Below, in pieces: positions 1 through 64,000 of a stretch of 64,000 bases of DNA. Both the position numbers and the translations under genes were made by a program. Numbering within the stretch: position 1 is the first letter of the stretch; each line of letters starts with the position of its first letter. This DNA comes from Trichocoleus sp. (GTDB lineage Bacteria > Cyanobacteriota > Cyanobacteriia > Elainellales > Elainellaceae). Location of the stretch: assembly GCA_036702865.1 (NCBI GenBank), contig DATNQD010000036.1:62001-126000 (forward strand), read 5' to 3'. The notes beneath the pieces are model-generated. The model was given only the letters and a program-made list of their open reading frames with translations. It searched no databases and had not been told where the DNA came from.

Positions 1-1577
1 AAGAGAAATCAACTAAGGCGATCGACTGCTACCAAAATGCTATCAAAGGTTTAGAGGCTGAACTATTTTCAGCTTGTTATAGTCTAGGTGAACTTCTTGA
101 GCAACAGAAGCAGTTTAGCGAGGCGCTGATCTATTATCAAAGGGCAGTTTCAATACATCCAGATCTGGGATGGCTACACTATCGAGTAGGTCAAGTGCTA
201 GCTCAGCAAAATCACCTAGATGAAGCAATTGATAGCCACCAAAAAGCAATTGAGGCAGATCCATCAACTGCATGGTTTTATCCAACTTTGGGGAGTCTGT
301 TAGAACAACAAGGCAAGATACGAGAGGCCATTGTTTGTTACCAAAAGGCAATCGAACTAGATGATTGTTTGAGTTGGGTACATCATCAATTAGGAAAGGC
401 TTTGCAGCAGCAAGGAGATATTGAGGGAGCCACTCGTGCTTATCAAAAAGCAATCGAACTAGAGCCTGAGCTTCCCTGGGCTTATCACAGTTTTGGTGAT
501 TTTCTTACTCAATTGGGAGAGTTTGATAAAGCGATTTCTTGTTACCAAAGTGCCCTTGCGATTGATCCCACACTAGCTTGGACTCATAATGCTCTAGGTA
601 ATATCTACCTTTGGCAAAAGGATACTGAAAAGGCAATTATTGCTTTTCGCCAAAGCATTAAGTTTGATCCAAACCTATATCAGACTTACAGTAGTCTAGC
701 AGAACTTCTGAGCGGTGTAGGTGAGATAGAGGAGGCGATCAACTCCTACAAACAGGCTATCTACTGTAAAACAAAACAGTCTCATCCTGAATTTGTTGAA
801 CAGTTTTGGGATTCTTCCAACCCTAGAAAGCCAAATTTCATTATTATTGGAGCTGGTAAATCGGGAACCAGCTCTTTGTACACCTACTTGGCACAACATC
901 CGCAAGTCATACCACCTGTTGGTAAGAGTGATAAGGAAATCGATTTTTTTACAGTTGAGTTTAGTAAAGGTATCGACTGGTATTTATCTCATTTCCCGCC
1001 AATACCAGAAGGGTCAGGTTTTTTGACAGGTGAATCCAGTCCTTCCTATCTGCAATGTGCCGATAATGCAGAAAAAAGATTATTTGCCTCCTTTCCACAA
1101 GTGAAGCTCATCTGCTTGCTAAGAAATCCCATTGATCGGGCTTTTTCTGAATATCAGCAATCGGTTCGGATAGGTATAGAAAAACGCTCTTTTGAGCAAG
1201 TTCTTGAAGAAGAACTAAGTATTTTGCGCATGGTAGATAGCTCGGCTAAGAGTTGTGAAGCTTACTGGTCAACTCAAGAAGGCTACATTGGAAATAGTGT
1301 GTATGTTTTCTTTCTAAAAAAATGGCTATCTACATTTCCGGACAATCAGCTCCTGGTACTACAGAGTGAGGTCTTCTACTCGAATCCTGCAAAAATTATG
1401 GAACGTGTATTTAAATTTCTAAATCTACCAGATTACCAACTTTCATCTTATCCAATAGTGAATTCAGGTTCCTACAGCTCAATTGAACCTAAAGCACGAG
1501 GCATTCTACATCAATTTTTTAAGCCATACAATCAAGAATTGGAAGCACTTTTAAATGAAAAGTTTGATTGGTTTTAA
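1..1577 (+). CDS. TPR-repeat sulfotransferase, 5' partial
   Basis: The reading frame is open from base 3 without a stop, so the gene enters from the left edge; the in-frame GTG at 195 is not a convincing start because TPR repeats continue upstream of it. The N-terminal part is a run of 34-residue TPR units (recurring pattern A-I-xx-Y-Q-K-A-I-E). From about base 826 there is a sulfotransferase domain. It has the PAPS 5'-phosphosulfate loop GAGKSGTSSLYTYL and the 3'-phosphate motif LLRNPIDRAFSEYQQS. Family knowledge: such enzymes transfer sulfate from PAPS to sugars or tyrosines, and the TPRs probably bind a protein partner or acceptor. The TPR-sulfotransferase fusion and the following genes suggest sulfation of a surface glycan or protein. 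The substrate is unknown. Confidence 0.88.
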   Translation, partial: EKSTKAIDCYQNAIKGLEAELFSACYSLGELLEQQKQFSEALIYYQRAVSIHPDLGWLHYRVGQVLAQQNHLDEAIDSHQKAIEADPSTAWFYPTLGSLLEQQGKIREAIVCYQKAIELDDCLSWVHHQLGKALQQQGDIEGATRAYQKAIELEPELPWAYHSFGDFLTQLGEFDKAISCYQSALAIDPTLAWTHNALGNIYLWQKDTEKAIIAFRQSIKFDPNLYQTYSSLAELLSGVGEIEEAINSYKQAIYCKTKQSHPEFVEQFWDSSNPRKPNFIIIGAGKSGTSSLYTYLAQHPQVIPPVGKSDKEIDFFTVEFSKGIDWYLSHFPPIPEGSGFLTGESSPSYLQCADNAEKRLFASFPQVKLICLLRNPIDRAFSEYQQSVRIGIEKRSFEQVLEEELSILRMVDSSAKSCEAYWSTQEGYIGNSVYVFFLKKWLSTFPDNQLLVLQSEVFYSNPAKIMERVFKFLNLPDYQLSSYPIVNSGSYSSIEPKARGILHQFFKPYNQELEALLNEKFDWF

Positions 1578-1619
1578 TTTAAGCTGCTTCTAAAGTAGCT
1601 AGACCAAAGCGAGGTTTTT

Positions 1620-4568
1620 ATGGAAATAGATACAGCTGAAACGCTACAAAGGGAAAAAAATGAACTGGCGGAAATGTATTGCGAATTGGGGCAGGGATGG
1701 CTGCTGCAGGATAATCAAGTGAAGGCAGAGTATTGCTTTCAGCAAGCCAAGAAGTTAATTCCAGATTTTTACTGGAAACAACGCAATTTAGGAATTGAGT
1801 TGGCGGAGCAAGGTCAATGGGGAGCCGCAAGAAGGCAGTATCAAAAGGCAGCTTTACTGAATGGCTGGTATTCCTTCGTATCCCATGGGTACTGTTTCAC
1901 TTATGATTGGTTGACCTATAACATTCCTTATTGGAAGACGCATTTACAGTCTTTAGCTGAGCATCCTATCAACGCTTTAGAAATTGGTAGTTGGGAGGGT
2001 GCTTCTACCTGTTGGTTTCTTGATAATATCTTGACCCATGAGTCTTCTCGAATAACCTGTATTGATACCTTTGAGGGAAGTGTTGAGCATCAGTTTTTTG
2101 ATACTGATTACATTCATTCAATTGAAGCAAGATTTGACGATAATATTGCTAGAACTCAAGCAGTTCACAAATTGGACAAAAGGGTTGGTTTATCTGAAGA
2201 AATCTTACCTCAATTACCTGCTAATAGTTACGATCTTATCTATATAGATGGATCGCATGAAATGCTTGATGTTTTATTCGATGCTCTTTGGTGCTGGCAG
2301 TTAGCCAAAGTGGGAGGCATTATTGTTTTTGATGACTACGAGTGGGGTGATCAAAGAGAGATTACTAAAGTGCCTAAGCCAGCAATTGATGCTTTCCTAT
2401 TGGAATTTGGCGACAAGGTAGAGGTCTTGCATCAGGGTTATCAGGTGCTTGTAAAAAAGAAATCTCATTCTGAATTTGAGAGAAATCTAGTCATTTTTAG
2501 GATGGCAAATCAGCTGCAAGAATTAGGCAAAATTGATGCGGCGATCGAATGCTATCAGCTGGGGATTCGCTTCAGTCCTGACTTTTGCTGGTTCTATAGC
2601 AACATGAGTGAATTGTTTGCCAGACAAGGTAAGGTTGAGAAGACGGTAGAAACTGCCCATATTGCAGTTAGTTTAAATTCTTCTCATCCTTTTACTTATC
2701 AAAAAAACTGGATTACCCTTTCAAAGCAGGGAAAGCTAAAAGAAACAATTGTTTACTGTCAAACTCTTATTAACACCCAAACCGACACAACTAGTATTTA
2801 TTATGCATTATTAGCTGAAATTTGGGCTAGCCAGGGACAGTTTAGCAAAGCAACATCCTGTTACCAAGCATCGATTTCAGTGGATTCAGAGTTAGTAATG
2901 AGCCACAATGGGCTGGCAGAGGTGCTGAAAGCAACCAATCAGCCTGATGAAGCAATTAAATGTTATCGGGATATACTTAAATTAAATCCAAATCATCCTT
3001 GGATATATTATTTTCTAGGCTGTTTGTTGAAGGAAACCAATGCTAAGGAAACAGTTGATTTACTCAGACAAGCAATTAAGAAATGCTCTGAAAAAACTAC
3101 TCCTTGGGTTTTCTATACTACGCTAGGCTACGCTCTGATGAAAGAACAGGAGCTTGATGAAGCTGTGAATGCCTATGAAATGGCTATACAAATAGAGCCC
3201 AGTTACTTTGGACATCGTGGGTTGGGATTAGTGTTCTTGGAGCGGGAAGAACCCTGGAGAGCGATTGATCACTTTCTTCAAGCGCTTACCTTTGATAACG
3301 CCAGAGAAATTTATTATGACTTGGCAAATGCTCTTGAAAAACTGAATCTTTTAGATGAAGCCGCATATTGTTGTCGCCCTTTCGTTACAGATCTTTCAAT
3401 AAATGCTATAGAGAAATGCCTTAATCTCAAAGCAAACTGGTCAGTTGTGAACGAGATTTCTACACTTGAAAGTGTTAATTGTATTCATCTAGAACCTTCC
3501 ACTGAAGTCATTCTGTCTCATCCAAAAACTGTTGATGCCTACTCCAAGGATGTAGTGATAAGAACAGAGGGGCATTGGCATCAATTTGACAGCCACAAAC
3601 TTCGTACAACTGGTACTTTTGCAGCAGTGATACGAAATGGTCGTGCCTATTGCGACGATCGCACTCATTTTGTGATTTCGGAAGAAAACTTCATTATAGA
3701 AGCGCTATCGTATCGCGGCTTTAATTTGGCAATGGCATCGATCCAGGGCAAGTTGGAACCTCACATTGTTCCAGGAAGAATTGCTTATTTATCTAGTTCC
3801 GAACCCTATCCTACTTATAACTATTCTCACTGGCTAGTAGATGTTTTTCCGAGGTTCGATCTACTGCGGCAGGCAAATATTGATATTACTCAAATTGATT
3901 ATTTTGTTCTAAAAGGAGCAAATTTACCGTTTCATCAACAAACCCTAAATCTTTTAGGAATTCCCGAAGCAAAGATTTTAGATGCTAACCGACATCCGTA
4001 TATTCAAGCTGATGAACTAATTGTCCCCTCTATTTATGCTCACCCTGGTAACTTTTGTGCAGACTGGGTCATTCAATTTCTAAGAAAGAATATCTTGAGT
4101 CAAGAAATCAATATAGATTCCTCAAAATATCCAAAATACTTCTATATCACGCGACTTGGTGCTCCTAATGCGCGACGGGTTGTGAATGAAGCTGATGTAA
4201 TGGATCTTCTTTCCCAATATGGTTTTGAATTTGTGACTTTAGATACTCTACCTGTTGTAGAGCAAGCCCGTCTTTTCGCTAATGCTGAAATGATTGTTGC
4301 TCCTCACGGAGCAGGGCTAACTAATCTCATTTTCTGTCAACCAGGCACAAAAGTTGTTGAGATTTTTTCGCCTTTCTACGGTATGAGAAGCTACTGGGTT
4401 ATTAGCAATCAGTGTAAGTTGAACTACCAATATTTGATAAGTAGAGACTTTAAGGGACTTCTGGAGAAAGCATTAAACTCTCCTCCTGATTTACTTAGAA
4501 CTGAGATGAATCAGGAGGATATTTTAGTTGATCTTGAATCATTAAAACGAGCGCTTGAGTTTAACTAA
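1620..4568 (+). CDS. TPR / class I methyltransferase / TPR / GT61 glycosyltransferase multidomain protein
   Basis: The 982-residue protein starts at an ATG 42 bases after the preceding TPR-sulfotransferase, so the two are probably co-transcribed. Domains in order: a short TPR region (about 1-85); a Rossmann SAM methyltransferase (about 95-285) with glycine motif ALEIGSWEGAST and acidic motifs YIDGSH and FDDYEWG; TPR units (about 285-600); and a C-terminal DUF563/GT61 glycosyltransferase (about 660-960). GT61 hallmarks seen are YNYSHWLVDVFPR and the APHGAGLTNLIF motif near the end. GT61 enzymes include EGF-specific O-GlcNAc and xylan xylosyl transferases. Two catalytic domains on one TPR scaffold suggest coupled glycosylation and methylation. 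The actual acceptor cannot be read from the sequence. Confidence 0.85.
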   Translation: MEIDTAETLQREKNELAEMYCELGQGWLLQDNQVKAEYCFQQAKKLIPDFYWKQRNLGIELAEQGQWGAARRQYQKAALLNGWYSFVSHGYCFTYDWLTYNIPYWKTHLQSLAEHPINALEIGSWEGASTCWFLDNILTHESSRITCIDTFEGSVEHQFFDTDYIHSIEARFDDNIARTQAVHKLDKRVGLSEEILPQLPANSYDLIYIDGSHEMLDVLFDALWCWQLAKVGGIIVFDDYEWGDQREITKVPKPAIDAFLLEFGDKVEVLHQGYQVLVKKKSHSEFERNLVIFRMANQLQELGKIDAAIECYQLGIRFSPDFCWFYSNMSELFARQGKVEKTVETAHIAVSLNSSHPFTYQKNWITLSKQGKLKETIVYCQTLINTQTDTTSIYYALLAEIWASQGQFSKATSCYQASISVDSELVMSHNGLAEVLKATNQPDEAIKCYRDILKLNPNHPWIYYFLGCLLKETNAKETVDLLRQAIKKCSEKTTPWVFYTTLGYALMKEQELDEAVNAYEMAIQIEPSYFGHRGLGLVFLEREEPWRAIDHFLQALTFDNAREIYYDLANALEKLNLLDEAAYCCRPFVTDLSINAIEKCLNLKANWSVVNEISTLESVNCIHLEPSTEVILSHPKTVDAYSKDVVIRTEGHWHQFDSHKLRTTGTFAAVIRNGRAYCDDRTHFVISEENFIIEALSYRGFNLAMASIQGKLEPHIVPGRIAYLSSSEPYPTYNYSHWLVDVFPRFDLLRQANIDITQIDYFVLKGANLPFHQQTLNLLGIPEAKILDANRHPYIQADELIVPSIYAHPGNFCADWVIQFLRKNILSQEINIDSSKYPKYFYITRLGAPNARRVVNEADVMDLLSQYGFEFVTLDTLPVVEQARLFANAEMIVAPHGAGLTNLIFCQPGTKVVEIFSPFYGMRSYWVISNQCKLNYQYLISRDFKGLLEKALNSPPDLLRTEMNQEDILVDLESLKRALEFN

Positions 4569-4571
4569 TGT

Positions 4572-5006
4572 TCAACCTGTCATCTCAATCCAAAGCCGAT
4601 TGAAGAATGCTTTGATGGGATGTTTCTTTTGTTCCGCTAGAATCTCTGTAGCCCACCGTCTCTTAAACTCAGGTGAGCGACGAAATTGTTGCACGTTTTC
4701 CATCCGCCCTTGAAAGCCATATCCTAAATGAAGCTTCTCATGTTCGCATTCTCGTCTTAGATAAACGCGGTAGACTGCCCTGGCAAAGTCCCTACCATCT
4801 AATGTCATTGTGGCTACAAGAAAGTCCTCATCATTAAACTCAAAAGGATTCATCTTTAGAAAGACAGCAATACACTTATCGATCGCCGCTTCATCAGCAG
4901 ATTTCTCATTTTCTGCTTCCCTTTCTCCGTTCAGTAAAGCATCGCTGTTCCCAAGAAATTGATCACCAATCCCAAGAAGTGAGTCATTACTATACTTGTC
5001 CTGCAT
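4572..5006 (-). CDS. Small DUF4214-like protein
   Basis: The frame is open to 5036, but I place the start at the ATG at 5006-5004 (144 residues) because AGGAG lies at 5013-5017, six bases upstream of it. The N-terminal 55 residues are polar and probably disordered. The C-terminal part contains FARAVYRVYLRRE followed by QFRRSPEFKRRWA. This resembles the DUF4214 pattern (aromatic-Tyr-x-x-x-Leu-x-Arg, then a SPEF-like helix), a domain often attached to cyanobacterial glycosyltransferases and exported proteins. That assignment is by eye and tentative. It ends only three bases from the convergent TPR-GT61 gene and lies 52 bases downstream of the coiled-coil sulfotransferase, so it is probably in that gene's transcript. 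Confidence 0.65.
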   Translation of the reverse strand: MQDKYSNDSLLGIGDQFLGNSDALLNGEREAENEKSADEAAIDKCIAVFLKMNPFEFNDEDFLVATMTLDGRDFARAVYRVYLRRECEHEKLHLGYGFQGRMENVQQFRRSPEFKRRWATEILAEQKKHPIKAFFNRLWIEMTG

Positions 5007-5058
5007 ACATTTCTCCTGCAAACTGAGCTGAATCAAAGCAAACCCCTAATTAGAGATT

Positions 5059-7617
5059 TTAATAGCTGCCAATTAAAGATTTTGGCTTCGTCAAATAGCG
5101 TACAAGCTGCTGCCATTCCGGTGAACTAACGAGATTTTGGAAGTTTACTGCCTGTCCTTGCTGTGCTGCCAACTGAGTGAAAGCCTCAATCCACTTCAAC
5201 ACTGCCTCTGAACGCTGAAAGGATGCACAAGTTAAAGACTGCTTAAGCAATTGTGTCATTTGCTCTAGATTACCCAATCGATATGCCATCCAGGCATCCC
5301 AAACTAATAAATCGTAATCCCCCTGCCCCTCATTGCCATTATGCTGGGAAGATTGCCGAATTTGCGATCGCTCCAGTTCTATCTGAACCTGTTGTAACTG
5401 CTCCCGAAGCTGCTTTCGTTCTGCTTCTGTATCCTGGAGTTGGACTTGCATTGTAGCTATAGAATCTTCTGCTTGCTGACGTGCCTGTCTAACCTGCTGC
5501 AACTCCGTGTGGAATTGGGAAAGTACTGCCTCAGTTTCATTAAGTTGGTCTTGCGATTGTTCCAGAACTACCTCAGTTTGGCGAAGCTGGTTCTGATGTT
5601 GATGCAGAGAAATCTCTGTTTGATGAAGTTCCGAGCGCGCCTGTGCCAGTTCAGCTTGAGTTTGCTGAGAATGTGATCGGGTTTGTTCTAACTCGAAGCG
5701 GGTTTGTTGCACTTCAAATTGGGAGTGCTGCACTTGCAATTGTGTTTGCTCAAGCTCAGTATGGGAAGCTTCGAGTTGTAATCGTGTTTGTTCGAGTTCT
5801 GCTTGCGCTTTTTCCCAGTTTGTTTGTTTCTGCTGCAATTGAGCATGAACTTGTTCCAGTATAATTTCAGTTTCCCGTAGTTGGTTTTGAGATTGAAGCA
5901 ATAGTCTTTCTGTTTGATCGCGCTGTTCTCTGGTTTGTTCTAATATCGTCCGGGTTTCCGCTTGCTCAGTTTCTAGTTCTTGCAGATGTAATTCTCTTTG
6001 TTCTAGCTCAGCTTGAGTATGCTGAACCTGATCTTGCATTCCTTGTAATTCAGCTGTGGCTTGCGCTAAAACCGCTTCTGTTTGACGACGATGCTCTTGT
6101 GATTGTCCTAATGCTTGCTCTGTTGCTTGTAATTGTTTTTTGGATTGCTCTAGCTCTACTTGCCATTGCTGAGATTGTGACTGAACATTATCTAATTCAC
6201 TGCCCAAATGTTGAGTTTCTAGGCGTGATTGTTCAAGTTCACATTGAGAGTGTTGCTGCTGCAACTGTAACTGTTCAAGCTCAGATCTCAACTGCTCAGA
6301 TTGCGATTGGCTTTGGTCTAATTTAAGTTGGAGGTGCTGGGCTTGCGATCGGCTCTGTTCAAGTTCTAGTTGTGACTGGTAAGTCTGCGATCGACTCTGC
6401 TCAAGTTCGCTTTGTAACTGCTGGAACTGCGATCGGCTCTGTTCTAATGCTGTGTTACTCTGTTGGACCTGCTGCTGGAAAGACTCTGATTGAGATGTTA
6501 GTCGCTGATTGCTAACTTGCACCTGTTGCAGTTGTTGTTGAAGTTGAGCAACAAATTCCTCCTTCTGATGAAGAGTTGCCTGAACCTGCTGTAGCTCTGC
6601 TTGGGTCTGGTAGGATTGTAGTTTCATTTGAGCAACCTCAAGCTGTTGCTGCGTTGCTTGAGACTCAAGCTGTTTTTGCAAATGGGCAACTTCTGCTTGA
6701 AATTGCTGTCCCTGTCTTTGATACTCATCCGACACTACTAATAAATCTTGATTTTGGCGTTCCAGTTGACGTAGCTTGTACCAGTCCTCAAAGACGCTAA
6801 TCTTATGAAACGGTGGAATAGCTCGATCGCGCCAAGATGAGTTTGCTGTCTGCCCCATAGGATACCAAGCCCTTGTTTCCAAGGATTGATACAAGTCAAG
6901 AGATTCAGGATAGTAGTGATGAACTTGGCTAGCACGATGATTCGCATTCTCCAAACTCCTTAGTAACGTGGCATTGTAAATATCTTTATCTGGGTTAGTA
7001 AGACTCAAGCTAAATTTTTGATTAATTGCTTCAATAACTGCATAAGTACGCTGTGTAATTGTAGGTAGATTAACCAGTAAACAACGTTCAGGGTAGCGCT
7101 CATAAAAATCCAGAATCTTATTGTTATAGTGCAGCCAGAGCTTAACTGCTAGATCAGGCTGTTTCCGAAGGACCTCATCTGTGCCACGGCGATAGAGCGA
7201 GTCAATGACTTCCCAAGGAGAACGGTAAATTAACAGAAAATTTGCAGTAGGAATAAAATCTGCCCAAAAATCTAGGAATAGAGTTGTGCGGGGATCTTTC
7301 CAACCCCAGATAGGGGAGATGGCGTTTCTAGTAACAAGCTGTTTTGCTTCCTCAAAATATAGCTCTTCAACAGCCAGTTCATCTTGAAGTGTCCACCCAT
7401 CCTCATTCACACATTGAGCACGAAGCAAGGTTTGATGGAACCGGTAAAAGTCCATGTTTTCAAAGTGTCCTCGTTGATTTGATGCACTTGAGCCCATCAA
7501 CTCCTGCCCAATATGTAGTCCTGCACTCTGCAGCAATTCAGCTGTCAGAGACGTACCAGATCGGTGCATTCCAACAATAGCGAGGGTTGATGTTTTGTCT
7601 AACTGCTTAGAGGACAT
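5059..7617 (-). CDS. Sulfotransferase with long 14-residue-repeat coiled coil
   Basis: The ATG is preceded by GAGAAAGG. Residues 1 to about 270 form a sulfotransferase-like domain with the PAPS loop VGMHRSGTSLTAELL and a GWKDPRTTLFLDFW segment typical of bacterial sulfotransferase-3-like proteins. Residues about 275-760 are Gln/Glu/Ser-rich coiled coil, with a clear 14-residue (two-heptad, 42-base) repeat whose units start ELEQSRSQ. Residues about 773-840 form a small C-terminal module ending SPEWQQLV. The GT2 protein at 10376-11350 carries the same module. The coiled coil probably acts as a spacer or multimerisation rod. Catalytic activity is inferred from the intact PAPS loop. Open frames on the opposite strand here are artefacts of the repetitive composition. 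Confidence 0.88.
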   Translation of the reverse strand: MSSKQLDKTSTLAIVGMHRSGTSLTAELLQSAGLHIGQELMGSSASNQRGHFENMDFYRFHQTLLRAQCVNEDGWTLQDELAVEELYFEEAKQLVTRNAISPIWGWKDPRTTLFLDFWADFIPTANFLLIYRSPWEVIDSLYRRGTDEVLRKQPDLAVKLWLHYNNKILDFYERYPERCLLVNLPTITQRTYAVIEAINQKFSLSLTNPDKDIYNATLLRSLENANHRASQVHHYYPESLDLYQSLETRAWYPMGQTANSSWRDRAIPPFHKISVFEDWYKLRQLERQNQDLLVVSDEYQRQGQQFQAEVAHLQKQLESQATQQQLEVAQMKLQSYQTQAELQQVQATLHQKEEFVAQLQQQLQQVQVSNQRLTSQSESFQQQVQQSNTALEQSRSQFQQLQSELEQSRSQTYQSQLELEQSRSQAQHLQLKLDQSQSQSEQLRSELEQLQLQQQHSQCELEQSRLETQHLGSELDNVQSQSQQWQVELEQSKKQLQATEQALGQSQEHRRQTEAVLAQATAELQGMQDQVQHTQAELEQRELHLQELETEQAETRTILEQTREQRDQTERLLLQSQNQLRETEIILEQVHAQLQQKQTNWEKAQAELEQTRLQLEASHTELEQTQLQVQHSQFEVQQTRFELEQTRSHSQQTQAELAQARSELHQTEISLHQHQNQLRQTEVVLEQSQDQLNETEAVLSQFHTELQQVRQARQQAEDSIATMQVQLQDTEAERKQLREQLQQVQIELERSQIRQSSQHNGNEGQGDYDLLVWDAWMAYRLGNLEQMTQLLKQSLTCASFQRSEAVLKWIEAFTQLAAQQGQAVNFQNLVSSPEWQQLVRYLTKPKSLIGSY
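5500..6440 (-). repeat. Degenerate 42-base tandem repeats coding coiled-coil units
   Basis: Within the sulfotransferase gene the translated sequence falls into consecutive 14-residue units: ELEQSRSQFQQLQS, ELEQSRSQTYQSQL, ELEQSRSQAQHLQL, KLDQSQSQSEQLRS, ELEQLQLQQQHSQC, ELEQSRLETQHLGS and so on, decaying toward the C-terminus. At least three units carry the same HIP1-like core (TGCGATCG followed by G/A-CTCTG). This is what recent unit duplication would leave. Boundaries are approximate. Confidence 0.75.
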
Positions 7618-8401
7618 ACCTTTCTCCCGGTTCTTTTTAGCTTTATGCTAGATATCCCTTTTAGAGATAGCCGTATTTCTTGGTATTTTTTATTATTATT
7701 CTTACATTGCCTGTATTGCTCTTATATTTACCAGAGTAATACTAGGTTGACTACAGCACTTTGCGTCACGGTTCAGTACAAGATGAAAAGACAAAATGCT
7801 TACTATATATGGTTCCTGACCATTCAGCATAATCAATTCTCAAGAAAAGTGCTGTATAAAGCTCAAGAATAGACAATAAATCTATCTTTAATTTCTTTAG
7901 AGAGCTGATTTATACTTTGAGAGAATAACTGAAAAGAGTAGTTTGCAACGTAGGAATCAGGATTTAAGCGCTGACAACCCAACGAAAGAATCAGAGGTTC
8001 AGCTGCTAGATCCGACTTCTCAGACACCCTCTGAACAACGGCTATTGCATTAAGCTTTACTCAGGGCAGCTTGCTTACTTTGCAGGGGAGGAAAGAACTT
8101 TTGCAGCTGACTAATACGTTTGGTTGGGAAGGGCAGTAAAAGAAGTAATTGTTTTCACCGTTACAGATAACCATTACCCTTTGCACAGAGAATCCTATGT
8201 TCAACGTTGGGTCAACAGCTGACTTAATGCTGAGACTGAGCAGCATAACAATTATTTCGGATTGAAGAAACTTGAGCTAAATTGAAGCGATTGCGCTTGA
8301 GCCAGATCAAGTCAGAAATGAAAAACTTCCAAAGTTTGCTTTAGGAGATGCTTGAGAATTAAGATTCAGCGGCACTGGGAGACTTTTAGATCCAGTGGAA
8401 G
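7618..8401. other. 784-base gap without a convincing gene
   Basis: The gap lies upstream of the coiled-coil sulfotransferase and downstream of the GT2-sulfotransferase, so it should hold the former's promoter on the minus strand. The short open frames here lack ribosome-binding sites and family-like sequence. A stretch of about 50 codons on the plus strand (roughly 7905-8052, ending TAA) reads as polar, protein-like sequence but has no start codon. It could be the tail of a decayed gene. AT content looks higher than in neighbouring genes. Confidence 0.5.
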
Positions 8402-10225
8402 CTACAGCCCTTGTAATTCAGCACTGATGTTTTGCAACCACGCCTGCGAATTCAGTAGATTCTGCTTCACTTGCTGTAAAGAAGATAAAAAAGCGTTTTG
8501 TTGTTCGGGCTCTATGATCAAACTTGATTCAGTGGAGTAGCCCAAATCACGCAACATCGTACCTGCAATTTGTTCAAATTTCTTGCGGTCTTCCAGGCAC
8601 ATTTCAGTTTTCCAGCGTTCAATTCTAGAAGTATCTGGCGGTTTAGTTGTGTTTTGAAAGATTGCAAGCCTCTCTTCTTTTGAAATAAGAGCGGGATGAT
8701 CAGAGAACTCATTTAGGCGATTAAGAGCTGTCTTGTGATATTCCAGCATTTCTGCTTTGTACGGCAAGTTAATAAACTCGCAAATCTGTTTCAAGGTTGA
8801 AACAGGATCAGTTACTAAGTTTTCATAATGTATTTCTAGATAATGAGGGCAAAGTTGAGCCTGTTGCTTTGCTTCTCGAACTTTCCAAACCCAATCTACA
8901 GCAAGCGTTTCTATGTCCTGTCCTGGACTAAACCAAAGACTTTTGAGAGAAAGGGCAACATCTCGACCATCGCGAATAATATGAATGAAATGAGCTTCAG
9001 GCAAAAGAGTCTTTACCGTTAAAAGATGTCTTCCATACGAAGGGGTCTTTTCGCCCCATCGCTGTTTCTTAAATCGTGCTGCATAGAGGCGATAGAATGC
9101 TCGTAGCCCTTCACTTATCGTGAAAGGTTGTATTTTATCAGACTCCTCCTTTAAATCTTTTGCAGCAATGTGGAACTCAGCCCACCTTGGATGATGAATT
9201 AGAAGGTTATAGAACTGTTCACGTATGGCTTCTTCCGCTCCTTCTAGCTGAGTCAATTCTGGAATAAAATGAGTTTCCGAGGGAATTGTCAAGTCAGGAT
9301 GAGCATCTAACATCAATCTCAGTAGTGTTGTGCCACTACGCCCCGCTCCAATAATAATAGGCATGGGCGGATAGTTTTCTGATTTCACCTTGTTCTGCCA
9401 TAGTGTTAGATTCTGTGGATAATACGAATCTCTTGAAGTTCCTATAAAGGTATGGACAGTCCATACGTCTGATTTATCCCATGCGTAATTGTTGTTGAAC
9501 TGTTTAAGCTGATCCCTGTTAGGAAAATTGAGTTGACTAGGTACAAAGGTTACTCGGCTGCCACCCCATCCTTTTGATAGATTGTCTTTTGAAAATATTC
9601 GGCTTCCATACTTTGCAATTGCATGGGAGCGGCTTAAGGCAATATAGTGACGCAGAACGAATGAATTCGGATAAATTTTTTGACCACTAAATTGAACTTG
9701 ATGTCCACCCTGGGAATGAAGATCAATCGAATCATTTTTCTTCCAAGCATTTAAGCGATGTAAAGGTTTAGGTTGAAAGAAATAATAATGTTGCATTTCT
9801 TGGACATAATCTTTATTCACAAATGATTCATCATCACTAGTTGGTAGGAAGACGAATTCATCAAAATTGATTGCATTGTAGCCCTGGTGGTCAACTGCTT
9901 GAATTGCCTCCAATAATGTCTCATGTGGAGCCGGAGCTTGGCGAATTTCATCAGCGTCATGGTGAATAAACCAATCTGCCTCAATTTCTCGTGCTAATCG
10001 CTCTTCATTTAACAAGCTAAGCTGTAGTTCACGAGTTCCATTAAAAGGCAAATGCTCAATTCTAAAGATACTTCTCCCCAAAAAACGTGTTGCAATCTCT
10101 AATGTGCGATCGGTTGAGCCATTATCAATAAGACAAACTTCAATTCCTTGAGCATGTAAATGCTCTAAACATTTGGCAATAAATAACTCTTCATTTCTAA
10201 CTGTCAATAAAGCAACAACTCTCAT
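8402..10225 (-). CDS. GT2 glycosyltransferase fused to sulfotransferase
   Basis: The ATG has AAGGAG eight bases upstream. Residues 1 to about 215 are a GT2/GT-A glycosyltransferase-like domain: start VVALLTVRNEE, then LIDNGSTDRT and the metal-binding HHDADEIR. From about residue 285 a sulfotransferase domain follows, with PAPS loop IIIGAGRSGTTLLRLML and 3'-phosphate motif IIRDGRDVALSLKSLW. The 607-residue protein may add a sugar and a sulfate to the same glycan, although each domain could act alone. Family knowledge supports PAPS-dependent sulfation; the acceptor is unknown. It is one of three sulfotransferase domains in the first 10 kb, each in a different fusion. Confidence 0.88.
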   Translation of the reverse strand: MRVVALLTVRNEELFIAKCLEHLHAQGIEVCLIDNGSTDRTLEIATRFLGRSIFRIEHLPFNGTRELQLSLLNEERLAREIEADWFIHHDADEIRQAPAPHETLLEAIQAVDHQGYNAINFDEFVFLPTSDDESFVNKDYVQEMQHYYFFQPKPLHRLNAWKKNDSIDLHSQGGHQVQFSGQKIYPNSFVLRHYIALSRSHAIAKYGSRIFSKDNLSKGWGGSRVTFVPSQLNFPNRDQLKQFNNNYAWDKSDVWTVHTFIGTSRDSYYPQNLTLWQNKVKSENYPPMPIIIGAGRSGTTLLRLMLDAHPDLTIPSETHFIPELTQLEGAEEAIREQFYNLLIHHPRWAEFHIAAKDLKEESDKIQPFTISEGLRAFYRLYAARFKKQRWGEKTPSYGRHLLTVKTLLPEAHFIHIIRDGRDVALSLKSLWFSPGQDIETLAVDWVWKVREAKQQAQLCPHYLEIHYENLVTDPVSTLKQICEFINLPYKAEMLEYHKTALNRLNEFSDHPALISKEERLAIFQNTTKPPDTSRIERWKTEMCLEDRKKFEQIAGTMLRDLGYSTESSLIIEPEQQNAFLSSLQQVKQNLLNSQAWLQNISAELQGL

Positions 10226-10375
10226 TAACTTGGCTCCTTACCATTCTACAAAACATAAATCAATCTATTCTTTACAGGCTTAATTCGTAAAAAATGTATT
10301 TTCGCCTAACGATTGTAAGACTCATTTCTAGTGTTAGCCTGCACTAGCTTGATGATGAAAACCTAGCAACGCTAC

Positions 10376-11350
10376 TTATCTCGGTTGTAAAACTAACTGC
10401 TGCCACTCTGGCGATAGAATGAGTGCTTTGCTATCAAATTGAGCACCGTATTCTGACGTATACGCTGAGAAACGATCGAGCCAATGCAAAATTGTTTCTG
10501 TGTATAGAAAAGGTGTATAGTGTAGAGATTGCTCCAAATGTTGAATCGCTTCTCCTACATAGTTAGTAGAATAGAGCCGCCAGGCAATCCAAACGAGAGT
10601 AAAGTAACGGCTTTCTCGCTCTATTTTTTTGATTGCCTCTGGCAAATCCGATCGCGTAAAAAATCGGTTCCAAACTGTCCAGCATTCTTCTGCCTGAACT
10701 AAGGTATTGAGCGAATCGTTTCGATCGTGTTGGCGGTAAAGCACAGTGACTTGCTTCACCCAAGCTGTAGGGCAATTTAACAAAACTAGACGTTGAATCA
10801 GATCAACATCACTGGCCTGACGATAAGCAGCATTCAGTTCACCAACACGCAATAGCCAATTGCGTCGGAACAGCATAGCACTGAAAAAAGCTGGCATTCG
10901 CCGAATCCAATTCACTGCATCGAGAACGGGAGCTTCTTGCCAGGGTTCCACGGCTCCCAAAGGATCACCTTGAGCATTAATCAATCGCCAACCACTATGC
11001 ACCATGCCGATCGCCGGATCTGATTCAAAACAAGCTACTTGAAGCGACAGTTTTTCTGGCAATAGCAAATCATCTTGATCCAGCAGTGCTATATATTCGC
11101 CCTGTGCTTGTTTGATGCCCTGCGTTCTGGCGCTGGCAACACCCTGATTTTGCTGATAATAATAGCGAATTTGGGTCGGATACCGATCGCAGTAAGCCTG
11201 GACAATCTGCTGCGTTTGATCAGTTGAGCCGTCATCGATAACAATCAATTCCCAATGAGGATAAGTTTGTTGCAGAACACTCTCGATCGTTTCGGCAATA
11301 AATCGATCGCCGTTGTAGGCAGGAATAACGACGCTGACTAGGGAAGCCAT
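10376..11350 (-). CDS. GT2 family glycosyltransferase with SPEWQQLV C-terminal module
   Basis: This 324-residue protein opens with the classic GT-A sequence VSVVIPAYNGDRFI, then VIDDGSTDQT and the DxD-type motif ALLDQDDLLLP. It should transfer a sugar from a nucleotide sugar at the cytoplasmic face of the membrane; donor and acceptor are not evident. Residues about 254-320 form a helical C-terminal module (W-x-A-W at the start, SPEWQQLV at the end). This aligns without gaps to the end of the coiled-coil sulfotransferase at 5059. It sits between the glycan block and dnaE in the same orientation, and dnaE's start is far upstream, so co-regulation with dnaE is unlikely. Confidence 0.9.
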   Translation of the reverse strand: MASLVSVVIPAYNGDRFIAETIESVLQQTYPHWELIVIDDGSTDQTQQIVQAYCDRYPTQIRYYYQQNQGVASARTQGIKQAQGEYIALLDQDDLLLPEKLSLQVACFESDPAIGMVHSGWRLINAQGDPLGAVEPWQEAPVLDAVNWIRRMPAFFSAMLFRRNWLLRVGELNAAYRQASDVDLIQRLVLLNCPTAWVKQVTVLYRQHDRNDSLNTLVQAEECWTVWNRFFTRSDLPEAIKKIERESRYFTLVWIAWRLYSTNYVGEAIQHLEQSLHYTPFLYTETILHWLDRFSAYTSEYGAQFDSKALILSPEWQQLVLQPR

Positions 11351-11417
11351 GCGGCTTACTCCAATAAGCAGTAAAGGACATCTAAATTATGCCCTAACCA
11401 TTTGATGACCCAACGGC

Positions 11418-14400
11418 TTATGCCCCAATTAGCGAAGAAGCTCTTGCCTGGAATCCAGCTTGCATGAGCGCATTGACTGCTGCTTGTGGATCGGGGACGC
11501 GGAACTGTACCCCCAGTCGTACTAATTCACGCCGTTCTTGTCCAGAAATTACCGCAATGACTGGGATGTTGCCCCTATCCTCATCGCCACGCTGCTCCAG
11601 CAAAACCGTTCTTAGATGGTGCTGCTTCACAACATCGCCTGCAACCCGCGACTCCAGTTCTACCATAACCATCCGGACTTCTTCGATCGGCTCCACATCT
11701 TCGATGATAAATTGGCTGCGATCGTCGCGGCGATCCACTTTGCCCCAAATCATCAGCCTTGCATCGACCTGGAGGTGATGAGCAATCCGCTCGTAAAACT
11801 TGGGAAAGACGACTGCTTCTGCCTGTCCGGTCAAATCTTCAATTTGCAATACCGCCATTCGATCGCCCTTCTTGGTCATCACAGGCTTGAGGCTGCTGAT
11901 CATAGCAATGGCACTCAGCGTCATGTTGTCAGGTTTATCTGCTAAGTCAGCCAGGTTAATTGGGGCTAAGACTCTAGCGGCTTGCTGAACCGATTTCAGA
12001 GGGTGGTCTGAGATATAGAAGCCAAGCAATTCTTTTTCCAGCTTGAGCTTTTCTTGGGGCGGATAGTCATCAACAATCGGAGCCTTAGGCACACTCTCAA
12101 AACTTCTACTGGTTGTGGTATCACCGCCACCAAACAAATCAAATAGATTGCCCTGACCGATCGCCCGATCTTTGGCGCGAGACTGTGCCCAATCCAGCAC
12201 AAACTCCAGATCTTGCATCAGTTGATTACGGTTCAGATCAACGCAGTCCATCGCGCCGCATTGAATCAGAGCTTCTAGAGCACGACGGTTGACGGTTCGA
12301 GGGTCAACTCGATCGCACAAATCTGCCAGCGACTTGAACTGTCCTTCCTTCTCACGGGCAATCAGGATATGTTCGATCGCGCCTTCACCCACATTTCGGA
12401 CTGCCGATAGCCCAAACAAAATGCTGTCATTCAGCGGCGTAAAGTCAAAGCCCGATCGATTGATGTCTGGCGGCTCAACCAGAATGCCCATGTTATTGCA
12501 AGTGGCAATGTATTTCTGAACTTTATCTTGATCACCACTGTTTGCTGTCAGCAACGCCGCCATATATTCGACGGGATAATTCGCTTTGAGATATGCCGTT
12601 TGATAAGTCACATATCCGTAAGCCGTCGAGTGGGATTTATTAAAGCAGTATTCAGCAAACTTAACCATCTGATCAAACAGGCTTGCTGCGATCTTAGGCT
12701 CTACATTGTTTCTTTTTGCACCTTCTACAAAAATGCTTTGGTGCTTCTCCATTTCCTCCTTTTTCTTCTTACCCATTGCCCTTCTCAACAAGTCAGCCTG
12801 ACCGAGAGAATAGCCGCCCATATCCTGAGCAATTTTCATGATCTGTTCTTGGTAGACCATGATTCCATAAGTCTCATTCAAGATAGTTTCTAGTAATTTA
12901 TGTTCATATTCAATTCTTTCAACGCCATGTTTCCGGTTAATAAACTTGGGAATGAGTCCGGCATCCAGAGGACCCGGACGGTAGAGCGCCAGAACTGAGG
13001 AAATGTCTTCTAAGCCGGAGGGTTTGAGGTCACGAACGATCTGCCGCATCCCAGAAGATTCAAGTTGGAAGATGCCTTCAAGTTCACCTCTTGCCAGAAG
13101 TTGATAGGATTTTGGATCATCTAGCGGAAGGTGATCGAGATCCACTTCAACGTTATGATTCGTTTGGATTAGATCGACCGTTTTCTGAATCATTGTCAGG
13201 TTTTTCAACCCTAAGAAGTCCATCTTGAGTAGACCCAATAATTCAATATCTTCCATGGGATATTGTGTGACTGCGCCGCCTTCTTTACTCATTTCTAACG
13301 GCACAATTTCATCCAATGGTTCTGCTGAAATCACCACACCCGCAGCATGAACACCCGTTGCTTTGTTGGTTCCTTCAATTCGCATCGCCATATCAATCCA
13401 GCGACGATAAGTGACGGGCGGTTCGGTGTTGGGAACGGTTAGATTCTTCTCATATTTTTCTTTGAATTCAGGGGCAGGCGTTTCATCTGAAAGCATCACT
13501 TTTAGCTTCGCCGGTTTCCCTCGGAACACAGGGATCATCTTCGCCATGCGATCGGACTCGGCATAGGGAATGTCCAACACTCGCGCCACATCTTTGATCA
13601 CCGCTTTTGAGGTCATGCGGTTGTAGGTGATGATCTGCGCGACTCGCTCCGTGCCGTACTTTTCGGTGACGTATTGAATTACTTCGCCCCGGCGATCGAT
13701 GCAGAAGTCAGTATCAATATCGGGCATCGACTTCCGTTCAGGGTTGAGGAATCGCTCGAACAGTAAGCCGTGGTGAACCGGATCAATATTGGTGATGCCC
13801 AGCGCATAAGCAACCAGCGATCCGGCAGCCGAGCCGCGTCCTGGCCCAACGGGAATGCCATTATCTCTAGCGAACTTGATGTAGTCCCAGACCACCAGGA
13901 AGTAGGCATCAAAGCCCATCTGGTGCATCATTTGCAGCTCATAGTCTAGCCGTTCCTGATAGGTCGTACTAATCTCGCCGTAGGATTGGCAGTTAAAACG
14001 GCTCATTAACCCCTGGCGGGTTACTTCTTCCAGATAAGCCGAAGCAGTATGGCCTGCCGGAACAGGGTAATCGGGAATTCGAGGTTCACCCAGGATGTTG
14101 TAAGGTTCAACCTTTGCAGCTACTTCGAGCGTATTCGCGATCGCTTCTTCAACTATGTCACTCGTCAGGTGGTCGCGGAACAAACGACGCATCTCATCAG
14201 TAGATTTGAGATATTCTGTGCCGCTGTAGCGCAGGCGTTTTTCTTCAGTAATGAGTTTTCCGGTCTGGATGCAGAGCAGCGCATCATGTGCCTCAACATC
14301 GAAGCAGGAGATATAGTGCGAATCGTTGGTGCAAATTAGCTTAATGTCTAGCTCACGGGCAATCTTGACGATCTCGACGTTGACGATCCGGTCTTCTTGA

Positions 14401-14939
14401 GAGCCGTGGTCTTGCAGTTCTAGATAATAGTCATCTGCGAAAACTTCCTTATACCACTGCGCCACCCGTCGCGCAATTTCGGGCTTCCCTTGTAAAATCG
14501 CCTGAGGCACTTCTCCACCAAGGCAGGCACTCGTCACCATCAGGCCTTCGCGGTACTGCACCAGCACATCCTTATTAATGCAAGGACGCGCAAAAATGCC
14601 TTTGCCCTGGTAGCCCTTCAGGTGTGAAACCGTGGTCAGCTTCACCAAGTTCTTATAGCCCTGCTTATTCTTGGCCAAGACCACCTGATGGTATCGAGGT
14701 CGGCGTTCCTGCTTGGTGTAGTCGCCGTTGATGACATACATCTCGTTGCCAATAATTGGCTTCACACCCTTGGCTTCACAGACCTTGATTAGCTCGATCG
14801 CCCCATACATCACCCCGTGATCCGTTAAGGCGATCGCAGGCATCCCCAATTCCACAGCTCGATCAACCAGTTGCGGCAACTGACTGGCTCCGTCGAGCAA
14901 ACTGTAGTCGCTATGAATGTGAAGACCAACGAAGGACAT
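11418..14939 (-). CDS. dnaE: DNA polymerase III alpha subunit, unsplit
   Basis: This is the catalytic subunit of the replicative DNA polymerase. The 1173-residue protein is full length: N-terminal PHP domain ([12 protein letters not shown] near residue 7), palm with the catalytic [11 protein letters not shown] motif, thumb/fingers with [10 protein letters not shown], tandem HhH, and a C-terminal OB-fold region. Many cyanobacteria carry dnaE as two genes joined by a split intein inserted between AEY and CFN. Here that site is intact and uninterrupted (Y764-C765, junction at 12647/12648). The gene is therefore a single, intein-free dnaE. It starts at an ATG, with a 227-base gap upstream shared with the convergently ending permease region. 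Confidence 0.97.
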
Positions 14940-15166
14940 AGATTCTCATACCCCAAGCAAGGCTGAGATTAGGTTAACCGATCCTGTCTACTATATCTAG
15001 ACTTCTTCAGGATGTTTATTTTCAAACTAACGCTATTTATGGAGCGATCGTTGAAAAACCTGGAAGCCCATAGAAATATTGAAATTGCACTTAGTACCAA
15101 CGTACCAAAAATCTTTGTTGAGCGGGTTAAAAGTTACAACAAATCTGCTCAATGAGCAATCACCCA

Positions 15167-16746
15167 TTACTCTTTTGGAACCGATCGCCAAGCCGCATAC
15201 CCAAACAAAATCGCCATCAGCAAATAGCCCACTGCCCAAGATGCACCCGTCCCCCAGCCTAGATGAATTACGGTATCAGCCGGAGTCCACTGGTAGCTAT
15301 GCATTAGCCCAACCCAGGAAAGCGCGGCGGCTCCCAAAGTCCAGAGGGCAGCCTGACGAAAATCTTTTTCAATAATGTAAACAGTAATTGCTGCCCAGAT
15401 CATACAGGAAAAGATGAATCCTTGTTCCAGGGCAAAGGCTCCAGCAATGTAAGTGTCACTCAGTTTGAATTGGTCAATTAAGGCAGGCGTCAGCGGATTT
15501 TGAGGGGTGCCCAGTCCAGCAGCACGGAGGGAATTTTTCGCGATCGTCGCTCCCCATCCGGCAATTGCAGGCAGTAGACCAATCACGACAGCAGGAGCAT
15601 GTTGGGCTGGAGTCGCGGTAAAGGCTTGAGCCGCAATTACAACCCCAATCCAGAGCACGATCGCCATACCTGCCTCGATTGGCACAAAGTAAGTCAGCAA
15701 GCCGACCGTACCACTGATACAAAGCAGCCCAATCACAATCGCATTCAGCACAGAATAGCCAACTCTGGCTCCCATCGCCTTCCAGCCTGGATGCCCAATG
15801 TAAATGGTTGTGGGAAAACAAGACCCCCCAATTGCCGCAAAAATTGTGCCAATGCCGTTTACAGCAAGACAGGGTGTTGTGGGATATCGATCGCCTGCTG
15901 CCTCAGCACTTTCCAGGTTTTGGAGACTGCCAACCAGGTTAAATAGTCCCATCGGCAAAATAATGCTGAGATAGCCGATTAGCGCATCACGCCCTGACCA
16001 GAGTGCTCCAAGCCAGAAGCCAGGGAAGTAAAAACCGATCGGCTGAACTGCCTGAGCAAAGCGGGCATTGTCCCAACTCATCAGCCCGGTTCCCCATGCG
16101 AGAGCCATCCCCAGCAGCACTGCCAGCAGCCCGCCCGGAATTGGAAATTTCACTTTGCCATAGTAGGTGAGCAAAATCACCCCAAACGGAACTAGCCCCA
16201 CCACCGGACTGGCGAACGTCCGAAAGAGGAAGCCGATCGCAATAAAGGTGAGAGCAATTCCTGCCAGAGTAGACAATAGCGCCGCTCTGGGAGCAAGTTG
16301 TCGCAGCCGATTTCCGAACCAGGCTCCCGCTAGTTCAATGATTCCTGAGCCTAAACAGGCAACCAATCCTGCCTGCCATGCCAGTTCTGCCGCTTGTTCT
16401 GAGGCGAGTCCTTGCGAGAGTGCCTGGAGTCGGACGGGCAACATCACCAGAAACACATAAGCAAATAGGCTCACGGTGTTGATGCCATAAGGCAAGGCAG
16501 TTAAATCATCTCGCTGTTCCCGCTTTCCCTGCTGATATGCCAGCCAACTGTAATAGAGATTGCCGACGATTAAGCTGATAGCACACCTGGCAGAACCCGC
16601 CCATAAAGCAGGCTGGGCGGAAACTGAAGCACCACTTGGCATAAGCCAACTATCAGCAAAATCTGAATGAAATTGTCGAGGGCAAGCCCAAAAAAGCCAT
16701 CAATATCTTGCCGGACAAACCAACGAGGAGAAGAAGTTGCCTGCAT
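15167..16746 (-). pseudogene. NCS2-type xanthine/uracil permease family gene, frameshifted near the N-terminus
   Basis: The main open frame (15167-16642) codes a multi-spanning permease of the xanthine/uracil/AzgA-like type, with in-frame homologous sequence from [13 protein letters not shown] onward. Its first 20 residues are out of frame. Read from the ATG at 16746-16744, another frame gives [20 protein letters not shown] and continues to [11 protein letters not shown]. That is the expected family N-terminus, but it runs into TAA. The two halves join if one base is restored around 16581-16586 (GTGCTATC instead of an expected GTGGCTATC). Either the gene carries a single-base deletion or the assembly has an error. 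About twelve hydrophobic segments remain. If intact it would move purines, pyrimidines or a related anion. Confidence 0.8.
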
Positions 16747-16829
16747 AGGTCAGCGGTGTGACGGGTTATCGAACGCAAATTAATATACATGGTTATATTG
16801 ATCCTTGCTGCCTATTTCTGTAGCCGCTG

Positions 16830-17492
16830 ATGACAAACAAAACCCTGACGCTCGACGATCGCCTCTACGACTACCTCTGTTCTGTCTCGCTCCAAGAGTC
16901 GGAGGTTTTGCAAAAGCTGCGCGAGGAAACTGCCAGTCATCCCATGAGCCAGATGCAAATTGCGCCAGAACAAGGACAGTTTATGGCATTACTGGTACGG
17001 TTAATTGGCGTCAAAAAAGCCCTGGAAATTGGTGTTTTTACCGGATATAGTTCGCTTTGTATTGCGTCGGCGTTACCAGGTGACGGACAGTTAATTGCCT
17101 GTGATGTCAGTGAAGACTATACCGCGATCGCTCGTCGCTATTGGGAACTGGCAGGCGTAACTCACAAGATTGCTTTACGCATTGCCCCTGCCCTCGAAAC
17201 CCTAGATTTCCTAATTGCTGAAGGTCATCGCAATACATTTGATTTTGCCTTCATTGATGCCGACAAAAGTAACTACCCCGAATACTATGAGCGTGCCTTA
17301 CAACTCATTCGTCCGGGGGGATTAATTGCGATCGATAATGTACTTTGGTCAGGCAGAGTCGCTGACCCCAATGAGCAGGATAATCGCACTCAAAAAATTC
17401 GCGCCTTTAATGAGAAATTACATCAGGACGATCGCGTGATGATTAGCTTATTGCCGATCGGGGATGGGGTAACGTTGGCAATGAAGAAGTGA
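16830..17492 (+). CDS. SAM-dependent O-methyltransferase (caffeoyl-CoA OMT-like, family 3)
   Basis: The 220-residue length is typical. SAM-binding motif I is ALEIGVFTGYSSLCIA, motif II includes LIACDVSED, and the divalent-cation/catalytic region is FAFIDADKSNYPEYYE followed by GGLIAIDNVLWSG. These match cyanobacterial cation-dependent O-methyltransferases acting on catechol-type phenolics; the physiological substrate in cyanobacteria is not settled. It is divergent from the frameshifted permease with an 83-base gap between the two starts. It starts at ATG 16830; the window offers no strong ribosome-binding site. Confidence 0.9.
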   Translation: MTNKTLTLDDRLYDYLCSVSLQESEVLQKLREETASHPMSQMQIAPEQGQFMALLVRLIGVKKALEIGVFTGYSSLCIASALPGDGQLIACDVSEDYTAIARRYWELAGVTHKIALRIAPALETLDFLIAEGHRNTFDFAFIDADKSNYPEYYERALQLIRPGGLIAIDNVLWSGRVADPNEQDNRTQKIRAFNEKLHQDDRVMISLLPIGDGVTLAMKK

Positions 17493-17843
17493 GGCGATCG
17501 GGAGGAAATGAATCTGTTACCCGATAGGTGGAGGAGCGAAGCACTCAGACAAATCAAGGGATTTCATATGTTCCTCCACTCAGCGGGTAGGAATATTCTG
17601 AGTTGCTTGAATAGAACGATCGGATGATTGCCAATACTCACAGAAAGTCAGTCTAAAAGAACCCAAATTGTAGTTTGGACAGAGACATTAACGTGAATGA
17701 GTTGGGCAATGATCCAGGGATGTAGCGAGGATCAACAACGTTCTGCAAAAAATCTTCCATTCAAGCAGCAACTTCGTAACTTGTGAAAGTTGATCTTTGT
17801 CGAGATCCTGAACGAAGCTTTTCGTTGAGATGATCGATCGCGA
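17493..17843. other. 351-base gap between convergent genes, with a long imperfect stem-loop
   Basis: There is no gene here. An inverted repeat pairs TACCCG (17518-17523) plus TGGAGGA (17529-17535) with TCCTCCA (17572-17578) plus CGGGTA (17584-17589). It leaves a symmetric five-base internal loop and a 36-base apical loop. No T-run follows, so it is not a standard terminator; it may stabilise the upstream 3' end or be part of a small RNA. Confidence 0.5.
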
Positions 17844-19148
17844 TCACAAAGCAGTCGTTCGAGGCGGCACAACTAATACTTTATCGACTCGGTTACCGTC
17901 CATGTCCATCACCTCAAAGCGGAAGCCTTCCCATTCAAAATGATCGGTTGATTTGGGGATATGGCCGAGTTGAGTAATGACAAAACCACCCATCGTTTGA
18001 TAGTTACCGCGATCTTCACCGGGAAATTCTTCAACATCCAGCAGTTCTTTCAATTCATCGATCGGCAGCATTCCATCCACAAGCCAGGAGCCATCTTCGC
18101 GCTGAACTATATCGGCTTCCTGAGGTTGATCGGCAAAGGGAATATCACCAATAATTACTTCCATCACATCATTCAGCGTCACTAATCCTTGCGTAATGCC
18201 ATACTCGTCCACCACCAGCGCAATATGAGTCCCCAATTGCTTAAATAGTTCTAGAACGCGCAGGGCACGGGTGCTTTCGGGGATAAACAGCGGTTCTCGC
18301 AACAGCGTGGTCAGGTCAAACGGTTGGCTTGAGAGGCTGCTTCGCAGCACATCCGTAACGTTTACCACGCCCAAAACGTTATCCAGCGTTTCCATACAGA
18401 CTGGATAGCGGTTGTGCTGATTTTCAATCATTTTGCGGCGATTTGCTTCTGCGGAGTCGCTTAAGTCGAGCCAGACCACATCAAGGCGAGGAGTCATTAA
18501 TGATCCCACCTGGCGATCGCCCAAATTAAACACCCGCTCCACCATGTCCTGCTCTGCCGCTTCAAACATCCCTGCTTCCGCTCCCTGGCGCACCAGCACT
18601 TTAATTTCTTCCTCAGTAATGAGCGGCTCGTTTGAGGAGATATTGACGCGCAGCAGCCGTAATACGAGTTCTGTCGAAGCACTGAGCAGATGAACGATCG
18701 GTGCAACCAGCACTGCCACCCACTGCATCGGTTTTGCCACCGCTGAGGCAATCTTTTCGGGGCTATTGAGCGCTAACCGTTTCGGCACCAGTTCACCGAC
18801 AATCAGCGATAAGTAGGTGATCACCAGCACCACTAAACCGAAGGCGACCGCATCACTGGATTGCTTCAGAGCCGGAATCAGCGCAATGTAAGCGGCTAGA
18901 CGATGGGCGATCGTTGCACCCCCAAATGCACCTGCCAGAATCCCAATCAGCGTAATGCCAACCTGCACCGTCGATAAAAAGCGGTTGGGCGAGCTTGCTA
19001 ATTCTAATGCTGCCAATGCCTTCGAATCGCCTTGCTCCGCTAACTCCTGCAATCTGGCGCGACGGGCTGAGACGATCGCCATTTCAGACATCGCAAAAAC
19101 GCCGTTGGCAAGCATTAACACAAGCACAATCAAGATTTCAAGAAGCAT
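17844..19148 (-). CDS. HlyC/CorC (CNNM-DUF21, CBS) family transporter-associated protein
   Basis: The 434-residue protein has an N-terminal DUF21/CNNM membrane domain with about four hydrophobic segments (from LLEILIVLVLMLANGVFAM). A CBS-domain pair follows (region from LMTPRLDVVWLDL to VTLNDVMEVIIGD), and a small C-terminal CorC_HlyC domain comes last (WLVDGMLPIDELKELL). Relatives are implicated in magnesium or cobalt efflux and sodium-coupled ion handling. The hemolysin name is historical. It is divergent from mfd with a 259-base gap and convergent with the O-methyltransferase. Confidence 0.92.
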   Translation of the reverse strand: MLLEILIVLVLMLANGVFAMSEMAIVSARRARLQELAEQGDSKALAALELASSPNRFLSTVQVGITLIGILAGAFGGATIAHRLAAYIALIPALKQSSDAVAFGLVVLVITYLSLIVGELVPKRLALNSPEKIASAVAKPMQWVAVLVAPIVHLLSASTELVLRLLRVNISSNEPLITEEEIKVLVRQGAEAGMFEAAEQDMVERVFNLGDRQVGSLMTPRLDVVWLDLSDSAEANRRKMIENQHNRYPVCMETLDNVLGVVNVTDVLRSSLSSQPFDLTTLLREPLFIPESTRALRVLELFKQLGTHIALVVDEYGITQGLVTLNDVMEVIIGDIPFADQPQEADIVQREDGSWLVDGMLPIDELKELLDVEEFPGEDRGNYQTMGGFVITQLGHIPKSTDHFEWEGFRFEVMDMDGNRVDKVLVVPPRTTAL

Positions 19149-19407
19149 GGAGGCTATGCGGTTGGGATGGCTAGTATCGGAGTGAGCGAGAGCGATCGGC
19201 TAATCTTGGCATCTGGGGAGATGAGCAGAACTAGCAAACTGCCTGTCACTATAGAAGTTAGCATTCTCTCAAGTAGGAGAAACCAACTGTACCCCGATAC
19301 GGAAAGAAATATCTGATTCTCGGTCTTCCCTTATGTTCACTTTTAGAATAGTAAAGATTGGTATCGCTTCTGTTGATCTTACGGCTCACTGCCGCATCTG
19401 ATGGCTT

Positions 19408-22400
19408 ATGGCATTTTCCTCCGTTACCCGTGCCCTGGGACGATCGCCCCTCACCGCTGAACTCATCGCTAAGTTAGAGCAGCAGCATTTCCTGCGGCTG
19501 AATGGAGTCGCCCGTCTGCCCAAAGGACTCGTTTCTTCTGCTCTGGCACAAACGCAGCACAAAAATCTCCTGGTCATTGCCGCCACCCTTGAAGAAGCCG
19601 GACGCTGGGCAGCACAGCTAGAAGCAATGGGCTGGAAAACAATGCATTTCTACCCCACTTCCGAGGCATCGCCCTATGAGCCGTTTGACCCAGAATCCGA
19701 TTTGGTTTGGGGACAGTTGCAGGTTTTGGCTGACTTGCAGGGATTAAGCATCAGAAGCCAGAAATCGGGAGACGCAAATTCGATCGCCATCATCACGACA
19801 GAACGAGCACTTCAGCCCCATTTGCCGCCTGTGGAGGCGTTCAGCCCCTATTGCCTGACCTTAACAAAAGGCATGGAGTTGAATTTGGAGGCATTCAGTC
19901 AGCAGGTCGCTGGCTTAGGCTATGAGCGGGTGTCGCTGGTGGAAAGCGAAGGGCAATGGAGTCGTCGGGGCGATATCATCGATGTTTTTCCCGTCGCGAC
20001 TGAACTGCCTGTGCGCCTGGAGCTATTTGGGGATGAGCTAGACCAACTGCGCGAATTTGATCCAGCATCGCAACGATCGCTCGACAGCATCGATCGCCTG
20101 ATTTTGACTGCGACTGACTTTAGCCCGATTATTTTGGCAGCGTTGAGAGGACAAGGGGACGGAGATAAGCTAACGCAAATTTCGCCATATCTTTCGGTCG
20201 AAGAACTGGAGCGACTGGAAGAAGGTCAGCCTCCAGAAGGAATGCGGCGATTCCTGGGCGTGGCATTTGAGCAACCTGCTTCGCTGCTAGATTATCTGTC
20301 GCCAAATACCTTGATTGCGATCGACGAACCCGCTCAATGTCAGGCACATAGCGAGCGGTGGTATGAACATGCCGAGGAGCAATGGCAAGAGTTAGGGAGC
20401 AAAGGGCGAGAGGACTACCCACTCCCCAAAATCCACCGCTCCTTTGAAACTTCCCTCGCTGCCGTCGAACAGTTCGATCGCCTCTACCTTTCAGAGCTTT
20501 CGGAAGAGAATGAGGGGCTGAATCTCGCCAGTCGTCCGGTTCCAGCCATTCCCCATCAATTTGCTCGATTGGCAGAAACCTTACGGCAGGAGCGCGATCG
20601 CAGTTTTTCAATTTGGCTCGTATCGGCACAGCCATCTCGATCGGTCGCTTTGTTGCAGGAGCATGACTGTCCGGCGCAGTTTGTCCCGAATCCCCGCGAT
20701 TATCTGGCGATCGATAAGTTGCAGACCCAGAAAACGCCGATCGCGGTGAAGTATTCCGGCTTGGCAGAGCTAGAGGGATTCATTCTGCCGACGTTCCGAT
20801 TGGTGGTTGTGACCGATCGTGAGTTTTTCGGACAGCATACCCTCGCCACACCGACCTATATTCGTCGCCGCAGACAAGCCGCCTCCAAGCAGGTAGACCC
20901 CAACAAGCTACAGTTGGGCGACTATGTGGTTCACAAAAATCATGGCGTGGGGCGGTTCCTCAAACTGGAAAGCTTGACCATCAACAGCGAAACTCGCGAA
21001 TATCTGGTGCTGCAATATGCAGATGGCTTGCTGCGCGTTGCGGCAGATCAGGTAGGGTCTCTATCGCGCTTCCGGGGTGCGGGGGATCAAACGCCAGAAC
21101 TGAATAAGATGTCGGGCAAAGCCTGGGAGAGAACCAAGAGCAAAGTCCGCAAAGCCGTCAAAAAAGTAGCAGTTGATTTGCTGCAGCTTTACGCAAACCG
21201 GGCACAGCAAGAGGGTTTCACCTTCCCGGTCGATATGCCCTGGCAGGAAGAATTAGAGGAGTCATTCCCCTATCAACCTACGCCCGATCAGCTCAAGGCA
21301 GTGCAGGACGTGAAGCGCGATATGGAAAGCCCTCGTCCAATGGATCGCCTGGTCTGTGGCGATGTGGGCTTTGGCAAAACGGAGGTCGCCATTCGAGCAA
21401 TTTTCAAAGCGGTAACTGCCGGAAAACAAATTGCGCTCCTCGCTCCAACCACAATTCTGACGCAACAGCACTATCACACGCTCAAAGAACGCTTTGCTCC
21501 CTATCCAATTCAGGTTGGCTTACTCAATCGCTTCCGCACTGCCGAGGAACGCAAAGACATTCAGCAGCGATTAGCAACGGGTGAACTGGATATCGTAGTC
21601 GGGACGCATCAGCTATTGGGCAAAGGTGTACAGTTCAAAGATCTGGGCTTGCTGGTTGTCGATGAAGAACAGCGGTTTGGCGTCAACCAGAAGGAGAAAA
21701 TTAAGTCGCTGCGAACCCAGGTCGATGTACTGACCCTGAGTGCGACGCCCATTCCCCGGACGCTGTACATGGCGCTTTCCGGCGTGCGAGAGATGAGCTT
21801 GATTACCACTCCGCCCCCGTCTCGTCGTCCAATTAAGACCCACTTGGCTCCTTATGATCCGGAAGTGGTGCGAACTGCAATTCGGCAAGAACTCGATCGC
21901 GGTGGTCAGGTGTTCTATGTTGTGCCCAGAGTCGAGGGCATTGAAGAAGTTGCTGCCAAGTTACGGGAAATGATTCCTAGTGCAAGGTTGGCAACGGCTC
22001 ACGGGCAGATGCAGGAGGGTGAACTGGAAGCGACGATGCTCACCTTCAGTAATGGTGATGCAGATATTCTGCTTTGTACAACGATCATTGAGTCAGGGTT
22101 GGATATTCCACGCGTCAACACAATCCTGATTGAAGATGCCCAAAAGTTTGGCTTGTCGCAGCTTTACCAGTTGCGCGGTCGGGTGGGTCGGGCTGGCATT
22201 CAAGCACATGCCTGGCTGTTCTATCCCAAACAAAGTGCGTTAACCGATAACGCCAGACAACGACTTCGCGCCATTCAGGAGTTTGCACAGCTTGGCTCTG
22301 GCTATCAGCTTGCCGTCCGTGATATGGAGATCCGGGGCGTTGGTAACTTGCTCGGCGCGGAACAGTCGGGACAAATGGACGCGATCGGCTTTGATCTCTA

Positions 22401-22926
22401 TATGGAAATGCTGGAAGAGGCAATTAAGGAAATTCGCGGTCAGGAAATTCCCAAAGTGGACGACACGCAGATCGATCTCAACGTCACTGCCTTTATTCCT
22501 GCCGATTACATTGCCGACCTCGATCAAAAGATGAGCGCTTATCGGGCTGTGGCATCGGCTCAGTCTATGCCAGATCTCCAGCGCATTGCGGCTGAGTGGA
22601 ACGATCGCTATGGCACCATCCCCCCTGCTGCCCAACAACTGTTTAAGGTGATGGAACTCAAGCAGATCGGTAAATCGCTTGGCTTTAGCCGCATTAAGCC
22701 TGAAGGTAAGCAGCACGTCGTCCTCGAAACCCCAATGGAAGAACCCGCCTGGAATTTGCTGAAGGAAAACTTACCTGCTCATCTGCAAACTCGGTTTGTT
22801 TATACACCGGGCAAAGTGACGGTCAGAGGCTTAGGTTCCCTCAAACCGGATCAGCAGCTCGAAAATTTGGTCAGCTATCTTAGCCGAATGCAGGGCAGTC
22901 TACCTGAAGCCGCAGTTGCTAGTTAA
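19408..22926 (+). CDS. mfd: Transcription-repair coupling factor Mfd
   Basis: Mfd removes stalled RNA polymerase at DNA lesions and recruits UvrA. The 1172-residue protein has UvrB-like N-terminal domains, an RNA-polymerase-interacting CarD-like domain ([16 protein letters not shown]), and superfamily 2 helicase motifs: Walker [15 protein letters not shown] near residue 650, DEEQ box [10 protein letters not shown], and motif [14 protein letters not shown]-terminal TRCF domain follows. Length and order are normal. The ATG at 19408 is chosen because the protein begins with typical cyanobacterial sequence there; another ATG seven bases upstream is out of frame. Confidence 0.97.
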
Positions 22927-23058
22927 CTACGATCGAACTTCCTCCAGGGTAGGCATCTTGTCCTCAACGATGAACGTCGTTTGAGCAAATCTGTTTGCCG
23001 AAGGTACGATCGAAGAACCCGCGTTAATCTGAGTCGCTGGCCTGAGAGGTAAACCCCA

Positions 23059-23802
23059 ATGACGACGCTCATTTCCCAAGCCTCAACAGCAGAAATTTTT
23101 TACCCGAGTGAAGACGGTGAACCCGTGGCAGAAACTTACGACCATCTCTACGTTTTACTTGTCACCCTGGAAGTCTTGCGGCAGTATTTGGAAGGACGAC
23201 AGGCAACCGTTTTGGGTAATCAGTTTCTTTATTACGCACAGGGCTACCCTCGGCTTAGAGTTGCCCCTGATGTGATGGTCATTTTTGATGTGCCACCAGG
23301 CGGCAGAGACAACTACAAAACCTGGGAAGAAGGACAGGTTCCAGCCGTGATCTTTGAAATGTCCTCTCAGGGAACGAAAGACCAGGATCAGATTTTCAAG
23401 AAAACGCTCTATGAACAGCTTGGCGTCAAAGAATATTGGCTGTTTGACCCCAGAGGGGAGTGGGTTGAGGGACAGCTTCAGGGCTACCGCCTGCGGGGTG
23501 AAGTTTATGAGCCGATCGAAGACGGCAGAAGTGAACCGCTTCAGTTACGGTTACAAGCTGAAGGACGACTGATTGGGTTCTACCGGGAAGACAATGGCGA
23601 GAAGCTGCTGATTCCTGGAGAACTGGCAGAAGCCCTACGACAAGAGGTTTTAGCCCGGCAGGAGGCAGAAGCACAGATCGAGGCAGAACGCCAACGCGCA
23701 GAGGAGGAGCGCCAACGCGCAGAGCAAGCTGAATTACAAGTTGCACAGCTTAAGGCACGCTTACGATCGCTTGGCATTGACCCAGATCAAGAGAATCTGT
23801 AA
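23059..23802 (+). CDS. Uma2 family (PD-(D/E)XK-like) protein with coiled-coil tail
   Basis: This 247-residue protein belongs to the Uma2/DUF820 family, which is greatly expanded in cyanobacteria and has a restriction-endonuclease-like fold. Visible hallmarks are LRVAPDVMVIF, PAVIFEMSS and GVKEYWLFDPRG, giving the D...E-x-x-S core. From about residue 195 a charged Ala/Glu/Arg/Gln coiled coil follows (repeats of AEEERQRAEQ), ending LRSLGIDPDQENL. Nuclease activity is inferred from the fold and has not been shown for most members. A second Uma2 gene lies at 39231. It starts at ATG 23059, 132 bases after mfd. Confidence 0.88.
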   Translation: MTTLISQASTAEIFYPSEDGEPVAETYDHLYVLLVTLEVLRQYLEGRQATVLGNQFLYYAQGYPRLRVAPDVMVIFDVPPGGRDNYKTWEEGQVPAVIFEMSSQGTKDQDQIFKKTLYEQLGVKEYWLFDPRGEWVEGQLQGYRLRGEVYEPIEDGRSEPLQLRLQAEGRLIGFYREDNGEKLLIPGELAEALRQEVLARQEAEAQIEAERQRAEEERQRAEQAELQVAQLKARLRSLGIDPDQENL

Positions 23803-23865
23803 AGCCTGGGCAGAGAGCGAGCCAATTTGTCTTATGATGACCACGCAATTGTTTCAGGGAACTAA

Positions 23866-26058
23866 GTGGTCTGTAGGATGCCCTTTCCAAACCAATGGCT
23901 CAACCGAGTTTTTAGTAGCACGATCGCACTTTTGATCAGCCTGATTATCGCGATACTCTGTCAATCTCCGGTTTGGGCAGCCTCTAGTACACAGCCTCCA
24001 CTCACGCCCCTGACTCTGGAAGTCCTGCAAGAACGGTTGAAATCTCCAACTCAGGCAGAGGGCAGCCGGACGATCGATTTGCGGCGATTGATGATTGATT
24101 TACGGTCTGAAAATGCTGCTTTCCGGGATCAGTTCTATCGGCTGATTCAAACCCAGCTTCAGCGATCGATCACTCCCCTCGGACTTGATTTCAGCGATTC
24201 TCTGATTCGGGGCGAGCTGAAAATGAGCGATCTGGGCATCCGCACCCCCCTCTATGGGCAAAGCTCCCCAATTCTGACTGAACGAGAACAAAGCCAGCTC
24301 AACCGCGATCGGCGTCGCCTTTCTCAACTGAACCAACTTTCTCGATCGCTCCTGGTGCAAACTCAACTGCCACCTTTACAAATTACGTTATTAAGAGGAT
24401 CGCTGAACTTAGTACAGACTCGGTTCGAGGGGTTTGTGAATGTCACCAACACTTTCTTTTTGGGACGAGTTGAAGCAACAGGGGCAATTTTTGAGCAAGA
24501 AACAGATTGGTCAGAGGCGCGATTTGGTCAGTCTGCCACGTTTACAAATGCCATTTTTCAACGCGATGCCCGCTTTCGCAGCACCATTTTTTTCGATCGC
24601 CTTCGCTTTAATCAAGTTCAATTTCAGGGCGCAATTACGTTTCAAAGCAGCGAATTTTTAGCGCCTGCGAGCTTCCATCAATCCCTGTTCCAGCAAGCCG
24701 CGAACTACACGCGCACCCAATGGAAAGACAACGCCGACTTTGCCCAAACTCGATGGCAAGGGGTCAGTTTGTTCGATCGCAGCAAGTTTAGCCAGGCGCT
24801 TTTCCTGACAGAATCCACGTTTGAAACACTCCTCAGTTTCCGGCAGGTTCAGTTTAATCAATCGGTGAATTTGCGCGGAGCCGGTATTTTTGATCAAGCC
24901 GATTTTGGTGATGCCAGCTTTGCGCCTGCTGTCCATCTCAACGTTCCCGAATTACAGTTTGATCCAAGACGCGCCACTATTCTGGGCGATCCGGGGCGGA
25001 TCGGTCGAGTGTTATTTGTGCCAACGCTCCAGGGCAACGAAACCCTGCTCAGGAATCTGGTGCGAAACTTTCGGCAGATGCAGCAAATCGCGGATGCAAA
25101 CCAGCTAGAGTACATGGCTCAAACCCTCCGATCGCGCCAACTCTGGCAACGGCTTCTTGGAGCAGACCTGAACACAGCCGTTCCCGATCGATTACAGCAA
25201 GTCGGATTTTCTCCTGAGCAGGTCAAAGCGATCGTCCAGGCAAGAACTCAAACTCGCTTTCGCACACCCAGCGATATTCTCCGCTTAGAAGAGGTGGATC
25301 TGGGAACCTATGTGAAAGTGCGCGATCGAATTAGTGTGGGTCAATCCCTCTCTGCCGCAGGCTGGCTCCTGGATGGGCTGTACTGGCTCGGTTTGAGTTT
25401 GCTGCTCTTACTGACTCGCTATGGCACAAGTTTCTGGCTAACGTTTGGCGTCGGCATTGTTGGAGTTGCCTATTTTGGATTGTTTTTTTGGCTGGTCGAT
25501 CGCTATCGTCGCCTTTATCCCAAACCGATTTTGCCGGCCCCTGAGGAAGCAACCTGGGTTTTGAGTGGTTATAGCTTAATCACGCTCTCTGGACTCATTG
25601 CGATCTTTCAGAGTGCCGAACATCCCATTCTGACGCTCACCTGTCTGGGGTTGGTGATCATCCCTGTTCCAATGATTCTGCTCAGTTTCATTTACTGGCG
25701 CGGGCGATACCACGACTTAATGGAAGTGAGCTATTTCGTTGAAGACGGTAGCTTCCGTCAGTTGCGATTTCTCATCGGCAGATTGCCCAACATTCCGCTG
25801 TTTCCGCAGTTCCGCGATCGATACACGCCCATTCTTTGGGATCGCCGCTGGGGCTGGCTCAACTACTTTGATTTCAGTCTCAACAATTTCCTACGCTTTG
25901 GCTTTAATGACATTCGCTTGCGCGATCAATCGGTTCCGGGACTGATCACCAGTTTGGTTTGGTATCAGTGGAGCCTGGGTATCCTTTATTTTGCGCTGCT
26001 ACTCTGGACACTTTCCCGCACCATCCCCGGTCTCAATCTGCTGATTTACTTCAAGTAG
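23866..26058 (+). CDS. Secreted/membrane pentapeptide-like repeat protein with HhH segment
   Basis: A GTG at 23866 has AGGGA five bases upstream; the ATG at 23878 is an alternative start. A signal or anchor helix follows (LLISLIIAILCQSPVWAA). Residues about 170-370 show pentapeptide-like A/F-x-x-x-x repeats (for example FTNAIFQRDARFRSTIF), which usually fold as a right-handed beta helix. Next comes a helix-hairpin-helix-like segment (VGFSPEQVKAIVQARTQTRF), and then several membrane helices in the last 230 residues. The 730-residue architecture is a cyanobacterial type of unknown function. The HhH call is by eye. The protein is probably inserted in the plasma or thylakoid membrane with the repeats outside the cytoplasm. 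Confidence 0.75.
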   Translation: MVCRMPFPNQWLNRVFSSTIALLISLIIAILCQSPVWAASSTQPPLTPLTLEVLQERLKSPTQAEGSRTIDLRRLMIDLRSENAAFRDQFYRLIQTQLQRSITPLGLDFSDSLIRGELKMSDLGIRTPLYGQSSPILTEREQSQLNRDRRRLSQLNQLSRSLLVQTQLPPLQITLLRGSLNLVQTRFEGFVNVTNTFFLGRVEATGAIFEQETDWSEARFGQSATFTNAIFQRDARFRSTIFFDRLRFNQVQFQGAITFQSSEFLAPASFHQSLFQQAANYTRTQWKDNADFAQTRWQGVSLFDRSKFSQALFLTESTFETLLSFRQVQFNQSVNLRGAGIFDQADFGDASFAPAVHLNVPELQFDPRRATILGDPGRIGRVLFVPTLQGNETLLRNLVRNFRQMQQIADANQLEYMAQTLRSRQLWQRLLGADLNTAVPDRLQQVGFSPEQVKAIVQARTQTRFRTPSDILRLEEVDLGTYVKVRDRISVGQSLSAAGWLLDGLYWLGLSLLLLLTRYGTSFWLTFGVGIVGVAYFGLFFWLVDRYRRLYPKPILPAPEEATWVLSGYSLITLSGLIAIFQSAEHPILTLTCLGLVIIPVPMILLSFIYWRGRYHDLMEVSYFVEDGSFRQLRFLIGRLPNIPLFPQFRDRYTPILWDRRWGWLNYFDFSLNNFLRFGFNDIRLRDQSVPGLITSLVWYQWSLGILYFALLLWTLSRTIPGLNLLIYFK

Positions 26059-26099
26059 TGTTCAAGATTTTTTGATGAATTGATTAACGGAATTTGTTT

Positions 26100-27095
26100 A
26101 TGAATCGGTTTATTTCGATCGCCACTTCAACTCAGCTGGAAGCCATTCAATCCCTTCAAGGCTTGCCCGCTTTACCTCCAAAAATATTTGCACAACACAA
26201 ACCAGATGCTCACTGGGTACTCGTGCAAAACGAAATGATTCGGGCATCTTGTTCACTGTGGTGGCAAAAAACGCCTGCTTACCTGGATCACCAAGTCGGA
26301 TTGATTGGACACTACCAGGCAGAAGACAATGAATTTGCTGCGCTTTTGCTCAACCATGCCTGTCAGCAGCTTACAGAACAAAATTGCACGATCGTCATTG
26401 CGCCAATGGACGGCAATACCTGGAGACGATATCGGTTCATCATCGATCGCGGTAGCGAACCTATCTTTTTTCTAGAGCCTGATAACCCTGATCAATGGAT
26501 CAATCACTTTCAAGATCAAGAATTTACAGTTCTAGCGAACTATCAGTCCAGCATCAACACAGATTTAACCTATGTTGATCCACGGATGGAAAAAATTGCG
26601 GCAAGAATGCATGATCTCGGTGTGCAAATTCGATCGATTGATCTAGAAAATTTTGAGACAGAACTGGAGCGAATTTATCAGCTCTCCAGTATTAGTTTTC
26701 GCCATAATTTTTTATACACGCCGATCGATCGCGCGGAATTCATCACTCAGTATCTTCAGGTTAAACCTTACGTCAAGCCAGAACTCACTTTACTGGCAGA
26801 ACATCAGCATCAACTTGTTGGTTTTCTGTTTGCAGTTCCCGACATTTCACAGTCACAGAGAGGTCAAACAATCGATACTGCAATTATCAAGACAGTTGCT
26901 GCTTTACCCGGAAAAACTTATGCCGGACTAGGTAGTTTACTCGTTTCTCAAGCACAGACGATCGCGCGTCAACTGGGCTATCAACGAGTGATTCACGCAC
27001 TCATGCATGACGCAAACAACTCGTGTAATCTTAGCCGTCACTATGCTCATTCCATCAGGCGTTATGTTCTTTTTGCCAAAAACTTGATTTCTTAA
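26100..27095 (+). CDS. GNAT-like N-acetyltransferase
   Basis: I use the ATG at 26100 (331 residues); a TTG two codons upstream is less likely because ACGGA at 26088-26092 is spaced for the ATG. The C-terminal half contains QLVGFLFAVPD and KTYAGLGSLLVSQAQTIARQ. These resemble GNAT strands 4-5 and the acetyl-CoA pyrophosphate loop, and HALMHDANNSC resembles motif B. The N-terminal half also looks like a degenerate GNAT domain (VGLIGHYQAEDNEFAALLL), so this may be a double-GNAT protein. The substrate is unknown. It follows the pentapeptide-like protein by 41 bases and may be in the same transcript. Confidence 0.72.
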   Translation: MNRFISIATSTQLEAIQSLQGLPALPPKIFAQHKPDAHWVLVQNEMIRASCSLWWQKTPAYLDHQVGLIGHYQAEDNEFAALLLNHACQQLTEQNCTIVIAPMDGNTWRRYRFIIDRGSEPIFFLEPDNPDQWINHFQDQEFTVLANYQSSINTDLTYVDPRMEKIAARMHDLGVQIRSIDLENFETELERIYQLSSISFRHNFLYTPIDRAEFITQYLQVKPYVKPELTLLAEHQHQLVGFLFAVPDISQSQRGQTIDTAIIKTVAALPGKTYAGLGSLLVSQAQTIARQLGYQRVIHALMHDANNSCNLSRHYAHSIRRYVLFAKNLIS

Positions 27096-27103
27096 TTGCA
27101 GAT

Positions 27104-27130
27104 AGGTGAGCATTTCGCCCACCTTTATCA
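27104..27130 (+). terminator. Hairpin at the end of the GNAT-like gene
   Basis: AGGTGAGC and GCCCACCT (one A/C mismatch) pair around the loop ATTTC, followed by TTTATC. The position, nine bases after the stop codon, fits a rho-independent terminator, although the T-run is weak. Confidence 0.5.
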
Positions 27131-27222
27131 GTAACTTATGCTAACACTATGTATTTCAGTAACTTACCTCCGTTAAAACTCCGTTAAAACTAAGTTAGCT
27201 ATGAAGCAATTTGTAGCCATTT

Positions 27223-27501
27223 TTAATTATTGCTACGAGTGCCTACACGGGCAATATGAGGAGTTTCTCCAGCAACGGTTAGCGTTTGAGCAGGTGAACT
27301 ATTCTTTTCGTCCTTATGACCATTTCCGGGTGACGGCATCCACCAAGCAATAATGCTAGTGATACCACTCCAAAATAAAGCCTGATTTTTATCTTCAGTC
27401 GCCACAGCCATTTTACCCAGGCAGAATATTAAGACGAGTGCACTAAAGGAAACTTGAACAATAAACTTTAGGAAGTCCTGGTTCGACAATTGATTTTTCA
27501 T
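27223..27501 (-). CDS. Small two-helix membrane protein of unknown function
   Basis: The 92-residue frame has two likely membrane helices (FIVQVSFSALVLIFCLGKMAV and ALFWSGITSIIAWWMPSP) separated by a charged linker, and a polar C-terminal tail of about 35 residues. The amino-acid pattern is credible for a real membrane protein, but no good ribosome-binding site precedes the ATG. I do not recognise a named family. It lies alone between the GNAT-like gene and dnaA. Confidence 0.5.
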   Translation of the reverse strand: MKNQLSNQDFLKFIVQVSFSALVLIFCLGKMAVATEDKNQALFWSGITSIIAWWMPSPGNGHKDEKNSSPAQTLTVAGETPHIARVGTRSNN

Positions 27502-27743
27502 GGGGGCTATCTTAGATAAGTGATGAATTGGGGGCTGACAGCTTTTCTTGTTTCAGGGCTGTTATTTTATTCATCACCAATCGATCGCACATTTTCGCAA
27601 AACTCGAGGAATCTTTAGCTCATTTCTCCTGCTGTCAACCACTGCTTTAGGATGAAGTTTTCATCATCCAATTGAGTGAAACCTGAGCAGCTCAAGTACC
27701 GCCTTCCTGACCGATTAAACCCGCTTCCTAAAACCTGAAATCT

Positions 27744-29138
27744 CTACCCCTTCCGTACCTGCTTCGGATTCTGGTTAGACAACGTCAGCCGATCGCTCAA
27801 TTGTCGCAGCGTTCTTGCCATTTCAGGGTCAGACTCTTTCTGCTGAGCCACTTTGTCGCAGCTATACATTACGGTCGTGTGGTCTTTGCCCCCGAATACT
27901 TCGCCAATTTTGGGCAAGCTCAGATCGGTATGCTGACGCATCAAATACATCCCAATCTGTCGGGCAACACTGATCTCTCGACGGCGTGAACTGCCTTTCA
28001 AGTCTTCCAGGGAGATGCCATAGGTTTCCACGATCGTATTAAGCACTGCATCGGGAGATGCTTCAACCTGTTCGCTGGGCGGGTTGAGGACTGGCGAAAT
28101 GTTCTCTACTGTCATTGACAGACCAGAAATCGAGATATAAGCCACTGCCCGGATCAATGCTCCTTCCAGTTCCCGAATGTTGGAGGTGTAACTGGTGGCA
28201 ATGTATTCGATCACCTCTCTTGGCAGGCGCATGTTTTCGTACTCTGCCTTCTTTTGCAGAATTGCCATCCGGGTTTCCAGGTCAGGCGGCTGGATATCAG
28301 CAATTAAACCCATGGAAAAGCGGGAGCAGAGGCGTTCCTGTAGGCGAGGAATATGATTGGGGGGGCGATCGGACGCTAAGACCACCTGCTTTCCGGCTTC
28401 GTGGAGCGTGTTGAAGGTATGAAAAAACTCTTCCTGCGTGTATTCCTTGCCTTCAATGAACTGAATATCATCCACCAGCAGCACATCCACCGCCCGATAA
28501 TGCTCCCGGAAGCTCTGCATACTGTCTTTGCGGATGGCAGCAATCAGATCATTGGTGAATTGCTCTGTTGAAACATAAAAGATTTTTGAGCGGGGATCAA
28601 TCTCCAGTCGATAGTGCCCGATCGCCTGCATCAGGTGGGTTTTGCCTAATCCTACGCCCCCGCAAAGAAACAGCGGATTGAATTCGCGTCCAGGAGACTC
28701 TGCCACCGCTAAAGATGCCGCATGAGCCATCCGATTGTTTGCACCGACGACGAAGCGCGAGAAGACGTATTTGGGGTTTAGGTCAGTTTGGCGCGCCCGG
28801 GAGCTCGCAGGCAGATCGGTTGGAGGAGCTTCGGCAGACTGTGCCCACACCATTTCTGAGGCTTCTGGCAGACCCTCAGACTCCGCACCCGGCTTGACAG
28901 TGATGTGAATCTCGACCGATCGCCCTAAAAGTTCCTGCACCACATCTCCGATCGTCTTGACGTAATACTTCTGGAGCCAGTTACGAGCGAATGGGTTGGG
29001 CGTGCAGATCACTAAACTGCAATCATCGAGCCGCTCAGCAGTAGCAGATTTAATCCAGGTTTCAAAGGTCGGGCGACTCAGCTGGAGCTGTAACCGCTCC
29101 AATACCTGATTCCAAAAATTTTCCAGGCTAATTTCCAC
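27744..29138 (-). CDS. dnaA: Chromosomal replication initiator DnaA
   Basis: DnaA binds DnaA boxes at the origin and melts DNA in its ATP form. The 464-residue protein has domain I ([15 protein letters not shown]), a short linker domain II, an AAA+ domain III with Walker [17 protein letters not shown] (about residue 158) and Walker [10 protein letters not shown], and a domain IV with the [15 protein letters not shown] signature helix-turn-helix. It starts at GTG 29138 with GAGGTG just upstream. In this window the candidate DnaA-box cluster is not beside dnaA but beside dnaN (57722-57916), a layout usual in cyanobacteria. Confidence 0.97.
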
Positions 29139-29449
29139 TGCTCACCTCGATCCCTAACTTGCCACAGATGAATGAAATTGAACGATCGTTGATTTGTCAT
29201 AAGTCCATCACAAACTTGGTGCAATCTTTTTCTGCGTCTCAAGCAGTTACTACAAGACGAACGCGCGACGTTGATTGACCTTTATTGAGTTTGCCGTGCT
29301 TTTCGCACAGATGTTCTTAAGTTATTTGGAACTTGTTTAGACGTGGAGGCTAGTGCCCACTAAGTGTTGAGTATTAGATGTCATAAGATCCTAGATGTGG
29401 AGATATTATGCAGATAAAACGGGGAGAAAGCTAGAGAGCGATTGTTCTC
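29139..29449. other. 311-base intergenic region upstream of dnaA
   Basis: It holds the candidate dnaA promoter near its left end and the 3' side of rnhA at its right. I find no match to TTTTCCACA or TTATCCACA here, so autoregulatory DnaA boxes are not evident. No coding frame is supported. Confidence 0.5.
29196..29224 (-). promoter_or_regulatory. Candidate promoter for dnaA
   Basis: On the minus strand TTGCAC (29219-29224) is followed, after a 17-base spacer, by TATGAC (29196-29201), about 58 bases upstream of the GTG start. Both boxes deviate from consensus, so this is only a candidate. Confidence 0.35.
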
Positions 29450-30343
29450 CTAGTCCACCCGTTCCAATTGCCAGAGAATTTGATTCCCTTCTCGGCGGAC
29501 GCGCGACACGACCCAATTCCGCCAAACCCAGTTGTCGCCCCGACTGGTTACCGCACTGGCATTAACATCCATTAAATCTGCCAATTCAGAACTCGTAATC
29601 AAGTAGCCCTCGCGGGCGATTTCATCTGACATGCGCAACGTATCCACCAAACTGCGAAGCTGAGCGACCCTGACTTCGCGGGGAAGGTCTGAGCCGTCCA
29701 TGGTGGATGAGTTTATTGAATCTACCATAGTTGAGTCAGCAACAGTGAAGGATGCAATTATGTGACTGGATTCTACCGTTTCTGCTAGTGGTTGATTAGT
29801 GACGTGAGTGGCAGATTGACGTTTTGGCATCTCCTTTTCTTCGCTATCCTTTCGGGTTGCCTGCTGTAAGGAAGGCAACTTCCCCAATGAGAAGGCTCGA
29901 GCGATCGTATCACAGCGTTCGTTTCCTGCATCGCCGGAGTGCCCCCGGACATATTGCCACTGGAAAGCTCGGATCGTATGGGAAGCTTGCTGGTTGAGGC
30001 GATCGAGCATTTCCCAGAGATCCTGATTCAAGACAGGCTTCCCCGTCGAAGTCTTCCAGCCCTTTTGTTTCCAGCCCTTGATCCACTTTGTTACGCCGTT
30101 CTTGACATACTCGCTATCGGTGTAGAGGGTCACAGGCTCCGTTTGTCCTGAAGCAACTAGAAACTCCAGTGCCGCGATCGCTGCCTGCATTTCCATGCGG
30201 TTGTTTGTCGTTTGGGGATCAGCTCCCCCCAATTCATGAATCGAGCCATCGTCGAAGTAAACTACTGTCCCCCAGCCACCGGGTCCGGGATTTCCAGAAC
30301 AAGCCCCATCCGTATAGATGCGCTGAATTTTTTGTTGAGCCAT
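29450..30343 (-). CDS. rnhA: Ribonuclease HI with cyanobacterial C-terminal extension
   Basis: RNase HI cuts RNA in RNA-DNA hybrids. I start at the ATG at 30343 rather than the TTG one codon upstream (297 residues). The catalytic set is visible: D12 in YTDGACSGNPGPGGWG, E51 in NNRMEMQAAI, D76 in LYTDSEYV, and H135 and D145 in GHSGDAGNERCD. The RNase H domain ends near residue 155. About 60 low-complexity residues follow, then a C-terminal domain of about 75 residues (VAQLRSLVDTLRM to WQLERVD) that looks like a small winged-helix or DNA-binding fold. The extension nearly doubles the usual length of about 155 residues. Confidence 0.95.
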   Translation of the reverse strand: MAQQKIQRIYTDGACSGNPGPGGWGTVVYFDDGSIHELGGADPQTTNNRMEMQAAIAALEFLVASGQTEPVTLYTDSEYVKNGVTKWIKGWKQKGWKTSTGKPVLNQDLWEMLDRLNQQASHTIRAFQWQYVRGHSGDAGNERCDTIARAFSLGKLPSLQQATRKDSEEKEMPKRQSATHVTNQPLAETVESSHIIASFTVADSTMVDSINSSTMDGSDLPREVRVAQLRSLVDTLRMSDEIAREGYLITSSELADLMDVNASAVTSRGDNWVWRNWVVSRVRREGNQILWQLERVD

Positions 30344-30502
30344 CAAAAGCAGGTGTCAAATTTGGGATGCGTGCAGTCTATGATCTATACCCTGGAAGTT
30401 GGCGATCGTGCAATACAAGGGTAAAGGGGAGAAAAAGCAAGGGGAAATCGGGGAAGGATGAAAGGGACTTTTTATTTTTTGGGGTGGGATGGGTAATGAG
30501 GG

Positions 30503-31717
30503 TTAGGGTTTACAGAGTTGCCAGCAGTCGCAGGCGATCGTCCAATCCTCTTGGGTATGAATGACAAGGACAGTGATTTTGGAGTCGGGGGTGGAGATAA
30601 TTTTGTCTTGGAGGCGATCGGTGTTTTGGCTGGGATCAAGTTTGAGATTGAGGAAAGCGAAGGCTTCGCAGGCAGCAGATCGGATGTAGGGATCATTCTC
30701 GCCAACACCTGCGGTAAAAATCAGGGCATCGAGTCCACCGAGGCTTGCCAGCATGGAGCCAATCCAGGAACGGAGACGATGGACATAGATATCAAGAGCG
30801 AGTTGGGCGCGGGGGTTGCCTTGTTCGATCGCCTGATGGATTAAGCGCATATCGTTGGAGATTCCAGAAATGCCGAGTAGACCAGAGGCTTTGTTGAGAA
30901 CGTGGTCGAGCTTATCGGCACTGTAGCCTTCCTGCCGCATCAGGTAGATGAGAATGCTCGGATCGACGCTACCAGAGCGACTGCCCATCATCAGCCCTTC
31001 TAGGGGCGTAAATCCCATTGTGGTATCAATACTGCGTCCATTGTCGATTGCTGCCAGCGAGCAACCGTTTCCAAGATGACAGGTAATCAGCTTCAGGTCG
31101 TTCAGATTGCGCCCCAACAAATCGGCAGCACGATGGGCACAGTAGCGGTGGCTCGTCCCATGAAACCCATAGCGGCGAATGCCTTTTTCCACCCACTCAT
31201 AAGAACCAGGGTAGATCGTGGCGGAGTCGGGCATCTGGGAATGAAAGGCAGTGTCGAAAACTGCAACCTGAGGAACATCTCCCAAAATTGCTTCGATCGC
31301 CTCAATTCCTTCTAGGTTTGCTGGATTATGAACCGGAGCCAGGACAGCCAAACGATCGATCGCCGCTTTCACTTCTGGCGTAATGCGAATACTGTCGTGA
31401 TACTCCTGCCCCCCATGCACCACCCGATGCCCTACAGCCTGAATTTCTTGGGGACTAGACATCACCTGAGCCTCACCCGTCCAGAGCGTTTCCAGCAAAT
31501 GAGCCATCACCTGCGCCCGATCGCCTGCCGGAAGTTCCTCTTTCAGAGTTGCGCCAGAATGCGTTTTGACTTTGATTTCAGCCACATCTTGTTGGTGCGT
31601 CCAGTCGATCGCCCCTTCCCAAACTGGCTCAGGTGGATGCTCAGGTAGAGTATCGCCGATCTGATAGAGGCAGCTTTTCTGACTGCTCGACCCTGCATTC
31701 ATGACGAGAATTTTCAT
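30503..31717 (-). CDS. ackA: Acetate kinase
   Basis: It interconverts acetate plus ATP with acetyl phosphate plus ADP. The frame is open to 31771, but the true start is the ATG at 31717 because GGAG at 31724-31727 precedes it. The protein then begins with the family's MKILVMNAGSSSQK. Further hallmarks are VFDTAFHSQMP, the HGTSHRYCAHRA segment, THLGNG-type CHLGNGCSLAAI, and TAGVGEND near the end. The resulting 404 residues are the usual length. It is divergent from psaK (242-base gap) and 159 bases upstream of rnhA on the same strand. Confidence 0.96.
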   Translation of the reverse strand: MKILVMNAGSSSQKSCLYQIGDTLPEHPPEPVWEGAIDWTHQQDVAEIKVKTHSGATLKEELPAGDRAQVMAHLLETLWTGEAQVMSSPQEIQAVGHRVVHGGQEYHDSIRITPEVKAAIDRLAVLAPVHNPANLEGIEAIEAILGDVPQVAVFDTAFHSQMPDSATIYPGSYEWVEKGIRRYGFHGTSHRYCAHRAADLLGRNLNDLKLITCHLGNGCSLAAIDNGRSIDTTMGFTPLEGLMMGSRSGSVDPSILIYLMRQEGYSADKLDHVLNKASGLLGISGISNDMRLIHQAIEQGNPRAQLALDIYVHRLRSWIGSMLASLGGLDALIFTAGVGENDPYIRSAACEAFAFLNLKLDPSQNTDRLQDKIISTPDSKITVLVIHTQEDWTIACDCWQLCKP

Positions 31718-31959
31718 CAGCCACTCCGCACCTACTTTCAAAGAACGAGTTTCAAAGAGCGAGGGAAGCACTACTAGTCTGCTGGAAACTCAGCCGGATG
31801 GAATAGTCCTTAGGACACAGTTCTTCGTTTTTTGTTGTCCCATATCTCCCGATTCCCTCACAAATGTTAACTATTCCTGCGATTCCGTCGTAGACGATCC
31901 CGTTTTTTGGTACAACTCCCGATCATAGGCAACTTTTAATAGCTGTAAGGAGAGAAACC

Positions 31960-32220
31960 TTGTTTACTGCTCTACTCGCGGATGTTGTTGCACGACTGCC
32001 TGAATGGACTCCAACCATCAGCTTGATTATGCTCGCTTGCAATCTGCTCGGAATTGCGATCGGCAAAATAGGAATTAAGTTTCCCAACGTGGGACCCGGA
32101 ATTCCAGTTCTGTCTGACTCTCTAGGACTGAGCCTGCCTGCAATTTTAGCGGCAACAAGCTTCGGTCACCTTATCGGTGCGGGTGTGATCTTGGGCTTGA
32201 CCAACGCTGGAATTATCTAA
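31960..32220 (+). CDS. psaK: Photosystem I subunit PsaK
   Basis: PsaK is a two-helix thylakoid membrane subunit at the edge of photosystem I, involved in light-harvesting energy transfer. The 86-residue protein has helices around TISLIMLACNLLGIAIGK and PAILAATSFGHLIGAGVILGL, with the conserved FGH-x-x-G-x-x-x-x-LGL ending. The start is TTG at 31960, supported by AAGGAG at 31947-31952 with a seven-base spacer and by N-terminal sequence (MFTALLA) like other PsaK proteins. No in-frame ATG fits. A clear terminator follows. Confidence 0.93.
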   Translation: MFTALLADVVARLPEWTPTISLIMLACNLLGIAIGKIGIKFPNVGPGIPVLSDSLGLSLPAILAATSFGHLIGAGVILGLTNAGII

Positions 32221-32265
32221 TCCCAGTTTGAGTCTCACATCCTCCTCTTTTTACTAAGGCAATTT

Positions 32266-32293
32266 GTCAGGGTGTTATGCCCTGGCTTTTTTT
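32266..32293 (+). terminator. Rho-independent terminator after psaK
   Basis: CAGGG (32268-32272) pairs with CCCTG (32280-32284) around a seven-base loop, followed by GC and a run of seven T (32287-32293). It reaches the end of the convergent molybdoenzyme gene, so the two 3' ends abut. Confidence 0.8.
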
Positions 32294-34637
32294 ATGCATT
32301 AGGGGCAGGTATGAGGGCGGCAGAAGGCGCAGCATATAAAACCACAGGAACGCGCTTGAAAGCTGGAGTGCCCGATTTCGGGTCAATTTTTGCCTTAAAG
32401 ATGGCATTGACTTCGGGGTAAAACATCATGGCGGCTCCTGAACGAATTGCACCATAGATGATTTCAACGTTTTCCAGTTTGCCTGCATCGCCTTGAACCG
32501 TCACGCGCTGATGTTCATGAAAGCCTGCCTGGTTAGCGTCCGATCGGTTCATCAAAATACAGTTACGGTGGGGCATCCCACGATATTTGTCCCCGGTTTT
32601 GTAAACAACAGTATTGTGCTGCGAGTAGCTGCGTCCAGTGCCTAAGACCACTACCAGGCTCGGAATTGCTGCTGGAATGCCAAAGTCTTGCGGTTGGGGG
32701 AGCGTTAGTTTGGGTAATGGTGTCACAAACATTGCCGCTTTGCCGGAAGGGGTCGCAAATTTTGGTTCAGAGAAGATGCGCCCGGAAATCGTGAATTCTG
32801 TTTGGGTCTTGTCGATCGCCGCCATCTGTTCATAGCCGGGAATCGTTTGGGCAATCAGTTGCCGAACATAGCGTGTGTCTTGCAGTTTGCGCCAGTCGAT
32901 CGGGTTTGTACCGTGAATGCGATGGGCAATCTCTGTCAGCAAATCCACCTCAGAGATCAAATTTGCTGCTGGGTAATGCAAATGGCTCTTGCCCTCATCG
33001 TTGAGCCGGACAAAATTATTGCCCGATTCAGTCGTGGTTTTATGAGGATTCTCAAATCGATTGAAAACGGGCAGAATCAGCGTATTTTGCTGCGCTAAGC
33101 CGTGGAAATGTCCCAGGTTTGGCTTCGTTGCCACATAAAAGACAGTTTCAATCTGGCTGAAAGCGCGTTTTGCCTGGGTCAGATCCGGATTTGCCGCATA
33201 CAAATTACCGCCCAGACAGAACAGCGTATCGATTTTTCCTGCATCTGCCGCTTCCATAAGGGCACGCGCATCATAACCCTGGACTCGACTGAGCGATCGA
33301 TCCAACAGTTTTTCAAGTGCTTCCTGAATTTCTTTTTTCAAATGAACGGTCACGCCCATCGAGCCGAAGCCCTGAACGTTTGAATGTCCCCGAATCGGCA
33401 TTGTGCCTGCCCCTGGTTTGCCTGCGTTTCCCGTCAGCAGAGCTGTATTGCCAATGCTATGAACGTTATCAACCCCGTTTTCGTGATGCGTAATTCCCAT
33501 TGCCCAGGCAAAGACAACCGCATTCGATCTGCCAATCATCCGAGCTGCTGCTGCAATTTCAGCCTGAGAAATACCGCAGGTTTCAGTAATTGTTTGCCAA
33601 CCGATCGATCGCGCTTGTTCAATAATTGCTTCCCAGTTTTCAGTGTGCGATCGAAGATAGTTCCACTGCACTAAATTCTGCTCGATCAGTGATTTTTGAA
33701 TGCCAATAAACAGAGCCGTATCGCTACCGGGAATGGGCTGAAGATAAAGTGAGGAAATGTCTGAGCCGCCGCTTAACAATGACTTGATGGGAAAGGCTGG
33801 AGAAGCAAATTTCACGAGCCCAACTTCGACCGTGGGATTAATGACAATGACTTTACCGCCCCGATCGCGCAATTCAATTAATTCATTCATTAAACGCGGA
33901 TGATTTGCAGGCGCATTTGAGCCAATTAACACCACACAATCACTCTGCTTCAAACTTTCCAGGCTCACCATTGAGGTGCCAGAACCAAACATTTGCTTTA
34001 AGCCTACGGTTGAAGGCGCGTGACACAAATCAGAACAGTCTGCCAGGTTGTTAGAACCGAGTGCCCGCATCATCAATTGCAGCAAAAACGCCGCTTCATT
34101 CGACGATCGTCCCGAACTATAAGAAGCCACCCGCTCTGGCTCCTTTAAAAATGCCTGTTCTGCCATCGCAAACACTTCTGCCCAAGAGATCCGCTGATAG
34201 CGCGAACTGCCCGATCGCAAAATGACCGGAAAGCTCAACCGCCCCAATCGATCGGCTTCCATCGAGGTCAGCTGCTGCAGTTCAGAAATGCTATATCGCT
34301 CAAAAAAGTGTTCTGCAATCGGTGGCTGAAGCTCGGCAACGATCGCCTCCACGCTTTTCATACAGCGCTGGACTTTTTCTCCCACTTCATTCGTAAAACC
34401 TCCCTTTTGTCCACCCGTTCCCCAGGCACAGGAAAGACAAGCACTTTTATGGGTTAGGGTTTGCCAGAGCTTGAAGCCATCAGGGGAAAGGGTCTTTTCT
34501 GCCCAATATTCAATAACTGAAAATCCGCCACCTGATTCAGGTGTGTTGGAATGAATTTCAGGTTGATGAATTTCAGGCTGAGGCTCGATCGACGGAGTAT
34601 TAGAGACATCAGAAGCGATCGGTTTGGGAGCATCCAT
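32292..34637 (-). CDS. FdhF/YdeP family molybdopterin oxidoreductase
   Basis: The 781-residue protein is a DMSO-reductase-superfamily alpha subunit of the FdhF/YdeP (TIGR01701-like) group. Hallmarks are LSCAWGTGGQKGGFTNE near the N-terminus, the sequence VLIGSNAPANHPRLMNEL, AWAMGITHHENGVDN, the GTMPIRGHSNVQG segment, and the C-terminal dinucleotide-binding domain with GTGRSYSQHNT and NRSDANQAG. It would bind a bis-MGD molybdenum cofactor and probably a single Fe-S cluster. Substrates of this subgroup are not well established, and the formate dehydrogenase label is by similarity only. No partner subunit is adjacent. Confidence 0.9.
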   Translation of the reverse strand: MDAPKPIASDVSNTPSIEPQPEIHQPEIHSNTPESGGGFSVIEYWAEKTLSPDGFKLWQTLTHKSACLSCAWGTGGQKGGFTNEVGEKVQRCMKSVEAIVAELQPPIAEHFFERYSISELQQLTSMEADRLGRLSFPVILRSGSSRYQRISWAEVFAMAEQAFLKEPERVASYSSGRSSNEAAFLLQLMMRALGSNNLADCSDLCHAPSTVGLKQMFGSGTSMVSLESLKQSDCVVLIGSNAPANHPRLMNELIELRDRGGKVIVINPTVEVGLVKFASPAFPIKSLLSGGSDISSLYLQPIPGSDTALFIGIQKSLIEQNLVQWNYLRSHTENWEAIIEQARSIGWQTITETCGISQAEIAAAARMIGRSNAVVFAWAMGITHHENGVDNVHSIGNTALLTGNAGKPGAGTMPIRGHSNVQGFGSMGVTVHLKKEIQEALEKLLDRSLSRVQGYDARALMEAADAGKIDTLFCLGGNLYAANPDLTQAKRAFSQIETVFYVATKPNLGHFHGLAQQNTLILPVFNRFENPHKTTTESGNNFVRLNDEGKSHLHYPAANLISEVDLLTEIAHRIHGTNPIDWRKLQDTRYVRQLIAQTIPGYEQMAAIDKTQTEFTISGRIFSEPKFATPSGKAAMFVTPLPKLTLPQPQDFGIPAAIPSLVVVLGTGRSYSQHNTVVYKTGDKYRGMPHRNCILMNRSDANQAGFHEHQRVTVQGDAGKLENVEIIYGAIRSGAAMMFYPEVNAIFKAKIDPKSGTPAFKRVPVVLYAAPSAALIPAPNA

Positions 34638-34804
34638 ACAGAATTCCTCGAACGGCGCTATCTATCTATGCTGTCTATCTGTCCAGTCTGGAGTATCTGC
34701 AAAATAGCTGATCTCTCAATAGAATGCCATGTCAAGCTGATTACGATTTCTGACGATCGAGGTTATCCAATCCTTAATTTTTTCAAGATTTAGCTTATCT
34801 GTGA

Positions 34805-35455
34805 TTACGCGAAACAAAGCACAACTATCCAAAACATCAGGTGAGTAGTCACGATTAACCAAAACTCAATTTGATACGATCTTTTTTTGCTTTTGTGATT
34901 GAGGTTCCGTTGAGCGATGAATGCACCGATCCAACCACCCATCATTTCAGCCAAATGCAAGTTTTTTTCAGATATTCTTCTTTCCCCTCTTTTCGCCCGA
35001 AGCTTATCTTCAGCATAGAGTAGATATGTTAATAAACTCATTCCTAAATAGAGAAAGGTAGGGGATAAGTAGAGAAAAACAGGAAGTGAACTAGAACTCG
35101 TTAAAGCAAGCTTAATGATTCCCAGTAGAGGAATAATGGGCAAGACGATAATTACTAATATTGTAGATACAACTGATTTGTTTTTATGTTTGTTTTTTGC
35201 AGAAATATCTTTAGATAAAGAACTTATTTGACGTGATTCTTTTGATATAAAAGCATTGCAAGCGCAACTTCTACCGTTGTTATCACTTGTTAAATAGTAA
35301 TAAATTAAGTCGCCATGCTTGGGGCGATAACTTGTATCTTTGAAAGCTGTAATGTGAATAAAGATTTCTTGGCTACCATCGACTGGCTTAATAAAACCAA
35401 ATCCTCGATCGTCTTTCCAAGTTACGAGTATCCCTTTACGCAAGGTAGATTTCAT
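34805..35455 (-). CDS. Cold-shock domain fused to DUF1294 membrane domain
   Basis: The frame is open to a GTG at 35473, but I start at the ATG at 35455 (216 residues), where the cold-shock domain begins. The cold-shock domain (residues about 1-70) has the RNP1-like DRGFGFIKPVDG and RNP2-like EIFIHITAF motifs. A basic linker and a hydrophobic hairpin follow. The DUF1294 domain with LLTYLLYAEDKLRAKRGERR and LAEMMGGWIGAFIAQ comes next, ending in another membrane helix. The CSD-DUF1294 combination is known in bacteria; it suggests a membrane-tethered nucleic-acid-binding protein, but the function is unknown. Confidence 0.88.
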   Translation of the reverse strand: MKSTLRKGILVTWKDDRGFGFIKPVDGSQEIFIHITAFKDTSYRPKHGDLIYYYLTSDNNGRSCACNAFISKESRQISSLSKDISAKNKHKNKSVVSTILVIIVLPIIPLLGIIKLALTSSSSLPVFLYLSPTFLYLGMSLLTYLLYAEDKLRAKRGERRISEKNLHLAEMMGGWIGAFIAQRNLNHKSKKRSYQIEFWLIVTTHLMFWIVVLCFA

Positions 35456-35605
35456 AAAACAGCTCTGACTCACAGCCTACTGATTTGAGTATTCCCAACC
35501 CACTTATCCGTCTCACTTTCCTCTCGCTGTGCCTCCGTTGCTCCCTCCCCAATCACGCTAGACTCAAAACGGTAATGATTCCGGTATCGAGTTCTGGTAG
35601 CCCCC

Positions 35606-37684
35606 ATGACGAATCGACTGGCGAACGCCCAAAGTCTCTATCTCCGCAAGCACGCCGAAAACCCGATCGACTGGTGGACTTGGTGCGATGAGGCACTCGA
35701 AAAAGCCAAGCAAGAGAATAAGCCTATCTTCTTGTCGATCGGCTACTCAAGCTGTCACTGGTGCACGGTGATGGAGGGCGAAGCGTTCTCTGACCCAACG
35801 ATCGCAGAATACATGAACGCGAACTATGTACCGATTAAAGTCGATCGGGAAGAACGCCCGGATCTTGACAGTATTTACATGCAGGCGCTCCAGCTAATCA
35901 CCGGACAGGGCGGCTGGCCGCTTAATATCTTTTTGTCTCCTGACGATCGCATTCCTTTTTATGGCGGCACCTATTTTCCGGTCGATGCGAAATATGGACG
36001 ACCCGGATTTTTGCAGGTCTTACAGGCGCTCCGCAACTTCTACGACAACGAAGGTGTGAAACTGCGATCGATTAAAGATGAGATTTTAGAACGTTTGCAG
36101 CAGGGAGCCATCACACAGGGAAACGGAGAACTAACCGCTGAGCTACTGGAGCAAGGCTTACTCTACAGCACTGCCATTCTGGCATCGGAGCGACCCGGAC
36201 CCAGTTTTCCGATGATTCCCTATGCCGGAGCCGCTTTGAGAGCAGCCAGGTTTAACCTCCCAGAGGCAGAATACGACCCTCTGGAAACTGCGAAACAGCG
36301 AGGCTTAGATTTAGCGTTGGGCGGAATATATGACCATGTGGGCGGCGGATTCCATCGCTACACCGTTGACGCAACCTGGACAGTCCCTCACTTCGAGAAG
36401 ATGCTCTATGACAATGGGCAAATTGTCGAATACTTGGCAGATCTATGGGCTTTGGGAATCAAAGAGCCTGCATTTGAACGGGCGATCGACGGCACAGTGC
36501 AATGGTTGAAGCGCGAGATGACTGCCCCAGAAGGCTACTTCTACGCTGCTCAAGATGCCGATAGCTTCGTCACTACAACAGACATGGAGCCAGAAGAAGG
36601 CGCGTTCTATGTCTGGAGCTATGCTGACCTGGAAACGCTCTTAACGCCAGAAGAACTTGCTGAACTACAAGCCCAATTCACCGTCACACCATCCGGCAAC
36701 TTTGAAGGTCAAAACGTTCTGCAACGCCGCCATCCCGGAACTCTATCACCCAGTTTAGAAATTGCACTAAAGAAATTGTTTACGGTGCGCTACGGCAAAC
36801 CTCTGGCTGAGATCCCCACCTTTCCCCCGGCTCGGAATAATCAGGAAGCCAAAACATATCCCTGGACAGGACGCATCCCTTCCGTTACCGACCCCAAAAT
36901 GATCGTCGCCTGGAATAGCTTGATGATCTCTGGATTAGCGCGATCGGCTGCTGTCTTCCAAAACTCTGAATACCTGGAACTTGCTGCTCAAGCTGCTCAA
37001 TTCATCCTGGATCACCAACAGGTTAACGATCGGCTGCATCGGCTTAACTACGACGGGCAGGCGAGCGTTATTGCTCAATCAGAAGACTACGCTCTCTTTA
37101 TCAAAGCCTTGTTAGATCTCCACCAAGCCATACTCTCCCTGAAACCTGCCATCCCAACTCTGAAACTGGAACCCCAACCCTGGCTCGATCGCGCCATTCA
37201 AATCCAAACTGAGTTCGATGAGTTTCTTTGGAGCCTGGAGCTAAGCGGCTATTACAACACAGACGAAAGAGCCGATTTAGTGGTGCGGGAGCGGAGCTAT
37301 GACGACAATGCCAACCCTTCTGCCAACGGCATCGCCATTGCAAACCTGATGCGGCTGTTCCTCCTCACCGAAGACCTGGAATACTTCGATCGCGCTGAAC
37401 AAGCCCTTATGGCTTTCAGTACCGTCATGACCGAACTGCCGCAAACCTGCCCCAGCCTTTTTGCTGCCCTTGATTGGTTCCGTAACCCAACGTTGATTCG
37501 CACCACTGCCGATCGCATTCCTTCATTCAGTACTCAATACCTCCCAACAGTCGCTTACCGTAGTGATAGCAACTTACCAGAAGAGGCGATCGGGTTAGTT
37601 TGTCAGGGCGTAAGCTGCCAGGAACCAGCGCGAAGCCCAGAACAGATGCAAGCCCAAATTCAAAAAAGTCTCGCCAGAATGTAA
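35606..37684 (+). CDS. DUF255 thioredoxin-domain protein (YyaL/spermatogenesis-associated protein 20 type)
   Basis: The 692-residue protein begins with the conserved N-terminus [23 protein letters not shown] thioredoxin-like domain carries a CHWC motif ([16 protein letters not shown]) and [11 protein letters not shown]. The rest has an alpha/alpha toroid fold like glycoside hydrolases ([30 protein letters not shown] and [12 protein letters not shown]). The family is universal but its function is unknown; redox chaperone or sugar-related roles have been suggested. It starts at ATG 35606 with no strong ribosome-binding site. It is divergent from the CSD-DUF1294 gene with about 150 bases between. 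Confidence 0.93.
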
Positions 37685-37782
37685 CACCGGGAAATCGCTT
37701 TCTAACCAGTTCTTATGCAAAGTCCCCCAAATTGGGGGATTAGGGAACAAGTGCGGCGTCTTTAAAGCTTCTAAACAATTGA

Positions 37783-39087
37783 CTATGATCCAGACTCTAA
37801 GCGACGTTCCCACTCCGCATCAATTTTGTCCGATCGCAGCAGTTCTTGTTCGGTCAAATCTGTTTCAGTGCTGTAAGCCAGGTCTTTCTCATCAACAACA
37901 GTGGTTGCGGCAAATTGATGGGCAAAAGTAAGCTTATGCTGCAGCACAGGATTTGATTCATTCAGGATGACTGCATATTGCTGGCGTTTCTCATTGCGAG
38001 CCTCAATCTTACGGTTGCGCTGCTGAATCCAGAAGTAACGGATCAGGGGAATGGCAACAAACCCCAACCCATAACCTAACAGCACCGGAAAGATCCCCGA
38101 AACAAAAGCAACCAGTCCACCGAGTTGAGCTGCGATCGTACCATCGCGCAGCAAAGACCAGAGCACCAAAGCCAACACTAAATTCACACCACCCAGACCT
38201 GCGGCAATCACTTTCTGACCACTACTCGCCTGACTAAAGCGATAAGGTAACTCCTTCAAATAAGCAGCCAGCGCCTGAGTTTTGCTTTGACGAGCTGTCA
38301 CTTGAAGTTCTGGAAAGTAGTAAACAATTTGCCCTTCTGGACTAACTTCCGGTCGCCCATTAAAGCGCGTCAGGACAGGCAGCATATAGTCTTCATATTC
38401 CTGCTTGAAGCCTGTGCCCAAATCATCCAAATAAGGCGCAATCTGTTCTGCCACAACTGCCCCACCATTGTTGCGAATCACAGTAGCGATCGACTTCCAG
38501 CGACGTTCCTCTAAGTCAGCATTCGGGTTACCATCGCCAAACAGGAAGGAGAAAACTGCTTCCAGAAAATTCATCTGCCGATCGCCATTCGAAAGTCGCC
38601 GTTTCTTTTCGTGGGAGCGATCGTCCCGATAACCGGGTGTAAAAATCCAGAACCAGTCGCCCACCCAGAGGTTTGGCATAAACACCATTCCTCCATCATC
38701 GCGGCTGTCATTATCTCCACGGCTAGAGCTTAGAGCAATACTAATCACAATAACTGCGAGAAGCATTAGCACGATCGAGGCAATGATCAGAATCCCAAAG
38801 GAAACCCGAATCAAGTAGAACAAGACACCCCAAATGCGACTCCACGATTCCTGTAATCGCAGTTTGAAATACTTGTTGCGAATCACATCCCGAAAGTTGC
38901 GCTGAAACAGATAAGCAATCTCCCCAGATTCAGAAACCTGAAGATGCCCTCCTGCCTCAGCAGACAAAGCCAGTAGCTCCCGCTCAGCAATTTTGACATC
39001 TAAACCTGCCTGGGATGCCACATCGCCAACCGTGACGCGGTATCCAAGTTGCTCAACTGCCCGCATAATGCCGGGGTTTGGAGTCAT
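37783..39087 (-). CDS. Conserved cyanobacterial membrane protein, function unknown
   Basis: The 434-residue protein begins with a winged-helix-like segment (VGDVASQAGLDVKIAERELLALSAE) and a second short beta element (GEIAYLFQRNFRDV). A strong membrane helix follows near residues 90-118 (IIASIVLMLLAVIVISIAL). A soluble domain repeats the same GxIVYYFPEL logic, two more helices lie around residues 295-345, and a charged tail ends the protein. The two GEIAYLF/GQIVYYF halves suggest an internal duplication. It is probably conserved in cyanobacteria and plastids, but I cannot name a function. It lies convergent with the DUF255 gene. Confidence 0.8.
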   Translation of the reverse strand: MTPNPGIMRAVEQLGYRVTVGDVASQAGLDVKIAERELLALSAEAGGHLQVSESGEIAYLFQRNFRDVIRNKYFKLRLQESWSRIWGVLFYLIRVSFGILIIASIVLMLLAVIVISIALSSSRGDNDSRDDGGMVFMPNLWVGDWFWIFTPGYRDDRSHEKKRRLSNGDRQMNFLEAVFSFLFGDGNPNADLEERRWKSIATVIRNNGGAVVAEQIAPYLDDLGTGFKQEYEDYMLPVLTRFNGRPEVSPEGQIVYYFPELQVTARQSKTQALAAYLKELPYRFSQASSGQKVIAAGLGGVNLVLALVLWSLLRDGTIAAQLGGLVAFVSGIFPVLLGYGLGFVAIPLIRYFWIQQRNRKIEARNEKRQQYAVILNESNPVLQHKLTFAHQFAATTVVDEKDLAYSTETDLTEQELLRSDKIDAEWERRLESGS

Positions 39088-39230
39088 ACTCCCTCCTAGG
39101 GAATAAAACGATCGACACTTTTCTTCCAGTATAGGGAGCGCGCTCGGCTGTTAGGGGTACGGATGAAGGATTGAAAAGTGCAGGCATTACACATAGACAT
39201 CCTACTGTTCGTTAGAAACCGCAGTCTACA

Positions 39231-39836
39231 ATGACGACATTAGACCTGTTCGAGCAACCGAACACTATGAATATCCTGACTCTTAATCTGGATACGGTTC
39301 ATTTAACCGACGACCAGTTTTATCAGCTGTGTCAGCGCAACCGAGACTGGCAATTTGAACTTTCAGCTACAGGAGAATTACTTGTCATGTCACCTGTTGG
39401 CGGCGAAAGCGGCAATAAGGAAGCCAGTTTAATTACCGATGTTGAGATTTGGAATCGGCAAACCAAACTAGGCTATGTCTTCAGTTCCTCCACAATTTTC
39501 AAGCTGCCCAATGGCGCAAACCGATCGCCCGATGTCGCCTGGATTCGAAAAGACCGATGGGAAGCACTGACGCTAGAACAACGCCGCAAATTCCCACCGA
39601 TCGCTCCCGATTTTGTCATTGAACTACGCTCTGCAACGGATGCCTTAGAACCGCTTCAAATCAAAATGCAGGAATATATGAGCAGCGGCGTTCGCTTAGG
39701 TTGGTTGATTAACCTTCAAGATCAGCAGGTTGAGATTTATCACATTGGACAACCGATCGACATTCAGCCTTTACCGATCGAACTATCTGGCGAAGATGTA
39801 TTGCCCAATTTCAGCCTGGACTTAGCTGAGCTATAG
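39231..39836 (+). CDS. Uma2 family (PD-(D/E)XK-like) protein
   Basis: The 201-residue protein is a standard Uma2/DUF820 member. It has N-terminal [20 protein letters not shown], the [13 protein letters not shown] motif, [12 protein letters not shown] and [14 protein letters not shown] carrying the putative catalytic D and E residues, and [18 protein letters not shown]. Nuclease activity is inferred from the fold only. It starts at ATG 39231; a second ATG nine codons in is possible. Its last six bases overlap the end of the convergent gatA gene. Confidence 0.9.
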
Positions 39837-41288
39837 CTTGGGCGAACGGAGGTGCCATTCGGTAGCTTGCTCATAAGCATAAGCCGCCTGCAACAGTTTT
39901 TCTTCTTCCAGCACATTCCCAATCATTTGCAGCCCGATCGGCAGCCCTTTATCATCAAACCCACAGGGAAGGCTGATACCAGGAAGACCTGCCAAGTTGA
40001 CTGGAATCGTCATCAAATCAGAAAGATACATACTGATTGGATCATCCGTCTTTTCGCCTGCTTTAAATGCGGTCGTCGGTGCAGTCGGGCAGACCAGCAC
40101 ATCGACTTGCTCGAAGGCTTGCTCAAAGTCTCGCTTGATTAGCGTTCGCACTTTTTGTGCTTTGAGATAATAAGCATCGTAATATCCAGCAGACAGCGCA
40201 TAAGTACCGATCATGATGCGCCGCTTGACTTCTGCCCCAAAACCCTCAGCGCGAGTCTGGGTGTACATATTCAGCAAATTGTCAGGATTTTCGGTGCGGA
40301 AGCCATATTTCACACCGTCATAGCGTGCCAGATTTGCCGAAGCTTCTGAAGGCGCGATGATGTAGTAAGTCGGCAATCCATAACGGAACTGCGGACAAGA
40401 AATTTCTTTCACCTCTGCTCCCAATGCCTGAAGCTGCTCGATCGCCTTCTGCACTGCATCTCCCACAATCGGGTCAAGTCCTTCCCCAAAGGTTTCCTTG
40501 ATGATCCCAATCCGGAATTTCCGTTTGGCATTGAGTTCAGGGGTCAAAGCACTAGCATAGTTAGGAACCTGAACTTTGAGGCTTGTCGAGTCTTTTGCGT
40601 CATATCCAGCAATCGCCCCCAGCAAAATTGCAGCATCTTCCACCGATCGCCCAAATGGGCCAATTTGATCAAGCGAAGAGGCATAAGCCACTAATCCATA
40701 CCGGGAAACTAGACCATAGGTTGGCTTCAGTCCCACGACGCCACAAAACGATGCAGGCTGACGGATCGATCCACCTGTATCAGAACCGAGCGCAACAACG
40801 CATTCATCCCCAGCAACCGCAGCCGCCGAACCACCCGAAGAACCACCCGGAACCCGCTCCAAATCCCAAGGATTGGCAGTGAGTTGATAGGCAGAAGATT
40901 CCGTTGAGCTGCCCATCGCAAACTCATCCATGTTGGTTTTGCCAACCATCACCGCCCCTGCTTCAGCCAATTTTTGAGTCACGGTAGACTCGTAGGGCGG
41001 CACAAATCCTTGCAGAATCTTGGAACCGCAGGTCGTCTGAATTCCTTTCGTGCACATATTGTCTTTAATGCCGATCGGAATTCCTGCCAGTAAGCCAATT
41101 TCTTCTCCGGCAGCAATTTTGGCATCCACCTGTTTTGCTTGCTCTAATGCGCGATCGACAGTCACAGCCAAAAAGCTATGTAGCTTGGGTTCTAGCTGCT
41201 GGATGCGATCGAGAGACTCCTGCGCAATCTCAACAGCAGAACGTTCTTTGTTAACTAGTTGGTCGTGCAACTCGCGGATGGATGCCAT
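39831..41288 (-). CDS. gatA: Asp-tRNA(Asn)/Glu-tRNA(Gln) amidotransferase subunit A
   Basis: GatA is the glutaminase subunit of the GatCAB complex that amidates Glu-tRNA(Gln), needed because cyanobacteria lack GlnRS. The 485-residue protein carries the amidase signature. Aligned to the known GatA triad, Lys75 ([10 protein letters not shown]), Ser150 ([15 protein letters not shown]) and Ser174 ([12 protein letters not shown]) are all present. It starts at ATG 41288 and ends overlapping the Uma2 gene by six bases. gatB and gatC are not in the window, which is common in cyanobacteria. Confidence 0.97.
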
Positions 41289-41821
41289 GCGATGACCTCA
41301 GAATTCAGCCCGTACAAAACTCAGCAGCTACCAATGTATCGTCAAATGAAGCCAGATTGCAGTTCTAGCCATACAAATTCCAATGAGAGCAAGGAATCCT
41401 GATTCCGAAGTTCCAATCTTTCGTCACTCCGCTCCTGTCCCCTGGCTTCCTATCGCTTCCCTACCTGTGATCCATAGCACAAGCAATATTGATCGCGCCA
41501 TGTATGATCCTCATACCAATCAGCCTGTGAGTCATAAGCACTATCAGAGAGACAACGAACAGGATGGGTTTGGTTGACAGATCCACGTTTTTCCTCTGTA
41601 AAGCGGTAATAAAAGCAGTGCAAGGGAGCTTCATTCGGGTATATGGTTCAATCGCTGAGGGGAACGTCATTATGCAGTTATGCAGCCTTTCTCTCTACAG
41701 CGAACACTGTATGATTTTCCTAACCGTCGATCGCCGAGATAGAACAACTTTGTGACTCCAGTGATTAAAGCACTGAATTCTGGGCACACTTTATTTGTAG
41801 GGAACCTTTCTGGCATCAGCT
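41289..41821. other. 533-base intergenic region upstream of pilB
   Basis: It separates the divergent gatA and pilB genes and should hold both promoters. I see no protein-like frame with a ribosome-binding site. A minus-strand frame at 41461-41670 has a hydrophobic stretch but no family resemblance. No hairpin or repeat stands out. Confidence 0.45.
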
Positions 41822-43825
41822 ATGGCTAATTCCTCGTCGCAGCGGCGTGCTCTGGTCGTACAGCATAATTTCTCCCCTTTCAGCAATAAGCTGGTTCAGT
41901 CCGGCTATGTCAACAATGAGCAGATGCAACAAGCGCTCATTGAAAGCCGGAAGACGGGTAGACCACTTACAGATGTGCTGATGACGATGACGGGGCAGCA
42001 GCTACCGCCTGACATCATCCGCCAATATAAGAAGCAACAACTTTTTGAACTCAAGATCCTATATGGGGTCGAGTCACTTGACCCTGAACTCGGGCAGATC
42101 AGTACTAGCCAGATTGGTCAACTGATCGAAACGCTAATTCCGGTCGATCTTTGCCGTCGCTATCGGTTCATTCCCTTGTCCCGAAATGACGATCCGCCTT
42201 TTGTCCTGGTGGCAATGGTCAACCCAGATGACCTCGCTGCTCAAGACGACCTTAACCGCATTCTCCGTCCACAGGGTCTTGCACTCCAACGGATGGTCAT
42301 CACGACTGAAGATTATCAACGCCTGATCTCGCAATATCTGGACGAGCAGGTCGAGCGCCAGAAACAGATTGATCAACAGTCCAAGGTGGATGTCAAGGGA
42401 GACATTGAAAACCTGGAATATCTGGATCTGGAAGAAGCTTCAGAAGATGATGCAGATGCCAACCTTGATACAGCCCTCCAAGATCCTGAAGCCGCCCCGA
42501 TCGTCGCTCTAGCCAACAAAATTCTGGCAAAAGCCCTTCAGGAGGGAATTTCTGATATTCACATTGAGCCACAAGAGGAAGAGCTGCGGATTCGCTTCCG
42601 CAAGGATGGTGTGCTGCGTCAGGGCTTGGAGTCTCTGCCCAAGAAAATTATTCCAGCTTTAACAGCCCGCTTTAAGATCATGTCAAACCTGGACATCTCC
42701 GAACGCCGGATGCCCCAGGATGGTAGAATTCGCCGCTTCTTTGACAACCGTAAAGTAGACTTCCGAGTCAACACGCTCCCCAGTCGCTACGGTGAAAAAA
42801 TTTGTCTCCGCATTCTAGACAACTCTGCTACTCAGTTAGGTCTCGATAAGCTGATTACGGACCAGGAAACCCTACAAACAGTTCAAGACATGGTGTCTCG
42901 TCCTTTCGGGTTGATCCTGGTTACGGGTCCCACAGGTTCGGGTAAAACAACCACGCTTTATTCAGCACTGGCAGAACGAAATGATCCGGGCGTCAACATC
43001 AGCACAGCAGAAGACCCAATCGAATATTCGCTTCCGGGTCTAACTCAGGTGCAGGTCATCCGCGAGAAAGGCATGGACTTTGCCTCGATCCTGCGGGCAT
43101 TCCTGCGGCAAGACCCGGATGTGATTCTAGTGGGTGAGACTCGTGACAGGGAAACGGCAAAAACGGCGATCGAAGCAGCTTTGACCGGACACTTAGTTCT
43201 GACAACGCTGCATACCAATGATGCTGCTAGCGCCATTGCTCGTCTTGAGGAAATGGGCGTTGAGTCTTTCATGGTGTCGAGTTCGCTGATTGGGGTTCTG
43301 GCACAGCGTCTGATGCGGCGCGTCTGCTCTGATTGCAAAATTTCCTACACCCCTAGCCCTGAAGATTTGGCTCGTTTTGGACTCTCTGTTTCGGCGGAAT
43401 CAGATGTAACCTTCTATCAAGCGAATTCTCTCACTGTCGATGAAATTCAGCAGGCAAAAACAGCAGGTACACTTTGTCCCGCCTGTAAGGGAATTGGCTA
43501 TAAGGGCAGATGCGGGGTTTACGAGGTGATGCGCGTTACAGAGCGAATGCAGGCATTGATTACTGAAGGCGCACCCACCGAGCGGATTAAGGAAGCAGCC
43601 GTTGAAGAGGGGATGAAAACCCTTCTTGCCTACAGCCTCAGTCTCGTTCGCCAAGGCGCAACAACGTTGGAAGAAGTGGAAAGAGTTACGTTTACAGATT
43701 CGGGGCTAGAAGCTGAACTCAAAGCAAAGCGCAAAACCTCGCTGACCTGTCGCTGCTGTACTGCTGATTTGAAAGTCGAGTGGATGGACTGCCCCTTTTG
43801 CACTACGCCCCGCTTTCAGGACTAA
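41822..43825 (+). CDS. pilB: Type IV pilus extension ATPase PilB
   Basis: PilB drives pilus assembly, needed for motility and DNA uptake. The 667-residue protein has a GSPII_E N-terminal domain, a long acidic linker (NLEYLDLEEASEDDADAN), Walker A GPTGSGKTTTLYSAL near residue 368, Asp box STAEDPIEYSLPGLTQ, Walker B DPDVILVGETRD and His box TGHLVLTTLHTNDA. A tetracysteine zinc motif follows (CSDC and CPACKG). Unusually, a second Cys set lies at the extreme C-terminus (CRCC and CPFC). It is first of a pilB-pilT-pilC cluster with gaps of 163 and 124 bases. Confidence 0.96.
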   Translation: MANSSSQRRALVVQHNFSPFSNKLVQSGYVNNEQMQQALIESRKTGRPLTDVLMTMTGQQLPPDIIRQYKKQQLFELKILYGVESLDPELGQISTSQIGQLIETLIPVDLCRRYRFIPLSRNDDPPFVLVAMVNPDDLAAQDDLNRILRPQGLALQRMVITTEDYQRLISQYLDEQVERQKQIDQQSKVDVKGDIENLEYLDLEEASEDDADANLDTALQDPEAAPIVALANKILAKALQEGISDIHIEPQEEELRIRFRKDGVLRQGLESLPKKIIPALTARFKIMSNLDISERRMPQDGRIRRFFDNRKVDFRVNTLPSRYGEKICLRILDNSATQLGLDKLITDQETLQTVQDMVSRPFGLILVTGPTGSGKTTTLYSALAERNDPGVNISTAEDPIEYSLPGLTQVQVIREKGMDFASILRAFLRQDPDVILVGETRDRETAKTAIEAALTGHLVLTTLHTNDAASAIARLEEMGVESFMVSSSLIGVLAQRLMRRVCSDCKISYTPSPEDLARFGLSVSAESDVTFYQANSLTVDEIQQAKTAGTLCPACKGIGYKGRCGVYEVMRVTERMQALITEGAPTERIKEAAVEEGMKTLLAYSLSLVRQGATTLEEVERVTFTDSGLEAELKAKRKTSLTCRCCTADLKVEWMDCPFCTTPRFQD

Positions 43826-43988
43826 TTAGGCATCGATCGCCTCACCCTGGCACTCAACGATTCCACGTAGATTTGTCCATTGTCTACTTCTAGCAGCCTC
43901 GACATCCCCTTAGGATTAGAACAAAACAAACCCAAATCATCTTTTACCCGCTAAAAAGCAGTCAAGCCTTTTTTAGGAGAGAGCAACT

Positions 43989-45110
43989 ATGGAGTTAATG
44001 ATCGAAGACTTGATGGAACAACTGATAGAGATGGGCGGCTCAGATATGCACCTATCAGCAGGCGTTCCTCCCTATTTCCGCCTTAGCGGTAAATTGACTC
44101 CGATCGGAGATGAACCCCTCACTGCCGATCAGTGCCAGCGGCTAATCTTCAGTATGCTCAACAACACTCAGCGTAAAAACCTGGAGCAAAATTGGGAGTT
44201 AGATTGCTCCTACGGCGTTAAAGGACTGGCACGCTTCCGGGTCAATGTCTATAAGGATCGGGGAACCTATGCTGCCTGTCTGCGGGCGCTCAGTTCCAAA
44301 ATCCCTAATTTTGACAAGCTTGGACTACCCGACGTGGTTCGGGAAATGGCAGAGAAGCCGAGAGGCTTAATTCTGGTCACAGGACCAACAGGCTCCGGTA
44401 AGACCACGACCCTAGCTGCCATGATCGACCTCATCAACCGCACTAGGGCAGAACACATTTTGACGATCGAAGACCCGATCGAATTTGTGTATGAACCAAT
44501 CAAGAGCGTCATTCACCAGCGTCAGCTTGGGGAAGATACCAAGAGTTTTGCCAACGCCTTAAAGGCGGCTCTACGGGAAGATCCTGATATCATTCTGATT
44601 GGTGAGATGCGAGACTTGGAAACCATTTCACTTGCCATCTCCGCTGCAGAAACCGGACACCTCGTTTTTGGAACACTCCATACGAGTTCCGCCTCGCAAA
44701 CGGTAGACCGGATCATCGACGTATTTCCCGCTGAGCGGCAGCAGCAGGTCCGAATACAGCTCTCCAACTCGCTTGTAGCCGTATTCAGCCAGACCCTCGT
44801 TCAAAAGAAAAACCCGAAGCCAGGCGAATATGGTCGAGTGATGTCACAAGAGATCATGATCGTCACGCCTGCTATTTCTAACCTCATCCGCGAAGGTAAA
44901 ACCTCACAGATCTACTCCGCAATTCAGACAGGCGGTAAGTTAAACATGCAAACCTTAGAGAAGGTGCTAGCAGACCAGTACAAAGCGGGCACAATCTCTT
45001 TTGAGGCAGCAATGTCTAAAACCTCCCGCCCAGATGAATTGCAGCGTCTGATTGGAAGCGTTCCTGGAACAGCAACAAAATCGGGCATGGCTGGAGCCGC
45101 TGCCCATTAA
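43989..45110 (+). CDS. pilT: Type IV pilus retraction ATPase PilT
   Basis: PilT powers pilus retraction and twitching motility. The 373-residue length is typical. It has an N-terminal PAS-like domain with GGSDMHLSAGVPPYFRLSGK, Walker A GPTGSGKTTTLAAMIDL, Asp box TIEDPIEFVYE, Walker B DPDIILIGEMRD, and the AIRAG-like C-terminal region represented by LIREGKTSQIYSAIQTG. AGGAGAG lies 7 bases upstream of the ATG. The order pilB-pilT-pilC is the standard cyanobacterial arrangement. Confidence 0.97.
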   Translation: MELMIEDLMEQLIEMGGSDMHLSAGVPPYFRLSGKLTPIGDEPLTADQCQRLIFSMLNNTQRKNLEQNWELDCSYGVKGLARFRVNVYKDRGTYAACLRALSSKIPNFDKLGLPDVVREMAEKPRGLILVTGPTGSGKTTTLAAMIDLINRTRAEHILTIEDPIEFVYEPIKSVIHQRQLGEDTKSFANALKAALREDPDIILIGEMRDLETISLAISAAETGHLVFGTLHTSSASQTVDRIIDVFPAERQQQVRIQLSNSLVAVFSQTLVQKKNPKPGEYGRVMSQEIMIVTPAISNLIREGKTSQIYSAIQTGGKLNMQTLEKVLADQYKAGTISFEAAMSKTSRPDELQRLIGSVPGTATKSGMAGAAAH

Positions 45111-45234
45111 ACGATCGCCCTTTGTGAACATTGTAAAATGACCCAAGTTCCTAGGGGCGACAGCTGAACTAGAATCAACACAGTCAAACAGAGCTAAAAC
45201 ACTGAACTAATCGTCATTTCACTAAGTTTGAATT

Positions 45235-46470
45235 ATGCCTACCTACCTCGTTCGAGCCCGAGACACCAAAGGGAACCCAAGACGCGAACGAATCACCGCT
45301 GACTCTCCAGGTGAAGCTCGCACTGCACTACGGGAGCAGGGACTCTTCGTACAGGAACTTAGAGAAGATCGCAGCTTTACTGAGAAGCTCACTTCTTTCA
45401 AGCTGGAAGACATTCAGATGGCGATGACGAGTGTCTCTGTAAAGGACAAAGCGATTTTTTCGCGCCAGTTTGCTGTGTTGATTAATGCTGGCGTTGCGAT
45501 GGTGCGAGGGCTGGGTGTGCTGTCTGATCAGTGTACCAATCCTAAAATGAAGCAAGCTCTCACGGAAATCAGTGCGGATGTGCAGCAGGGAACAAACCTG
45601 TCTGATGCAATGCGTAAGCACCCCAAATGCTTTGACGGTTTATATGTCAGCATGGTGCAATCTGGTGAAGTGGGGGGTGTGCTTGATGAGGTTATGAACC
45701 GGCTGGCAAAGCTCCTGGAAGACGTTGCACGCTTGCAGAATCAGATTAAGTCAGCAATGACTTACCCGATCGCAGTTGGATCGCTGGCAACTATTATCTT
45801 CTTGGGCATGTGCATCTTTTTGTTGCCTATTTTTGACAACATCTTTAAGGAATTAGGAGCTAAGCTACCTCCCTTCACAGAATTTATGATGAACATCAGT
45901 CGGTTTCTTAGAAGCCCCTATGTTCTGGTTGTAGTCGCCGCCATTATCATTGCCTCGTTCGCTTACAAGCGGTACTACAGCACCAAAATCGGTCGAGTGA
46001 CAATGGATGGATTTTTCCTGAAGATGCCCCTGTTTGGAGATCTGATTCAGAAAACTGCAACGGCTCGCTTCTGCCGAACCTTTGGCGCACTTTCTCGTTC
46101 TGGGGTTCCTATTCTTACAGCCCTGGAGATCGTCCGCGACACTGCCGGAAACCAAGTTATCGCGAATGCAGTTGATGAGGCCCGCTTAGAAGTACAAACA
46201 GGAGGCATGATCAGCATTGCACTTCAAAGAGCGCAGGTTTTTCCGCTCATGGCAATTCAGATGATTAGTATCGGTGAGGAAACTGGAGAAATCGATACAA
46301 TGCTGATGAAAGTTGCTGATTTCTATGAGGACGAGGTAGAACAGGCAGTGAAAGGCTTAACCAGCATCATGGAACCGATTATGATTGTGGTATTGGGAGG
46401 CATGGTTGGTTCAATCCTGGTAGCGATGTATCTGCCAATCTTTAGCATCATGGATGCGGTTAAAGCATAA
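45235..46470 (+). CDS. pilC: Type IV pilus inner-membrane platform protein PilC
   Basis: PilC is the polytopic inner-membrane protein that couples PilB and PilT to the pilin. The 411-residue protein has the duplicated T2SSF domain: FSRQFAVLINAGVAMVRGL in the first copy and FCRTFGALSRSGVPILTAL in the second. Three hydrophobic segments are visible, including YPIAVGSLATIIFLGMCIFL and the C-terminal IMIVVLGGMVGSILVAMYL. Length and motifs are normal. A strong terminator follows at 46528-46555. Confidence 0.96.
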   Translation: MPTYLVRARDTKGNPRRERITADSPGEARTALREQGLFVQELREDRSFTEKLTSFKLEDIQMAMTSVSVKDKAIFSRQFAVLINAGVAMVRGLGVLSDQCTNPKMKQALTEISADVQQGTNLSDAMRKHPKCFDGLYVSMVQSGEVGGVLDEVMNRLAKLLEDVARLQNQIKSAMTYPIAVGSLATIIFLGMCIFLLPIFDNIFKELGAKLPPFTEFMMNISRFLRSPYVLVVVAAIIIASFAYKRYYSTKIGRVTMDGFFLKMPLFGDLIQKTATARFCRTFGALSRSGVPILTALEIVRDTAGNQVIANAVDEARLEVQTGGMISIALQRAQVFPLMAIQMISIGEETGEIDTMLMKVADFYEDEVEQAVKGLTSIMEPIMIVVLGGMVGSILVAMYLPIFSIMDAVKA

Positions 46471-46527
46471 GCAACCCTATCGGACTGCGTCAGTCTTTAA
46501 CCTTACCGGAAGCAATTTGCGACACAT

Positions 46528-46555
46528 GCCCCCTAAACCGAACTTGGGGGCTTTT
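46528..46555 (+). terminator. Rho-independent terminator after pilC
   Basis: GCCCCC (46528-46533) pairs with GGGGGC (46546-46551) around a 12-base loop and is followed by TTTT. It covers the TTG at 46554, arguing against that codon as the start of the next gene. Confidence 0.75.
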
Positions 46556-46583
46556 GTTCGATTATTCACTCCTTGCTAAGCTG

Positions 46584-47174
46584 ATGTCTGTAAAACAAGC
46601 CCAGTACGAAGAACTCCTCGCTGAGTGCAGTGACCATAGTGGGGCGATCGAGTTATTGAAACACTTTCGACCCTACCTGGAACTCATCCCCAGTATGCGG
46701 CGTCCTAGTGAGAGCGTTATTCCCATTCCTTTGCCATTAGCTAGAATCCGGCGAGAAAACTCGGCAGCTAGTGACCCGACAAGCTTTCTAGGGGAGGCAG
46801 TTCAGCTTCCCTGCGACCTGGCAATTCTGATGTGTGACCCGGAATGGAAGATTAAGGCAGGCGTTGAGATTCTTGTCTTTATCCATCATCCTCAAGAAGA
46901 TTTCTCCAACTTACTCAGTCGCTGGCGAAAAGCGCAGATTCTGCTTGACCGTGGCTATGAGTGGCTGATGCCCGATCGCTATGATCACCTACTAAGCGAT
47001 GGCTCAGATGAGATTCACCCATTATTTGTCTTATTTACTGAAACGCCCGATCGGATTCGTCGAGGGTTGAGAGGTGCAGGGCTACCATTTATTGTGCAAA
47101 CTGTTTATGCCTTAGAAGAAGATGAAATGCTCGATCCTCTCCCACCTTCTAAGATGCTGCAGCAGGAAGACTAG
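46584..47174 (+). CDS. Conserved hypothetical protein downstream of pilC
   Basis: The frame is open from a TTG at 46554, but the ATG at 46584 (196 residues) is preferred because the TTG falls inside the pilC terminator. The protein looks soluble and alpha/beta: SVKQAQYEELLAECSDHSG at the start, a central AILMCDPEWKIKAGVEIL, and a C-terminal LRGAGLPFIVQTVYALEED. No membrane segment, signal or nucleotide-binding motif is apparent, and I do not recognise the family. Being downstream of pilC does not by itself make it a pilus gene, as the terminator separates them. Confidence 0.75.
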   Translation: MSVKQAQYEELLAECSDHSGAIELLKHFRPYLELIPSMRRPSESVIPIPLPLARIRRENSAASDPTSFLGEAVQLPCDLAILMCDPEWKIKAGVEILVFIHHPQEDFSNLLSRWRKAQILLDRGYEWLMPDRYDHLLSDGSDEIHPLFVLFTETPDRIRRGLRGAGLPFIVQTVYALEEDEMLDPLPPSKMLQQED

Positions 47175-47739
47175 AAACCTACTTTTAAGTTTTGCTACTA
47201 CTGCGGCTCAAAGAGATTCGCAATCATTGTTTCGCTTAAACCCTCGTAGGGCAACCGCAAGAATTAAAGTACTGTTTTTTATACTTATAAGAGAGAGATT
47301 AGGCAGGAAACTATGGGCCCAGGAGGCTAAGCGATTGCCAGCTACCTATGCAACAGAGGCGTTTAGGGTAACGCAATTTGCCTTACTTTTGAACTAAACT
47401 TGAATTAAAGAAATAATCCTTAACAACTTTTAATGCCGTCTGTAGTCTTCAAAAAGAGGGAATTGCAGCGGGGATTTTTCTATCCCTTGGTATCCTTGAC
47501 TGCTCTCTAGACTTAAGCGAAACTAACTTAAGAGTTGAAGTAATGCCTCAACAGTCTACTAATTTTCTTTACGTTTTAACTCAAACTCACTCATATAATC
47601 AAAATTAGTTAAGTGGGTTCGATCGTTGAGCGTTAGCTGTCTGCTATTGCAGTCGAGTGGACTGGACACTGACTTAAGGTCAGACGCTTAGGCTAGTTCA
47701 ATCTCACCTGATCTTACTTTCAGAAATGAGCCGGGTAGC
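47175..47739. other. 565-base intergenic region before the DUF2997 gene
   Basis: No supported gene. A small hairpin GGGAT-(six bases)-ATCCC lies at 47471-47486. The region probably contains the promoter for the DUF2997-Ycf35-ferredoxin cassette, but I cannot point to convincing -35 and -10 boxes. Confidence 0.45.
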
Positions 47740-47949
47740 ATGGAAACGCTGGAATTCATTATTTATCCAGACGGTCGTGTACAGGAAAAAGTTACAGGGA
47801 TCATTGGGGCATCTTGTGCCGAAGTGACCGCAGCGATCGAAGCCCAACTTGGTCAGGTCGTAAGTCAGGAACCTACTTCTGAGTATTTTACTCAGCCTGT
47901 GCAGCAGTCTGTTTCGGCTCAAAATCAGACCTCTTTTAGCAGCTGGTAG
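47740..47949 (+). CDS. DUF2997 small protein
   Basis: The 69-residue protein has the DUF2997 pattern: an N-terminal beta hairpin (METLEFIIYPDGRVQEKVTG) then a helix with a conserved Cys (GASCAEVTAAIEAQLG). A polar tail of about 30 residues follows. It lies 47 bases upstream of the ycf35-like gene, and the two together with a ferredoxin form a compact same-strand cassette. The function is unknown. Confidence 0.85.
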   Translation: METLEFIIYPDGRVQEKVTGIIGASCAEVTAAIEAQLGQVVSQEPTSEYFTQPVQQSVSAQNQTSFSSW

Positions 47950-47996
47950 TTCTTTTTTGGTTTTCCTAGTCCAAGCTATTTTATTAAAAGTCTCCC

Positions 47997-48395
47997 ATGT
48001 CACACTTCAGCCAGATCAAAACTCAAATTCGTGACCTGACTTCCCTTCAGTCTGCTTTGACTGACCTTGGTGTTGAGTGGAAAGCGGGTCCTCAAGAAGT
48101 CAGAGGCTACCGCGGACAGACTCGCACTGCAGAGATTGTCATTGAGCAAGAAAACGGCTACGACATTGGTTTTACCCGCAATGATCAAGCCTATGAACTC
48201 GTTGCAGACCTGCAATATTGGCAGCAGCCGCTTTCTGTGGAAGGCTTTTTGAAGCGGGTGACCCAGCAATATGCTTATCACACCGTCTTAAAGGAAACTG
48301 AGCGGCAAGGCTTCCAGATGACAGAGCAGCAGCAAAATCAAGATGGCTCTATTCGGCTTGTGCTACAGCGTTGGACAGCTGGGGCAGCAGTCTAG
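47997..48395 (+). CDS. ycf35: Ycf35 homologue (DUF1257)
   Basis: The 132-residue protein matches the DUF1257/Ycf35 family also encoded in red-algal plastids. It starts MSHFSQIKTQIRDLTSLQSAL, contains GYRGQTRTAEIVI, DIGFTRNDQAYELVADLQYW, and ends with a QDGSIRLVLQRW strand. No catalytic motif is obvious. It sits between a DUF2997 protein and a 4Fe-4S ferredoxin, which suggests a shared role, possibly redox-related. That is inference from context only. Confidence 0.9.
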   Translation: MSHFSQIKTQIRDLTSLQSALTDLGVEWKAGPQEVRGYRGQTRTAEIVIEQENGYDIGFTRNDQAYELVADLQYWQQPLSVEGFLKRVTQQYAYHTVLKETERQGFQMTEQQQNQDGSIRLVLQRWTAGAAV

Positions 48396-48444
48396 CTTTT
48401 TAGGTGGCTTAATCCTTCAAACCTCATCTTACTGGGAAGCTGCA

Positions 48445-48894
48445 ATGAGCGATTTTTTTGCCGAACCTTCAACATCCTCAGAGCAAATTCACCCATCTCA
48501 CGGCGGACATGAACCGGAATTGGGCGGAGTGCTGCGAGATGCTCCCGATCGAACTGGTTTTGAGCCGGAATTAGGCGGAGTGGTACGGCAAAAGGGAGTT
48601 TATGTCGATGAGGTTACCTGTATCGGCTGTAAACACTGCGCCCATGTCGCCCGTAATACCTTCTATATTGAGCAGGACTATGGTCGTTCTCGGGTGATCC
48701 GTCAGGATGGTGATCCGGAGGACATTGTTCAAGAGGCGATCGATACCTGTCCGGTAGATTGTATTCACTGGGTTGATTACACAGAGCTGCGGCAGCTAGA
48801 AGAAGAGCGGAAGTATCAGGTGATTCCAGTCGTTGGCTTTCCAGTCGATAAGGCAATGGTGTCGGTCAAGCGACGGAAGCGAAAGCTTTCCTGA
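48445..48894 (+). CDS. 4Fe-4S ferredoxin of the Ycf35 cassette
   Basis: The frame extends upstream to 48343, but the ATG at 48445 (149 residues) starts cleanly after ycf35. One 4Fe-4S site is seen: CIGCKHCAHVA gives C-x-x-C-x-x-C, and the fourth ligand comes from TCPVDCIHW. The spacing is that of a single-cluster ferredoxin. The N-terminal 50 residues are unusual, with a duplicated EPELGGVLRD/EPELGGVVRQ motif before the cluster domain. The C-terminus is basic (KRRKRKLS). It ends the cassette, followed by a strong terminator. Confidence 0.9.
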   Translation: MSDFFAEPSTSSEQIHPSHGGHEPELGGVLRDAPDRTGFEPELGGVVRQKGVYVDEVTCIGCKHCAHVARNTFYIEQDYGRSRVIRQDGDPEDIVQEAIDTCPVDCIHWVDYTELRQLEEERKYQVIPVVGFPVDKAMVSVKRRKRKLS

Positions 48895-48945
48895 CGCAGG
48901 ATTTAAGCATATCTTTTAGTGATTTTGTGAAAATAGATTTAGTGA

Positions 48946-48969
48946 GGGAGTCAAAACGGCTCCCTTTTT
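48946..48969 (+). terminator. Rho-independent terminator after the ferredoxin gene
   Basis: GGGAG (48946-48950) pairs with CTCCC (48960-48964) and is followed by TTTTT. It lies between the ferredoxin gene and the convergent priA. Confidence 0.8.
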
Positions 48970-49010
48970 GCTTTCAGTAGCTTTCAGTAATAAAGCTTAA
49001 CTTGATCCGA

Positions 49011-51557
49011 TTAAAGATGGAGTGGGTCTACGTCGATGATGAGACTAACTCCTGGTGGGCAAGCAGCCCGTAGAGCAGTCGGATTAAGGTGAGGTAATGT
49101 CTGATCAGACAGATTTTTGAGCAGAATTTGCCAGCGATAGCGGCGAGCAACACGGGCGATCGAAGCAGGCGCAGGTCCCAAAAGTTCATAGGTGGTATCA
49201 GGCAGACAGGCACGGAGTTGAGATGCTAATAATTCAGCCGCCTGACGGACTAGGGCTTCATCAATTCCACTTAACCGCAGCAGCAGCAGAGAACCGTAAG
49301 GGGGATAGTGTAGTGCCGATCGATTCTCTAGCTCTAATTCAGCAAACGCAGCATAGTTTTGTGCTTTGACTGCTTCAACCACTGGATGTTCAGGAGAATA
49401 GGTTTGGAGAATTACCCGCCCTGGCTCTTCACCACGTCCAGCCCGTCCGGAAACCTGAGTCAGCGTTTGAAAAGCACGTTCACTAGCACGATAATCTGCT
49501 AAATATAGGAGTCCGTCGGCTGCCACAATTCCCACAAGCGTTACCTGGGGTAGATCAATCCCCTTTGTTAGCATTTGCGTCCCGACTAAAACATCTGCCT
49601 CTCCTTCAGCAAAACGAGTTAACAGCGTTCGATGTGCCCCTTTCGTACGCGTGGTATCACTATCAAACCGGAGACAGCGTAAGTCAGGTAAGGCACGGTT
49701 TAACTCCTGCATGACTCGCTGAGTTCCGCTGCCGAAATTTTTGAGATAGGGCGAATCACAGGCAGGACAAGATCGAGGATGCACCTGCCCATAGCCACAA
49801 TAGTGGCAGCGAAGTGACTCATATCCTCCCTCGCGTGCTTGATGGTAGGTCATTGACACATCACAGTGAGGGCACTCCATTACAAACCCACAACTGCGAC
49901 AGGAAACAAACGTGCTATGTCCCCGCCGATGCATAAACAAAATACCCTGCTGTCCTTTTTGCTGTAATTCTGTTAGGGCGGTTTGAAGCGATCGGCTAAA
50001 AATTGAGCGATTACCCTGCTGCAATTCCTGACGCATATCCACCACTTCGATCGGTGGCATTGGACGAGCCTGAATGCGATCGGGCAGAGAAAGATAAAGG
50101 GGACGGGGGGAAACAGGAATCGCGGAAATTGCCGGAGCGGAACGATTAGAACTATCAGACTGAGCAGACTGAGTTGAGAGCCAGGTTTCGAGTGCAGGAG
50201 TGGCAGAGCCTAAGAGCAAAGGACAGTTCGTTAATTTCGCTCGCCATTGGGCAACGGTTCGGGCATGGTAGCAGGGTGCAGGTTGATCTTGTTTGAAGCT
50301 GCTGTCATGTTCTTCATCCAGCACAATTAAGCCAAGATTGGGCAGAGGAGCAAAGACCGCAGAGCGTGTACCAATCACAATTTGAGGTGTGCCGCTCAGC
50401 ATTTGCCGCCAGGTGTCATAGCGTTCACCTTCAGCAAGAGCACTGTGATAGACTCTGACTCTTGCTCCAAATCGGGCACGAAATCGATCAGTGAGCTGAG
50501 GCGTTAGCCCGATCTCTGGAACCAAAACCAGCGCAGACTGCCCTTTTTGCAGAATGGGTTCGATCGCCTGAAGATAGACTTCTGTTTTGCCTGATCCCGT
50601 TACTCCATGCAGCAGCACAGTCGCAAAACCTGTTAACTCCAGAATTGTCTCTAGTGCCTTTGTCTGAGCCGGATTGAGCTGTTTTGGCTGGTCTGCTGTT
50701 GCACCACTTGACTCTAGACGCAAAACTTCTCGCTGCTGAATCAAAACACAGCCCTTCTGAGCTAAAGCCTTAAGCACCGAAGAACTGACCTGACAAGTTT
50801 GCAGCAGTTCTGTCATCCACATCTCCCCACCGCGCCGCTTCAGCACATCTAAAATTTCCTGCTGGCGAGGCGTTAAATTGACCAGGGGCAAGTCGGCAAT
50901 AAGAGTGATTGAAGGCTGTTGTTTCGGACGTAAGGGAGCCGGAGCTTCCAGATAGCTCTCAACCCAACCTTGCCGCAACAGATCTCTTAAGCCCCGATCG
51001 GCTCCGCGTACTTGGCGCTGAAGATATTGCCAAGAATAGTCTCCTTGTTTTTGCCCTTGCAGCAGTTCTAGCAGTCGTTGGGCGATCGGGTTGAGCAAGG
51101 TGCTGGTAGACTCTGGCAGTAAGTCTGAATTGAGGCGGATTCGTCGCTGCGATCGTCCAAGTAGTCCAGGCGGCAAAGCCACTCGAATCACCTGCATTAA
51201 AGGAGTGCAGTAATAGTCTGCAACTTGTTGGAGTAGCTCCCAGTACCCAGCCGGAAAAAAACCTTGGCAGATTAAATCTGCAACCGGACGGACTACCGTT
51301 GTGGCTAACTCAGCCGGAAGCTGGTGCAGCAGACGAATTACAATTCCACCAATCTGCTGATTTGCAAAGGGAACGCTAACAATATCACCCAGATGAAGCG
51401 GCAAATCGTCAGGCACCTGATACGTATAAAGCCCTTGAGTTCCTGGGCAGTCAACCAGGACTTCAGCCCAGCCAGGCGAAACCAGTGTATAGTCTACCCC
51501 TGATTCAGCCATTGAATTTGAGCGGTTAGCATCTGGAGAAAGCACAGGATGAGGCAT
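49011..51557 (-). CDS. priA: Primosomal helicase PriA
   Basis: PriA restarts stalled replication forks. The 848-residue protein has a 3'-end-binding N-terminal domain (VLVDCPGTQGLYTYQVPD), helicase motifs (Walker A LLHGVTGSGKTEVYLQAI, DEEH box LIVLDEEHDSSFKQ), and two zinc-binding Cys clusters (CRSCGF, CPHCDV, CHYCGY and CPACDS). Motif VI region VSGRAGRGEEPGRVI follows. It starts at ATG 51557; an internal Met 15 residues in is an alternative. It is convergent with the ferredoxin gene and divergent from the sigma factor gene. Confidence 0.96.
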   Translation of the reverse strand: MPHPVLSPDANRSNSMAESGVDYTLVSPGWAEVLVDCPGTQGLYTYQVPDDLPLHLGDIVSVPFANQQIGGIVIRLLHQLPAELATTVVRPVADLICQGFFPAGYWELLQQVADYYCTPLMQVIRVALPPGLLGRSQRRIRLNSDLLPESTSTLLNPIAQRLLELLQGQKQGDYSWQYLQRQVRGADRGLRDLLRQGWVESYLEAPAPLRPKQQPSITLIADLPLVNLTPRQQEILDVLKRRGGEMWMTELLQTCQVSSSVLKALAQKGCVLIQQREVLRLESSGATADQPKQLNPAQTKALETILELTGFATVLLHGVTGSGKTEVYLQAIEPILQKGQSALVLVPEIGLTPQLTDRFRARFGARVRVYHSALAEGERYDTWRQMLSGTPQIVIGTRSAVFAPLPNLGLIVLDEEHDSSFKQDQPAPCYHARTVAQWRAKLTNCPLLLGSATPALETWLSTQSAQSDSSNRSAPAISAIPVSPRPLYLSLPDRIQARPMPPIEVVDMRQELQQGNRSIFSRSLQTALTELQQKGQQGILFMHRRGHSTFVSCRSCGFVMECPHCDVSMTYHQAREGGYESLRCHYCGYGQVHPRSCPACDSPYLKNFGSGTQRVMQELNRALPDLRCLRFDSDTTRTKGAHRTLLTRFAEGEADVLVGTQMLTKGIDLPQVTLVGIVAADGLLYLADYRASERAFQTLTQVSGRAGRGEEPGRVILQTYSPEHPVVEAVKAQNYAAFAELELENRSALHYPPYGSLLLLRLSGIDEALVRQAAELLASQLRACLPDTTYELLGPAPASIARVARRYRWQILLKNLSDQTLPHLNPTALRAACPPGVSLIIDVDPLHL

Positions 51558-52526
51558 GCGAACGATTGGGGTGGAAGGTGATAGGGTAAAACAGCCTTTC
51601 TGCTGACAGGCTACAGCAGGTAGGTGCAGTTTAGCTAGTTTAGAAAGGTTCTGACTATTGATAGAACCGTAGATCTAGCGAAAGAGAGAGACAAACTGGG
51701 ACAAAACCTGTCCAACTTGAGATGTTGTTTTCTAAAAAGATCGAATATGGTTAAACTTTTTCTTTAACTGAGAGAGAAGGATGCTTCTTAATTCAGGTAG
51801 GAGAGATGAATATTTAATTTACGTTAACCAAGATGGACACTTAACTTGAAATAAAGCTAGACTTCCTTCCTTCATGCTAAGGGATAAAAAAACAATTGCT
51901 CATGCCCTTGCCATTTGGCGAAAGATTGCTATAGTAATCTCAACTTCATCCAGTTTGGAAACTTGTAGTCTGAAGAGATGCTCATGATGAGCGATCGAAC
52001 TGTGAATCACAAAACTTGCAGTTGAGTGCGTCGCTCAAATTGACTCATTGAGATTGCGTTTAAGGAGCTGGTTTGCTCCTCCATTGCTGGATTTTAGTCG
52101 CAATGAAACCGCCAAGCGGTGAGGCATTTAGCCGATCGCTGGAATGTTGACTACACTCCTAGAAGCAAGTTTGACTTTAGCATAAAGTCCCGTAGGCTAG
52201 GCTCAACTGGAAGGGGTAGTGCAGCAGCAACGAGATTTTAAAAGTTTCGGGTGAATCAGTGGTTCAGTTCACGGTCTCATTTGCTTTTTGCTTTTGTTCT
52301 CTGCACTCAATTGGCTTTTATCAGTTTAGAAAAAATCGCTCGCGGTCAATGGTCTGAGGCAGGCTGTTAAGAATTTAGAAGCATTGCCCAAATTAATTGA
52401 ATAACTGTCTAATTATTGGAGAAATCTTAAATCATTCTGTAAAACATTCCTATCAGTTCCATTAGCACCGTTAATCCTGCTATATCAACATCTCAATTTA
52501 CCCATTACCCTCTATCCGTACCAGCA
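51558..52526. other. 969-base region upstream of the sigma factor gene
   Basis: No gene is supported. It holds a promoter candidate at 51908-51935 and an AGGAGC-(six bases)-GCTCCT hairpin at 52063-52080. A short TGCTG/CAGCA inverted repeat lies near 51600. The length points to a long, possibly regulated, 5' leader or to several promoters for the sigma factor. Confidence 0.5.
51908..51935 (+). promoter_or_regulatory. Candidate sigma-70-type promoter upstream of the sigma factor gene
   Basis: TTGCCA (51908-51913) and TATAGT (51930-51935) are separated by 16 bases. It would give a leader of nearly 600 bases, so a second, closer promoter is also possible. Confidence 0.4.
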
Positions 52527-53723
52527 ATGACAATGCTATTTGATCAAGATTCGGAACAAGTTATGCGGCACTCCTTATTAGAGATGACAGATCCACTCCA
52601 TCTCATGAGCTTTGACGAAGCGGCGCTGCTTCAAGATACCGAAGTCGATTTGCGATCGATCGATCAAGTTGAAGCACAATCATCTGCGGCAGATACAGGC
52701 GTGATGATTGAGTTTGGTTCAGAAGAACTCGATGAACTGATGGCGAACCGAGCATCTGGTTACCGTAAGACGGTTTCTGATGATGCCGTAGGTGCATTCT
52801 TTAAAGAAATGGCACGTTACCCGCTCTTGAAAGGTGACGAAGAAATTGAACTGGCAAGACGGGTCAAGTTTTTAGGTGAAATTGAAGACCTTCGCATTCG
52901 GCTCCAGAAACAACTAGGCCGATCGCCCATTAAGGCAGATCTGGCAGCAGAGCTAGATCTCACCGAACGCCAACTCGAACATCGGCTCTATCTCAGCCGG
53001 GTTGCCAAGCGAAAGATGATTCGCTCCAACTTGCGACTGGTCGTTTCGATTGCAAAACGCTATCTCAATCGGGGCGTGCCATTTCTAGATCTGATCCAGG
53101 AAGGAGCACTAGGGCTAAACCGCGCAACTGAGAAGTTTGATCCCGATAAGGGCTACAAGTTTTCAACCTACGCTTACTGGTGGATTCGTCAGGGCATTAC
53201 CCGTACGATCGCTAACGATGCTCGCACCATTCGGTTGCCCATCCATATTGTTGAAAAACTAAACAAGCTGAAAAAAGCGCATCGAGAACTGCGAAAAGAA
53301 CTGAATCGCAACCCCAGTGAAGCAGAGCTTGCAGGCGCGCTAGAAATGACTCCCGACCAGCTTCGGAACCTGCAACAGGTGCGCCGCCGATCACTCTCGC
53401 TTAACCACCGAGTAGGCAAAGGCGAAGATACCGAGTTGATGGAATTGCTGGAAGATAACAGCACTCAATCTCCTGAAGCTCAAATGAGTGAGGCAATGAT
53501 GCGACAGGAGATCTATAGCGTCTTAGGCGAAGTGCTAACTGAACGAGAACGCGATATTATTGCCCTGCGCTATGGCTTGACCACAGGTGAAACTCATACG
53601 CTTGAAGAAGTGGGTGGCATCTTCAACTTATCGCGGGAGCGAGTACGCCAAATTCAAACAAAGGCAATGCGAAAATTGCGTCGTCCCCAAGTTGCGGCTC
53701 GGCTAAAGAGCTGGCTGCGTTAA
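52527..53723 (+). CDS. Group 2 RpoD-like sigma factor (SigC-like)
   Basis: The 398-residue protein has sigma regions 1.2 (AVGAFFKEMARYPLLKGDEE), 2 (SNLRLVVSIAKRYLNRG; DLIQEGALGLNRA; YAYWWIRQGITRTIAND), 3 and 4 (RERDIIALRYGL; LEEVGGIFNLSRERVRQIQ). The region 2 sequence differs from primary SigA proteins, which read ATWWIRQAITRAIAD. I therefore call it a non-essential group 2 factor, most like SigC. Such factors respond to carbon, nitrogen, stress or stationary phase in cyanobacteria. It starts at ATG 52527; a second ATG lies two codons downstream. Confidence 0.9.
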   Translation: MTMLFDQDSEQVMRHSLLEMTDPLHLMSFDEAALLQDTEVDLRSIDQVEAQSSAADTGVMIEFGSEELDELMANRASGYRKTVSDDAVGAFFKEMARYPLLKGDEEIELARRVKFLGEIEDLRIRLQKQLGRSPIKADLAAELDLTERQLEHRLYLSRVAKRKMIRSNLRLVVSIAKRYLNRGVPFLDLIQEGALGLNRATEKFDPDKGYKFSTYAYWWIRQGITRTIANDARTIRLPIHIVEKLNKLKKAHRELRKELNRNPSEAELAGALEMTPDQLRNLQQVRRRSLSLNHRVGKGEDTELMELLEDNSTQSPEAQMSEAMMRQEIYSVLGEVLTERERDIIALRYGLTTGETHTLEEVGGIFNLSRERVRQIQTKAMRKLRRPQVAARLKSWLR

Positions 53724-54882
53724 GGCTTTCGTGAGCGTCGGGCATGATGAACATGAGTTGGAGATGAGGAAAAGTTGTGGGAACTGCTGTCTTGAACAGG
53801 GGCAAATCGTAAACAGCATCGATCACTTTGTGAGCCATTGATACGTCTCTCTTCGATCTCCTGACCCTGCGAAATCAGATTTTTCGCTTTGTTAAATCAC
53901 TTCGTTACACATTTAGCGGCAGTGCCACTCTTCACGGTTACAATCTGCCAACCTAACCAATTTCTCATGTACTCAATACTGCTCTGTGAGCCCTGAAGTG
54001 TAATTCGAGGGGTAACATTGCGGCTGTGAAACTGGAAATGAGCGAGCATAGGACGTTGATGGCAAGTAAGGTTTTTCTGATAACGGAAGCACAACACCAA
54101 AAGGGATGGAGCCGAGCGATTCCGATTTCGCTTTAATTCAACAGCCCTCCAACAGCGACAATCTAGTTTTTATTGCGATCGATCGCGTAATTCCTTGAGA
54201 AGATGCGGAACGAGATTGCCCAAATTGCACATCAGAGCCAGTAGATAGGTGAATGACGTAAACAGCAATCCAGAAGTAAACAGATTTTTGCTAAAGTCTG
54301 TTGCACAAATGAGCAAGTGATCAATCTTGTTTCAATTAAAGACCGTTTGGGTAAAGCATCGACGCCCGAAACTCTCGGCAGAGTCTTTTACTCCAGCTTG
54401 TATAAAAAAGCGCAACGTCTCTGATTAAGGTCTGATTGGTAAACAACTGACGCTTTGCTTACCTGCGACCTTGAAACGATCGCTCTGCTTCAATCCCTAC
54501 CTGACTCCTATTTGCGACACTGTCAGAGTTTCATAATCTCATGGCAAAATTTCTAGCGCAAACTTGCCTAGCGAAAACTTGACCGCTATCCAGCAGCTCG
54601 AGCGAAAAAGAAGTAGACTGCGATAAATAGCGAAATTTACCCATATAGCCGACTAAATGTTTACATAGTTCCGTGTTATACCCATTGTCGCCCTCACTTC
54701 ACTAATTGAATCTCCGTAGAAAACCTGATCCATGACCCTGAATCATTGAACATACTAGGAGGCGGATAACGTCCTGCTGTAAACCCTCGACTCCGCGCTA
54801 CATACAATATTTCAGAGTCGTGGCGTTTTGATGAGTTCTTTTCAACGCATTACCGATTACAATTCAAGCGAGAAAGTGTCCT
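53724..54882. other. 1.16 kb region without a clear gene
   Basis: It lies between the sigma factor gene and the HD-GYP regulator. A minus-strand open stretch of about 52 codons ending at 54170 codes a plausible membrane helix (LLFTSFTYLLALMCNLGNL) followed by a charged tail, but it lacks an ATG. Another minus-strand frame at 53897-54100 has no recognisable features. The stretch may contain decayed genes, an untranslated RNA, or the long upstream region of the regulator. No T-run terminator hairpin was found. Confidence 0.45.
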
Positions 54883-55887
54883 GTGAAATGCTTCGACTCA
54901 GATAGACCCAAAATTCTGATTGTTGATGACCATCCATCCAGCCGGATGACCGCAGTTGCCCTTCTATCGGTTGAAGGATATGAGGTCTTGGAAGCAGAAA
55001 ATGGGCAAGTCGCTCTCGATCGCGTCGTTGAAATGAACCCCGATTTAATTCTGCTCGACGTGATGATGCCAGGGATGGACGGCTACGAGGTCTGTCGTCA
55101 TCTCAAACAGGATGAGCAAACACGCCTGATTCCAGTGGTCTTTGTGACTGCACTGAACGATCGACGTGCCCGCCTTCGGGGGATCGAAGCTGGCGGTGAT
55201 GATTTTCTCTGCAAACCGTTTGATCAACTCGAACTCTCTGCAAGAGTCAAATCTCTGGTTCAGCAAAGACGCCTCAATGAAGATCTTGATCACGCTGGAA
55301 AGGTTTTGTTCTCGATCGCTCGTACAATTGAAAGCCGTGATCCTAATACAGGCGATCACTGTGAACGGTTAGTCAGGCAAGGTAAAAGCTTTGGCGAGTT
55401 CTTGCAGCTCTCTCGCACAGAAATGAGAGATCTCGTTTGGGGAGCATATCTGCACGATATTGGGAAAGTTGGTATCCCTGATGCTGTCTTGCTCAAGACA
55501 GACAAGCTAACCGATGAAGAACGGCAGATTATGCAACAACATGTGTTGATTGGGGAGAAAATTTGTCAACCGCTTCGCACAATGCAGGGAGTAATTCCAA
55601 TCATCCGCCATCACCATGAGCGTTGGGATGGATCGGGTTATCCAGATAACCTGGCAGGCTGTGACATTCCCTTTCTAGCCCAAGTATTTCAATTGGTTGA
55701 TATCTACGATGCCCTGACGCATGAACGCCCTTACAAAGTGGCTTTTTCGCCTTCAGAGTCAATTAAGCTGATGCAAGAAGAAACCCAGCGGGGTTGGCGT
55801 AATCCATCTCTTATGGAGCAGTTTGCTCAGTTTATTCAGGAGCAGGCAAAAGCTGGGGAGAGCATTTATATGACTCATTCAAGATAG
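54883..55887 (+). CDS. Response regulator with HD-GYP phosphodiesterase domain
   Basis: The 334-residue protein has a receiver domain (D15, D16, phosphoacceptor D59 in [16 protein letters not shown]111 in LCKPFD) joined to an HD-GYP domain. The HD pair is H191-D192 in [11 protein letters not shown]243-H245 and E246 precede G252-Y253-P254 in [12 protein letters not shown]. All key residues of active HD-GYP enzymes appear present, so it should hydrolyse cyclic di-GMP (or a related cyclic dinucleotide) under control of an unlinked histidine kinase. It starts at GTG 54883. It may influence motility or biofilm, but no pilus gene is adjacent. Confidence 0.93.
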
Positions 55888-56021
55888 ATTCAAGGGCAAA
55901 TTTAAATTTAGGAATTAGGGTTTCTAAATTCTTCATAAATTCAGATTGCCGATTGAGCAGATTGCTCCGAAAGTGGGGCAGAAGCGCGCTATACTCCGGT
56001 GGGAAGAGTGATAGAAAAAAA

Positions 56022-57389
56022 ATGGTAGCGGTAGCAATTTTGGCGGCGGGGCGAGGGACGCGCATGAAGTCTCGTTTACCCAAGGTTCTGCACCATTTAG
56101 GCGGACAATCGTTACTTAAACGAGTGCTTGGATGTACAGCAGATCTGCAACCAACAAGGCAACTCGTGATTGTGGGTTATGAAGCCAATCTGGTGCGAGA
56201 ATCTCTGTCGGGTGAGCCGAACTTAGAATTTGTAGAGCAGACAGAACAGCTTGGCACAGGTCATGCCGTCCAGCAGCTACTCCCATACCTCGAAGGGTTT
56301 GCCGGAGATTTATTAGTCCTGAACGGAGACGTACCGCTGCTGCGTCCCCAAACGCTTGCGTTGCTGATGCAAGCCCATAAAACGAATCAAAATGCTGCCA
56401 CAATCTTGACGGCGCAACTGCCCGATGCAAAAGGCTATGGACGGGTTTTTTGTGATGGACAGAATCTTGTAACGCAAATTGTCGAAGATCGAGATTGCAC
56501 CATGGCTCAGCGCCAAAATCGGCGGGTTAACGCCGGGATCTATTGCTTCAACTGGGCAAAACTGGCGGAAGTGCTGCCAAAGCTAAACACGAACAACGAT
56601 CAGCAAGAATATTATTTGACCGATGCAGTCAACTATCTATCGCCTGTGATGGCAGTGGATGTTGAAGACTACAGGGAAATTTTGGGAATTAACGATCGTA
56701 AACAGCTGGCTTCTGCCTACGACATTCTGCAAACCCGCATCAAGGAAGAGTGGATGGCAGCAGGCGTCACAATGATTGATCCAGACAGCATCACGATCGA
56801 TGATCTCGTTCGGATTGAAACCGATGTCATTATCGAACCGCAGACTCATTTGCGAGGAAATTCAGTCATTCAATCAGGCAGTCGCATTGGACCCGGTAGC
56901 TTGATCGAGAACAGTCAAATTGGCGAAAACTCAACGGTCATGTTTTCAGTCGTCAGCGATAGTGTTGTACAAGCAAACAGCCGGGTTGGCCCTTATGCTC
57001 ATCTGCGCGGTCACAGCGAAGTTGGTCAAGGCTGCCGCGTGGGTAACTTTGTGGAATTGAAAAATGCAGAACTGGGTGAACGCACGAACGTCGCCCATTT
57101 GTCCTATTTGGGAGATGCAACACTCGGCAACCGGGTCAATGTGGGCGCTGGGACAATTACCGCAAATTACGATGGCGTTAAAAAGCACCGAACGGAGATT
57201 GGCGATCGAACGAAGACTGGCTCGAACAGCGTTCTGGTAGCGCCTGTGACGTTAGGAGCCGATGTGACTGTAGCAGCAGGTTCAGTTGTCACTGAGGATG
57301 TGCCCGACGATGCCCTGGTTATCGCTCGCGCTCGACAGGTCGTAAAGCCAGGTTGGCAACTGAAGAACGAGGAGCAAGGAGAGAAATAA
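56022..57389 (+). CDS. glmU: Bifunctional GlmU (N-acetylglucosamine-1-P uridyltransferase / glucosamine-1-P acetyltransferase)
   Basis: GlmU makes UDP-GlcNAc, precursor of peptidoglycan and LPS. The frame is open from 55953, but the ATG at 56022 gives the normal 455 residues and begins [17 protein letters not shown]. The uridyltransferase motifs are [17 protein letters not shown] and LNGDVPLL. The C-terminal left-handed beta helix has repeats such as [20 protein letters not shown] and the acetyltransferase active-site segment [20 protein letters not shown]. It precedes the candidate origin and dnaN. Confidence 0.97.
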
Positions 57390-57660
57390 CTCTTTACCGT
57401 TTTACTGACAGATATCCCCGCGTGGGCACATCAAATTTTGATTTCATTCACCGTACTGGAAGCTAAACTGGGTCCGGTTATTTCGTCAATCAATTTATTT
57501 AGTTAGTTGATTCAGCGAAGGGAGAGTCATTTTCTGCCCTCCTGATCAGTTTGCCTCAGCAGATGATGGCAGGTAACGGGGAGCAGAAAGCCAAATGCTA
57601 CTCACTTTTTGCCATGACAACTTTTGCCACAACGCACGACAATGACTGATATAAAAAGCC

Positions 57661-57677
57661 AGTCTCACAGTGAGACT
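57661..57677. repeat. Perfect seven-base-arm palindrome
   Basis: AGTCTCA and TGAGACT flank CAG, just left of the first DnaA box. No T-run follows it, so it may be a protein-binding site or a weak glmU terminator. Confidence 0.5.
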
Positions 57678-57721
57678 AAACGCTATGTTGCAATGTTAAC
57701 TATTGTAAACAGAAATTTACT

Positions 57722-57916
57722 TGTGGAAAACTCTCTATTTTTTGTGGAAAACTTGGGGAGAACCCATGGGAATGCTCCTGGTTAGCTGGGAAAAATTCGC
57801 TAAGTATAATTACCTATGTGAGTAAGTGCTCCGTTTTTTAACAGGTTTTCCACAAGTTAAATTGCCTGAATTCTAAACAGAACAAGACTTTCTCGACTTT
57901 CTCCACATTTTCCACA
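57722..57916. other. oriC: Candidate chromosomal origin: DnaA-box cluster upstream of dnaN
   Basis: Four exact copies of TTTTCCACA or its complement lie within 195 bases: 57722-57730 and 57743-57751 (as TGTGGAAAA), and 57846-57854 and 57908-57916 (as TTTTCCACA). A one-mismatch copy (TTCTCCACA) lies at 57899-57907. The first two and last two are in opposite orientation. The intervening 90 bases are AT-rich. The cluster sits about 290 bases upstream of dnaN in the 818-base glmU-dnaN gap. Family knowledge: the Synechococcus elongatus origin is next to dnaN. Function is inferred, not shown. Confidence 0.68.
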
Positions 57917-58207
57917 GTCCCTAATACTACTAGATCTCTTTAAAGCTATTACAAGATATAGGAATGTCGAGATCAAGCGATCGATTCGTAGCAACTTGAA
58001 TTGAACCAGATCAACAACGGTGATACGATCTGCTTCCGTGCTGATCTAAACCAGCAAAGTTGAGCCAGTAAAAGTGAGTCGGGTGATTTTCCAAAATCTG
58101 GTACACCTTGCCCACAATTGAGGCTACTATCTGCACAACTCTTGTTTTGCTTCCTGGTTACACTAAAGTCGAATCGAGTTCTATCTTCTGCCGCATCGTC
58201 CAAGCCC

Positions 58208-59338
58208 ATGAAACTCATCTGCACCCAAAGCGAACTCAATACACACCTGTCCTTGGTGAATCGAGCGGTTCCTTCTCGTCCTAGCCAGCCTGTTCTGGCA
58301 AATGTCTTGCTGGCGGCAAACACAGATACTCAGCGAGTTAGCCTGACTGGGTTTGACCTCAGTTTGGGTGTCCAAACAAGCTTTAGTGCTGAGGTTCAAG
58401 AGGAGGGAACTCTGACGCTTCCAGCCAAGCTGCTGTCGGATATTGTGTCTCGGCTACCAGAAGGCGAAGTAATTTTGGCAGATAATGGCGATGATGCCCT
58501 GGTAACACTGACCTGTAGTTCAGGGCGCTATCAGGTGCGCGGCATGGGTGCAGAAGAATATCCAGAACTGCCGACAGTGGATGACGGCGAGGTGACATAT
58601 TTGCCGGTGGAGGCGTTAATTGATGGGCTGCGTGGCTCCCTTTTTGCAACTAGCAGTGACGAGACAAAGCAAGTGCTAACAGGGGTACACATTACCGCAG
58701 GATCAGAAGGATTAGAATTTGCCGCCACAGATGGTCATCGGCTCTCAGTCGTTCAGACCACAAATGAGGAAGAAGGCAGCGAGGCAGAGTTTGGGGTAAC
58801 GGTTCCGGGAAAAGCACTGCGCGAACTAGAACGAATGCTGCAGGCAAATGGGACAGGAGCTGCAATTTCAGTCCGGTTTGACCAGGGGCAATTGGTATTT
58901 GAGTGGGCACATCAACGCCTCACAAGTCGCTTATTAGAGGGGCAGTATCCCAACTACCGTCAACTCATTCCACGCCAGTTCTCACGCCAGATGAGCGTCG
59001 ATCGGCGTCAGTTTATTAGTGCTCTGGAACGGATCGCAGTCCTGGCAGACCAGAAGAACAGCATTGTCAAACTCAGCCTCAACAATTCAGCTCAAGAGAT
59101 TGTGTTGTCAGTGGACGCGCAGGACGTAGGCAGCGGCAGAGAAGCCATTTCGGCTCAGGTATCGGGTGAGGATCTCGATATTGCTTTCAATGTGAAATAT
59201 CTCCTGGAGGGGCTGAAAGCGTTTAACACCACCGATATTCAAATGCAGTTCAATACGTCAACGAGTCCATCGATCGTGACTCCCTTAGGAGGGCTAAAGA
59301 TGACGTACTTAGTCATGCCTGTACAAATAAGATCCTAG
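58208..59338 (+). CDS. dnaN: DNA polymerase III beta subunit (sliding clamp)
   Basis: The clamp ring holds the replicative polymerase on DNA. The frame is open from 58118, but the ATG at 58208 gives 376 residues beginning MKLICTQSELNTHLSLVNRA, the usual N-terminus. The three clamp domains are present. RPSQPVLANVLLAANTD is in the first; FAATDGHRLSVVQ is in the second. The third has FNVKYLLEGLKAFNTTDI, and the end YLVMPVQIRS matches the conserved YLIMPMRL-type tail. It lies next to the candidate origin. Confidence 0.97.
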   Translation: MKLICTQSELNTHLSLVNRAVPSRPSQPVLANVLLAANTDTQRVSLTGFDLSLGVQTSFSAEVQEEGTLTLPAKLLSDIVSRLPEGEVILADNGDDALVTLTCSSGRYQVRGMGAEEYPELPTVDDGEVTYLPVEALIDGLRGSLFATSSDETKQVLTGVHITAGSEGLEFAATDGHRLSVVQTTNEEEGSEAEFGVTVPGKALRELERMLQANGTGAAISVRFDQGQLVFEWAHQRLTSRLLEGQYPNYRQLIPRQFSRQMSVDRRQFISALERIAVLADQKNSIVKLSLNNSAQEIVLSVDAQDVGSGREAISAQVSGEDLDIAFNVKYLLEGLKAFNTTDIQMQFNTSTSPSIVTPLGGLKMTYLVMPVQIRS

Positions 59339-59416
59339 TGCTCAAGCAGAAGTCTGCCAGGATTCTGTTGGATTACTGAATTCTTTTCAAAAAGAACTAT
59401 GAAAGAGCATAACAAG

Positions 59417-59456
59417 ATAGAGGATTCGATCTCATTGAAATCAATCCTCTATTTTT
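59417..59456. terminator. Bidirectional terminator between dnaN and glyS
   Basis: A perfect ten-base stem, ATAGAGGATT (59417-59426) and AATCCTCTAT (59443-59452), has a 16-base loop. A T-run follows on the plus strand. On the minus strand the hairpin is followed by CTTGTT. It can serve both convergent genes. Confidence 0.8.
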
Positions 59457-59496
59457 GTTGTTTACACCAGTTGCCCTCAGTTGACCCAACGATCGC

Positions 59497-61656
59497 CTAA
59501 CCAGCTTTCACGATCGCCCCAAAGTCTGCTAAAACTCGTGCATGATTTCGCAGCAGTCCTAGCAAATTAAGTCGGTTGCGGCGGATATCCAGATCGTCTG
59601 CCATCACCATGACGCTCTGCGGACCATCGAAGAAATTACTGACGACTGGCGCAATTTCTGTTAGCCCATTGACGAGTGTTTGGTAGTCTCGCTCTGCCTG
59701 TGCTGACTGAGTTTGGGGTACGAGTTGGACGATCGCATCATAAAGTGCCTGCTCAGAGGGCTGTTGGAATAAGGCTGGCTGCACCACAGATTTTGGATCA
59801 AGCTGTTTTTTGTCGAGATCGCCCTGAGCCGCCAGACGAGAAGCCCGGTTCACCGTTTCATAAATGTGGTTGAGTGCGCCATTTCGGCGAATGGTTTGCA
59901 AGAATTGTGCGCGATCGCGCACGTCCAGCAGCGCTTGTAAGGCTCTATCTGTATACTCTGGGTCGTTTTCGCCTAATACAGCGTTGACCAGGTCATAGTC
60001 GATCGAGCGGTCTTCCTGTAATAGGGTACGGATGCGCTGGAGGAAGAATTCTCGCAGTTGATCGTGCAGGCTATTCGCATCCTTGATACCACTAGGTAGG
60101 GTGGTCTGAAAGTCTGCAATGATTTGCTCAAGCAGGTGATCCAGGTTCAGCGGCAGATCGGTTGCCCAGGCAATATTGACGATCGCGGTTGCTGCCCGTC
60201 TTAAGGCAAAGGGATCTGAAGAGCCAGTCGGGATCATGCCCAGGCTGAAAATGCTAATCAAGGTATCGAGCCGATCCGCCAGACCAACAACCTGTCCGGT
60301 GAGGGTATTGGGGAGGCGATCAGTGGCACCACGGGGCAGGTAATGCTCGAAGATAGCAGTTGCCACAGCCGCAGGCTCACCGCTTGCCAGGGCATATTTT
60401 TCGCCCATCACGCCCTGCAATTCGGGGAACTCACCCACCATTTGCGTGACGAGATCCGCCTTACAAAGCAGTGCTGCCCGCTGAATGGGGGTCTTATCGG
60501 CATCGCTTAAATTCAGTTGGGTAGCAATCCGATCGGCGATTTGCCCAATTCGATCGACTTTTTGCCGCACTGAGCCGAGGTCTTCTTGAAAGGTAACGGT
60601 TTCTAGACGAGGAAGATAGGCTTCTAAGGGCTGCTTGCGATCGAGGTCGAAGAAGTATTTGCCATCAGAGAGACGGGCACGAATGACGCGGGCATTTCCG
60701 GCAGCAATAATGTCCGACTTCATCGGGTCGCCATTTGAGATGGTGATGAAATAGGGCAATAGCTCAGTTGATTCCTCTGATTTGAGGATCGGAAAATACC
60801 GCTGATGGCTTTCCATCTCTGTCACAATCACTTCTGCCGGAAGCTCCAAAAATTCGGGGTCAAACTTGCCGACGACTGCTGTTGGAAACTCAACCAAATC
60901 CCGGACTTCTTGCAGCAAGTGAGGGGAAATTGAGGCAAATCCTTGCACCGATTGCGCTGCCGATCGCGCCTGCTCTTCAATTTCAATCTGTCGTTTACTC
61001 GAACTCACCTCAACATAAGCCTGACGTAGCGTTTCAGGATAGGCTGCCGCATGAGGAATGACCACTGGAGCTGGGTGTAAAACGCGATGCCCCTGAGAAA
61101 TTCGATCGCTGGTGCAGCTTTCAGACCCATTGACCAGGGTTAGCGGCAGAACAGCATCATCCAGGAGGGCAACGAGCCAGCGAATTGGACGTGGGAAGCG
61201 CAAGTCACCATCTCCCCAACGCATAAACCGTTTGCCTTCCAGACTGGTAATCCACTGGGGCACAAGTTCAGTGAGAATCTCAGCCGTTGGACGACCCGGA
61301 ATCGATTGCTTGACGAAGACAAACTCCCCTTTATCCGTCGATCGCACTTCCAGTGCAGAAACATCCACTCCTCTCGATCGAGCAAATCCTTCAGCCGCCT
61401 TTGTTGGCTTGCCATCCTTAAAAGCGTTTTGAGCCGCAGGCCCCTTTACCTCTTCTTCTCGATCGGGCTGCCGCACTGGCAAACCCTGAATGAGGACGGC
61501 AAGGCGGCGGGGGGTTGCGTAAACTTCCACCGACTCAAACGAAAGAAATGCTTCGCTTAAGCGAGGGGGGATGCTCGATCGCCATTGGGCTAACGCATCG
61601 TTGACAAAACTGGCTGGTAATTCTTCGGTTCCAACTTCTAACAAAAAGGCTGTCAT
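59497..61656 (-). CDS. glyS: Glycyl-tRNA synthetase beta subunit
   Basis: The beta subunit of the two-subunit GlyRS is needed for glycine activation together with alpha (glyQ, not in the window). I start at the ATG at 61656 (719 residues) because the protein then begins [17 protein letters not shown] and GGGGAG lies just upstream; the frame also extends to a TTG at 61677. Hallmarks are the [20 protein letters not shown] segment, a central [30 protein letters not shown], and a C-terminal DALR-like anticodon region ending [18 protein letters not shown]. Confidence 0.96.
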
Positions 61657-62018
61657 ACTCCCCTGGCTCAAACTCAAGCAATCAAACGAAATGGGTCAAT
61701 TTTTCTAGTTTACCGTGATGCGGTGGTATCAGCCGCAGAGCCATCAATGGAAGGAGAATTCTTGCCTGAACGTGGCGAGTTTGTCTGTAACCAGGGAACG
61801 CTATGAACGCAGGATGCTCATCATCGATCGACTCTTTTCCCAATTTCTTGAATTCTCTCAATGTCATGAGTCTCAGTGGATTCACCACAAATTGTTAAAA
61901 ACGTGCCACAACCCTTTATCCAGCGATAGGATATGCTCCAACAGCTGAACACCTCTTAGCTCCGTTGCTCTCTCCTCCGATTCAGGCAATCGAAACAGCG
62001 CAGTACAAAGGATCATGA
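61657..62018. other. 362-base gap between divergent glyS and the secreted hypothetical gene
   Basis: Contains the promoters of both divergent genes by position. Two short antiparallel frames overlap here, and neither looks like a protein. No repeat or hairpin of note. Confidence 0.45.
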
Positions 62019-62618
62019 ATGACTATGCATAGGATTCGTTTGGGTTCAAGTTTTATCTTGGCATTGCTCATCGCCGTTGCTGCCGATCGAGCCGTTGCCC
62101 TTCCTGGTCAAACGGTGGATGAAGTTGCTGCCTGGATTCAAGCTAACCCGACGCTCTTGCCTGCCAGCGGTGAGACTTTGATGGTGCGAAAGAGCGATAC
62201 TCCTGCTCGACGATTTAGCTTTGAAGCCTTACTGGTGTCTCCTGGTCGAGCTGCAACCGGAGAAGGCAGAGGCACCGTTCGCACCGAGCGCATCGCGCTA
62301 TTTGACATGACCAACGGAGTCACACCCGATCGCCTTGCAACTACGCTGCGCAACATCTATGGCGATGAAATCTATCAGGACTTTAACCAGGCGAACTTGG
62401 TCTATCGCTATCCCACTACCGATCAACAAGCCTCTGCCCAAAATCGAGATGCGCCCCTCCTCGAGTCCCTTCAGGGCGAAATCCGCCAGGGCAGCCGATT
62501 TGGCTATTGGATTGAAACAGTACAAACGCGGGACGGGCAGGCATACAACGGACAAATTAATGTGTTTCTGCTGGAAGACATTAATAAAATTGAGGCAGAG
62601 TTGCGCGATCGGGGATAG
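62019..62618 (+). CDS. Secreted hypothetical protein
   Basis: The 199-residue protein starts MTMHRIRLGSSFILALLIAV with a Sec signal peptide, probably cleaved after AVA before LPGQT. The mature part has no cysteines, membrane segments or recognisable motif. It contains WIQANPTLLPASGETLMVR, a central Arg-rich strand region and a C-terminal FGYWIETVQTRDGQAYNGQI strand. It is probably periplasmic. I do not recognise the family. The gene stands alone between glyS and the aminotransferase. Confidence 0.75.
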   Translation: MTMHRIRLGSSFILALLIAVAADRAVALPGQTVDEVAAWIQANPTLLPASGETLMVRKSDTPARRFSFEALLVSPGRAATGEGRGTVRTERIALFDMTNGVTPDRLATTLRNIYGDEIYQDFNQANLVYRYPTTDQQASAQNRDAPLLESLQGEIRQGSRFGYWIETVQTRDGQAYNGQINVFLLEDINKIEAELRDRG

Positions 62619-63063
62619 CAGAGCAGACGCAGGGAAGGAAAGATACTGAAGGTTTGAGACATTGTTGCCCAAAGTTGATCCTTGTACTTCGGGTGCAAAT
62701 TGCAGCGATTGCAAAGCAGGACGATCGATTGTTGTTTTTCTGTAAATTTCTTCATCTCAAGAGTCGTAAAAGCCACATTGTTTGTGTCACAAAATAGCTG
62801 CAAAACTGGTTGAAGGTTCTCTGCAACAGCGATTTGCTTTATGGACTCTTCACCGTCTATTGGTGTCTAAAATTACAAAGAATCATTCATAACAGAAGTA
62901 GCTCCCTTCAACTAAGACTGAACTCGCTCTCAAGGATCGCATCCTGTATCTCCAATGCTGGAGTTGCTGAAATGGCGATCGATGGATTTGAGTAAGCAGA
63001 AATTTGTCGATTCGGTTTGGTTTCCTGCTCCCGTTATTTACTTTCCCTGAGAATTCTGTCGCT
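62619..63063. other. 445-base gap upstream of the aminotransferase gene
   Basis: No supported gene. Open frames here are short and lack ribosome-binding sites. The right end should contain the aminotransferase promoter. No strong hairpin is visible after the secreted-protein gene. Confidence 0.4.
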
Positions 63064-64000
63064 ATGAATAATTTCGATACATCCGTTCCATTTGTTGATT
63101 TTCAATTTCAGCACCAGCCGATTCAACAGCAACTTGATCAGGCGATTCGAGCGGTGATCGAACAAGGAGACTACATTCTCGGTCAAGCAGTTGAAGAGTT
63201 TGAAGCGGCTTTTGCTCAGGCTTGTGGGACGGCTCAAGGCGTGGGTGTGGCTTGTGGAACAGATGCAATTGCGCTGGGGCTACAGGCTTGTGGAATTGGT
63301 CGGGGGGATGAAGTGCTGCTCCCGGCAAATACGTTTGTGGCAACGCTGATTGGAGTTTTGCGATCGGGTGCAACGCCTGTTTTAGTGGATTGTGATCTCC
63401 GAACTGGGTTGTTAGATGTCTTTGCCGCAGAACAGGCAATTACGCCCAGAACCAGAGCGATCGTTCCGGTGCATCTCTATGGTCAGATGGTGTCTCCGCG
63501 GGCTTTGTTGAACTTGGCAAGCACCTATGATCTGCTGATTTTTGAAGATGCGGCTCAAGCACATCTGGCGGAAAGAGAAGGCTATCGTGCCGGATCAATT
63601 GGCAGTGCAGCGGCGTTTAGCTTCTATCCCAGCAAAAACTTAGGTGCGTTTGGCGATGGTGGTATCGTTCTCACGTCTGAAGACATTGTGGCGCAAACGA
63701 CTCGATCGCTTCGCAACTATGGCGCACTCCGGAAATACTTTCACACCGATACGGGCACAAACAGCCGTCTCGATTCCATTCAGGCTGCCGTCCTCAATGT
63801 CAAACTGCCTCATCTGGCTCACTGGAATGCCGATCGCTACCGGGCAGCTCAACAATATGAAGCGCTGCTGCAACCGCTCGCAGAATATGGCATCATGCCG
63901 CTCGAAAATCACGTTGGCAGTGGTCATGTCTACCACCTTTACGTGGTTCGCATCACTGAGGCTTGCCCAATCGATCGGGTTGATTTGCAAACTGGGCTTA
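63064..64000 (+). CDS. DegT/DnrJ/EryC1/StrS-family sugar aminotransferase, 3' partial
   Basis: An uninterrupted frame runs from the ATG at 63064 to the right edge (312 codons seen). The start PFVDFQFQHQPIQQQLDQAI is typical of this PLP family. Also visible are GVACGTDAIALGLQACGI, the LPANTFVATLIGVLRSG segment, FEDAAQAHLA and the PLP-lysine motif FYPSKNLGAFGDGG. Relatives convert keto-sugars to amino-sugars for O-antigen, exopolysaccharide or antibiotic sugars. It may begin another surface-polysaccharide cluster beyond the window. The C-terminus is missing. Confidence 0.93.
   Translation, partial: MNNFDTSVPFVDFQFQHQPIQQQLDQAIRAVIEQGDYILGQAVEEFEAAFAQACGTAQGVGVACGTDAIALGLQACGIGRGDEVLLPANTFVATLIGVLRSGATPVLVDCDLRTGLLDVFAAEQAITPRTRAIVPVHLYGQMVSPRALLNLASTYDLLIFEDAAQAHLAEREGYRAGSIGSAAAFSFYPSKNLGAFGDGGIVLTSEDIVAQTTRSLRNYGALRKYFHTDTGTNSRLDSIQAAVLNVKLPHLAHWNADRYRAAQQYEALLQPLAEYGIMPLENHVGSGHVYHLYVVRITEACPIDRVDLQTGL

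Follow-up and report, generated by a model that had tools for sequence, protein, structure and literature searches.

The window analysed here, a stretch of 64,000 nucleotides (C36:62001-126000) of the 5.9-Mb genome of Trichocoleus sp., opens inside a block of genes encoding glycosyltransferases (GT), methyltransferases and sulfotransferases (ST). A sequence-only reading of the window had described an 11-kb block at this place. Its location was correct, but the block does not start at base 1, since the reading frames and Pfam profiles of the flanking DNA showed that the same block runs on for 10.4 kb left of the window edge, with the plus-strand operon starting at C36:51563, about 10.4 kb left of window base 1. 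The features are listed below, plain numbers being positions in the window.

C36:51563-52474, plus strand: RTX calcium-binding protein, 303 aa (Pfam PF00353, E 2e-29)
C36:52498-54906, plus strand: TPR-GT61 protein, 802 aa (reading frames, Pfam)
C36:55146-57101, plus strand: TPR-Methyltransf_24 protein, 651 aa (reading frames, Pfam)
C36:57138-61043, plus strand: TPR-GT2-GT4 protein, 1301 aa (reading frames, Pfam)
From C36:61070 (window -930), plus strand: Methyltransf_11-TPRs-ST protein, 835 aa, the 3' part of the gene lying at 1..1577 (reading frames, Pfam)
1620..4568, plus strand: TPR-Methyltransf_24-TPR-GT61 protein, 982 aa, final gene of the plus-strand operon (Pfam)
4572..5036, minus strand: 154-aa protein of no known family (reading frames, Pfam)
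5059..7617, minus strand: ST (residues ~1-250) followed by a long coiled coil and a C-terminal module of ~100 aa, 852 aa
5062..5376, minus strand: C-terminal module of the ST-coiled-coil protein (phmmer)
7618..8401: 784 bp without recognised gene, between the GT2-ST and ST-coiled-coil genes
8402..10225, minus strand: fusion of GT2 and Sulfotransfer_3, 607 aa (Pfam, PDB comparison)
10376..11350, minus strand: GT2 with the shared C-terminal module, 324 aa (Pfam)

The Methyltransf_11-TPR-ST gene is the fifth of the plus-strand series, whose intergenic gaps range from ~20 to 240 bp. The minus-strand set, formed by the genes for the 154-aa protein, the ST-coiled coil, the GT2-ST and the GT2, converges with this operon, the stop codons of the 154-aa gene and of the operon being separated by 3 bases, and is followed on its right by a gene that we take, by eye, to be dnaE. 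Although the minus-strand series is otherwise tight, no recognised gene lies in the 784-bp gap, and a search of the gap for a gene remnant recognised none. Further left of the window, GT2/GT4 and methyltransferase genes form a cluster of their own (C36:24001-36000, L008:1-11989), and several of the encoded proteins end, after a coiled coil, in a common tail like M-K-S/T-S-K-F-W-K-L-R..W..LK. Also left of the cassette, an arginine/proline-rich tandem-repeat insert was noticed by eye within an RNA methyltransferase-like gene (L009:1670-3475).

Three ST domains, all with different fusion partners, had been proposed from the sequence alone, and Pfam bore them out. The first, in the 835-aa protein, matched PF00685 (E 3.7e-17) and the third, in the 607-aa GT2-ST, matched PF13469 (E 3e-34), while the second escaped the whole-protein scan of the 852-aa protein because the coiled coil hides it, its first 251 residues scoring above the cut-off when searched alone (PF13469, E 1e-9). 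The PAPS loops, also claimed to be intact, are indeed so in the three domains, with both the 5' motif (GAGKSGTSSL, GMHRSGTSL and GAGRSGTTLL in the first, second and third) and the 3' motif (RNPIDRAFSEY, YRSPWEVIDSLY and RDGRDVALS) present, which places all of them among the PAPS-dependent sulfotransferases; among ten sequences the motifs of the second were nearly invariant. The nearest solved structures to the first ST were heparan sulfate N-/3-O-sulfotransferases (E 1.6e-25 to NDST1 in the PDB), but it lacks the N-deacetylase domain and does not belong to the NDST enzymes. Those nearest to the third were tyrosylprotein sulfotransferases (TPST; E 2.6e-13), in an alignment limited to two separate stretches, with polyketide STs scoring similarly and the nodulation ST profile also matching, and the PDB search detected no solved relative of the second. 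The block STs also differ from heparan sulfate and tyrosylprotein sulfotransferases in being fused to TPRs or GT2.

A search of the genome found just four ST loci, three of them inside this block, a clustering that exceeds chance. The fourth (C67, L011:8492-9277) is a single-domain ST that by eye adjoins a luciferase-like monooxygenase gene. Orthologs of the GT2-ST occur in the genome G030 (56% over 604 residues) and in Laspinema, and the ST-coiled-coil protein has orthologs that keep both the coiled coil and the module in Laspinema (L280) and at two further loci (L276 and L277). Two large ST-containing reading frames (L036:3866-11716, 2617 aa, and L037:1786-10431, 2881 aa) were set aside as probable polyketide synthases with an internal ST.

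Pfam equally confirmed the TPR-methyltransferase-TPR-GT61 protein and the GT2 of the sequence-only reading. Both GT61 domains of the block scored above the Glyco_transf_61 cut-off (E 3e-30 and 6e-32) and therefore belong to this family, and both keep the catalytic His, the Arg pair and the Asn of the N-R-R triad, this Asn being Val in most of their relatives. The only relevant solved relatives of the GT61 profile were EOGT and POMGNT2 (E 3e-7 and 4e-9), which act on glycoproteins. The block domains share with them the catalytic His and the two UDP-binding Arg described for these enzymes (PMC13123520), which however reside in the ER and carry no TPRs. A second comparison is offered by O-GlcNAc transferase (OGT, GT41), where a TPR superhelix directly precedes the glycosyltransferase domain as in the TPR-GT61 proteins of the block. 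In the model of a relative (L154, pLDDT 89), the TPR solenoid precedes the catalytic half. When the whole model was used for a fold search the matches were filled by TPR solenoids, OGT standing high together with unrelated TPR scaffolds, and the TPR half had the OGT TPR among its closest structural matches; as judged from this model, the resemblance to OGT is generic. Since the catalytic domain is GT61 and Pfam found no GT41, the block enzymes are not OGT/GT41 members. The model of the 982-aa protein itself was weaker (pLDDT 76, pTM 0.43) and was left unused, and an argument from an asparagine ladder in the TPR lumen was dropped because Asn at that place is common in the TPR consensus. GT41 was also considered for three TPR-rich neighbour proteins (L170, L222 and L187), in which Pfam found TPRs only.

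As for the minus-strand set, the DUF4214-like protein announced by the sequence-only reading was not recovered: the 154-aa protein had no Pfam match up to E 10, and a search of the genome with the DUF4214 profile (PF13946) gave no match there. On the other hand, the C termini of the 324-aa GT2 and of the ST-coiled-coil protein are homologous (phmmer E 5.6e-12), sharing a module of ~100 aa (window 5062-5376 and 10379-10693) that matched no Pfam family and that looks like a common docking tail. GT2 or ST proteins bearing this module adjoin cassettes of the clade described below in several other loci, and in several genomes RTX cassettes have a homolog of the 324-aa GT2 next to them.

The GT61 loci used for comparison came from 60 relatives and from 80 named loci of a public genome collection, the latter picked by similarity and motif to this GT61 subfamily and coming in many cases from related genera. 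An RTX gene was found directly upstream of the GT61 gene, on the same strand and within 2.5 kb, in 51 of the 56 evaluable named loci, which are not 51 independent events because the loci are related; the median distance was 310 bp. By our own count the 5.9-Mb genome holds ~35 RTX reading frames, and with this number the chance of an RTX gene in that upstream position would be below 1%. The named loci span Leptolyngbya-like genera, Microcoleus, Okeania, Trichodesmium and Laspinema, and reach Pleurocapsa. In a tree of 66 GT61 domains, a single clade (SH-aLRT 99) gathers all 29 RTX-linked rows, together with seven unlinked and four unevaluable ones, and none of the 23 evaluable rows outside it is RTX-linked. 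To go by this tree, linkage to RTX is a property of a single GT61 clade. The other TPR-GT61 of the Trichocoleus genome (C87) has no RTX neighbour, and in five of the 56 loci, mainly from Planktothrix, the enzymes are kept without a recognised RTX neighbour. In Aphanothece hegewaldii (L226), about six ST-like genes (5138-8705, 17039-20600) surround an RTX-clade TPR-GT61 without RTX neighbour.

Downstream content was counted in the 49 loci where 7 kb or more of sequence was available downstream. The RTX-GT61 pair was followed by Methyltransf_24 in 28/49 and by a TPR-ST like that of the window in 27/49, a second GT61 appearing in 20/49 and a GT2 in 18/49. Many Microcoleus loci read RTX, TPR-GT61, TPR-Methyltransf_24-GT61 and then TPR-ST; their second enzyme gene encodes 1371 aa with the same domain make-up as the 982-aa protein of the window, whose GT61 groups on the tree with theirs. 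In Laspinema palackyanum D2a, an operon of RTX, TPR-GT61, GT2-GT4 (69/61% to the protein of the window species) and methyltransferase-TPR genes is convergent with GT2-ST, GT2 and ST-coiled-coil genes, and in L276 methyltransferases and a further ST separate an ST-coiled-coil gene from the orthologous TPR-GT2-GT4 gene that it faces. In Okeania (L167:7781-14857, L158 and L157), TPR-GT61 proteins of 2290-2358 aa carry TPR blocks on both sides of GT61.

Fusions, domain order and enzyme set vary strongly between genomes, and some TPR-ST and ST-coiled-coil genes sit away from RTX genes. Such wide variation might be expected if unrelated glycosyltransferases and sulfotransferases had come together by chance in a variable surface-glycan region. 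Nevertheless, the RTX neighbour in 51/56 loci, the convergent two-part block retained in Laspinema and the L276 arrangement already disfavour this explanation, which we regard as very improbable. The domains are present and, on checking, the genes are linked in relatives and not scattered, so that the dedicated, scaffolded pathway put forward by the sequence-only reading is sustained by conservation. As its product, a sulfated, methylated extracellular glycoprotein fits better than a free glycan. From these comparisons, the block forms the right side of a cassette, conserved in cyanobacteria, with a small RTX protein and soluble, repeat-scaffolded transferases, to which the minus-strand set also belongs. 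We found no description of such a cassette in the open-licence literature; the enzyme families themselves are already known.

No membrane segments were predicted in the ten block proteins, RTX protein included, and hence the block has no flippase, polymerase, co-polymerase or membrane priming transferase. The sequence-only reading had pointed to the DNA left of base 1 as a place to look for Wzx/Wzy or ABC transporters, and none was recognised there; throughout the stretch read we recognised no Wzx/Wzy/ABC glycan exporter in the block or beside it, and no genes for a flippase, a polymerase or a co-polymerase. These observations bear on the possibility that the product is a sulfated exopolysaccharide or LPS-like glycan exported by Wzx/Wzy or ABC machinery encoded elsewhere, with the RTX protein as a lectin-like anchor or slime component. 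GT61 enzymes also make polysaccharides, and ~15-27 kb to the left of the RTX gene there is another GT/methyltransferase cluster. Putative exopolysaccharide clusters, where cyanobacterial sulfotransferases are mostly found (PMC8205485), commonly contain GT2 and GT4. The described system of this kind is the synechan (xss) cluster of Synechocystis PCC 6803, which encodes glycosyltransferases and two sulfotransferases for a sulfated exopolysaccharide (PMC8205485) and resembles the block in joining several glycosyltransferases with sulfotransferases in one cyanobacterial cluster. However, the synechan cluster includes Wzx, Wzy, a co-polymerase and a priming transferase, a set absent from the block, and the block enzymes are predicted to be soluble, many of them TPR-fused, behind an RTX gene, the synechan paper (PMC8205485) mentioning neither TPR nor RTX. 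Moreover, polysaccharide pathways would not require TPR solenoids on nearly every enzyme, and the RTX link is confined to one GT61 clade. Altogether we consider this alternative unlikely. The sequence-only reading had found the block not recognisable as a described cluster; the RTX gene, which lay outside its field of view, turns the interpretation towards a protein-modification cassette.

The putative acceptor itself supplies further evidence. The 303-aa protein shows the Gly/Asp-rich nonapeptide repeats of RTX proteins. Those of the cassettes are mostly 210-400 aa long, contain few cysteines, end mostly in F-E-I/L-F/I and have a short N-terminal tail that often begins M-S/T-Q/E-V/I-x-N-P-T. 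Ser, Thr and Pro make up 28% of their first 50 residues vs 15% of the remainder, and 19% of the same part of eight control RTX proteins of this genome (p 0.003, with a small control); the bias is less extreme in the Trichocoleus tail. In the 631-aa RTX protein of 'Phorm 6' (L201:6477-8372), whose gene adjoins TPR-GT61 and ST genes, the tail is expanded into mucin-like Ser/Thr/Pro repeats. The C terminus of the cassette RTX protein resembles that of type I secretion substrates, and the genome holds two HlyB-type transporters above the cut-off. The enzymes could also modify other, or several, acceptors encoded in trans, for instance surface proteins or further RTX proteins, with the adjacent RTX protein as one client among many; the ~35 RTX reading frames of the genome, the TPR-GT61 that Planktothrix retains without RTX neighbour and the unlinked TPR-GT61 proteins of other clades would all suit such a role. 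Against it, the immediate upstream position of a small RTX gene and the start motif of its product are kept over many genera, and we think this possibility quite improbable, though less so than a chance neighbourhood. From this linkage, the adjacent RTX protein is the likely acceptor.

We thus favour, as the probable reading, that the RTX protein of the cassette receives a methylated and sulfated glycan from the soluble enzymes while still in the cytoplasm, ahead of its type I secretion. The observed basis of this reading is given by the domains, the intact PAPS motifs, the gene order, the RTX linkage and, in the stretch read, the lack of predicted membrane segments and of recognised Wzx/Wzy, from which we infer the acceptor, the order of steps, the chemistry, the TPR docking, the export and the role. 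The small RTX protein would be made in the cytoplasm and glycosylated there by the TPR-GT61, TPR-methyltransferase, TPR-GT2-GT4, methyltransferase-TPR-sulfotransferase and TPR-methyltransferase-TPR-GT61 proteins, along with the GT2, GT2-sulfotransferase and sulfotransferase-coiled coil from the opposite strand. The TPRs of OGT hold its substrates, and the TPR solenoids of the cassette might likewise hold the protein acceptor, each other or both. GT61, GT2 and GT4 domains would add sugars, probably onto the Ser/Thr/Pro-rich N-terminal tail, the methyltransferases may O-methylate, and the sulfotransferases would sulfate the glycan, in the manner of the heparan sulfate enzymes, and perhaps also the protein, as tyrosylprotein sulfotransferases do. 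Type I secretion carries a protein straight out of the cytoplasm, so that modification by soluble enzymes, with nucleotide sugars and PAPS as donors, would have to come first. A type I system encoded elsewhere would then export the modified RTX protein to the surface, where it could serve as an acidic coat or adhesion layer that binds calcium.

There are long-standing reports that RTX surface proteins of cyanobacteria carry glycans and are required for gliding or swimming. Two of those reported as glycosylated are oscillin of Phormidium uncinatum and SwmA of Synechococcus WH8102 (PMC3034196), and we found no enzyme assigned to the glycosylation of either in the open-licence literature. They resemble the proteins described here in the RTX repeats of a cyanobacterial surface protein, and the cassettes occur in filamentous Microcoleus, Kamptonema, Phormidium-like strains and Okeania; however, oscillin (646 aa) and SwmA (130 kDa) are larger than most cassette RTX proteins, the 'Phorm 6' protein being close to oscillin in length. 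A bolder proposal would be that a sulfated and methylated glycan of mucin-like character is assembled in the cytoplasm, directly on a co-encoded and type I-exported RTX protein, by GT61, methyltransferase and sulfotransferase enzymes fused to TPRs, and that this previously undescribed system is the route of gliding cyanobacteria to sulfated surface glycoproteins such as oscillin; we advance it tentatively, as a possibility that we would not yet expect to hold in full.

In kind, the system would represent protein glycosylation in bacteria; the genomic support for the cassette is solid, and its mechanism is a proposal. The cassette enzymes provide named candidates for the makers of cyanobacterial surface glycoproteins, available in complete genomes such as that of Microcoleus vaginatus HSN003, and they suggest that sulfation of secreted glycoproteins may take place in the bacterial cytoplasm by means of TPR-docked enzymes, in a group that includes Microcoleus, Trichodesmium and Okeania, ecologically important mat- and bloom-formers.
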